Below are positions 1 through 37,928 of a stretch of 37,928 nucleotides of DNA, piece by piece; positions within the stretch are counted from its first letter, which is position 1, and every line of letters starts with the position of its first letter. Location of the stretch: positions 1 to 37,928 of the forward strand of contig JALSOP010000097.1 in the NCBI GenBank assembly GCA_026986435.1, written 5' to 3'. The position numbers were made by a program, and so were the translations under genes. The notes beneath the pieces were generated by a model. The model saw only the letters and a list, made by a program, of their open reading frames with translations. It searched no databases and had not been told where the DNA came from. This DNA is from Desulfurococcales archaeon. GTDB lineage: Archaea > Thermoproteota > Thermoprotei_A > Sulfolobales > NBVN01.

Positions 1-1350
1 CTGCCTTAGCGAGGCCGGGCCTCCCGAGATTATCATTCTATCCCATCTGGTCACGGGGATAATCACTGTCTCGGTAAAGCCTAGTTCCTCTCTCCTCCCC
101 TTTCTTCCCTCGCGCTGGTGATACTCCCTAACATCCTGGGGAAGACCATAATGAACTATTCTGGCAACTGTTCCAATATCTATTCCTTGGAGAAGGGTCC
201 TTACCGTGACTATTACCCGGACTCCGGGAGGGGTGGAGCGGGCGAGGGACTCTATGCGGTCCCTCACCTCCTTCCCTACGAGGTGGTGGTGTTCAGCGAT
301 CATGTCCCTCTTATCTGGGGAGAGGAGTGAGCGGATCCTGCGAACGAGTTTCGAGGCCGACCTTATACTGGGAGTAAATACTATGGTGACTACCTCATCC
401 TCGACATATCGCGCAAGGAGCTCTGCCGGGTCGAGGTAGGGTGAGGGGACTCTTACCCCGAGTTTTCTGAGGAGGTCTATTATGAGGGGTGCGTTAGCCT
501 TGAACTTCTCCGGGTCAAGTATCATGTCAGCTACCTCGGGCGGCACCCGCTTTATGTGCTCCTTGATCATGTCCCGGATTAGGTCGAGGTTCTTCCCCAG
601 AACGGCGTATATGCAGTTACGCACTCGGAAGGGCCTGCCGCGGACGATTACCGTTTCTCTCCCGTTTATCTCGGTGAGCCTCTTAGCTAGTTCTTCCTCT
701 GAGCCGAGGGTTGCGGTCATAACCACTATCCGGGGCTTCACCGACTTGGCGGCGGTATTGGCTACGAGTTCTGTCATGGCTATGAGGAGTGAGGCCCCGT
801 GGGATCCGTAGTAGTCGAACTCATCGATCACTATCAGCTCGAGGTCTTCCAGGAGGGGCCGTAGGTACGCCCTCATCGGGTTGGCTGCCCATCTCTTGAG
901 GTCCGCCATCAGGAAGGCCGGGTTTGTGATAACTACCAACCCCCTACTGAGTAACCTGCTTGAGGGGGTATCCTTCGTCTTAAGCGATACCCTATCTACC
1001 CTGGTCACCGAGCCGGGGAGGTAGTCGGTGAGCCTGGAGACCTGGTCTGCTGTGAGAGCCAGGTTCGGGTAGATGACTAGGGTCTTGGCCCTGTTTCGGA
1101 GGGTGAAGAGTGCCCATGCCTCGGTCTTTCCCGAGCCGGTCCCGGAAATGAGGATGACGTTCTTGCCCTCCTCAAGAGCTTTTAGGGCTTCGAGCTGATG
1201 CCTGTACAGTCTCTTGCTGAGTATCTGCCTGGCCCTCGGGCCACCCTCCGCGAGGTCGGGCGCCACGTCGGCGAACGTTAACTCGGAGAGCTCTGGCTGT
1301 GATGGCTCGATGCACCAGGACCAGTAGTCGATCCCTAGCTCCTTGAGCAC
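1..1350 (-). CDS. Superfamily 2 DEAD/DEAH-type helicase, partial (continues beyond left edge)
   Basis: Open frame on minus strand from GTG at 1350 to window edge; reads MLKELGIDYWSWCIEPSQPELSELTF...YRHQLEALKALEEGKNVILISGTGSGKTEAWALF (Walker A) ... LELIVIDEFDYYG (DExD-like) ... RIVVMTATLG (motif III). Confidence 0.85.
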   Translation of the reverse strand, partial: MLKELGIDYWSWCIEPSQPELSELTFADVAPDLAEGGPRARQILSKRLYRHQLEALKALEEGKNVILISGTGSGKTEAWALFTLRNRAKTLVIYPNLALTADQVSRLTDYLPGSVTRVDRVSLKTKDTPSSRLLSRGLVVITNPAFLMADLKRWAANPMRAYLRPLLEDLELIVIDEFDYYGSHGASLLIAMTELVANTAAKSVKPRIVVMTATLGSEEELAKRLTEINGRETVIVRGRPFRVRNCIYAVLGKNLDLIRDMIKEHIKRVPPEVADMILDPEKFKANAPLIIDLLRKLGVRVPSPYLDPAELLARYVEDEVVTIVFTPSIRSASKLVRRIRSLLSPDKRDMIAEHHHLVGKEVRDRIESLARSTPPGVRVIVTVRTLLQGIDIGTVARIVHYGLPQDVREYHQREGRKGRREELGFTETVIIPVTRWDRMIISGGPASLRQ

Positions 1351-1406
1351 TGAGTCAGAGTGCAGCCTCAGTAACGCACACCATAATACTCAAACACGGG
1401 CGTTAG

Positions 1407-2474
1407 TTAATGCTTACCTAGTCCCCACACGAACCTCTTGCTCATCGTATAATTCACAACGAAGCCCAGCACTATGCCCGCGAGCTGAGCAATGAGGGAG
1501 TTCTGGAGGAGTTCGTAGTATATGAGGTTAGAGACGCCCCACTGGACAGCTATCCCAGCCGCTGAGGAGAGGTGAAACCTCACCAACCTACCCAACCTAC
1601 CCCCGCTTCTATGGGCCCTAAATGTCCACCTATCATTTAACTCGAAGTTGGACAGCACGGAGGCTTCTATGGCTATGGCTGAAGCGATTGCGTGGATCAG
1701 TCCTGAAGCCCTGAGTGCCAATAGTACTCCTAAGTTTACGAAAGTCCCTATGCCGCCAACTATCATGAACCTAACGTAGTGCGGTGATAGGTTGAGGACG
1801 TGCACAATGTAGTTGATTATTTCGGAGGTACCGAGTTTCGACTTCCCCGCTAACCTAGTGCCGAAGGTGTAAGGTACCTCGCACACCTTCCGGTACCTAC
1901 CCCTAACGAGCACCTCAAGCAATATCTTGAACCCCCTCGGGTTCATCTCCTCACCGCTCTCAACGACCTCCCTCCGGAAGGCGAAGAAACCGCTCATAGG
2001 GTCCTTTATGTGCCTTGCCTGTGTTAGGAGTACCCTAGCTATTAGGGTGGCGCCCTTCGAGACGAGCTTACGGAACGCGCTCCATCCCTCGACGGAGCCA
2101 CCTCTCACGTACCTGGACCCTATCGCTACGTCGCACCCCTCCAGCACCGCTCTAACCAGCCTCGGCACCGCCTCTGGGGGGTGCTGCAGGTCAGCATCCA
2201 TGACGACTATTATTCCGCCCGCCGCCACCTTGACACCGTCTAGCACAGCTGAGGAGAGCCCCAGTTTTCCTGGGCGCCTAAGGACCTTCACGGGATACTC
2301 CCTCGAGAGCTTCTCAGCTACCTCGGCCGTGCCGTCCGGGGAGTTGTCGTCGACCACCACAACCTCGTACTCTATGCCCGCCTCCCTCATTGCTTTATCC
2401 AGTCTCCGCACTAGCTCGGGGATGTTGTCACGCTCGTTATACGTAGGAACTATCACCGATACAGTCGCACCCAA
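1407..2474 (-). CDS. Glycosyltransferase family 2, dolichyl-phosphate mannose synthase-like, fused to GtrA-like membrane domain
   Basis: VSVIVPTYNERDNIPELVRRL, VVVDDNSPDGT, VMDADLQHPPE, IGSRYVRGG, then VRFMIVGGIGTFVNLGVL and further TM segments typical of GtrA. Confidence 0.9.
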   Translation of the reverse strand: MGATVSVIVPTYNERDNIPELVRRLDKAMREAGIEYEVVVVDDNSPDGTAEVAEKLSREYPVKVLRRPGKLGLSSAVLDGVKVAAGGIIVVMDADLQHPPEAVPRLVRAVLEGCDVAIGSRYVRGGSVEGWSAFRKLVSKGATLIARVLLTQARHIKDPMSGFFAFRREVVESGEEMNPRGFKILLEVLVRGRYRKVCEVPYTFGTRLAGKSKLGTSEIINYIVHVLNLSPHYVRFMIVGGIGTFVNLGVLLALRASGLIHAIASAIAIEASVLSNFELNDRWTFRAHRSGGRLGRLVRFHLSSAAGIAVQWGVSNLIYYELLQNSLIAQLAGIVLGFVVNYTMSKRFVWGLGKH

Positions 2475-3309
2475 CGAGCCTCAGCCTCCTGGCGAGTGAC
2501 TCGATCTCACTCCATAAAATCCATGGTGGTTCCTTTTTAGCTAACCTTATACTGCCTGCCGCGACCCCCCTGAGCAAGGAGTGCCTGATGTCATGGCCTG
2601 AGGCTAGGTAAGCGGTCAGCGCTGCAAGCATGACGTCACCAGCACCGGTTGGGTCACCGATTACTCGGGGAGGGCTAGTTAACCAGCAACCGAGCTTCGT
2701 TGAGAGGGTTACCGACCCACTGCCTCTAGTAACGATTAATATACCCCTCGACTCAATGAATTCCTCTACGAATCGTGGACGAGGTAGCTCATCATGTGAC
2801 GCCTTAATCACGACGGTGGTACCTCTTTCCTGTAGGTCTGCAGCCGCTTGGAAGAGTCTGGCTGCTAATTCCTTGTTATTGAATACGATGCCGTCCTCGC
2901 CTATGTCCCTCACAAAGCCCTGTGCGTCTATCACCAGTGTCTCCGCGTGCTCGGCCACAGTATCTAGATCGGTTAGGGGTGCCTCACCCATTGTAAGGGA
3001 GATGAGAGCCGCCTCATAGTCTTCGGAGGGGAGGCCCCGGATATTGCTAAAGCACCTGTTCAGGAGGCGAAGTAGCCTGGGCTCGGTACTAACGAATCTG
3101 AACACCGTTGGGTGATCGCAGAACGTGTTTACTGCATAGCCGCTGTATTCAAGGACTGCTCTCATGACGCTACCGGTTATCAGGGCGTCGAACTCGGCCC
3201 CCAGCGATAGGAGGGTAAGTGAGGAGTAGTACGCTGGCCCCCCGAGTCTCTTATGCTTTCCTATCTCGTCTATGGTCTCTGCGAGCACTGTGAGCACTTT
3301 TCTTCTCAA
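2437..3309 (-). CDS. PfkB/ribokinase-family sugar kinase
   Basis: LGGPAYYSSLTLLSLGAEF near N-terminus and DPTGAGDVMLAALTAYLASG near C-terminus (PfkB signature 2). Overlaps both neighbours; exact start uncertain. Confidence 0.8.
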   Translation of the reverse strand: MRRKVLTVLAETIDEIGKHKRLGGPAYYSSLTLLSLGAEFDALITGSVMRAVLEYSGYAVNTFCDHPTVFRFVSTEPRLLRLLNRCFSNIRGLPSEDYEAALISLTMGEAPLTDLDTVAEHAETLVIDAQGFVRDIGEDGIVFNNKELAARLFQAAADLQERGTTVVIKASHDELPRPRFVEEFIESRGILIVTRGSGSVTLSTKLGCWLTSPPRVIGDPTGAGDVMLAALTAYLASGHDIRHSLLRGVAAGSIRLAKKEPPWILWSEIESLARRLRLVGCDCIGDSSYV

Positions 3310-5938
3310 TTCTCTTCATCACCTCCTCATAGAACCTTAGGAGGAGGGCTCTCCTGTCCTTCATCCTCACGATGTCACTGTAACCGTGCGCCACTATGTT
3401 GTGTGCGAAGGGCGTGGGAGGGCCGGAGTTCCTTAGGAACACCACCCTTACCTCACCGTTTCTCAGCTTTCTCAGCATCTTCTCGGCGTTTATGACGTCC
3501 ATGTAGTCCTCCATGATCTCCCTATATGCTTCCTCGAGTATGGGGAAGTTCTTGAGCCTCTTCGCGAGCTTAAGGAGTATCTCCGAGTTGAACTGCCTCC
3601 GGTTTATCGAGGTCTCCTCCCCCCTATACCTCCTGAGGAGAGCGAATGAGCGCTCTGCGCAGTGCCTGAACCTCCTCTTCAAGATCTCCGAGCGCTCGAG
3701 CGCCTCCTTCAGTACCTCGCGGAGTTCTCTCTTGCCCGTTTCCGCCACCAGCTTCCTTAGATGACCTATCCTTAGGCCAGTGCCCAGTGGTACGGTGAGC
3801 ATGAAGCCGTTGTCCGTGACCGTCACCCTGACGTTGTACCCGATCATGTCACTCAAGAGTGTGGCGAATGCCCTGGCCAGAGCGTCATTGACTCTCCTTC
3901 CGTAGAGAGCGTGGAAAATAACGTTCTCAGTGCCCCCGCCGCGGTCGATCCACAGCTCGATTAATAGCGCTCTGTCCGAGGGCACATCCCTCCTACTGTA
4001 TACCTCCTGACTCCACACGTACTCAGCTATCATCCTAGCTGCCCTTAGGTCGAGGACGTACTCTTCAGCGATTACCTTAGCAGCTCCCTCGATCCCTTTC
4101 TCTTTTATGAGTGAGGAAGCCCGCCTACGGAACTCGCCCACCTTAAGGGCTGAGTCATGGGCTAGGGGGAGCATCTCGCTGAACCAGCTCGGAACGGTTG
4201 GCCTCTGCCCCTCCGCGTTCCTCACAATGATCTTCATCCCCCTCGACTCGATGAACTCGAATGTCCTACCTCCTAGGACGAAAATGTCGCCGGGGTACAG
4301 GTTCTCGACGAACTCCTCCTCTAGGTCGCCTACGTACCTACCGTTGGTTGTGAAGACTTTGACTTTCGCCTCATCGGGTATGGCGCCCTGGTTGAGGTAA
4401 TATATCATTCTAGCGCTCTTCTTCCTCCCAAAAACACCCTCCACCTCATCGAGCCAGATCTTGGAGTACACGTTGAGGGACTCAAGCTCCCCGCCGTACC
4501 TGCCGCCCAGGTACCGCAGGACCGTCATGAATTCGTCCATCGTGAGGTTCCTGTAGTTGTAGGCGCGCTTGACCACCCTGTACGCTTCCTCTATCCTCCA
4601 CTTTTTCTCGAGTGACATACCGACTATGTGCTGGGCCAGTATGTCCAGGGGCTTGTTTGGTATCTGTATCCTGTCGAGTTTCCTCTCCCTAGCCAGCTTA
4701 GCCAGTACCGTGCACTCGACCATGTCGTCCCTATCCACGACTATAATGTAGCCCTTGCTCACGTCCCACACGCTGTGCCCAGATCTCCCAACCCTCTGTA
4801 TCAGTCTCGTGACGGACTTGGGTGAGCTAAGTAGCACTACGGCGTCTATGCTCCCTATGTCTATCCCGAGTTCTAGGCTTGTTGAGGATACCACGGCCTT
4901 TAGCCTGCCCTCCTTCAGCCTATTCTCTACGTCGAGCCTTACCTCTCTGCTGAGGGAGGAGTGATGTGCCTCTATTTCGTCAGCGTCAAGTATGCCCTCC
5001 TCCTTGAAGTACTTCCTCAGCTTGTAGACTACCCTCTCGGTAGCTGACCTCGTGTTGGTGAAGACCAGCGTAGTCCTGTGCCTCTTTATTATGCTAACGA
5101 GCAACCTGTATATTGCGTCGTTTATCTTCTCCTCCGGATCACGTATGATGTCAACATCGGGTACCAGCACCCTTATCTCCATCGGTTTCTTGAATCTAGC
5201 GTCAACCACCTCAACAGGTCGCGGCATGCCGTTGTCGTAGAAACCTCCCAGGAACGCCGCTATGAGTGGGAGCGGCTCGATCGTGGCTGAGAGGCCTATC
5301 CTTATCGGCTCTTGGTCGGCGAGCTCCGCGAGCCTTTCGAGGGACAGGGCTAGGTGAGCGCCCCTCTTATTGCTGGCTAGCTCATGTATCTCGTCTATTA
5401 TAACCCACCTGACGCTCCTCAGTCTCTCACGGAACTTCGGCGCCGAGAGTATTATGGCGAGGGTCTCCGGGGTTGTTATGAGAATGTGGGGCGGTTTCCT
5501 CAGCATCTTCTGCCTCTCACTCTGTGGCGTGTCTCCCGTGCGGACAGCCATGCTTAGCTCCTCTAGCTCCAGCCCCTCCTCCCTCGCTTTCTCGGCTATC
5601 CCCTTGACTGGTGGGATGAGGTTCTTCCTCATGTCATTGTTTAGGGCCCTCAGGGGGGACACGTAGAGAACATATATCTTCCTCTCCAGCTCACCCTCCT
5701 CCTGCATCCTGTAGAGGTCGTCGATGATCGGGAGGAACGCTGCGAGCGTCTTGCCGGTGCCGGTGGGTGAGGTTATCAACACGTTCTTACCCTGCTTGAT
5801 GAGAGGTATAGCCTCCTTCTGAACGGGGGTGAACTCCCCGTACCTCTCAAGAAACCACTTTAGTGTGTACGACCTCAGCAGGCCCGCTGGGAGAGGGCGT
5901 TGCTCGCTTACTCTCTCTTGAGTCGTGGTCGCCGCCAT
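3251..5938 (-). CDS. lhr: Lhr-like ATP-dependent SF2 helicase
   Basis: 895 aa; FTPVQKEAIPLIKQGKNVLITSPTGTGKTLAAFLP, IIDEIHELASNKRGAHLALSLERL, RIGLSATIEPL, SSTSLELGIDIGSIDAVVLLSSPKSVTRLIQRVGRSGH are classic Lhr motifs. Confidence 0.93.
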   Translation of the reverse strand: MAATTTQERVSEQRPLPAGLLRSYTLKWFLERYGEFTPVQKEAIPLIKQGKNVLITSPTGTGKTLAAFLPIIDDLYRMQEEGELERKIYVLYVSPLRALNNDMRKNLIPPVKGIAEKAREEGLELEELSMAVRTGDTPQSERQKMLRKPPHILITTPETLAIILSAPKFRERLRSVRWVIIDEIHELASNKRGAHLALSLERLAELADQEPIRIGLSATIEPLPLIAAFLGGFYDNGMPRPVEVVDARFKKPMEIRVLVPDVDIIRDPEEKINDAIYRLLVSIIKRHRTTLVFTNTRSATERVVYKLRKYFKEEGILDADEIEAHHSSLSREVRLDVENRLKEGRLKAVVSSTSLELGIDIGSIDAVVLLSSPKSVTRLIQRVGRSGHSVWDVSKGYIIVVDRDDMVECTVLAKLARERKLDRIQIPNKPLDILAQHIVGMSLEKKWRIEEAYRVVKRAYNYRNLTMDEFMTVLRYLGGRYGGELESLNVYSKIWLDEVEGVFGRKKSARMIYYLNQGAIPDEAKVKVFTTNGRYVGDLEEEFVENLYPGDIFVLGGRTFEFIESRGMKIIVRNAEGQRPTVPSWFSEMLPLAHDSALKVGEFRRRASSLIKEKGIEGAAKVIAEEYVLDLRAARMIAEYVWSQEVYSRRDVPSDRALLIELWIDRGGGTENVIFHALYGRRVNDALARAFATLLSDMIGYNVRVTVTDNGFMLTVPLGTGLRIGHLRKLVAETGKRELREVLKEALERSEILKRRFRHCAERSFALLRRYRGEETSINRRQFNSEILLKLAKRLKNFPILEEAYREIMEDYMDVINAEKMLRKLRNGEVRVVFLRNSGPPTPFAHNIVAHGYSDIVRMKDRRALLLRFYEEVMKRIEKKSAHSARRDHRRDRKA

Positions 5939-6030
5939 CCTACCACCTAATCAGTTATCTCGTGTTCACGAGTTATACGTTCGTGAACATACTGTTTTTA
6001 CCTCTCCCGCAGCTTTTGTTTGGATCAAGC

Positions 6031-6624
6031 ATGGATGTAAGAACATGGCTAATCGTTGGGATAGTGCTGTTCGTGGTCTCCACCGCCGCGAGCTGGGCCC
6101 TCTCGGGGAAGGAGAGCAGCCTATCGCCGGAGGACGTGTTCGGACCAGTGAACGATATAGCCGAGGCAAAGGGAGGCTGGGCCATAGCTGGGTTAGTTAT
6201 AGGGATATTGATTAATAACTTGGGTGTTGCTGCCCTAGCTATGATCGGTGGGCTCGGCGTCATTGTTCCAATAATCTTGATCGTCGTTAACGGGGGGATC
6301 ACAGGCGCGGCTCTTGCTGCAATGGGTGACCCGACGGCCGTGATATTCCTTGTACCTCACGGCGTTCTCGAGATCCCTGCAATAGCGTTGGCTATGGCAT
6401 ATGGTATGAGGGTTGGTGAGGGGTTGATTAAGTGGTTAAGGGGGGACCGCGAGGCACTGAGGGTTGAGGTGCTCAATGCCCTCCTCGGGTTTAGGAAAGT
6501 GCTCATTCTCCTTGCTATAGCTGCGGTGATCGAGGTATTTGTCTCGTCGACCCTGTACTTCGCCTACCAGACCTTTACGGGCAGGTGCTCGATAATCAAT
6601 GGAACGGTGAGCTGCGGTGGGTAA
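6031..6624 (+). CDS. SpoIIM/DUF95-family integral membrane protein
   Basis: ORF track begins at 5863 but the likely start is ATG 6031 (MDVRTWLIVGIVLFVVSTAAS). NNLGVAALAMIGG...NGGITGAALAA...LVPHGVLEIPAIALAMAYGMRVG is typical of stage II sporulation protein M family. Confidence 0.85.
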   Translation: MDVRTWLIVGIVLFVVSTAASWALSGKESSLSPEDVFGPVNDIAEAKGGWAIAGLVIGILINNLGVAALAMIGGLGVIVPIILIVVNGGITGAALAAMGDPTAVIFLVPHGVLEIPAIALAMAYGMRVGEGLIKWLRGDREALRVEVLNALLGFRKVLILLAIAAVIEVFVSSTLYFAYQTFTGRCSIINGTVSCGG

Positions 6625-7006
6625 TGAAGCATGCATGGCGGCTGCCTCAGCGTTCGCAGAGGCCCTCTCCAGGTACCTCATGGCTAATGCCAGAAGGACT
6701 ATCTCAATAGCCGAGGTCGTTGGCCAGGACACTGTGCGGGTAAGTGTGAGGGTGTTGTTCCGGGGTCATAACCCCCTTTACGGTTTCCCGAGGGCGGTTG
6801 ACGCGCTCTCATACCTCATCAACGCCGGATTCGGTGAATGGGCGAGAAGGCGATGGGGTTGGTCATTCAATGAAATCGATAACGGCTACCTAATAATTCC
6901 TCTTAAGTGGCTACGGACCTACCTGAACAGAAAGGCCAATGACCTCATTCTCGAGGTTAAGGGGTTTTGTGAGAAGGTGAGTGAGGAAAAGGAGAAAATC
7001 GGTTGA
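6617..7006 (+). CDS. Conserved hypothetical protein, 129 aa
   Basis: GTG start overlapping end of the SpoIIM-like gene (translational coupling); no shadow from a competing ORF. Confidence 0.6.
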   Translation: MGNEACMAAASAFAEALSRYLMANARRTISIAEVVGQDTVRVSVRVLFRGHNPLYGFPRAVDALSYLINAGFGEWARRRWGWSFNEIDNGYLIIPLKWLRTYLNRKANDLILEVKGFCEKVSEEKEKIG

Positions 7007-7025
7007 ACCCATATTGTGGTGGCCA

Positions 7026-7076
7026 ATGATTACAGTCATGCCCACTGAAGAGTGATGAGAGCCTTGGGGTAGATGA
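7026..7076 (+). ncRNA. Candidate C/D-box sRNA (box C to box D extent)
   Basis: ATGATTA (C) - 12 nt CAGTCATGCCCA - CTGA (D') - AGA - GTGATGA (C') - 14 nt GAGCCTTGGGGTAG - ATGA (D). Flanks GGCC (7021-7024) and GGTC (7077-7080) can form a 4-bp terminal stem (one G.U). Lies in a 79-bp gap between convergent genes. Confidence 0.5.
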
Positions 7077-7085
7077 GGTCCTTCC

Positions 7086-7691
7086 TCACGCAAAGCCGAA
7101 CTTCCTTGCCTGCCTCAGTATGTTGGGCTTCTCCGATATCAGTGCGTCAGCGCCTGCCGAGATTACCCTAACCGCCGCTGAGACGTCGTTGACTGTTGCA
7201 GCGATCACCGCTATCTCTCTGGCATGTGCTTCCTTGACTACTCTGGGCTTGATTAGGGTGTAGGGCATTACGATGGCGTCTATCCCGCTCTTGCTGAGCG
7301 CCTCGGCATTCGGGAAAGGATGCGTTACTGTCAAGGCGATCAGGCACCCGAATTCCTCCTTGAGCCCCTTCGCTGGCCCGGGCTCTGGTATATTGAGGAT
7401 TATCTTCGAGAGGTCTACGCCATTCTCGGTTAGCCCCTTCGCTACCGCGTACGTAGCGTTTGGGTCGGTGGACGTTATCATTAGGTATAGCTCGCCATGC
7501 CCCCTTATCTTGTCCGCTGCTCCCAATATGGTGTCCTTGTCGCTGGGCTCGGCTATCCTGACCTCGACACCGACTAGTTCATCTTCTGCGGCCTGCCTCA
7601 GTGAGTGGCTCAGCTCCGAGGGCAGTGACTTGAGGATTACTCTCTCCCTGTCACCGAACTCTATCAATTCATCACACCCCAGGCAACCCAT
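7086..7691 (-). CDS. Glycerophosphodiester phosphodiesterase-like TIM-barrel protein (divergent)
   Basis: C-terminal VIAATVNDVSAAVRVISAGADALISEKPNILRQARKFG resembles the GDPD C-terminus (xVNDxxxAxxxxxxGxDxIITDxP); N-terminal HRG motif not seen. Confidence 0.6.
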   Translation of the reverse strand: MGCLGCDELIEFGDRERVILKSLPSELSHSLRQAAEDELVGVEVRIAEPSDKDTILGAADKIRGHGELYLMITSTDPNATYAVAKGLTENGVDLSKIILNIPEPGPAKGLKEEFGCLIALTVTHPFPNAEALSKSGIDAIVMPYTLIKPRVVKEAHAREIAVIAATVNDVSAAVRVISAGADALISEKPNILRQARKFGFA

Positions 7692-8379
7692 TAGCTAGTT
7701 CTTTGCTGGCTTCTTCGACGTCCTTCATCGTGTCTATTGATCTCCAGTACACGTCCCTAAATATGCCCGCGTAGAGCTTGCCCTCCCTCGCCAGCTGTGG
7801 GAATGTTGTTCTTTCGATATCGCCTTTCTCGGGTAGGTAATCGAATATCTCCGGCCTCATGTAGTAGACGCCCGCGTTTATGAGATGCTGGTGCAGTATT
7901 GGTTTTTCAACAAACCTGACTATTCTCCCTGTCTCGTCTACCTCAACGATGCCGTAGGGTGAGCGCAGTGGGACGAGGGCCATTGCGACGACGGCGTCCT
8001 TGCTCTCTATCACTTTCATCAGCTTGTCGAGCGGTATGTTAGTTATTATGTCCCCGTTCAGCGCCAGGAAAGGCTCTGTCCTCAGTATTGGCTCGGCGTT
8101 CTTTATTGCGCCCGCTGTGCCGAGGGGTTCGTCCTCGATCGTGTAGACTATCTTCACGCCGTATTTAGTGCCGGAGCCGAGGAACTCAAGCATCTTCTCT
8201 CTCTGGTACCCAGCAAGCACGACTATCGTGTCGACGCCATACTTCTTCAGCCATTCGATCTGCCACTCGATTATGGCCTTACCGGCCACAGGAACCAGGG
8301 GTTTGGGCCTGTCCTGTGTGAGTGGTTTCAGTCTCTTACCAAAACCTCCCGCGATGATTGCTGCTTTCACAACAAACAC
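7672..8379 (-). CDS. Sugar-phosphate nucleotidyltransferase
   Basis: AAIIAGGFGKRLKPLTQDRPKPLVPVAGKAIIEW, EDEPLGTAGAIKNAE, LALNGDIITN: NTP_transferase family. Overlaps the GDPD-like gene by 20 bp. Confidence 0.9.
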   Translation of the reverse strand: MFVVKAAIIAGGFGKRLKPLTQDRPKPLVPVAGKAIIEWQIEWLKKYGVDTIVVLAGYQREKMLEFLGSGTKYGVKIVYTIEDEPLGTAGAIKNAEPILRTEPFLALNGDIITNIPLDKLMKVIESKDAVVAMALVPLRSPYGIVEVDETGRIVRFVEKPILHQHLINAGVYYMRPEIFDYLPEKGDIERTTFPQLAREGKLYAGIFRDVYWRSIDTMKDVEEASKELANGLPGV

Positions 8380-8397
8380 CTGTGTAATAAGTTAAGC

Positions 8398-8411
8398 GAA
8401 GAAAAAAGGGG
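8398..8411 (-). terminator. Oligo-T terminator-like run downstream of surface-protein gene
   Basis: Minus-strand CCCCTTTTTTCTTC about 35 nt past the stop codon at 8444; archaeal termination often uses T-runs. Confidence 0.45.
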
Positions 8412-8443
8412 TTTCGTGCCAGTATCTTATCACGTTATGCAGG

Positions 8444-11400
8444 TTATGCCGCGCTGGCTTTCTTGAACATCAGTAGGGTGACTATGGAGCCTATGAAGGC
8501 TAGCAGGGCGAAGATGACGGCCAGGTAGACAGCTGTCTGTGTCGTGTCAACCTTGCTACCCAGGTCTGTCTTGAGAGTGTCAATGGCACTGGATAGCTCG
8601 GTTGCCTTCGTGTTGATCGCGTTCACGGCTGAGTCAGCACTGGACTTGGCCGCGTCAGCACTGGACTTGATCTGGTTGAGCAGGCCGCTCAGTGAGTTAA
8701 CGACGTCGCCAGCGATGTTATCGACCTTGGAACTAATAGTGTTGACAGTGTTCTCAATGCCGTTGACCTTGCTAGCGATGTTCGGTATATCTGCTACGAG
8801 GCCCTTTATCTGTGAGACGTCGCCGCTGATTGTCGATATGCTGGAGGATAGGGAGTCGACCTTACTGCCGACGTTGCTGATGGCGTCAGATAGTCCGCTG
8901 ATAGAACCGGATAGGGAGTCGACCTTACTGCCCACACTGTATATAGCGGCTAAGATGTTGGCCGGCACGGTCTCTATCTTGTTCCTGATAGTGCTGATGT
9001 CGAGCTGCATCGAGCCGATGGCGGTCTGGATGTCACTCAAGGTGGACATTATCGGGCCGAGGTCGACGGTAACGTTGATATTGGAGATCTGGTCGCTGAT
9101 CTGGTTGAGCTTAGTGTTGATGCCAGCTATGCTGGTCTGTAGGCTGGTCTGTAGGTTGCTTAGCTGGGTGCTCAGCTGGCTGATCTTCTGGTCTAAATAG
9201 TCGGACGAGATGATCTTGGTGACATTGTTAATCACGTAGACAGTGGTCGGGGCAGTAATGGCGTAGTCGCCGGTCGAGGTGATTCTGTAGACTAGCTGCA
9301 CGGAGTAGGCGCCCGGTTCGAGTGTCGGTAGTAGAATGCCTGGCTCAATATTGATGTTGCCGAAGCCTATGGAGGTCAGGGTGCCGTTGGCGTCGATGGT
9401 CCAGGTGGCGAGTAGCCTCATGTGGAGGTTGACGCCTGCAATGGCATCAGTGCCGTTCAGTATTGGTGCAATGAATTCGATTGCTTCAGCGGCCGGGAAG
9501 CCGTAGCCCTCGACCTTGAGGATAGCCGGGCCTACAACCACTGCTGGCTCGATGTAGAGCTTCGGTACTACTGATATGTTGGTGTTTCCAACAGGATCTA
9601 GGCCGCCCTGGACATCGGATTCGACAGTTATCTTGTACTCACCCTGTGGAAGCGGTATGGTCGCGAGCTTTACGCAGAGGATGTTGTTCTCATACTTCAC
9701 CTTTATTGCGGTTGTTCCTGTTACTGTGTTGTCAGAGTTTATTGTTCCCTTCCAGAGAAGCATTCTGGTCGCGCCTGGGTGGGCGGTATTGAAGTACCAC
9801 CAGTAGCTAACGCCCAGGTCCTTGGTGGTACTGTAGAGGCTGTAGAACCTCTCTAGGTAGATGCTGATGGTCTCGCCAGGCCTGACGCCGTAGACCACTA
9901 CCTTAAAGTAGCTGGAGGTGACCGTCATCGGGCTGGCTGTGACCCTGGTGTCGCAGGAGCCGGTGCCTGTGCAGCTGCAGCCGAGTGTCTTGCTGTAGAG
10001 CTCTGAGTAGACAGCACCGCTGTCGGGGTCGTATTGCGCGTACTCCGGCGGCGGCGGAGCAACACTAATGTTGTCCTCAGGTAGGGCAGGCTCTGGCACG
10101 ATGACCTCATAGCCGGAGCCAACGACGAAGTTGTCCAGAGCCTCTAGCACTAACTGCGGCGTCACTTCCTCAGTAACCTTCAACTCGTGGCCGCCGTTGG
10201 GCATACTGAGTGGTAGTCTGATGCTGAAGTAGAAGGTGCCGCTGTAGTTCCCGGCCGGCACGTTGTTTGTGAGGTTTAGGTAGAAGCTGGTGAAGTAGAC
10301 TCTGTCAATGAAGACTTTAGCCTCTATTGACGAGGTGGTGCCGGGCACGTAGCTGTATAGGATGACATAGAGCGAGCCGCCGCTAACCGTACTGCGTGGG
10401 GTCACCTGTATTAGGGCGTTATAGCTCAGCGTGCTGTCGAATGTGGCTACCTCGCCAGCTAATGCGGCTTCACCGGTTGTGTCATTGTAATTGTACTTGT
10501 ACACATGCAGTGTGTAGGTGCCAGCAGGCACGGTGAAGTTCAGCTTGATGCCATTGACTGTAGTTATGGTCTTTGTCAGATTACCGGGATCAAGCGGATA
10601 TAGATCCAGAGTCTGACCACGGTAGGTCTTCGTGACTATTGATCCATTGTATATGAGGTTGGCAGAGGTTGCTGGGACGTGGCTAAGCGGAGCCGGTACA
10701 GCAACCGTACCGTTTAGATTGCCTGAGTAATAGTACGGTTCCCACCTGATCCACAGGTTACCATCTGCACTGGCCCTAAACAGCTTGCACGTTGTGGCGT
10801 TCAGGTACGTATATGTTGTATTGGTGTTGTTATTGAAGATGCTTGTTTCGAAGTATGCCCACCATGCCAGCGGCAACTCGATATCAGTGTACTGGTCATG
10901 TGTGAACTCTAGAGAATAGACTGCGCCAGGCTCTAGACCAGCTACTATTATCTCTATGTACGGATCGGTGATATCAGCAACAGCTTTCTCGGGTAGCGTC
11001 AGCGTCTTAGAGAAGCTTGGCTGTCCGGTTATAGGGTCATAATAGACATACAGCGAGCCAGGAACGATGTCAAAAGTCGCCGTTGCGTTCTCACTATCCG
11101 GGTTCTCAGCCCTTATTAGGTGAGTTCCTCCGGCCAGGAACAGATGGGGCTTACCGACACCGTCCGGATCAGCGATTCCGAGGCCAGGAGTACCAACAGT
11201 TTTGCTGAAGCTACCGTACGCATTGGTAGTTGCTGTCGTTGTGTAAATTATAGAAGTCGATTCGTTTGCACCAGCGTAGAAGTAGATTGTGATAGTAGCT
11301 GACGCACCGAACCCGACGCCCGTTATTATTATCTGATCGAAGTTAGTGATAGTGACTGGGGACACTGAGATCTTCGGTTTAACCTCTACATTGACTTCAT

Positions 11401-11803
11401 AAATGCCGGAATCCTCCCACTGCAGGTACTCATCGACTATGCCAACAGGTTTTATCGTCAATGTGTAGTAGGTCGGCGGGGCGAGCCTCGGTATTTCTGG
11501 TACTGTGAAAGTCGTGGCGAAGGAGCCATCAGTCCTTGGGTAGATCGACTGTGAGTACACGGTTCCAGACGGCCCCTCGATCTTGAGCTCCAGTGGATAG
11601 GTGCCCTTGTAGCTAACGCCGGTTATTGTCACCGCATCGCCGGGTGTTACGGTCACTAGGCCTGCTGAGGACGGTATCAGGTTTCCGTTTACGTATATTT
11701 GGAAGCTTCCGACTATTGTCTGTGCTTGGGTTGCTACCGGCACTACTAGCTGTAGGGCTAGGAGCGTGAAGGCTATTGCGGGCAATATCTTCTTCACATT
11801 CAT
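8444..11803 (-). CDS. S-layer/tetrabrachion-like surface protein: signal peptide, beta-rich Ig-like ectodomain, C-terminal coiled coil and TM anchor
   Basis: 1119 aa; MNVKKILPAIAFTLLALQLVVPVATQAQ signal peptide; many Thr/Tyr-rich beta repeats; about 220-residue heptad region (LDQKISQLSTQLSNLQTSLQTS...GSKVDSLSGSISGLSDAISNVGSKVDSLSSSIS); terminal TM YLAVIFALLAFIGSIVTLLMFKK. Confidence 0.85.
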   Translation of the reverse strand: MNVKKILPAIAFTLLALQLVVPVATQAQTIVGSFQIYVNGNLIPSSAGLVTVTPGDAVTITGVSYKGTYPLELKIEGPSGTVYSQSIYPRTDGSFATTFTVPEIPRLAPPTYYTLTIKPVGIVDEYLQWEDSGIYEVNVEVKPKISVSPVTITNFDQIIITGVGFGASATITIYFYAGANESTSIIYTTTATTNAYGSFSKTVGTPGLGIADPDGVGKPHLFLAGGTHLIRAENPDSENATATFDIVPGSLYVYYDPITGQPSFSKTLTLPEKAVADITDPYIEIIVAGLEPGAVYSLEFTHDQYTDIELPLAWWAYFETSIFNNNTNTTYTYLNATTCKLFRASADGNLWIRWEPYYYSGNLNGTVAVPAPLSHVPATSANLIYNGSIVTKTYRGQTLDLYPLDPGNLTKTITTVNGIKLNFTVPAGTYTLHVYKYNYNDTTGEAALAGEVATFDSTLSYNALIQVTPRSTVSGGSLYVILYSYVPGTTSSIEAKVFIDRVYFTSFYLNLTNNVPAGNYSGTFYFSIRLPLSMPNGGHELKVTEEVTPQLVLEALDNFVVGSGYEVIVPEPALPEDNISVAPPPPEYAQYDPDSGAVYSELYSKTLGCSCTGTGSCDTRVTASPMTVTSSYFKVVVYGVRPGETISIYLERFYSLYSTTKDLGVSYWWYFNTAHPGATRMLLWKGTINSDNTVTGTTAIKVKYENNILCVKLATIPLPQGEYKITVESDVQGGLDPVGNTNISVVPKLYIEPAVVVGPAILKVEGYGFPAAEAIEFIAPILNGTDAIAGVNLHMRLLATWTIDANGTLTSIGFGNINIEPGILLPTLEPGAYSVQLVYRITSTGDYAITAPTTVYVINNVTKIISSDYLDQKISQLSTQLSNLQTSLQTSIAGINTKLNQISDQISNINVTVDLGPIMSTLSDIQTAIGSMQLDISTIRNKIETVPANILAAIYSVGSKVDSLSGSISGLSDAISNVGSKVDSLSSSISTISGDVSQIKGLVADIPNIASKVNGIENTVNTISSKVDNIAGDVVNSLSGLLNQIKSSADAAKSSADSAVNAINTKATELSSAIDTLKTDLGSKVDTTQTAVYLAVIFALLAFIGSIVTLLMFKKASAA

Positions 11804-11840
11804 ACTTGTTACACCCTCATGAAAGGGAATATGCGGTTAC

Positions 11841-11850
11841 CTTTTAAATA
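11841..11850 (-). promoter_or_regulatory. TATA box for surface-protein gene
   Basis: Minus-strand GCTATTTAAAAGGTAACC about 40 bp upstream of the ATG at 11803, followed by SD-like GAGGGTG. Confidence 0.7.
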
Positions 11851-11950
11851 GCTTTGGGGAAGTTGGCGTTCGACACCTGTCGTTCACGCATCCTCCATAA
11901 TGTCGTTAATAATCATTAAGTCGCTCTCTGTATTACTATCCTTGACATGT

Positions 11951-12667
11951 TCAAGGCAGTGCCTCCGGTGGCGAGACTGGGCGAAGAACCCCATCAATGA
12001 GTGTGTAGCACCTGTCCATAAGGTCCAGAATTCTCTGGTCATGCGTCACTATTATTACTGCTGTGCCAAAATCCCTACTAATTCCTTTTAAAACACCGGC
12101 GACGCGCATAGCGTTCTCGTAATCCAGGTTCGCTGTTGGTTCATCCGCGAGCAGCACCGACGGCGTCGTTACGAGTGCTCTGGCTATGGCCACCCTCTGC
12201 TTCTCTCCCCCAGAGAGGTACCTGACCTTAACTCTTTCCTTCCCCTGCATCCCCACATAGCTGAGGGCCTCAGCGACCCTCTCTTTACGGACTTCTCTCC
12301 TGACGCCACCGATAAGGAGTGGCATCTCGACGTTCTCTTGCACAGTGAAGTCCTCAACTAACCCGTAGTCTTGCGGAATGTATGATATAATATTATTCCT
12401 AAGGAGCGAAAGACCTGCCTCATCCAGTGTACCGAGGTCATAGCCTGAGACGATGACCGTGCCGGTATCGGGCCTCTCCAGGCCCGCGATGATGCGGAGA
12501 AGCGTCGTTTTACCCGCTCCTGACGGGCCGTGTATGCCAACCATCTCCCCTCGGTAGAATTCTGCCGACACGTTCAGCAGAACCATAAACTTCTCCCTGC
12601 CTACTACGTAAGCTTTCGATACGTTGCGGAGTATCACCACTGCCTCATCACCCATACGTCTCACCAC
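11951..12667 (-). CDS. ABC transporter ATP-binding protein (LolD/MacB-like)
   Basis: GIHGPSGAGKTTLLRIIAGLERPDTG (Walker A), YLSGGEKQRVAIARALVTTPSVLLADEPTANLD (signature + Walker B), IIVTHDQRI. Confidence 0.95.
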   Translation of the reverse strand: MVRRMGDEAVVILRNVSKAYVVGREKFMVLLNVSAEFYRGEMVGIHGPSGAGKTTLLRIIAGLERPDTGTVIVSGYDLGTLDEAGLSLLRNNIISYIPQDYGLVEDFTVQENVEMPLLIGGVRREVRKERVAEALSYVGMQGKERVKVRYLSGGEKQRVAIARALVTTPSVLLADEPTANLDYENAMRVAGVLKGISRDFGTAVIIVTHDQRILDLMDRCYTLIDGVLRPVSPPEALP

Positions 12668-13070
12668 TTACTACCATATTCCTCAGTTCTACGATACCAA
12701 CAAGTAGGGAAAGGGTGGCTGAGGATACAGGGTAAAGGAATATCAGTGCAGGAGCCCAGGTTATCCACGCAGCGCCTGCTATCGAGGTTATGGCCGAAAG
12801 GAATAATGAGTCGATGAGGAGCACAGACCATGACCTATCCCTTCGGTAGCCGCACAGAGTTAATGCGAGCACTAGCTGGGCATATGCGCGGGAATCAGCC
12901 AGAATAGCGGAGGAAGTTGCCAGGGCAGCTAGAGCTACCGAGTATGGCAGGAAGGACGCGGTTGCTAGAGGGGCTATGACGGCAAGGGCTAAGGCACTAG
13001 CTAGGGCTATTTTTAAGCCGTCCCCCCTCACCGGGATTCTCAGTGCGAGCGAGAGTATCCCAGCCACCAA
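12648..13070 (-). CDS. Small multi-TM membrane protein
   Basis: 140 aa, mostly hydrophobic helices; overlaps both flanking genes, so likely in the same operon. Confidence 0.65.
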   Translation of the reverse strand: MVAGILSLALRIPVRGDGLKIALASALALAVIAPLATASFLPYSVALAALATSSAILADSRAYAQLVLALTLCGYRRDRSWSVLLIDSLFLSAITSIAGAAWITWAPALIFLYPVSSATLSLLVGIVELRNMVVSGETYG

Positions 13071-14578
13071 AGCTCGATCACCGACTTAATTCTTGATAGA
13101 GCTAAGGACCTCACACTCCTCGTCAGCGACGCCGAGATCTCCTCGATGCTCCAGTCACTCGCTCTCACCTCAACCCTGCAGGATGCCTCACCTACAGAAC
13201 TTATGAGTACCTCAATGTCCACGCCTATCCCCCATGTCTCCGAGAATATTGACTTTGACCTAACGAACACCTTGTCAACCCCCCTTTTTATGGCCAGTTC
13301 CTCGATAACGAAGAACTCTGTTCTCTTTATTGCGGAAATCACGTCATCGAGGAGCTCGTCGACTGCACACCCATCTATCTTAACAACAAAAGAGTCCGTC
13401 TCAGCCCCGCCGGGGCCAGCGAACCCCCTGGTTCTTGGGGTATGCGCTAGTGACGTCAACACGAATGCTCCGACGAGGATGAGGTGGCCCACGCTGGCAG
13501 GTAGCCCAGCTACTACCGCTATCCCGGAGTATGCCGCTATCCCTATTATTGAGCACAGCGCTACCACAACGTAATAAATTATCGTGCCTCCCCAGGACGG
13601 AAACCCGCTGATCAGTAATTTGTTAGCCACCTCCTCTACTCGGGGGGTCATCGAGCGGGCTGCGCTGGACACGACGACAGCCACGGCTATGGAGAGAAAA
13701 ACTGCTAGCATCACCTCCTTCAAGGAGGACACCGACTCAGATGTCAATATGAGCGCACCATCCCCGCTAACCACCCAAACCTCTGAGACCAGCTTTCCTA
13801 GCGATTCCCTCATAGCCGAAGGAGGTATGTAACCACGTATAAGCACGACGTTTGCCACAGTCTCCTCATAGCCAAGCAGACGCGAGGCGTTATCCAGGGA
13901 TGCCACGATGACGCTAGTTAGGGACGGAAATACGGGCTTGTTCCCTATGAACGCCTCAATAGGCATTACTGGCAGTGAGCCGTCGATGTATAGGTACCTA
14001 CTAAGTTCATGTTCGTCGGCACAGACAAAAGGCGGGTTCGGTGAGTCCAGTGCCTCACAGCTAATCATGTACTCACCACTGCAGCAGCTCTCAATGCCTA
14101 CGACCACCAGTTTAGGTGTGCGCACACCCTCTACACGAATTGGTTCGTCAGCGATCATGACCAAGTAGATACCTGCAACGCTGTATGAGCATGTGGCATT
14201 CGGGAGCAGGGACTCGACAATATCGAGCACTTCATCAACGGGGGCGGCTTCCACTAACTTAATCATTGTTAGGTTACCCCCCGTTGCCCTGATAGCTGGG
14301 ACCGCGAAGGTGCCCTGTGCCCTGCTCTCATTACTGAGGACTGCCATACCCGCCAGCGCCACTACTAAGGTGAGCACTATGATGAGCGCTGATGACGTTA
14401 GCAGGAGCTTCCTGAGGATCGATGCCATTAGCTCAAGCTTTGCCCCCACAGAGCGGTCGATCCTTGAGAAGCCCGCCACTCTCTTCTCTTTCTCCCCGAC
14501 GCCACTGATAATAAGGGCTGCGAATGTTGCCGACGCCAGCACTATTATTGAGGCCATGATTGCGGCAACGGCCTCCAT
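13040..14578 (-). CDS. Putative FtsX/MacB-like ABC permease with extra C-terminal soluble domain
   Basis: 512 aa; N-terminal TMs, about 200-aa extracytoplasmic segment, then TM helices, then about 140-aa soluble tail; encoded next to LolD-like ATPase. Confidence 0.55.
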   Translation of the reverse strand: MEAVAAIMASIIVLASATFAALIISGVGEKEKRVAGFSRIDRSVGAKLELMASILRKLLLTSSALIIVLTLVVALAGMAVLSNESRAQGTFAVPAIRATGGNLTMIKLVEAAPVDEVLDIVESLLPNATCSYSVAGIYLVMIADEPIRVEGVRTPKLVVVGIESCCSGEYMISCEALDSPNPPFVCADEHELSRYLYIDGSLPVMPIEAFIGNKPVFPSLTSVIVASLDNASRLLGYEETVANVVLIRGYIPPSAMRESLGKLVSEVWVVSGDGALILTSESVSSLKEVMLAVFLSIAVAVVVSSAARSMTPRVEEVANKLLISGFPSWGGTIIYYVVVALCSIIGIAAYSGIAVVAGLPASVGHLILVGAFVLTSLAHTPRTRGFAGPGGAETDSFVVKIDGCAVDELLDDVISAIKRTEFFVIEELAIKRGVDKVFVRSKSIFSETWGIGVDIEVLISSVGEASCRVEVRASDWSIEEISASLTRSVRSLALSRIKSVIELWWLGYSRSH

Positions 14579-16293
14579 TACACGACACCCAGAGCGCTCA
14601 TGACTGTCGTGATCATTATGCCGGCGCCTGCACCCGAGAGGGCAATCGATGCGTAAGCTAATAGGGCCTCATAGACGTCGGTGCCCATCCTGTAAGCAAC
14701 AAACTTCACCAGTGCCGCTACAGCGAACAGTATCCCCATATCGGGCGTCAGCGTGGTGCCGAGGAGGAAAGCGAATGCTGAGAGACCTGCTAACGACTTA
14801 AGAGACTGAGTGAGCGCTAGGACAACGAAGAAAGCTATGGAACCCGCAACGGCTGCGGGCACGACTATGCTTCCCTCGCCGCCTGAGTAGAGGGAGGACA
14901 TCCAGGCTACTATGGGTATCCAGCGAGATAGGTTGAGCCTCGGAGAGGATATCCCGTAGGTGTTAAGCAGGACGTATCCGTAGAGCAGCGTTAGGGGAGC
15001 AAATATCAGGGTGGACATACCTAAGAGTCCCACAGCGAGTCGTTTGGGCGTCCCAACTTTCTCCGCGGCCTTTATCACGTTCATGCCTGTGCCAGCCATG
15101 AATTGAGGCATTGGCACACCGGTATAGGGATCGGCGAGGACGTAGGGAATCGCCCCTCTAGCTCCGGACGCCAATATCGTCGCTGTGCCGAGGGGGAGCA
15201 GTGCCTGGGATGCGGTGCCCGTCTCTCCAACCATCCTCATAGTGACTACAGAGAGAAGAAACGACACGAGGAACACGACCGGTATGAACACAGGCGGAAA
15301 GTAGCTGTTGCGTGTTGTTGGCATGGCTGCGAGAACTATGGTCAGCAGCTGTATAGTGAGGGCAATAAGGAGCGAGGTCCTGGTCTCCCTAGTTCTTACT
15401 ATGAATCTTAGCGAGGAAAGAAAGACACCTCTGTAGCTCAAAAAGTAGAAGGCCGTAATCATTACGACATAGCCAATAATGAATGAGCTCATGGTAGGTG
15501 CTGCAGAGGATACTACGTCGTAAACGCCCATGCCCGGAAACGCTGCGAAGAGTCCTGCGAAAGCCATTATTGGGAGAACCACTAAGAACATGCTCATGCT
15601 TCCTAGGGCGACACCGGCAGTCACGGATATGGGGAGCATCAGTGCAAGGAGGAGTACGAGTATGTCAGTGCCTACGGCGAACGCCATTCCCGGCACTATC
15701 CCCTGCAGTGAGGGGGTGAGGTCCAGTAGTGGAAACCCCAATATCCCGAGGAGTAGCTCGGTCCCCAACCCCGCCGCGAATACTAGGGCCACTTCCTTCG
15801 AGGAGACAGCCCTGCTAATGAGTATGGAAAGCGATGCCGACACGCCGATGGGGTAGTGCAGCCTCTCCTTCGAGATGAAGTGATCGCTGAAAGCGTAGGC
15901 AAGGAGCACACCGCTTAGGGAGGATGCTGTTGCGAATATGTAGAAGAGGTAATGCATGGGCGTCAGGGGGCCGCTGTAATACAGCCACTGAGGCAACCCG
16001 ATTGCCCCTGGATCGATCATGGTAGCGAGCATCGTGTAAGTTATGTACATTCCGGAGGTTATCGTGGTAGAGAGTGACGAACCGACCGCTACGAGGGATG
16101 CGAGTAACTGCTCGCTAGGTGAGGGAACGGACTTCATGAGCAGCCTGTAAACAACCATGACGAGGACTGGTGTTATCACGAGAGATAACTCCGCCGTTGT
16201 GTACCCGGTCACCGCGTAGCCGTATGTGTCGACAAAACCCATGACCGCGCCTATCAATGCCCCAACAATTACTGCCCTCTTCAGTCCCGGCAT
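14578..16293 (-). CDS. OPT (oligopeptide transporter)-like polytopic membrane protein
   Basis: 571 aa, about 14 hydrophobic segments; KERLHYPIGVSASLSILI and VVTMRMVGETGTASQALLPLGTATILASG resemble conserved OPT-family stretches. Confidence 0.6.
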   Translation of the reverse strand: MPGLKRAVIVGALIGAVMGFVDTYGYAVTGYTTAELSLVITPVLVMVVYRLLMKSVPSPSEQLLASLVAVGSSLSTTITSGMYITYTMLATMIDPGAIGLPQWLYYSGPLTPMHYLFYIFATASSLSGVLLAYAFSDHFISKERLHYPIGVSASLSILISRAVSSKEVALVFAAGLGTELLLGILGFPLLDLTPSLQGIVPGMAFAVGTDILVLLLALMLPISVTAGVALGSMSMFLVVLPIMAFAGLFAAFPGMGVYDVVSSAAPTMSSFIIGYVVMITAFYFLSYRGVFLSSLRFIVRTRETRTSLLIALTIQLLTIVLAAMPTTRNSYFPPVFIPVVFLVSFLLSVVTMRMVGETGTASQALLPLGTATILASGARGAIPYVLADPYTGVPMPQFMAGTGMNVIKAAEKVGTPKRLAVGLLGMSTLIFAPLTLLYGYVLLNTYGISSPRLNLSRWIPIVAWMSSLYSGGEGSIVVPAAVAGSIAFFVVLALTQSLKSLAGLSAFAFLLGTTLTPDMGILFAVAALVKFVAYRMGTDVYEALLAYASIALSGAGAGIMITTVMSALGVV

Positions 16294-16946
16294 GAAATCC
16301 CCGCCTTTCTAAGCTGTTCCGAGGCGAGGTTTATCACGTTGTCCGCTGCTCTCCTTAACTGCTCCGATCCGAGCCTCATAGCCAATAACGCGTTCTCCTC
16401 AAGTCTCTTATAGAGCCTGCAAAGGACCTCATTGCTCGATGTCCCTGCAAGCGCCTCTACCTTCGTGTAGTAGATAAGTGCCTCTATTAGCGCTACATTA
16501 GCTCTCGAATACGCCTGTCTGCAGCTCCTTAGGCTGGGCAGATGGGAGTGATCCATGACCTCAGCCTTTACAGTAGATGGGTCCTCGCCATCGATGCTCG
16601 AGACGCGTGCCAGGAGTATGGTGTACCTGCACCTAGTTACGGGTGATGGTATGGGCCATCCCGGCACTGTCTCGTAGTCCATCGCTCCGAAGAGGGAGAT
16701 GTAGTAATCCATAGCATCCGTTGAGAGTGTTAGGACTAGCCAGCGGCTTCCAAGCGCTATATTCCTAAACGTCTTTGTCTCCCTGTATATTCTGAGAACA
16801 ATCTCCCTTGACCCACCCCTATCGACGCCCATGGGGGCTGTGTTCGGTGAGCCTGCTGGGTCAATCGTCGTGAGCAGTACCTCAATATGCCCCCACTTGA
16901 ACACCTCATCCAGTAAGGCGTCTATCCTCATGCTCATTATTTCCAC
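16281..16946 (-). CDS. DUF447 family protein (split-barrel flavin-binding-like)
   Basis: HIEVLLTTIDPAGSPNTAPMGVDRGG...VLRIYRETKTFRNI is characteristic of DUF447. Confidence 0.8.
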   Translation of the reverse strand: MEIMSMRIDALLDEVFKWGHIEVLLTTIDPAGSPNTAPMGVDRGGSREIVLRIYRETKTFRNIALGSRWLVLTLSTDAMDYYISLFGAMDYETVPGWPIPSPVTRCRYTILLARVSSIDGEDPSTVKAEVMDHSHLPSLRSCRQAYSRANVALIEALIYYTKVEALAGTSSNEVLCRLYKRLEENALLAMRLGSEQLRRAADNVINLASEQLRKAGISCRD

Positions 16947-16978
16947 TAAGAGCTATACTTTCCTCAGCATTTTAGGGT

Positions 16979-17701
16979 ATGGGGATGGTAGCCAGCATGG
17001 AAATGATGAGGATGCAGCAGTCAGTCAGTAAGGTATTAGCGGACTTGGGGTTCTCGCTGGGGAATGACTACCGAGCTGCCCAGATCGCCGAGATAGTGGC
17101 CGCCGAGTTCGATGTGCACGGTGCATTAGAGGAGATGGAGAAGCTTGTGAGAGGACACAACGCCGTGGTTGTTGGCGCGGGGCCCTCCTGTAGGAGGTGC
17201 TCTTCCATTAGTGGGGACGTGGTTGTGGCAGCTGATGGGGCGGCGCTGTGTTGTTTGGACTCAGGTGTAAGACCCGATATTGTTGTGACGGACCTTGACG
17301 GTATTGACGTCTCCGGCATTGCCCGGCTCGACGACCTGGGTAGCTACTTCGTTGTTCACGCTCATGGAGATAATGTGGACAGGCTTGTTGGCGCGGTCCC
17401 CTATCTGCCGCGGGACAAGACAGTCTTTAGTGTCCAGGTGCCGCACTTCACGCGTGTCATCTGCTGTATAGGCTTCACCGACGGTGACAGAGCCGTTGGT
17501 TTAGCGCATCTTCTCGGCGCGTCCAGGGTAGTTCTCGTAGGGTTTGATTTCGGTGATGTTATAGGGCCTTACTCCAAGACCCGATCCAGGAGCGGTTCTT
17601 TCGCCACTCCAATGAAGATAAGAAAGCTTAATTGGGCAAGGTACTTACTTCGGGAGCTGGGCTACGGGGGTGCGGTGATCGATGCGTTCAGTGATCGTTA
17701 G
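16979..17701 (+). CDS. mptE: 6-hydroxymethyl-7,8-dihydropterin pyrophosphokinase, MptE-like (DUF115)
   Basis: NAVVVGAGPS...VVAADGAALCCLDSGVRPDIVVTDLDGI...FVVHAHGDNVDRL...GFTDGDRAVGLAHLLGASRVVLVGFDFGD. Start could be ATG 16997. Confidence 0.85.
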   Translation: MGMVASMEMMRMQQSVSKVLADLGFSLGNDYRAAQIAEIVAAEFDVHGALEEMEKLVRGHNAVVVGAGPSCRRCSSISGDVVVAADGAALCCLDSGVRPDIVVTDLDGIDVSGIARLDDLGSYFVVHAHGDNVDRLVGAVPYLPRDKTVFSVQVPHFTRVICCIGFTDGDRAVGLAHLLGASRVVLVGFDFGDVIGPYSKTRSRSGSFATPMKIRKLNWARYLLRELGYGGAVIDAFSDR

Positions 17702-18623
17702 GGCAGGGATGAGGCTCCACCTCGGCTTCTATAGGTTCAGCGACCCACCCTTCGAGTACGGTGGCCTAGGTCTGGCTATTGAGGAACCCTCACTCTCGGT
17801 AACGCTCACCGATGAGGGCAAGGCCGCATTACCGGGGTGGGTGGCCGACATCGCCTTACGTGTTCTGGGAGAGATCGGGGTGCCGAGCAACGTTGGTGTG
17901 GAGGTCGAGGGCTTTCTTGACAGGCATGTAGGACTCGGGACAACCACCAGGTTAATGCTCTCCCTCCTTAAGGCTGCGTATCTCATGAGAGGAGAGGCTG
18001 TCGATCTTCCCGCTATGGCGTGGAGGTTTGGTAGAGGCAGGGTAAGCGGTGTTGGCGTATGGACCTTTATCTATGGAGGAATAGTTGTCGACAGCGGCAG
18101 GGTCCCGGACATGGGCAGGGTCCCGCCCCCAGTATCACATGCCTATTTTCCGCCCAGGTGGAGGGCCGTGATTGCTCTTCCAACGGTTAACGGTTACTCT
18201 ATGTCTGAGGTGAGTGAAGAGCCTATCATGAAGAAGCCTCTTAAGCATCCTAAGCAGGACATTCTTTATTCGGCGGTCGCCAGGTTGTTGTCAGCTACGC
18301 ATTTGGGGCTATTTGATGAATTCGTTACATCAATAGAGAAGATTCAGGAACTTACAGGCGAGTACTTCAGTAGGTGGCAGGGAGGCATCTACTGCTGTGA
18401 GCAATCAAGAGCGCTGGCCGAAAGGATGAAGAGTCTCGGCCTGCGTGGCGTTGGGCAATCGAGCTGGGGACCGACAGTGTACGGATTCACCCCAACCAAT
18501 GAGGGCGCCGGGGAGGCCGCTACTGAGTTAACCGCGTACATGAGGGAGGTAGGGATCAAGGGATACGTCTGGGTAACGAGGATTGCCAGGAACGGTCATA
18601 CCGCCAAGGTACTCAATAGGTAA
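17682..18623 (+). CDS. mptG: Beta-ribofuranosylaminobenzene 5'-phosphate synthase-like (GHMP fold)
   Basis: VRAGMRLHLGFYRFSDPPFEYGGLGLAIEEPS...HVGLGTTTRLMLSLLKA...RGRVSGVGVWTFIYGGIVVDSG; overlaps mptE by 20 bp. Confidence 0.85.
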   Translation: MRSVIVRAGMRLHLGFYRFSDPPFEYGGLGLAIEEPSLSVTLTDEGKAALPGWVADIALRVLGEIGVPSNVGVEVEGFLDRHVGLGTTTRLMLSLLKAAYLMRGEAVDLPAMAWRFGRGRVSGVGVWTFIYGGIVVDSGRVPDMGRVPPPVSHAYFPPRWRAVIALPTVNGYSMSEVSEEPIMKKPLKHPKQDILYSAVARLLSATHLGLFDEFVTSIEKIQELTGEYFSRWQGGIYCCEQSRALAERMKSLGLRGVGQSSWGPTVYGFTPTNEGAGEAATELTAYMREVGIKGYVWVTRIARNGHTAKVLNR

Positions 18624-19579
18624 TATAAGACGAAAGAAACAACGGCTGACATACCCATGAGTATTAAGTAGTAAGTTATCACACCTTTCTCTGTCATCGG
18701 CCCCAACAAAAGGAACAGCTGTACAAGAGTTACTGGGGCCTTCTTGCTCCTAGAGGGTAGCAGCAGGTTACCCTTAATCACAACAGGTCTCTCAATTCTT
18801 TCCTTCTGCTTCAGGCCACGGATCGACGCAAGAATGCTGAAGCTATTTATCACGAGAGGAGATAGCACCATGACCATCAAGTACTCCCTGCGCGACAGAA
18901 TTGCTGCTGACGCAACCAACGCTCCCATCATGTGTGAGCCGGAGTTGCCGTTGAACGCCTTAGCTGGGTAGAAGTTGAAGGGCAGGTAGACGGCGAGGGC
19001 TGCCAACGACGATGCAAGAAAGACTTCGTAACCAGGCAATGGTTCACAGCCCTTAAGTAATGCTGACCCTAGTGCGGCTACCGATAGGGCGACCAATGCT
19101 ATGCTTGGGGCGATCCCGTTGTGTGTGTCCGCCATATTGAATGCGTTAGCTGATACTGTGTAACCCACCAGAACAGCAAGAGGGTATATTATTGTCACCC
19201 TCAACACACCCAGTGCCGGGACGTAGAGGCGGGGGATGTACGCTCCCGCCGCGATGACGGGAAGCGCGGGTAGGAGGAACAACAGAACCTTCGCTACAGG
19301 GCTAACGCTCTTGATGTCGTCGAGGAACCCGATTAATGCCGCGATACCTACTGCCGCGAGGTGAGGGAGTAGGTAATTGGTTAATCCGTCACCGCCCGCC
19401 AGCACACCAGCCAGGATGCCGGGGAAAATCGCCCACCCAACACTCTTTGGGATCTTTGGCTTGTGGGGCTTATGAACGTCGGGCGATACGAACGAGAGAG
19501 AACGCTCTACCTTAATGGCGACTACTGTGACTACCAGCGTCACAGCAGCCGAGATGATCGCCGCCGTCACAGGCTCCAA
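18596..19579 (-). CDS. GT4/MraY-WecA family phosphosugar transferase (AglH/Alg7-like)
   Basis: GFLDDIKSVSPVAKVLLFLLPALP, SANAFNMADTHNGIAPSIALVALS, NSGSHMMGAL motifs; polytopic. Confidence 0.8.
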   Translation of the reverse strand: MEPVTAAIISAAVTLVVTVVAIKVERSLSFVSPDVHKPHKPKIPKSVGWAIFPGILAGVLAGGDGLTNYLLPHLAAVGIAALIGFLDDIKSVSPVAKVLLFLLPALPVIAAGAYIPRLYVPALGVLRVTIIYPLAVLVGYTVSANAFNMADTHNGIAPSIALVALSVAALGSALLKGCEPLPGYEVFLASSLAALAVYLPFNFYPAKAFNGNSGSHMMGALVASAAILSRREYLMVMVLSPLVINSFSILASIRGLKQKERIERPVVIKGNLLLPSRSKKAPVTLVQLFLLLGPMTEKGVITYYLILMGMSAVVSFVLYYLLSTLAV

Positions 19580-19638
19580 GGATGCCCGCCAGATATTTCA
19601 TGTGCGAGAGGTTTTAGTAGTGGCCGGGTAGGTGGCTC

Positions 19639-20526
19639 ATGAGGATTGCTGTCATACATGAAGCGCCCGTTCCGACAACCCTGAGCAGGCAATTGCTGTA
19701 TGCGATCATGAGGAGAGGTCACGAAGCAATCTATGTGAGGTTATCCAGGCTCGTACCCGGCATCGTTAACGGAGAGGCTGTTGTCCTGAGGTCGAAGTCC
19801 AGAAGACTCGAGATAGACGGCGGCATCGTTAGGGGGATCGGCATAGCGAATCCTCCCGAAGAGGTGTCTAGGAGGATAGGGGTACTGAGGATACTGGAGG
19901 AATCGGGAACGATCCTTGTCAATCCTGTGCAACCCACGGTTCTTGCGCGGGACAAGCTCGCAACGACCTTCCTCCTTGCCAGGGCAGGCATCCCCGTACC
20001 TGATACCGTAGTGGTTAATGATCCATACGAGGCGCACGAGATCGCTAAGTCGTGGGGAAAGGTTGTGATGAAGCCTATGCAGGGTAGCATGGGCTACGGC
20101 GCCCGCCTCGTGGACGACCCTGACACAGCGTTCATAGTGGCCAAGGTTTGGACAAGTCTCTCGATGCCCGTGTACATACAGAAGTTCATGCGGGACAGAC
20201 CGAGAGATATCAGGGCATTCATTGTTGACGGAGAGTTCCTCGGGGCCATATATAGGTACGCGCCTGAAGGAGACTGGAAAACAAACGTTTCGCAGGGTGG
20301 AAGAGCGGTGAAGGCTAAGGTTGGCGCTGAGGTGGAGGAGCTGGCGGTGAAGGCTGCCGAGGTGCTTGGCCTGGTCTACGCAGGCGTTGATATCGGTGAG
20401 GTCGACGACGCCTATGTCGTCTACGAGGTTAATTCGGTCCCGAGCTGGGCGGGTTTCGAAGTAGCCACCGGGATAAACCCTGCCGACAAGATAGTGGGCG
20501 CTCTGTTAAGGAGGATTAGGAGGTGA
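19639..20526 (+). CDS. RimK/MptN-like ATP-grasp ligase
   Basis: DKLATTFLLARAGIPVPDTVV, VMKPMQGSMGYGARLV, YIQKFMRDRPRDIRAFIVDGE, NVSQGGRAVKA, VYEVNSVPSWAGFE. Confidence 0.85.
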   Translation: MRIAVIHEAPVPTTLSRQLLYAIMRRGHEAIYVRLSRLVPGIVNGEAVVLRSKSRRLEIDGGIVRGIGIANPPEEVSRRIGVLRILEESGTILVNPVQPTVLARDKLATTFLLARAGIPVPDTVVVNDPYEAHEIAKSWGKVVMKPMQGSMGYGARLVDDPDTAFIVAKVWTSLSMPVYIQKFMRDRPRDIRAFIVDGEFLGAIYRYAPEGDWKTNVSQGGRAVKAKVGAEVEELAVKAAEVLGLVYAGVDIGEVDDAYVVYEVNSVPSWAGFEVATGINPADKIVGALLRRIRR

Positions 20527-20535
20527 TTGGAGACC

Positions 20536-21036
20536 TCATCTATGGTCCCCGTACCTCAGCAGTACGAGGTCGCTTAGTACCTCATTTACCTCCCTAGGCG
20601 AGAGGTTCCTTAGTAAGTACATGATGTTTGTCTTTCTAACACCTTTCACCTTCGTTAGCGCCTCAAGGATCTCGAGCACTGTAGAGGGGTCGTAGCTTAT
20701 GATGAGGGCCATAAGGTTGAACTCCCCCGTGCTTGAGTATATCCCCATAACGTGGGGGTTTCTCGCTAGTTCCTTTGCGACATCTTTTATGCGGGATGGG
20801 TCGACGTCCACCTGAAGTAAAGCCTTGATCCGTAGACCCAGTTTCTCCGTGTCTATCACTGCGGAATAGCCCTTCAGTACACCCATTTCCTCAAGTTTCC
20901 TTAGCCGGACATGCACTGTTGACTCGCCGAGCCCAAGGATCTCTGCTATCTTCCTTACAGGGATCTTGCCGTTGCGCATAAGGAGGCTGAGTATTCTTGC
21001 GTCTGTGCTGTCTATCAATGTGCTCACTCTCTGCAC
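20536..21036 (-). CDS. Lrp/AsnC family transcriptional regulator
   Basis: DSTDARILSLLMRNGKIPVRKIAEILGLGESTVHVRLRKLEEMGVLKGYSAVID HTH plus RAM-like domain. Confidence 0.92.
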   Translation of the reverse strand: MQRVSTLIDSTDARILSLLMRNGKIPVRKIAEILGLGESTVHVRLRKLEEMGVLKGYSAVIDTEKLGLRIKALLQVDVDPSRIKDVAKELARNPHVMGIYSSTGEFNLMALIISYDPSTVLEILEALTKVKGVRKTNIMYLLRNLSPREVNEVLSDLVLLRYGDHR

Positions 21037-21278
21037 TTTTTACCGAACCTATTGACTATGTGGAGGACGTATGTGTCATTGCCCCGATCGTCTATGTCGA
21101 CCACGGAGAGGTTATGCCTAACAGCGCCTCTCACAGCCTCCTCGAGACCTCTAGGCCCTATGGCCACTACGTCTATCTCGCCTTGACATTCCATAGTGTT
21201 ATCAAGCTTTGACATCAGCGCGTCCGCGTCACTCCTCCCTCTAATTATCTGCGCGGCTGTTTTCCTGCTCCCTGCCAA
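21024..21278 (-). CDS. Small hypothetical protein, 84 aa
   Basis: Overlaps start of Lrp gene; DVVAIGPRGLEEAVRGAV is faintly Alba-like but not diagnostic. Confidence 0.5.
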   Translation of the reverse strand: MAGSRKTAAQIIRGRSDADALMSKLDNTMECQGEIDVVAIGPRGLEEAVRGAVRHNLSVVDIDDRGNDTYVLHIVNRFGKKCRE

Positions 21279-21333
21279 CCTACTTACCCAGGCTTAAGGG
21301 TATGGGGAAGAATAAATTGTTGGGGAACGTAAG

Positions 21334-21660
21334 TTGTTGTCCATCGCGTTGAAAGTACTCTTCCGCAGAGGAGAGGAGCACGAGGAGACGTCATTCTCAA
21401 ATGAGGTTTACGAGGCCCTCGCACGCTCCGGTATGAGGTGCTATCGCATGAGGGGTATCTCGTTTATTTGTATAGGCGAGAAATCTGTTGTTGTTCTCAG
21501 ACGCCTATTACCGATCACCGCACGAGGAATTCCGGAAGCCGATGCTCTCTTTATCCGGGTAGCGTGCGGCCAGGTCCCCTTCACGGAATGTGCTTTACCG
21601 GTGACCGAAATAGTGTATGATGTTGCGAAGAAATTAGACAAACCAGTGATACCCCTCTAA
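21334..21660 (+). CDS. Hypothetical protein, 108 aa
   Basis: TTG-start ORF; fills the gap between divergent and convergent neighbours. Confidence 0.5.
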   Translation: MLSIALKVLFRRGEEHEETSFSNEVYEALARSGMRCYRMRGISFICIGEKSVVVLRRLLPITARGIPEADALFIRVACGQVPFTECALPVTEIVYDVAKKLDKPVIPL

Positions 21661-21668
21661 GAGATAGG

Positions 21669-21719
21669 TCAGACCATGGGAGTTTTTCTCATCAGGTCAA
21701 TTCCTGCCGTTCACATCAT
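21669..21719 (-). ncRNA. Candidate C/D-box sRNA (box C to box D extent)
   Basis: Minus strand ATGATGT (C) - 12 nt GAACGGCAGGAA - TTGA (D') - C - CTGATGA (C') - 16 nt GAAAAACTCCCATGGT - CTGA (D). Flanks ATGGG/CCTAT can form a 5-bp terminal stem. Intergenic between convergent genes. Confidence 0.4.
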
Positions 21720-21766
21720 CCCATGTGTGATGTAGGGTCGAGACCAATAATCATTGACTCTTAGGA

Positions 21767-22462
21767 TCAGACCAGAAGTAGATTAAGAAGTAACCAGACA
21801 AGTGATGACGTAGTTATGGGTACGGTCACAAGAGCGTCACGTACTCCCTGCCCTCCTATAACCACGTTAGTAATGCCGTTGCTTGCCAAGTAGGGAACGT
21901 TCCTGATATCTGTAGTCAACAGGACGGAAAGATAAGAGGAAGAAAGTGAGACAGAGACCGGGTCTTCTGAGGCATACCCCATAATCATCGCAGAAATAAA
22001 CACCATGAGGCCCGAGAGTATGGACGCCCTAATAAGCCTGAGCGATGTACCCTGGGGCGCGGTGGAGGTTTCACTAATCATTATAATGGACAACAGCGAT
22101 GTGGTGAAGGCTGTCTGTATTATATAATCAATGCCTAGCCCAGCCGACGCGTATCTTAGGATGAGTAGGGAAGGCACAAAAAGAAGCGGCCCCATCATAA
22201 CCCACAACGTCGTCACCCCCTCTTCTTCCAGTACCACACGCTGGACAAACGCCACATTACCGCCGCTACTCAGTATTGTAAATCTCCTTGAGAGCCTCCA
22301 GAAAGTGTCTCCGAGCCTGAGGATCGGTGTGTATAGTGTCAGCATCGTTAGCCCAGAAGCTATAGCGAGAGAAGTGGGCCACCCATATTTGTCTGTAAGG
22401 AACAACGCCGCAAATAATAGCAGGGAAATCGCTAGCGGCTCGTTCCTCACGGTGTTCCCCAC
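21767..22462 (-). CDS. DUF1614-like polytopic membrane protein
   Basis: LLTTDIRNVPYLASNGITNVVIGGQGVRDALVTVPITTSSLVWLL resembles DUF1614 C-terminus. ORF track extends to 22636, but that overlaps the divergent CitG-like gene; GTG at 22462 (MGNTVRNEPLAISLL) is a better start. Confidence 0.55.
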   Translation of the reverse strand: MGNTVRNEPLAISLLLFAALFLTDKYGWPTSLAIASGLTMLTLYTPILRLGDTFWRLSRRFTILSSGGNVAFVQRVVLEEEGVTTLWVMMGPLLFVPSLLILRYASAGLGIDYIIQTAFTTSLLSIIMISETSTAPQGTSLRLIRASILSGLMVFISAMIMGYASEDPVSVSLSSSYLSVLLTTDIRNVPYLASNGITNVVIGGQGVRDALVTVPITTSSLVWLLLNLLLV

Positions 22463-22528
22463 GCCATTAATCCAGCGCGTGAACAGCCTTTGATTTAAGA
22501 TGCGCGACCCTACACATACGGGGATAAC

Positions 22529-23365
22529 TTGGCAGAGCTGCTTACAGCGCTTGTGGAGGCCCACGAGCTCTCGATCTACTCCTACGTGAAGCCGGGGGCA
22601 CCCCACAGGTACTCCACGAGGTTCAAGGATCTCCACACATTATTCGTTAACCTAACCTCCTCGTTTGAGGTCTATGAGAGGGCAACGAAGCTAGGGGAGG
22701 ACGTTGCCCGAGGGAGAGCAGGATTCCCAAACGTACGGATCGGGGAGCTACTCGGCGAAGCGCTGCGGAAGGCCGAGGCCAGGTTGGGGGCGGGCACTGA
22801 TCCCATGATCCACGTCATGCTTGTTCCCGTAACCGTCGCGGTATCGTACTCTGTGAGGATGAGGAACAGGGTTGATGGTGCCCTGGTTAGGAGGGCGCTC
22901 TCAGACCTTCTCAATTACTCTGACGTGACTGAATCTTTGAGGATCTACGAGTCACTCAAGACTGTAGGTGGGAGATATTCCTCCCTACTGGACGAGATAA
23001 TGGTGACGCCCACGAAAATAAGTGTAGAGTCTCTCAGGCCCGCAGACATTTTCGCCGAGATGTCGGTGAGGGAGCCAATATTCTCGCTCCTAGGGAAGAG
23101 GTTAAGCACCCTGATATCGGCTTCTAAGAAGTTCATTGAGCTCGAGACCGGAGAGGTCAGCACGAACACAGCGGCTGTCGAGGTATTTAGTGAGCTCGTT
23201 TACGGCGTCACCGGCAAGAAGCTAAAGGTCTACGGCGACACTGACATAGTTAAGGCGCTGAAGTATGATAAGGAGCTCGAGAGGAGCGGTGTCGACCTAT
23301 CACCGTTCATTGGGCCTCTTACGGCAGCCTTGTTTATGGGTATGGCGGACCTCATCTCCTCATGA
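22529..23365 (+). CDS. CitG-like (triphosphoribosyl-dephospho-CoA synthase family) protein
   Basis: ALVEAHELSIYSYVKPGAPHRYSTRFKDLHTLFVNLTSSFEVYERAT...RIGELLGEAL...GTDPMIHVMLVPVTVA matches CitG-family organisation (KPG...R...F...IG..I..A...N...G..LL..P). Confidence 0.75.
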   Translation: MAELLTALVEAHELSIYSYVKPGAPHRYSTRFKDLHTLFVNLTSSFEVYERATKLGEDVARGRAGFPNVRIGELLGEALRKAEARLGAGTDPMIHVMLVPVTVAVSYSVRMRNRVDGALVRRALSDLLNYSDVTESLRIYESLKTVGGRYSSLLDEIMVTPTKISVESLRPADIFAEMSVREPIFSLLGKRLSTLISASKKFIELETGEVSTNTAAVEVFSELVYGVTGKKLKVYGDTDIVKALKYDKELERSGVDLSPFIGPLTAALFMGMADLISS

Positions 23366-23380
23366 CCCGGCCTTAGTTCC

Positions 23381-24121
23381 TCAGAAGAGGTTGTAGTAGA
23401 CCCTGGCAAAGAGCCTTATCGCCGCGAGCCTTCTCTCATCAATTAGGTACCTTAGGAGGGCTATGCCCGCCACGAACCCGCCCACATGTGCCCAGAAAGC
23501 TATGCCCGAGATGGAGGCGGCGAACACCCCCATCAGGAGCTGGAAGAGGAACCAGAAGGTTATGTAGACATATGCTGGCATCGTGACTGGTATGAAGTAG
23601 AAGAATACCACGAGCTGCGCCCGCGGGTACAGGAGGAAGTAGGCTCCGAGTATCCCGCTTATGGCTCCGGAGGCCCCGATGGCTGGGACCAGCCATGGGT
23701 AGATGAGTGCCTGAGTTTTCGAGAGGAGGGCTGAGGCAGGGAGGAATATCACGCTGAGTGTGTTGAATACTGATGCTATTACTCCAGAAACGAAGTAAAG
23801 GACCAGGAACCTCCCAGTCCCTAATACCCTCTCAACACCTCTCCCGAATACGTACAGGAAGAGCATGTTGCCGAAAAGGTGGAGTAGGTCGGCGTGAAGG
23901 AACATCGAAGTGAAGAGTCTGTAGAAAGTTGAAGGACATAGTATGTCGTAGGGGTAGTTACCGTAAGTGTAGACTATCTCTTCATAGGAGGATGCCCCCA
24001 CGACCCCGGGGAACGTGGACAGAAAAAAGAAGACTACGGTGTTTATCATTATCAGTGCATAGGTAGCCACGGGCGCTCTACCTATGGGGAGTTCCTCCCC
24101 ACCGGCTGGCACAGTCGTCAA
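23381..24121 (-). CDS. Rhomboid family intramembrane serine protease
   Basis: FTSMFLHADLLHLFGNMLFLYVFGRGVE, AIGASGAISGILGAYFLLYPRAQ (GxSG), FWAHVGGFVAGIALL (catalytic His). Confidence 0.93.
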   Translation of the reverse strand: MTTVPAGGEELPIGRAPVATYALIMINTVVFFFLSTFPGVVGASSYEEIVYTYGNYPYDILCPSTFYRLFTSMFLHADLLHLFGNMLFLYVFGRGVERVLGTGRFLVLYFVSGVIASVFNTLSVIFLPASALLSKTQALIYPWLVPAIGASGAISGILGAYFLLYPRAQLVVFFYFIPVTMPAYVYITFWFLFQLLMGVFAASISGIAFWAHVGGFVAGIALLRYLIDERRLAAIRLFARVYYNLF

Positions 24122-24867
24122 GTCTTGACACCCATGAAGCTCAGGAGGTTTTTCCTGGGGACAAACTCTATCAGTGTCACCCCATGCCTGGCCGGCACCG
24201 ACACATTATAGACCCTCACTGAGTCAAGCCTCGCCTCCGTGACTCTGGCGTTGTGGGCGTGCGCGTGTATCACGATGTCCGGCTTCACTTCCTTAATCAT
24301 TCTCTCCATATCCCTAGACCCCATGAAGGGGTATATCTTCTCAGGCTCACCCCTGACCGTCACGAATGTGGGTGCGTAATGAGATACGAGCACCGTCACG
24401 TCGGCGTACTTCTTGACCTCGAGGAGTAGTTTCTTCATTATCTTCGGTCTCTCCCTGTATACCCTAGCCAGCTCCGGCTTGTGCCTGCGCTGCCAGAAAG
24501 TGAGCTTCTCCAGCGCGCCCCTAGTGCCGACGAAGCCCACCTTCACACCCTTGACTGTCAGTATAGCTGGGGAGTCGTTCAGCCATATTAGGTCCGGGTA
24601 TCTCTTCACGAACACTGCCTCAAGTTCGTGGTACTCCTCGTTACCGAAGATCGATATTATCGGTATCCCGGGGAACTTCGAGCGCACTTCCTCGATAATC
24701 GGCGCAAGATCCTCGACCTTGCCCTCGTCCACCATGTCGCCAGCGAACACACAGATATCTGGCTTAACGCCTACCAACGACTTAAGCGAGGCCGAAAACA
24801 CGGCGAAGTAACGCCTCCCGTGCACATCACCCGCTGCGCAAAGTCTAATCACTGTCAACTCCCGCAC
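24118..24867 (-). CDS. Calcineurin-like metallophosphoesterase
   Basis: RLCAAGDVHGR, VFAGDMVDEG, FGNEEYHE, VSHYAPT, IHAHAHN. GTG at 24852 gives MIRLCAAGDVHGR and may be the real start. Confidence 0.9.
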   Translation of the reverse strand: MRELTVIRLCAAGDVHGRRYFAVFSASLKSLVGVKPDICVFAGDMVDEGKVEDLAPIIEEVRSKFPGIPIISIFGNEEYHELEAVFVKRYPDLIWLNDSPAILTVKGVKVGFVGTRGALEKLTFWQRRHKPELARVYRERPKIMKKLLLEVKKYADVTVLVSHYAPTFVTVRGEPEKIYPFMGSRDMERMIKEVKPDIVIHAHAHNARVTEARLDSVRVYNVSVPARHGVTLIEFVPRKNLLSFMGVKT

Positions 24868-24950
24868 CTAAGCTATATTTAGTGGCTGGGCCTGTTAAGC
24901 ACTACCCAATGCTTTAAAACTCCTGCATCACGAGGTGTTGGTGTGCTAGG

Positions 24951-25166
24951 ATGGTCAGCCTGAAGGGAACCACCGCGGGCGGACACCTCGGCTGGGCGAC
25001 TAAGAGGTGCATCATTTGTCATAGAAAGTTAGTTATAGGAAAGGACCCTGTGTATTACTGCCCGAACTGCTCTAAGAAGTTCGAGGCATACTTCTGCCAG
25101 GGGGACTACAAGGCGCTTCACGGGCGCTGCCCGTACTGCGGGGCTAAGCTAGAGCCGGTTGTGTGA
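24951..25166 (+). CDS. Small RING-like/treble-clef zinc-finger protein
   Basis: CIICHRK...YYCPNCSKKFEAYFCQGDYKALHGRCPYCGAKL; three CxxC pairs plus C/H between. Confidence 0.75.
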   Translation: MVSLKGTTAGGHLGWATKRCIICHRKLVIGKDPVYYCPNCSKKFEAYFCQGDYKALHGRCPYCGAKLEPVV

Positions 25167-25178
25167 GAAGGGGTTACG

Positions 25179-25502
25179 GTGATCGTTTCAGAGGAACTCA
25201 TAGAGGGCCACTTAAGGGTTGTTGAGGTCTGCGAGAACGAGCACTCAGTAATCATAGGGGACCTCCCGCTGATCCCAATTAATATGGACAGGGAGGGAGT
25301 CAGAAGCACAGAGGTGGGGAAAGGAGTAAGTGTGAGATTCGTGAACGTTGCTACGGGCATGGGCACAGCAGAGGTAGAGGTTTATCACGTCATGGGAGCG
25401 ACCGCGGCGATATCGTTTGTGTTGCGCCTCAAGGGATGCGGGCATAACCTGGCAAGAGTTTATACTGAGGTCATCAAGGCATTGAGGAGTGAGGGATCAT
25501 AG
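25179..25502 (+). CDS. Hypothetical protein, 107 aa
   Basis: Starts 12 bp after the zinc-finger gene and abuts the next ORF. Confidence 0.55.
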   Translation: MIVSEELIEGHLRVVEVCENEHSVIIGDLPLIPINMDREGVRSTEVGKGVSVRFVNVATGMGTAEVEVYHVMGATAAISFVLRLKGCGHNLARVYTEVIKALRSEGS

Positions 25503-26014
25503 TGAAGGGCTGCGAGGGCTTCAAGCGTTTCATAGATGTGCTCCGAGGAAGGATTAGGGAGTATCTCCCTTCAGAGGATGTGTTGGGTGAGCGGAGCGAG
25601 GGCCATGCTAGGTGGATTAACGTTAGTATTGGTGAGTCAGAGTTAATTATGGTATATAGGGAGACAGATACCGTAAAGGAGTTCATGATAAGGTCTGAGG
25701 TTACTGACAGCGCCATAGTGGGGTCGCTTGAGAGGATCGGTCTTAAAGATGTCGCGAGCATCATGGCTAAGTGGGGTTACGTGCCTAGGTCTGTTACTGT
25801 GTCTTACGTAGTTCCCTCCAAGGCTCTCTACCTGCTCATTGAGGGAGTGAGAGGTAGGGTGCCCACGGTTCGTGTGAGTGTTAGGGGAAACAGTTACGAG
25901 GCATCGGCCAGTTACTGCGTCATCTCTGAGAGCGAGAACGTGTGTGCTTACCTGAGAGAATTAATTACTGTCCTTTCAGAGCTAAGAGAGTGCGTAATCA
26001 CTTACACCCTATGA
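25502..26014 (+). CDS. Hypothetical protein, 170 aa
   Basis: Abuts preceding ORF; same strand, likely same transcript. Confidence 0.6.
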   Translation: MKGCEGFKRFIDVLRGRIREYLPSEDVLGERSEGHARWINVSIGESELIMVYRETDTVKEFMIRSEVTDSAIVGSLERIGLKDVASIMAKWGYVPRSVTVSYVVPSKALYLLIEGVRGRVPTVRVSVRGNSYEASASYCVISESENVCAYLRELITVLSELRECVITYTL

Positions 26015-26417
26015 CCTCCACCACAACCCTCCTCCCAGCACGGGGACCATCAAACTCCAAGAGTATCACTTCCTGCCATGTACCTCTGAGTAGCCTGCCG
26101 TCTTTTAGGGGTATGACTCTTGTAGACCCTATGATAGCTGATGCTATGTGAGCGTGAGCGTTATCGTCTATCTCATCATGCCTCCATCCGCCTCCGGGAG
26201 GTACGTATCGCCTAACCCATTCCAGGTAATCACTAGCTATTCTTGGTTCGTACTCGTTCAGCACTATTGCTGCCGTTGCATGGGGGGCATGAACTACGAC
26301 TATCCCGTTCTTTATTCCTGATTCCGCAACCGTCTGTTCGACAATATCGGTTACGTTAAGTGCCTCAAAACGCCTCGAGGTCGAGATAGTGAATGTCTTC
26401 ACAAATACCTTACACAT
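25998..26417 (-). CDS. YjbQ/UPF0047 family protein
   Basis: GIVVVHAPHATAAIVLNEYEPRIASDYLEW...HDEIDDNAHAHIASAIIGSTRVIPLKDGRLLRGTWQEVILLEFDGPRAGRRVVVEVIG. Confidence 0.92.
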   Translation of the reverse strand: MCKVFVKTFTISTSRRFEALNVTDIVEQTVAESGIKNGIVVVHAPHATAAIVLNEYEPRIASDYLEWVRRYVPPGGGWRHDEIDDNAHAHIASAIIGSTRVIPLKDGRLLRGTWQEVILLEFDGPRAGRRVVVEVIGCK

Positions 26418-26553
26418 ATGTCTTCACCGGAAGATCCCGCTCCGCCAGACTTAATACGTATAGTGAGTTAGCTCCAGCAACCCTTGATTAGATCTCGCAC
26501 AAGACAGTTACATTGATATGTACCCTATCGCTTATGGCTTTTAAGCAGGATGC

Positions 26554-27102
26554 GTGGGCTACAGTATTACTGGGTTGATACTGTTGGTGACTGATACTGT
26601 ACACAATGTCGTATCAGGGGGCATGGGTGCCGTAGTCCATACCGTAAGTGATGCGGAGGAGGCATATTCACTTGTGGAATCAATTCAAACACTGATAAGG
26701 GTTGGGGAAAATGACATCGCTCGATACCTTATAAGAGACCTTAAAGCATTAGTGTCCGACCTCATGGCGGTTTACGCTACAGGGGCATATGTGAGCGGTT
26801 CAGCCTCTGCTCTAAAGGAGGCACAGAAGAAACGTTTATGGGAGCTAGAGCCGGAGCATGTAAGGAGAGTTATAGAAATCATTGAGGAATATGCAGAAGA
26901 GGGCTTGTCTAAGGGTATATCCGACGCCACAGTATTCCTTAACCACGTTCTTGAGTTGTTGGGTTACGACGTAGCCTCATCAGACGATATCAAAAAAATT
27001 ATTATAGAGGGAGTAACACCAGAGGAAGCGCTCCACACGGCTTTAGTAGCTCTTGTTGTATCGGTAGGAGGTGTTGCTTGGAATGATGAAATCCAGGGTT
27101 AA
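26554..27102 (+). CDS. Hypothetical mostly helical protein, 182 aa
   Basis: ORF with GTG start; TATA-like CTTTTAAG at 26537-26544 suggests the start may be slightly downstream. Confidence 0.6.
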   Translation: MGYSITGLILLVTDTVHNVVSGGMGAVVHTVSDAEEAYSLVESIQTLIRVGENDIARYLIRDLKALVSDLMAVYATGAYVSGSASALKEAQKKRLWELEPEHVRRVIEIIEEYAEEGLSKGISDATVFLNHVLELLGYDVASSDDIKKIIIEGVTPEEALHTALVALVVSVGGVAWNDEIQG

Positions 27103-27385
27103 CGTAATATCTGAGAGATTGGTAGAGCATGTAGCTAGGAGTGCTGCCGGAATCGGCGTGAGCTTAGAAAAGATTTCTTACATAGCTGGCAGTAAGCGAG
27201 CCCAAATTATTTATGACATCGTTAAGGGTCTTGGTAGACGGATAGTTTTAGTGCATGGCAACGGCGCTCTTTATTGCGGGCTGTGTAAGAAGGGTCCTTT
27301 CACTAAAAGAGGCCTGTACCTACACCTAGTAAGAAGGCATAGGTACGATATTAAGCAACTAATAATAGCCGAGATAAGTGATTGA
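27083..27385 (+). CDS. C2H2 zinc-finger protein
   Basis: YCGLCKKGPFTKRGLYLHLVRRHRYDI = C-x2-C-x12-H-x4-H. SD-like GGAGGTG at 27065-27071 favours ATG 27083 over the GTG at 27071. Confidence 0.7.
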   Translation: MMKSRVNVISERLVEHVARSAAGIGVSLEKISYIAGSKRAQIIYDIVKGLGRRIVLVHGNGALYCGLCKKGPFTKRGLYLHLVRRHRYDIKQLIIAEISD

Positions 27386-27442
27386 TAACGTTTAATCAAA
27401 AAGTGATTATTTGGAGTAAAAACTGTCTGAAGCAATTTACGC

Positions 27443-30400
27443 CTAACTACTACTGTAAACAGTAATGGTCGCTGGTTTCTCTAGGGTGAAGTCTATTACA
27501 TATCCCAGTAAGGTACCATTGTCTAAGTTACCGTATAGATACTGAGGCACGTTGGCATCTATCAGCAAGTTGAAGTCGTATGTGCCCGCTACAGCCGTTG
27601 CCGAGGCTGTTACATTACCTGTAAAGGATGCTGTGTACACTGGGCCGCTTGCGACGAACTCTGTACCGGTGAAGTTTATGGTTATGCCGTTGTCCGTCAT
27701 GTTTACGTATGCCTGGTCATTGTATATTGCTGTCTCGTTATAATTGACGCTTAGGTTTCCAGTGGTGAACCATGTTGGGGCTGTTGTCTCTATCTTGCCG
27801 GTTATGAGGACTGAGGAACCTGTGAATACGTTTACACTGTTCTTGTAGTCAATTGCTGAGGTCCTTATGTGGAGCGCTACCGGCTCGTATCCGTTGTAGT
27901 AGCCGCTCTCACCACCTTCTATCGTTGCTCTGTAGAGTATTGTGTAGACACCCTCACCGGATATCGGTGCCATCACTATCGAAGTGCCCGCTATCGGGTA
28001 CGGGAAGAATGGCTGTGGCGGCACATTTGGCTGATATGATCTGCTCCTGTAGGCGAAGTCAGCACCTAGTATGTATCCCTTGACTGGATAGGTCACGAAC
28101 TTGCCTGCATTGCCATTATATATTGTGACGGTGTTGGGTCCTATTATAGCAACGTCTAGGTTCGTTAGGTTATAGTCGGCACCCAGAGCCGTTAGGTATA
28201 CGCCAAGGAACCCTATGCTACTGTTAGTTATCTTGACCTTCAGTATTCTCCAGTCACCTGACTCTTCTCTCCATCCCCAATCATATGCTATTTTTAGCCA
28301 GTACTGAGGATAGTACTCACTCATAGACGGCGGCGGGTATAGGCTTATGCTGGTTACGTTGCTTATTTCTAGCATCACATTCACTGATACAGGCATTAGT
28401 ACCGTATCGTAGACAATAGAGTAGTTGGTCGGGTCAACGCGCTCTATCGCTATGTAGCCTGAGTAGAGGCCTGGGGTAGCGTTGGCGGGCACGTTGATCG
28501 TTACTGGCACGTACTTGAAGCCGTTGAGGCCTGAGATAACGCTAATGCCTGGAGTTATCCAGTCCCATTCAACGCGCTTGTAGATATAGAGATCGATATG
28601 GAATGGTACTATGACTGACTGGTTATTGATGGTCTTGTTAAACCACTCGTTAGATATCATGTAGAGCCTTAGGTCGGGCTCCCAGAAGAAGTAGGAGCTC
28701 AGTGGGACACCCCATACCTCATACGCCACGTCGTCAAGAGCCTTCATGAACTTCTCCATAGGTTTGCCTAGAGTAACCATGTGAGCGTTTGCGTCCCTAG
28801 CATCTATGTTTAACCTCGCTGTCTCCCCAACGGTAAAGTTGCCGCTTCCGTCAACGTCAACCGCTACACCCATTTCTGTGAACCAGCTCACGTACTGAGT
28901 ATAGTTGCCAGTAGTTACGTTTGGCGCAAAGTAGTTGAGTGGTATCGATACTATTGCCGCTACGAGGTCGGCATCCTGGAAAATGCTTAGATTGTTGAGA
29001 GCTAGTATTTGTGAGCCTGACTCCCATGCCGTAAGGTTCATATATATGGCGTCGCCTGTGCAATTCACTGCGTACGTTAAGAGACTTGTGTTAGTATCGA
29101 GTACGTCACATATGGGCACTATGTTCGTTAGTTCCAGTTTGTACGGCTTGATTAGGTAAGTTCCTTTGTCTCTGGTGAATAGTGTTATGCCTTTTGTTGC
29201 TGATTCTCCGGGCAAGAGGTCGCCGAAGTATACCGCAGTATCTAGGTATGTTTCGCGGAGCTCCGTATCTTTAACCCCTTCACCAAATGCGTCTAAGTTC
29301 TGTATGTTAAAGCGGTAGTAGCTGTATGGACTGTTTGATACGGCTGTCAGTCCCTTTCTCTCTAGTATAAACTTTACGGCTGCCTCCACATTTATTCTGC
29401 CGCTACCCTGGTCGAAGGGACCGTATCCTAAGTCGTCAGCGGTTGATTTCAGCACAGTCTTGATATAGTCTGGGGTCGGCCTTGACGCGTACCATACCTT
29501 ATATGCCTGGATCATTAACGCGATAGCCCCCGCTGTCATTGGGGTAGCCTCTGAGGTGCCACCAAATAGGTCGTAAGCGAAGTAGTTGCTGAAGTCACCT
29601 ATCTGATAGAGTGATTCCCAGGTTCTACCACCAGCGAATGCGTACGCGCCTACACCAGCTACATCGGGCTTTGCTAGTCCAGACGCAACAGGGCCCCTGT
29701 TGCTCCACGGTATTATGTCATCGTAGCCGCCGGATATGTAGCCGTAGAGGTATGGTCTGAAGTAGAATTCAGTACTAGCTGCGGTGGTTATCGACAGCAG
29801 TGAAGATCCGGGTGTTGTTGTAGTACCAAAACCATGACCACCATTACCTCCGGCTATAACGTTAACAACGCCTGTCCTCATCGATACGTAATCGAAGAGC
29901 TGCGAGTACGGATCGTAACTCGTAGCGTAGTTGAAGTAGTACACAAACCAAGTACTGATGCCATAAGAGTTACTTGTTATGTCAACTCTTGGCTCACCGC
30001 TATAAGTCCATACCCAGCTATTTGCCCCGTCCAGCTGATAAGTACTAATGAAGTCATACCCCGCCATCCAAAGCAACGCGACAATTGTGTCCCCAGCCCA
30101 CAGCGCGTTAGCGGCTGCTATTTTAGCTGCTGGCGCCTGCCCAGGTATCTCCTTATCAATCAATCCGAAGACCCAACTGTAAATATAGTAGGTTGTGTGC
30201 CTTCCGGCAGCAGTTGCTGCGCACTGCGTCCCGTGCGAATAGAAGTCGTACTCGAGCGTCACGTATGTTCCGTTCTCGTGGTCGATGCCTGGGTATATCT
30301 GCGCTATGTAGTCGTAGGTCCAGTAGTTCCATGGCGTGTTAAAGAGGTAGGTGCTGTCACCGGTCTTCAGCCAGTGAATTATTCCGTAGGCGTCGAATGC

Positions 30401-31666
30401 GTAGCCTGCCAGCGTGCCGAGGCTGAAGTCGTAGTAGCCGTCGCCGTTGGTATCAAGGCCCGCAATCTCGTGGCCGTACGTTATTGGCTCCTCGCCCGCG
30501 AAGCTGTAGCTGAGTGGCGGCGGGGTGTTGCCCAGGATGTATGACCTTATCTGCTGGTAGGTGTCGTTGACGAGCATGTAGACGGTGTCATACCCCGGTA
30601 TGTCCGCGCGCTCATCAACTAGTATTAGCGGGACGCTGAAGTAGAGTATGTATGGATAGGCGATTATGTAGTAAACCTGTAGGCCAAACTTCATTGGCTT
30701 CGCTGAGGTTATGTTGCCCACATACCAGGTTCCTGTGAGATTGTATTCTGTGTAGTTGAGTATGCCTGTGGCTAAGTTGTATACTAGTACCCATGTTGTG
30801 TTGGTGTAGTAGACAGCCTCGGCAAGCGGGTCATACACCAGCACAGGTGTCTTAGTAGTATTCAGGCTGAAGTAACCTGAAGCGTTTGGTGTGACGGTAA
30901 CATTGGTTATGGCGAGACCTAGGCCGTCATCTAGTATCTTTGGTGTGCCGTCGGGTTCTCTAGCTATTGCAGCAAGCCCGAGTGCTGGTGAGCCGTAGTC
31001 GACGCCTGTGTCTATTATTCCTATAGTGACGTTACTGCCTTCGAGACCGTATCTCTCCCATACATTTCTCGCTCCAGTGATGTTCACGGCAAAGAAGCTT
31101 GTGGGCTCTGGTCCACCGTAGGAGGGCTTTGATTCTGCTGTAAGCTGTGCCTCTGGTTTCGCCAACTCCGGATCGCTGTGTGGCGGTGTTGCGGGCTCGA
31201 TCGCAGCGTCCGGTAATATTGCACTCACTCCGCTTACTTTAGCTAGATTGAGAACATCTTCCTTCGTTGCCCACGCAACGACTATTCTGGTACTTCCTAC
31301 ATCCACGTATGTTATTATTCCTCTAGTCTTTGACGCTATTTCATCAATATTTGTTGCTGGAGAGGCAATTATGACGATCCTAGCTTGTCCAGGCCTTATT
31401 CTCATAGCATCGGCGTGTTCAGCGAGTATCTTAGAAGCACTAGCTATTTTCTTCGCATCCTCCCTTATCTTCATGAGAAACGATGAGTCTGATACTGCAC
31501 CTCTAGCAATATATGTTGAGTCCTTGAGTAGCCTAGGATCTATGAACGCTCTGTTGGTGTTTTCTTGACTCTGCGCTACCGCTAGTGTTGGCGCTATTGA
31601 GGTTAGCGCAATAGTTAAGGCTATCAGCACAGCTAATGCCCTGAAGGCCCTCACGCGAACCACCAT
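27443..31666 (-). CDS. Giant secreted subtilase (S8 family), pyrolysin/STABLE-protease-like
   Basis: Catalytic Asp IGIIDTGVDYG, His YDFYSHGTQCA, Ser FGGTSEATPMTAGAIALM; signal peptide RALAVLIALTIALTSIAPTLAVAQ. ORF track starts at 31687; ATG 31666 fits the TATA position better. Confidence 0.9.
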   Translation of the reverse strand: MVVRVRAFRALAVLIALTIALTSIAPTLAVAQSQENTNRAFIDPRLLKDSTYIARGAVSDSSFLMKIREDAKKIASASKILAEHADAMRIRPGQARIVIIASPATNIDEIASKTRGIITYVDVGSTRIVVAWATKEDVLNLAKVSGVSAILPDAAIEPATPPHSDPELAKPEAQLTAESKPSYGGPEPTSFFAVNITGARNVWERYGLEGSNVTIGIIDTGVDYGSPALGLAAIAREPDGTPKILDDGLGLAITNVTVTPNASGYFSLNTTKTPVLVYDPLAEAVYYTNTTWVLVYNLATGILNYTEYNLTGTWYVGNITSAKPMKFGLQVYYIIAYPYILYFSVPLILVDERADIPGYDTVYMLVNDTYQQIRSYILGNTPPPLSYSFAGEEPITYGHEIAGLDTNGDGYYDFSLGTLAGYAFDAYGIIHWLKTGDSTYLFNTPWNYWTYDYIAQIYPGIDHENGTYVTLEYDFYSHGTQCAATAAGRHTTYYIYSWVFGLIDKEIPGQAPAAKIAAANALWAGDTIVALLWMAGYDFISTYQLDGANSWVWTYSGEPRVDITSNSYGISTWFVYYFNYATSYDPYSQLFDYVSMRTGVVNVIAGGNGGHGFGTTTTPGSSLLSITTAASTEFYFRPYLYGYISGGYDDIIPWSNRGPVASGLAKPDVAGVGAYAFAGGRTWESLYQIGDFSNYFAYDLFGGTSEATPMTAGAIALMIQAYKVWYASRPTPDYIKTVLKSTADDLGYGPFDQGSGRINVEAAVKFILERKGLTAVSNSPYSYYRFNIQNLDAFGEGVKDTELRETYLDTAVYFGDLLPGESATKGITLFTRDKGTYLIKPYKLELTNIVPICDVLDTNTSLLTYAVNCTGDAIYMNLTAWESGSQILALNNLSIFQDADLVAAIVSIPLNYFAPNVTTGNYTQYVSWFTEMGVAVDVDGSGNFTVGETARLNIDARDANAHMVTLGKPMEKFMKALDDVAYEVWGVPLSSYFFWEPDLRLYMISNEWFNKTINNQSVIVPFHIDLYIYKRVEWDWITPGISVISGLNGFKYVPVTINVPANATPGLYSGYIAIERVDPTNYSIVYDTVLMPVSVNVMLEISNVTSISLYPPPSMSEYYPQYWLKIAYDWGWREESGDWRILKVKITNSSIGFLGVYLTALGADYNLTNLDVAIIGPNTVTIYNGNAGKFVTYPVKGYILGADFAYRSRSYQPNVPPQPFFPYPIAGTSIVMAPISGEGVYTILYRATIEGGESGYYNGYEPVALHIRTSAIDYKNSVNVFTGSSVLITGKIETTAPTWFTTGNLSVNYNETAIYNDQAYVNMTDNGITINFTGTEFVASGPVYTASFTGNVTASATAVAGTYDFNLLIDANVPQYLYGNLDNGTLLGYVIDFTLEKPATITVYSSS

Positions 31667-31689
31667 CACTTGATTAGTTCTGTGCACTG

Positions 31690-31698
31690 AATAAAAAG
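31690..31698 (-). promoter_or_regulatory. TATA-like element for subtilase gene
   Basis: Minus-strand CTTTTTATT; about 28 nt upstream of ATG 31666, implying a nearly leaderless mRNA. Confidence 0.5.
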
Positions 31699-31744
31699 AT
31701 TGTTGAGTGTTTACGGTAGAGGTGAAATCCTTTAGCTATTAAGC

Positions 31745-31752
31745 CTTTTAAT
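31745..31752 (+). promoter_or_regulatory. TATA box for tRNA-Met
   Basis: CTTTTAAT centred about 28 bp before tRNA 5' end. Confidence 0.55.
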
Positions 31753-31776
31753 CCCCTCAGACCACCCTATGATGGT

Positions 31777-31866
31777 GCCGCCGTAGCTCAGCCTGGTGGA
31801 GCGCCGGACTCATACGGCCCCGCCTGGGAGATCCGGAGGCCCCGGGTTCGAATCCCGGCGGCGGCA
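31777..31866 (+). tRNA. tRNA-Met(CAT), probably elongator, with 16-nt intron at 37/38 (31815-31830); tRNA-Ile2 not excluded
   Basis: Acceptor GCCGCCG/CGGCGGC, D-arm GCTC/GAGC, anticodon stem CCGGA/TCCGG, T-arm CCGGG-TTCGAAT-CCCGG, A73, no CCA. BHB: CTCA/TGGG 4-bp helix flanked by bulges TA^C and AG^A. Confidence 0.93.
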
Positions 31867-31904
31867 CTACTTCCCCTCCACCAGGCGTTTTCACTACCCT
31901 AACC

Positions 31905-32465
31905 TCAGAGGTAATCAACAACGCATTCAGACGGCGGGCCAAGTACTTCCTCAATCCCCTCACGCATTAAGGAGAAGGCCTGAAGACCATACGCAACAAA
32001 CACAACAACACCAGCGAACCCAGACTCCTTAATCACCTGTGCCATGGTCCTAGCGGATGCCCTAGTCGATACCCCACCCACACCCGCACCCATGGCCGGG
32101 AATGCCACGCTTTCCACCCCCAGCTCCTTAGCTAGGCTAATCGCTGCTTTAGTAGCCATCGCAACGTTCTCGACCCCTATCCTCATCGCAGGATACTTCA
32201 TAGTAGGTGCATGAATCACGTAGCTGGCCCTCAGCCTCCCGGCCCTCGTAACCACCGCTTTACCCACAGGAACCGGAGCATATCTTCGGGCTTCATCCTC
32301 TATCTCGCGTCCCCCGGCTCTCTTAATAGCACCCGCGACACCTCCACCCATCACCATCAGTGAGTTGGCTGGGTTCACGACAGCGTCTGCCTTAACCTTC
32401 GTGATGTCCCCCTCGAGCAGAACTATCCTGAGGCTGCCGAGGTCCCAGCATAACGCATCCCTCAT
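31905..32465 (-). CDS. Macro-domain protein
   Basis: IVLLEGDITKVKADAVVNPANSLMVMGGGVAGAIKRAGG...FPAMGAGVGGVSTRASARTM. The track ORF to 32603 runs into tRNA-Gln; start is ATG 32465 or 32491. Confidence 0.9.
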   Translation of the reverse strand: MRDALCWDLGSLRIVLLEGDITKVKADAVVNPANSLMVMGGGVAGAIKRAGGREIEDEARRYAPVPVGKAVVTRAGRLRASYVIHAPTMKYPAMRIGVENVAMATKAAISLAKELGVESVAFPAMGAGVGGVSTRASARTMAQVIKESGFAGVVVFVAYGLQAFSLMREGIEEVLGPPSECVVDYL

Positions 32466-32551
32466 CGGGGCACACCTACTAATTAGTGGCATTAAGTAGA
32501 TTTGCGTTATCTGATACATGACGTGATTAAGTAGAAGAAGCCGGGCCAAGG

Positions 32552-32627
32552 TGGTAGCCGGGCGGGGATTCGAACCCCGGTCACGGGGGCCAGAGCCCCG
32601 CATCCTTGGCCGCTAGACGACCCGGCT
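32552..32627 (-). tRNA. tRNA-Gln(CTG), CCA encoded
   Basis: AGCCGGG...CGGGG-CTCTGGC-CCCCG...CGGGG-TTCGAAT-CCCCG-CCCGGCT-A-CCA. Confidence 0.93.
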
Positions 32628-32652
32628 TCCAATAGCTGATGAAGATGCCCCG

Positions 32653-32661
32653 ATTATAAAG
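32653..32661 (-). promoter_or_regulatory. TATA box for tRNA-Gln
   Basis: Minus-strand CTTTATAAT about 30 bp upstream of tRNA 5' end. Confidence 0.6.
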
Positions 32662-32718
32662 GTTTCACGGGCGGCGAATGACTTGATCACCCGAGTGTGG
32701 TAAGTTGGTAGAATTAGT

Positions 32719-32844
32719 GGCGGGACCCCAACTTGGGGCGGCTGCGAGGCCTCGCGGACCTCACTGCCTGCCCCAACGCGGCCGGCTTAACTTCCGGGAT
32801 CAGACGAGTCCGGGTGTTTCCCGGCCGCTATGGTCGGGGCCGCC
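32719..32844 (-). rRNA. rrf: 5S rRNA
   Basis: Minus strand GGCGGCCCCGACCATAGCGGCCGGGAAACACCCGGACTCGTCTGATCCCGGAAGTTAAGCCGGCCGCGTTGGGG...: conserved CCCGGAAGTTAAGC core and closing helix I; TATA CCTTAAAAG at 32868-32876. Confidence 0.93.
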
Positions 32845-32870
32845 AGTACTTATCTGGGTGTGGACTGCTT

Positions 32871-33155
32871 TTAAGGTTTTCTCGGCTGCAGAGCCTGCTT
32901 GCTGTAGATCGCTATAATCGTTGCTTCCTTACCGCACTGGGGGCACTCGACCTTCTTGCCCACGTAGTCCCCTTTACTGAAGTCTCTCTCTACTTCATGC
33001 CCATCCACGCACCTGATCAGTGTCTTAATCGATGGTTTCTCCTGCTGCTCCGCCTTCCTGGGGAGCATAGAGAAGATGAGAAGAGTGAGCATCGCGGCTA
33101 GCATTAGGAGGAGGATGATTGTGTAGGTATCTATCTCGTTGAGGAGCTGCACCAT
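32871..33155 (-). CDS. Membrane-anchored zinc-ribbon-like protein
   Basis: N-terminal TM YTIILLLMLAAMLTLLIFSML, then RCVDGHEVERDFSKGDYVGKKVECPQCGKEA. Confidence 0.75.
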   Translation of the reverse strand: MVQLLNEIDTYTIILLLMLAAMLTLLIFSMLPRKAEQQEKPSIKTLIRCVDGHEVERDFSKGDYVGKKVECPQCGKEATIIAIYSKQALQPRKP

Positions 33156-33161
33156 CGCACA

Positions 33162-34250
33162 TCACCTTATGCCAACCGTGTTGCCGACGCCCACGATCAC
33201 TACGGGTTCCTCGGGCGGGAGTTTCCTTATGATTTCCTTGATTACCTCCACAGCTTTCCTCACCCCCTTGACGATCTCCTCCTTCATCGTCGTTATTGCG
33301 TCCTCCTCGCTCATCTTGATCACGACAGCGTAGAGGGGCACGCCCTTCTCTGCCGCAACCCTCTCCATCTCTATCTTCTCTGGCCCGGGATCGCCTATAG
33401 CCGCGCCGACGCCGTAGGCCACCTCACCTGTCTCCTCGCTCTCTAGCTTGAGGGCCGCGTCCACGGTGATTATAGCTGAGACCTTGCCTGCTTCTTCAAC
33501 AACCTTGCGGAGTGCCTCGCCAGGGTAGCCAACGCTTGAGCCGGGGCCCTTCGCCTTGATCGCTAACACCCTCCTTCCCTCGACGGTGCCCTCCAGCACC
33601 AGCGTCTCCTCAACGACCTCCCTCTCGGGGACGTCGTGGGAGAGGAGGTACCTCACTGCTAGGGGCCCGGCACCGTCCCCTACCGGGGTGCCGCTGGCGA
33701 AGGAGTCCATAGCGTTGTCGTACGTCTTAGCTAGGCGGACTATCATCGGCATTTCGAGGGCTAGCTGCATCATTAGTATCCAGTTACTGTACTTGAGCCC
33801 GAGCTGGAAGTAGTGCTTCACGAGCTTGTTTATGAGTACAAGCACAGAAACGATCTCGAACATTACCTCGGCGTTCTGCCTGACCTCCTCGGGCGCGTCA
33901 GGGAATATCCCCTTGACGTAGGCCTTCACACTCTTGTTTCTCTCCCTGATCAGGTGCCTGAGCCTCTTGATTATATCGGTCGGTTCGAGGCTGACGGGAG
34001 ATATGAGGAAGTAGTTGTCCACGAAGTCGTCTATCGCCTTGCCGGGGTCTTTGAGACCCTGCTCGCTCAGGTATTTCACTGCCTTTCTCCTAGCGTCCTG
34101 CTCTATTTCGAAGAGCTGGATTATGCGCTTTCGGATGTAGGAGGACCACCTCCATAGCTGGATCCTTTGGGGTATGTCGGTGAAGTTCAGTAAGAAGGAC
34201 GACAGTATCAGCAGAACTAGGAGCGTGGATGTCCAGTCCTCGCCAGCCAA
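33162..34250 (-). CDS. DUF1512 family archaeal protein
   Basis: N-terminal TM, FTDIPQRIQLWRW, SLEPTDIIKRLRHLI, PVGDGAGPLAVRYLL, GAAIGDPGPEKIEMER pattern recalled for DUF1512. Confidence 0.75.
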   Translation of the reverse strand: MAGEDWTSTLLVLLILSSFLLNFTDIPQRIQLWRWSSYIRKRIIQLFEIEQDARRKAVKYLSEQGLKDPGKAIDDFVDNYFLISPVSLEPTDIIKRLRHLIRERNKSVKAYVKGIFPDAPEEVRQNAEVMFEIVSVLVLINKLVKHYFQLGLKYSNWILMMQLALEMPMIVRLAKTYDNAMDSFASGTPVGDGAGPLAVRYLLSHDVPEREVVEETLVLEGTVEGRRVLAIKAKGPGSSVGYPGEALRKVVEEAGKVSAIITVDAALKLESEETGEVAYGVGAAIGDPGPEKIEMERVAAEKGVPLYAVVIKMSEEDAITTMKEEIVKGVRKAVEVIKEIIRKLPPEEPVVIVGVGNTVGIR

Positions 34251-34281
34251 TCTTCCCAGCCCTAGCTAGGGCTAGCTCCGA

Positions 34282-34291
34282 GTAATATAAA
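34282..34291 (-). promoter_or_regulatory. TATA box for DUF1512 gene
   Basis: Minus-strand TTTATATTAC about 35 bp upstream of start 34250. Confidence 0.6.
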
Positions 34292-34300
34292 CTGTGGTTC

Positions 34301-35215
34301 CTACGTCACTAACTCCGGGTTGGTCGTAATGTACACCCCGCTGGATGTGACATAAACAGTCTCCTCGAACTGGGCAACCATTCCTCTCCCGGCCTCAACA
34401 AGTACTGGGTACTGGGTGAGGATCTTCTTGGCGACGAGGCCCCTAAGCGCTCCCCTGACGGCATCTATGTCCCCGAGGTCAACCAGCCACCTCTCACAGA
34501 AGGGAAGGGTACTAAACCTGGACCTTATCACATCTAGTACCTCGGCCTCGAACCCAGAGACACTGCCCCTGATCGACCTAAGAGCGAATATCTGGATCGA
34601 TGAGCGATCCTCGACAACATACCCCCTCCCGTTGGTGCCGAAGGGCTCGATAGCGTACGCGCCGCCTGAGCGGAATCGGCCTATCGCGAGGGCGTCCCTG
34701 TAGTTCGGTATGTACTCGCCCCCATGGATCTGGTAGCGCCCGAGGGAGTGTCCGGAAAGGTTCTTTATGGGCTTGAAGCCCGCCGCCTTTATCTCTCTCT
34801 CTATAACGAAACCTACATCCCTGAACCTGGCGCCGGCACGTACCTTTTTCAGGGCCTTGAGGAGAGCGGACCTAACTGCCTCAGCTAGGGACTCGAACCT
34901 ATCGTCGAGAACTATCGTTATCGCTGTGTCAGCTATGTAGCCATCCACATGAACCCCTATGTCGACCTTGACAACCGCTCCCTCCGGGACCACCTCAGTA
35001 TCGCCCACGTAGGGTGTTCTGTGAGCCGCCACGTGGTTTATCGATATGTTGGTTGGGAAGGCTGGTGCGGCACCACGAGATCGTATAAGCTCCTCAATCT
35101 CTTCAGCGATCTTGAGTATCGGTGTCCCCGGCCTCACTATCTTCTCAGCCAGCTTCTTTGCCTCGAAGGCTATCTCTCCCGCACGCATGTATTTCTCAAG
35201 TTCCTTGCCGTCCAC
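34301..35215 (-). CDS. map: Methionine aminopeptidase, type II
   Basis: YMRAGEIAFEAKKLAEKIVRPGTPILKIAEEIE, FPTNISINHVAAHRTPYVGD, VVKVDIGVHVDGYIADTA, NLSGHSLGRYQIHGG, MVAQFEETVYVT. Confidence 0.95.
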   Translation of the reverse strand: MDGKELEKYMRAGEIAFEAKKLAEKIVRPGTPILKIAEEIEELIRSRGAAPAFPTNISINHVAAHRTPYVGDTEVVPEGAVVKVDIGVHVDGYIADTAITIVLDDRFESLAEAVRSALLKALKKVRAGARFRDVGFVIEREIKAAGFKPIKNLSGHSLGRYQIHGGEYIPNYRDALAIGRFRSGGAYAIEPFGTNGRGYVVEDRSSIQIFALRSIRGSVSGFEAEVLDVIRSRFSTLPFCERWLVDLGDIDAVRGALRGLVAKKILTQYPVLVEAGRGMVAQFEETVYVTSSGVYITTNPELVT

Positions 35216-35314
35216 ACCTAGTCACCCCAGTGCTGAGGTCACGCAAATTATTATTGGTTGTGTCTAAAGTTAATCATTAATCTCTTCACCAACAAATTTG
35301 ATCTGGTGAGAGCA

Positions 35315-35998
35315 ATGAAGGTCACGTGGTACGGCCACGCTGCATTCAAGGTCGAGATAAAGGGGAAGAAGTTCCTTGTTGATCCATGGATAAGCAACCC
35401 TAAGTCACCGCTCAAGGACCCTGCCCAGGTCGGCGACGTGGACTACATAATAGTCACGCACGACCACGGCGACCACCTCGGTGACGCCGTACGGATCATG
35501 AGGCTCGCTAGGAACGCCAAGCTAATAGCCATATTCGAGATAGCCAATAAGGTGACTCAAGAACTGGGTAGCAATGACAGGGTAATCGACGCAAACATCG
35601 GCGGCCCAATAAAGCTCGGCGACGGCTTCTGGGCTGTTCTAACCCCAGCATACCACTCCAGCAGCGTCGGCCACCCGACAGGCGTGGTCTTTGGCAACGA
35701 TGAGGAGAGGGCCTACCATGCTGGCGACACAGGGCTGTTCTACGACATGAAGCTGATCGGGGAGCTCTATAGGCCCAGGGTGGCGATGCTCCCGATAGGC
35801 GGCCACTACACGATGGGGCCGAGGGAAGCCGCTAAGGCGGTGGAGCTCCTGTTGCCGGAGTACGTCATACCGATGCACTACGGCACTTTCCCAGTGCTGT
35901 GGGGTAGGCCTGAGGAGTTCGAGAAGTACGTTAAGGAGTTTGTTGGCGAGAAGGTTAAGGTGAAGGTTCTCAAGCCCGGGGAGACCGTGGAACTCTAA
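35315..35998 (+). CDS. UPF0173-type metallo-beta-lactamase-fold hydrolase
   Basis: MKVTWYGHAAFKVEIKGKKFLVDPWISNP, IIVTHDHGDHLGDA, YHAGDTGLF, PMHYGTFPVL. Start shifted from ORF-track 35258 to ATG 35315. Confidence 0.92.
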   Translation: MKVTWYGHAAFKVEIKGKKFLVDPWISNPKSPLKDPAQVGDVDYIIVTHDHGDHLGDAVRIMRLARNAKLIAIFEIANKVTQELGSNDRVIDANIGGPIKLGDGFWAVLTPAYHSSSVGHPTGVVFGNDEERAYHAGDTGLFYDMKLIGELYRPRVAMLPIGGHYTMGPREAAKAVELLLPEYVIPMHYGTFPVLWGRPEEFEKYVKEFVGEKVKVKVLKPGETVEL

Positions 35999-36041
35999 AA
36001 TCGAGAGATTTTTCAGGCCCATTTAGTCGAGCCCGTGTTAA

Positions 36042-36090
36042 TCAGCCCTGCGTGGATTCTTCACAGCTCCGCCCTTCCGAGCCTCATCAT
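36042..36090 (-). ncRNA. Candidate C/D-box sRNA (box C to box D extent)
   Basis: Minus strand ATGATGA (C) - 12 nt GGCTCGGAAGGG - CGGA (D') - GCT - GTGAAGA (C') - 12 nt ATCCACGCAGGG - CTGA (D): canonical archaeal spacing throughout; lies in a noncoding gap. Confidence 0.6.
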
Positions 36091-36128
36091 ATAATCTCGC
36101 TCATAACATATCGATAGTGTGTGAGGTT

Positions 36129-36728
36129 ATGAAGGTTGTAGTAGCCCTCACCGGCGCCTCCGGGCTCGTGTATGGGCTGCGGCTTCTTCAGGTACTGTGG
36201 GAGCTAGGGCACTCCGTTATAGCTGTCTACACCTCAGCATCCGTGGAGGTCGCTAAGCACGAGTGCTTGGGCACTGACTTCGTTGGGGTAGTGGGGAGGT
36301 TCGCGGATGAGGTCTACAGCGACTCCGACTTATGGGCCCCTATATCGTCGTCATCGAATATGCCGGACGCTGGCGTTGTGATCCCCTGCTCCCTACACAC
36401 TCTCTCCGAGGTAGCTAGGGGAGGTAACAGCGGCCTAGTTGCTAGAGTAGCCAATAACCTCCTCCGCCTAAGGCGTCCGCTGGTTCTCGTCGTTAGGGAG
36501 ACGCCTCTCAGTCTACCGGACCTGAGGAACATGGTCGCCGCGTCTGAGGCTGGAGCGATCATACTGCCCGCATCGCCAGCCTTCTACATAAGGCCCTCCA
36601 GCGTAGAGGAGATGATAGATTTCATCGTTGGTAAGGTACTGGATGTTCTCGGCATTGAGCACGGGCTCTACAGGAGGTGGGGAGCAATCAATCGAAGAGG
36701 TCCCGATCCCTGCGCCCGTATCTCCTAG
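36129..36728 (+). CDS. ubiX: UbiX-like flavin prenyltransferase
   Basis: MKVVVALTGASGLVYGLRLLQVL, APISSSSNMPDAGVVIPCSLHTLSEVARG, RPLVLVVRETPLSLPDLRNMVAASEAGAIILPASPAFY. Confidence 0.92.
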   Translation: MKVVVALTGASGLVYGLRLLQVLWELGHSVIAVYTSASVEVAKHECLGTDFVGVVGRFADEVYSDSDLWAPISSSSNMPDAGVVIPCSLHTLSEVARGGNSGLVARVANNLLRLRRPLVLVVRETPLSLPDLRNMVAASEAGAIILPASPAFYIRPSSVEEMIDFIVGKVLDVLGIEHGLYRRWGAINRRGPDPCARIS

Positions 36729-37131
36729 CGAGCTTACTCTCAACCCTCTCTTCTACGTCCTCGCTCTCAATCTCTTTGAAGAAGTCGTCCGTGCTTTCCT
36801 TGAACTTTACCGCGAAGGCGCAGCGCCCGTCCGGGAGGAGGGCGTGCCTCTCGCAGTATCCGAACTGGCAGCGCCATCCGATGCACTTGTCACCTATCCA
36901 CCTACACCTAACCTCGTTGATTGTGTGACCCCTCACCACTTTCTTGACGAGTATCTTGGCATTCTTGGAGCACTTGAAGAACGGACATAAGGGGTTACAC
37001 ATGCCGTTGATGGGCATTGGCCTCCTCTGGTCGTACCCCCTCGGACCCCTTCTAGGGTACCTCTCGCGTCCCCCGAAGCCCCGTCCGTGCCTGCGCCTTT
37101 GATTCCTGAAGCTACCACCCGACTTATCCAA
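36688..37131 (-). CDS. RG-rich N-terminus + Cys-rich domain protein (putative nucleic-acid binding)
   Basis: RNQRRRHGRGFGGRERYPRRGPRGYDQRR followed by eight Cys (MCNPLCPFFKCSK...VRCRWIGDKCIGWRCQFGYCERH...GRC). Confidence 0.7.
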   Translation of the reverse strand: MDKSGGSFRNQRRRHGRGFGGRERYPRRGPRGYDQRRPMPINGMCNPLCPFFKCSKNAKILVKKVVRGHTINEVRCRWIGDKCIGWRCQFGYCERHALLPDGRCAFAVKFKESTDDFFKEIESEDVEERVESKLARRYGRRDRDLFD

Positions 37132-37192
37132 GTCTGTCCACCTTACCCCACAACCTTGTTGTGCCTTGCGCTTTGGGGGATCGTCATATAGT

Positions 37193-37753
37193 CTATGGCC
37201 TCAACCACTTAAATACTATGAATGATTGGCGGAAACCATATGAGATAGCTATTATGAGGTCCTTCCTAACCGAGTGAGCCACCCTACCCCACCCAACGAG
37301 GTCCCCGGGGTCGACGATCTGAGCAGACTCCAGCACCTTCAGTAAGTAGGGGGCGTGCTCCTTGCCGGGGGCCTCCCTGTATAGTGCGAAGTCCGCGCCG
37401 TACTTGAGGGCGGACCTTATGACCAGGCCCGCTTGCCTTAATCTAATATAGACTGGGTAGATGAGCCTAAACTCCCTTATGTGCTCTGACGCTATCTTTT
37501 TCAGATTCTCGCAGTCTAGCATCTCACCATCAGGGGAAGAGACATCCAGCTCACCTACCTCACAGAGATAAGTAGCCTCTATGAGGGATAGCTCGAGAGG
37601 TGGCTCAACCTCTTCGGGGGACTTCGGCTTCCTTATCGACAGAGGTTTCCCGAAGAATCCGAGGGAGAATACTCTCTTGGCGTCATCCTTTCCGAACACA
37701 ACGACCTTCGACCCTATGAGGACACCCCTTGGCTTGCCCTGTTGCTCCGTCAT
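37193..37753 (-). CDS. endA: tRNA-splicing endonuclease
   Basis: IYPVYIRLRQAGLVIRSALKYGADFALYREAPGKEHAPYLLKVLES...LVGWGRVAHSVRKDLIIA: catalytic Tyr/His/Lys region. Confidence 0.9.
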   Translation of the reverse strand: MTEQQGKPRGVLIGSKVVVFGKDDAKRVFSLGFFGKPLSIRKPKSPEEVEPPLELSLIEATYLCEVGELDVSSPDGEMLDCENLKKIASEHIREFRLIYPVYIRLRQAGLVIRSALKYGADFALYREAPGKEHAPYLLKVLESAQIVDPGDLVGWGRVAHSVRKDLIIAISYGFRQSFIVFKWLRP

Positions 37754-37928
37754 AGCTGCAGCGATATTACCCTAATGTATGCGCCCATTCTCTTTAGGAG
37801 GTCTGCGGCTGACTCTATTTTATCGATCATTTCCCGGATTAGTATGAACCTGCTGATGCCGCCCTCAAGGTACTTTAGGGTCGCTAGCCCGAGTTCCCTG
37901 TATGTCTCATCTATCGATACCTCCAGCT
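37750..37928 (-). CDS. Unidentified protein, partial C-terminus (continues beyond right edge)
   Basis: Minus-strand open frame LEVSIDETYRELGLATLKYLEGGISRFILIREMIDKIESAADLLKRMGAYIRVISLQL*, ATGA overlap with endA. Confidence 0.6.
   Translation of the reverse strand, partial: LEVSIDETYRELGLATLKYLEGGISRFILIREMIDKIESAADLLKRMGAYIRVISLQL

Follow-up and report, generated by a model that had tools for sequence, protein, structure and literature searches.

A deeply conserved archaeal box C/D sRNA gene with predicted guides to the wobble U34 of tRNA-Glu(UUC) and, probably, to tRNA-Leu

Box C/D sRNAs directed at the wobble base of tRNAs are established in Pyrococcus and have been predicted for Sulfolobus and Pyrobaculum (PMC7994747, PMC7668247). 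2′-O-methylation at the wobble position affects decoding, and the archaeal C/D targets listed so far are mostly ribosomal. About 16% of the Pyrobaculum guides are predicted to be tRNA-directed, some of them at the wobble base, according to the account of Lui et al. (2018) given in PMC7994747. Among 489 archaeal sRNAs one third are without an rRNA target, and many fit tRNAs or 5S rRNA, matches that were left uncompiled (PMC4644070). A further tRNA site, G47 of Pyrococcus furiosus tRNA-Leu(UAA), is predicted as a C/D site by snoRNAdb, as cited in PMC7668247; in that work the modification was undetected among the tRNAs examined by mass spectrometry (PMC7668247). Within the archaeal C/D literature consulted (PMC7994747, PMC7668247, PMC4644070) we found no guide for U34 of tRNA-Glu(UUC) or tRNA-Gly(UCC), a prior description being possible in the list of Lui et al. 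(2018) or in snoRNAdb.

The stretch of DNA analysed here, referred to as the window, comprises 37,928 nucleotides from a Desulfurococcales archaeon with a fragmented 1.54 Mb genome (168 contigs). On its minus strand, positions 36090 to 36042 read ATGATGA-GGCTCGGAAGGG-CGGA-GCT-GTGAAGA-ATCCACGCAGGG-CTGA, exactly as the initial annotation had described its boxes, spacings and coordinates (Table 1). The outer boxes of archaeal C/D sRNAs, ATGATGA (RTGATGA) and CTGA, lie at the two ends, and the internal boxes CGGA (D′) and GTGAAGA (C′) are separated from them by guides of 12 and 12 nt (about 10–12 nt being expected) and from each other by a short linker of 3 nt. A strict four-box scan [C(RTGATGA)/D′/C′/D, with guides of 10–14 nt] returned this single element in the 37.9 kb window and none in 300 windows shuffled with a first-order Markov model. 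A looser box scan adds one element, at 21669–21719, for a shuffled expectation of 0.07 per window. No Rfam family lies at or above its gathering cut-off over 36042–36090. The sub-threshold cmscan matches that span it belong mostly to archaeal C/D families (sR33, sR5, sR23 and others). The sR33 (RF01120) and sR5 (RF01304) families share its overall size and box layout, but the whole-element alignments reach only 25.8 bits for a cut-off of 37 and 24.3 bits for a cut-off of 40, respectively, which rules out membership in either. These matches therefore support the C/D class, but not membership in any named family.

Table 1. Features of the sRNA gene and of its surroundings in the window
Feature	Position	Strand	Evidence or remark
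Core of the C/D-box sRNA gene (49 nt, from C box to D box)	36042..36090	-	Architecture not seen in shuffled windows; profile hits in 186/229 class genomes
C box ATGATGA	36084..36090	-	Consensus RTGATGA; TGATGA invariant in 13/13 aligned homologues
Guide 1 (D′ guide) GGCTCGGAAGGG, 12 nt	36072..36083	-	Predicted target U34 of tRNA-Gly(UCC) and tRNA-Glu(UUC)
D′ box CGGA	36068..36071	-	CGGA/CTGA/CAGA/ATGA/TTGA in relatives, same guide spacing
D′–C′ linker GCT, 3 nt	36065..36067	-	Sequence unconserved; mostly 3 nt, longer in some lineages
C′ box GTGAAGA	36058..36064	-	TGA core invariant in 13/13 aligned homologues
Guide 2 (D guide) ATCCACGCAGGG, 12 nt	36046..36057	-	Predicted to target the G near position 47 of tRNA-Leu
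D box CTGA	36042..36045	-	Invariant in 13/13 aligned homologues
ubiX, UbiX-family flavin prenyltransferase, divergent neighbour outside the sRNA	36129..36728	+	TIGR00421, E = 1.5e-54
Second C/D-box sRNA candidate, ATGATGT-12-TTGA-4-ATGAGAA-13-CTGA	21669-21719	-	Looser box scan; covered by no open frame of >60 codons

The element is deeply conserved. A DNA search with a 151-base query gave matches in 15 of 60 related genomes, and outside the window genus these matches span barely more than the 49 nt. The 13 aligned homologues retain TGATGA, GCTCG(A/G)AAGG, the TGA core of C′, GCAGG and CTGA, and vary in the linker and in the base adjoining each D box. A profile built from these 13 homologues finds matches, at a per-genome E ≤ 0.001, in 186 of the 229 class genomes; being a sequence-only profile with rough E-values, its weakest matches may be due to chance. 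All of the 69 profile loci that were searched again gave E < 1e-8 with recognisable boxes. In a few lineages the outer boxes deviate, for example with a C box GTGAAGA and a D box CGGA. The element must be ancient, since the boxes and guides are kept in these 186 genomes, whatever the neighbouring genes, while the flanking sequences diverge. The initial annotation had held that box motifs unconserved in relatives would speak against a C/D-box sRNA. They are found conserved across the class, and this conservation bears out the assignment, the boundaries, the boxes and both proposed D+5 nucleotides; the absence of the architecture from shuffled sequences further supports the assignment. Judged from its sequence, 36042–36090 on the minus strand is a real archaeal C/D-box sRNA gene, ancient and deeply conserved. 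The D′–C′ linker is expanded in some homologues (locus L086 at G034:C20:43885-43943, and locus L260); in genome G034 it is 13 nt long, contains CCCTAGAGGG and could form a short hairpin.

Among the 39 tRNAs of the window genome, the best partner of guide 1 is tRNA-Gly(UCC) (G000:C22:6861-6936; target GCCTTCCGAGCC). The duplex lies in the anticodon arm, consists of 11 consecutive Watson–Crick pairs, including all ten of the core, and places the D′+5 nucleotide on U34. tRNA-Glu(UUC) (target GCCTTTCGAGC) ranks next among the genome's own U34 tRNAs, with nine Watson–Crick pairs and one G–U pair over the core, the latter at position 35. In nearly all relatives guide 1 reads GCTCGAAAGG, which matches tRNA-Glu(UUC) perfectly, including in genome G050. 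tRNA-Glu(CUC) and tRNA-Asp(GUC) have the same loop but mismatch guide 1 exactly at position 34, which makes the guide specific for U34 isoacceptors. When the guide is permuted, 0.2% of the permutations reach the observed score. The criterion used for rRNA in PMC4644070 is at least nine Watson–Crick pairs across the D+5 nucleotide, and it is exceeded here by the 11 pairs with tRNA-Gly(UCC). The wobble U34 of tRNA-Glu(UUC) and, in the window genus, also that of tRNA-Gly(UCC) is thus the most clearly predicted target of the sRNA. In the f11 genomes, the D-arm of the tRNA-Glu genes is interrupted by an insertion that resembles a noncanonical intron, for example GTATAGCCCGGTCATGGTTTGCGCCGAGAGTATGC (G050:C1:94146-94192; also in G206, G209, G059, G221 and G224).

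The best mature-tRNA partner of guide 2 is tRNA-Leu, at the junction between the variable arm and the T-stem (target GCCTGCGTGGGTTC). The D+5 nucleotide is the G preceding C48, at about position 47 when numbered by inspection. Positions 2–11 of the guide form nine Watson–Crick pairs and one G–U pair with the tRNA-Leu of the window genome, which agrees with the same criterion, and in 16 of 19 genomes they pair with the genome's own tRNA-Leu free of mismatches, G–U pairs being frequent; G063, G065 and G209 each show one mismatch. The G–U pairing is not optimised, as most genomes have a G at guide position 8 opposite a U of tRNA-Leu. Only 0.4% of permuted guides equal the real guide in their fit to the genome's own tRNAs. 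tRNA-Ser was discarded as a target of guide 2, with at least one mismatch in most genomes. Strict covariation with the T-stem was likewise set aside as proof: it is weak because the T-stems of tRNA-Leu are mostly the same and G–U pairs absorb the differences between guides, and genome G209 runs against it. The G at about position 47 of tRNA-Leu is the likely target of guide 2, although less certain than that of guide 1 and not settled.

We may wonder whether these features could have another origin. The 49 nt occupy the noncoding gap between an MBL-hydrolase (metal-dependent hydrolase) gene, on the plus strand and ending at 35998, and ubiX, also on the plus strand (start at ATG 36129, with an in-frame GTG at 36117), so that the sRNA does lie upstream of ubiX on the opposite strand, as first described. 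An A/T-rich CATATAATC adjoining the C box could, from inspection of the sequence, be the ubiX TATA box, and the boxes could then be coincidental features of a ubiX promoter or 5′ region that encodes no sRNA. We give this explanation practically no weight, as it is refuted by the conservation of the 49 nt in genomes that have another gene next to them or the reverse orientation, with the boxes kept across the class. Several f1 genomes have the sRNA flanked by ubiX, followed by orf147 and endA, on one side and by MetAP2 or the hydrolase on the other; in genus g7 it usually lies close to MetAP2, the locus containing no ubiX match; and in family f2 (G031 and G051; loci L087 and L088) it is directly upstream of ubiX on the same strand. 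A functional link with ubiX was also rejected: an element that changes place and orientation relative to this gene is not its leader. Compared with the window, the ubiX-adjacent sRNA of family f2 looks inverted in place. Where the presumed TATA box adjoins the C box (36084–36131), ubiX and the sRNA may have overlapping divergent promoters. The guides might instead direct rRNA 2′-O-methylation, with coincidental tRNA matches. Most known archaeal C/D guides that have a target are indeed rRNA-directed (PMC4644070, PMC7994747), and neither 16S nor 23S rRNA was found in the window genome or in its congener (G000 and G001), so that rRNA targets were sought in relatives. The window and consensus guides, compared in the proper strand orientation with the 16S and 23S rRNA of relatives (ten sequences each), gave no recurrent or mismatch-free match, and in eight relatives the best sites of their own guides in their own 16S and 23S rRNA all contain a mismatch in the ten-base core. 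As a positive control, the same method does detect a recurrent 16S site: the D guide of the second C/D element of the window fits 16S rRNA near position 48 (GCCATGGGAGTC), at the same site in the ten 16S sequences of relatives and with a mismatch-free core in nine of them. Its D′ guide partially matches 16S rRNA near position 11. We consider an rRNA role for the 36042–36090 guides very improbable. The initial annotation had looked to both rRNAs and tRNAs for complementarity; the tRNA half of this expectation holds for both guides, while the rRNA half yielded no mismatch-free match in the relatives.

Two other explanations concern guide 2. The introns of tRNA-Arg(CCU) and tRNA-Arg(UCU) (G000:C20:11297-11393 and G000:C28:3278-3374) have GGGGCTCCTGCGTGGAAAGCC in common, within which lies a stretch perfectly complementary to ten bases of guide 2. 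This guide might then act, in the window genus, on pre-tRNA introns rather than on tRNA-Leu, through the common CTCCTGCGTGGAA near the splice motif. The ten consecutive Watson–Crick pairs with both introns compare favourably with the nine pairs and one G–U pair of tRNA-Leu over the same core, but the tRNA-Leu duplex extends three bases further without mismatch whereas the intron duplexes break at the next base, and in G050, where guide 2 is conserved, the motif is missing from the tRNA-Arg(CCU) and tRNA-Arg(UCU) introns. Intron targeting thus appears improbable. A less remote alternative, which we still regard as unlikely, is that only guide 1 works, on U34 of tRNA-Glu/Gly, guide 2 being an orphan or aimed at SRP RNA, RNase P RNA or an mRNA. 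As far as a review describes them, the tRNA-directed sRNAs of Pyrobaculum combine one tRNA guide with one targetless guide (PMC7994747), and guide 2 is almost invariant (CCCGCGCAGG) although tRNA-Leu would call for an A at position 8. On the other hand, the mismatch-free pairing with tRNA-Leu in 16 of 19 genomes and its rarity among permuted guides (0.4%) argue for a working guide 2, and a C/D prediction already exists for G47 of P. furiosus tRNA-Leu(UAA), as reported in PMC7668247.

Our preferred reading, to which we assign a probability of about 0.8, is that of a 49-nt archaeal box C/D sRNA gene in which guide 1 would be directed at U34 of tRNA-Glu(UUC), and of tRNA-Gly(UCC) in the window genus, and guide 2 probably at about G47 of tRNA-Leu. 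The sRNA would be expressed and assembled through its C/D and C′/D′ pairs, which would form k-turn and k-loop motifs binding L7Ae, Nop5 and fibrillarin. Each guide would pair with a tRNA, in which fibrillarin would 2′-O-methylate the nucleotide that faces the guide base five positions upstream of D′ or D. In this way guide 1 would direct methylation of the wobble U34 of tRNA-Glu(UUC), its presumed ancestral target; after an A-to-G change of the guide base opposite position 35, tRNA-Gly(UCC) would also be methylated in the window genus. For guide 2, the methylated nucleotide would probably be the G adjoining C48, at about position 47, in the tRNA-Leu set.

The possible widening of guide 1 deserves a closer look. 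In the window genus (G000 and G001) its A-to-G change opposite position 35 coincides with a G37 in tRNA-Gly(UCC), position 37 being an A in the 18 other genomes read. The two changes combined make a perfect duplex of one that had two mismatches, and tRNA-Glu still pairs by means of a G–U. However, in genus g74 this change in guide 1 occurs in five genomes whose tRNA-Gly(UCC) keeps A37, so that the guide change need not mean retargeting, and retargeting can no longer be taken as a settled fact. As the co-change is one event seen in two congeners, and given this counterexample, the widening to tRNA-Gly(UCC) is suggestive at most. More tentative still, and short of even odds in our view, is the full scenario of a dual tRNA guide, directed in most of the class at U34 of tRNA-Glu(UUC) and at the variable-arm junction of tRNA-Leu, and widened by A-to-G together with A37G to the wobble U of tRNA-Gly(UCC), guide and anticodon loop evolving together. 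The pair of changes nevertheless offers a testable case of a guide acquiring a second tRNA target without losing the first, which stays paired by a G–U.

The locus adds a widely conserved sRNA gene outside the Rfam cut-offs, with specific predicted tRNA targets. Among its closest described counterparts is the prediction for U34 of tRNA-Gln(UUG) in S. acidocaldarius (PMC7994747, PMC7668247), with which it shares the C/D architecture, the two guides, the D+5 rule and a target at position 34. It differs from the known position-34 C/D systems in its isoacceptors, predicted to be tRNA-Glu(UUC) and tRNA-Gly(UCC), and in that both of its guides fit tRNAs, whereas the tRNA-directed sRNAs of Pyrobaculum, as summarised in PMC7994747, have one targetless guide. 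Finally, the G47 prediction cited for P. furiosus tRNA-Leu(UAA) concerns the tRNA predicted for guide 2, apparently at an identical position, but in a euryarchaeal host.
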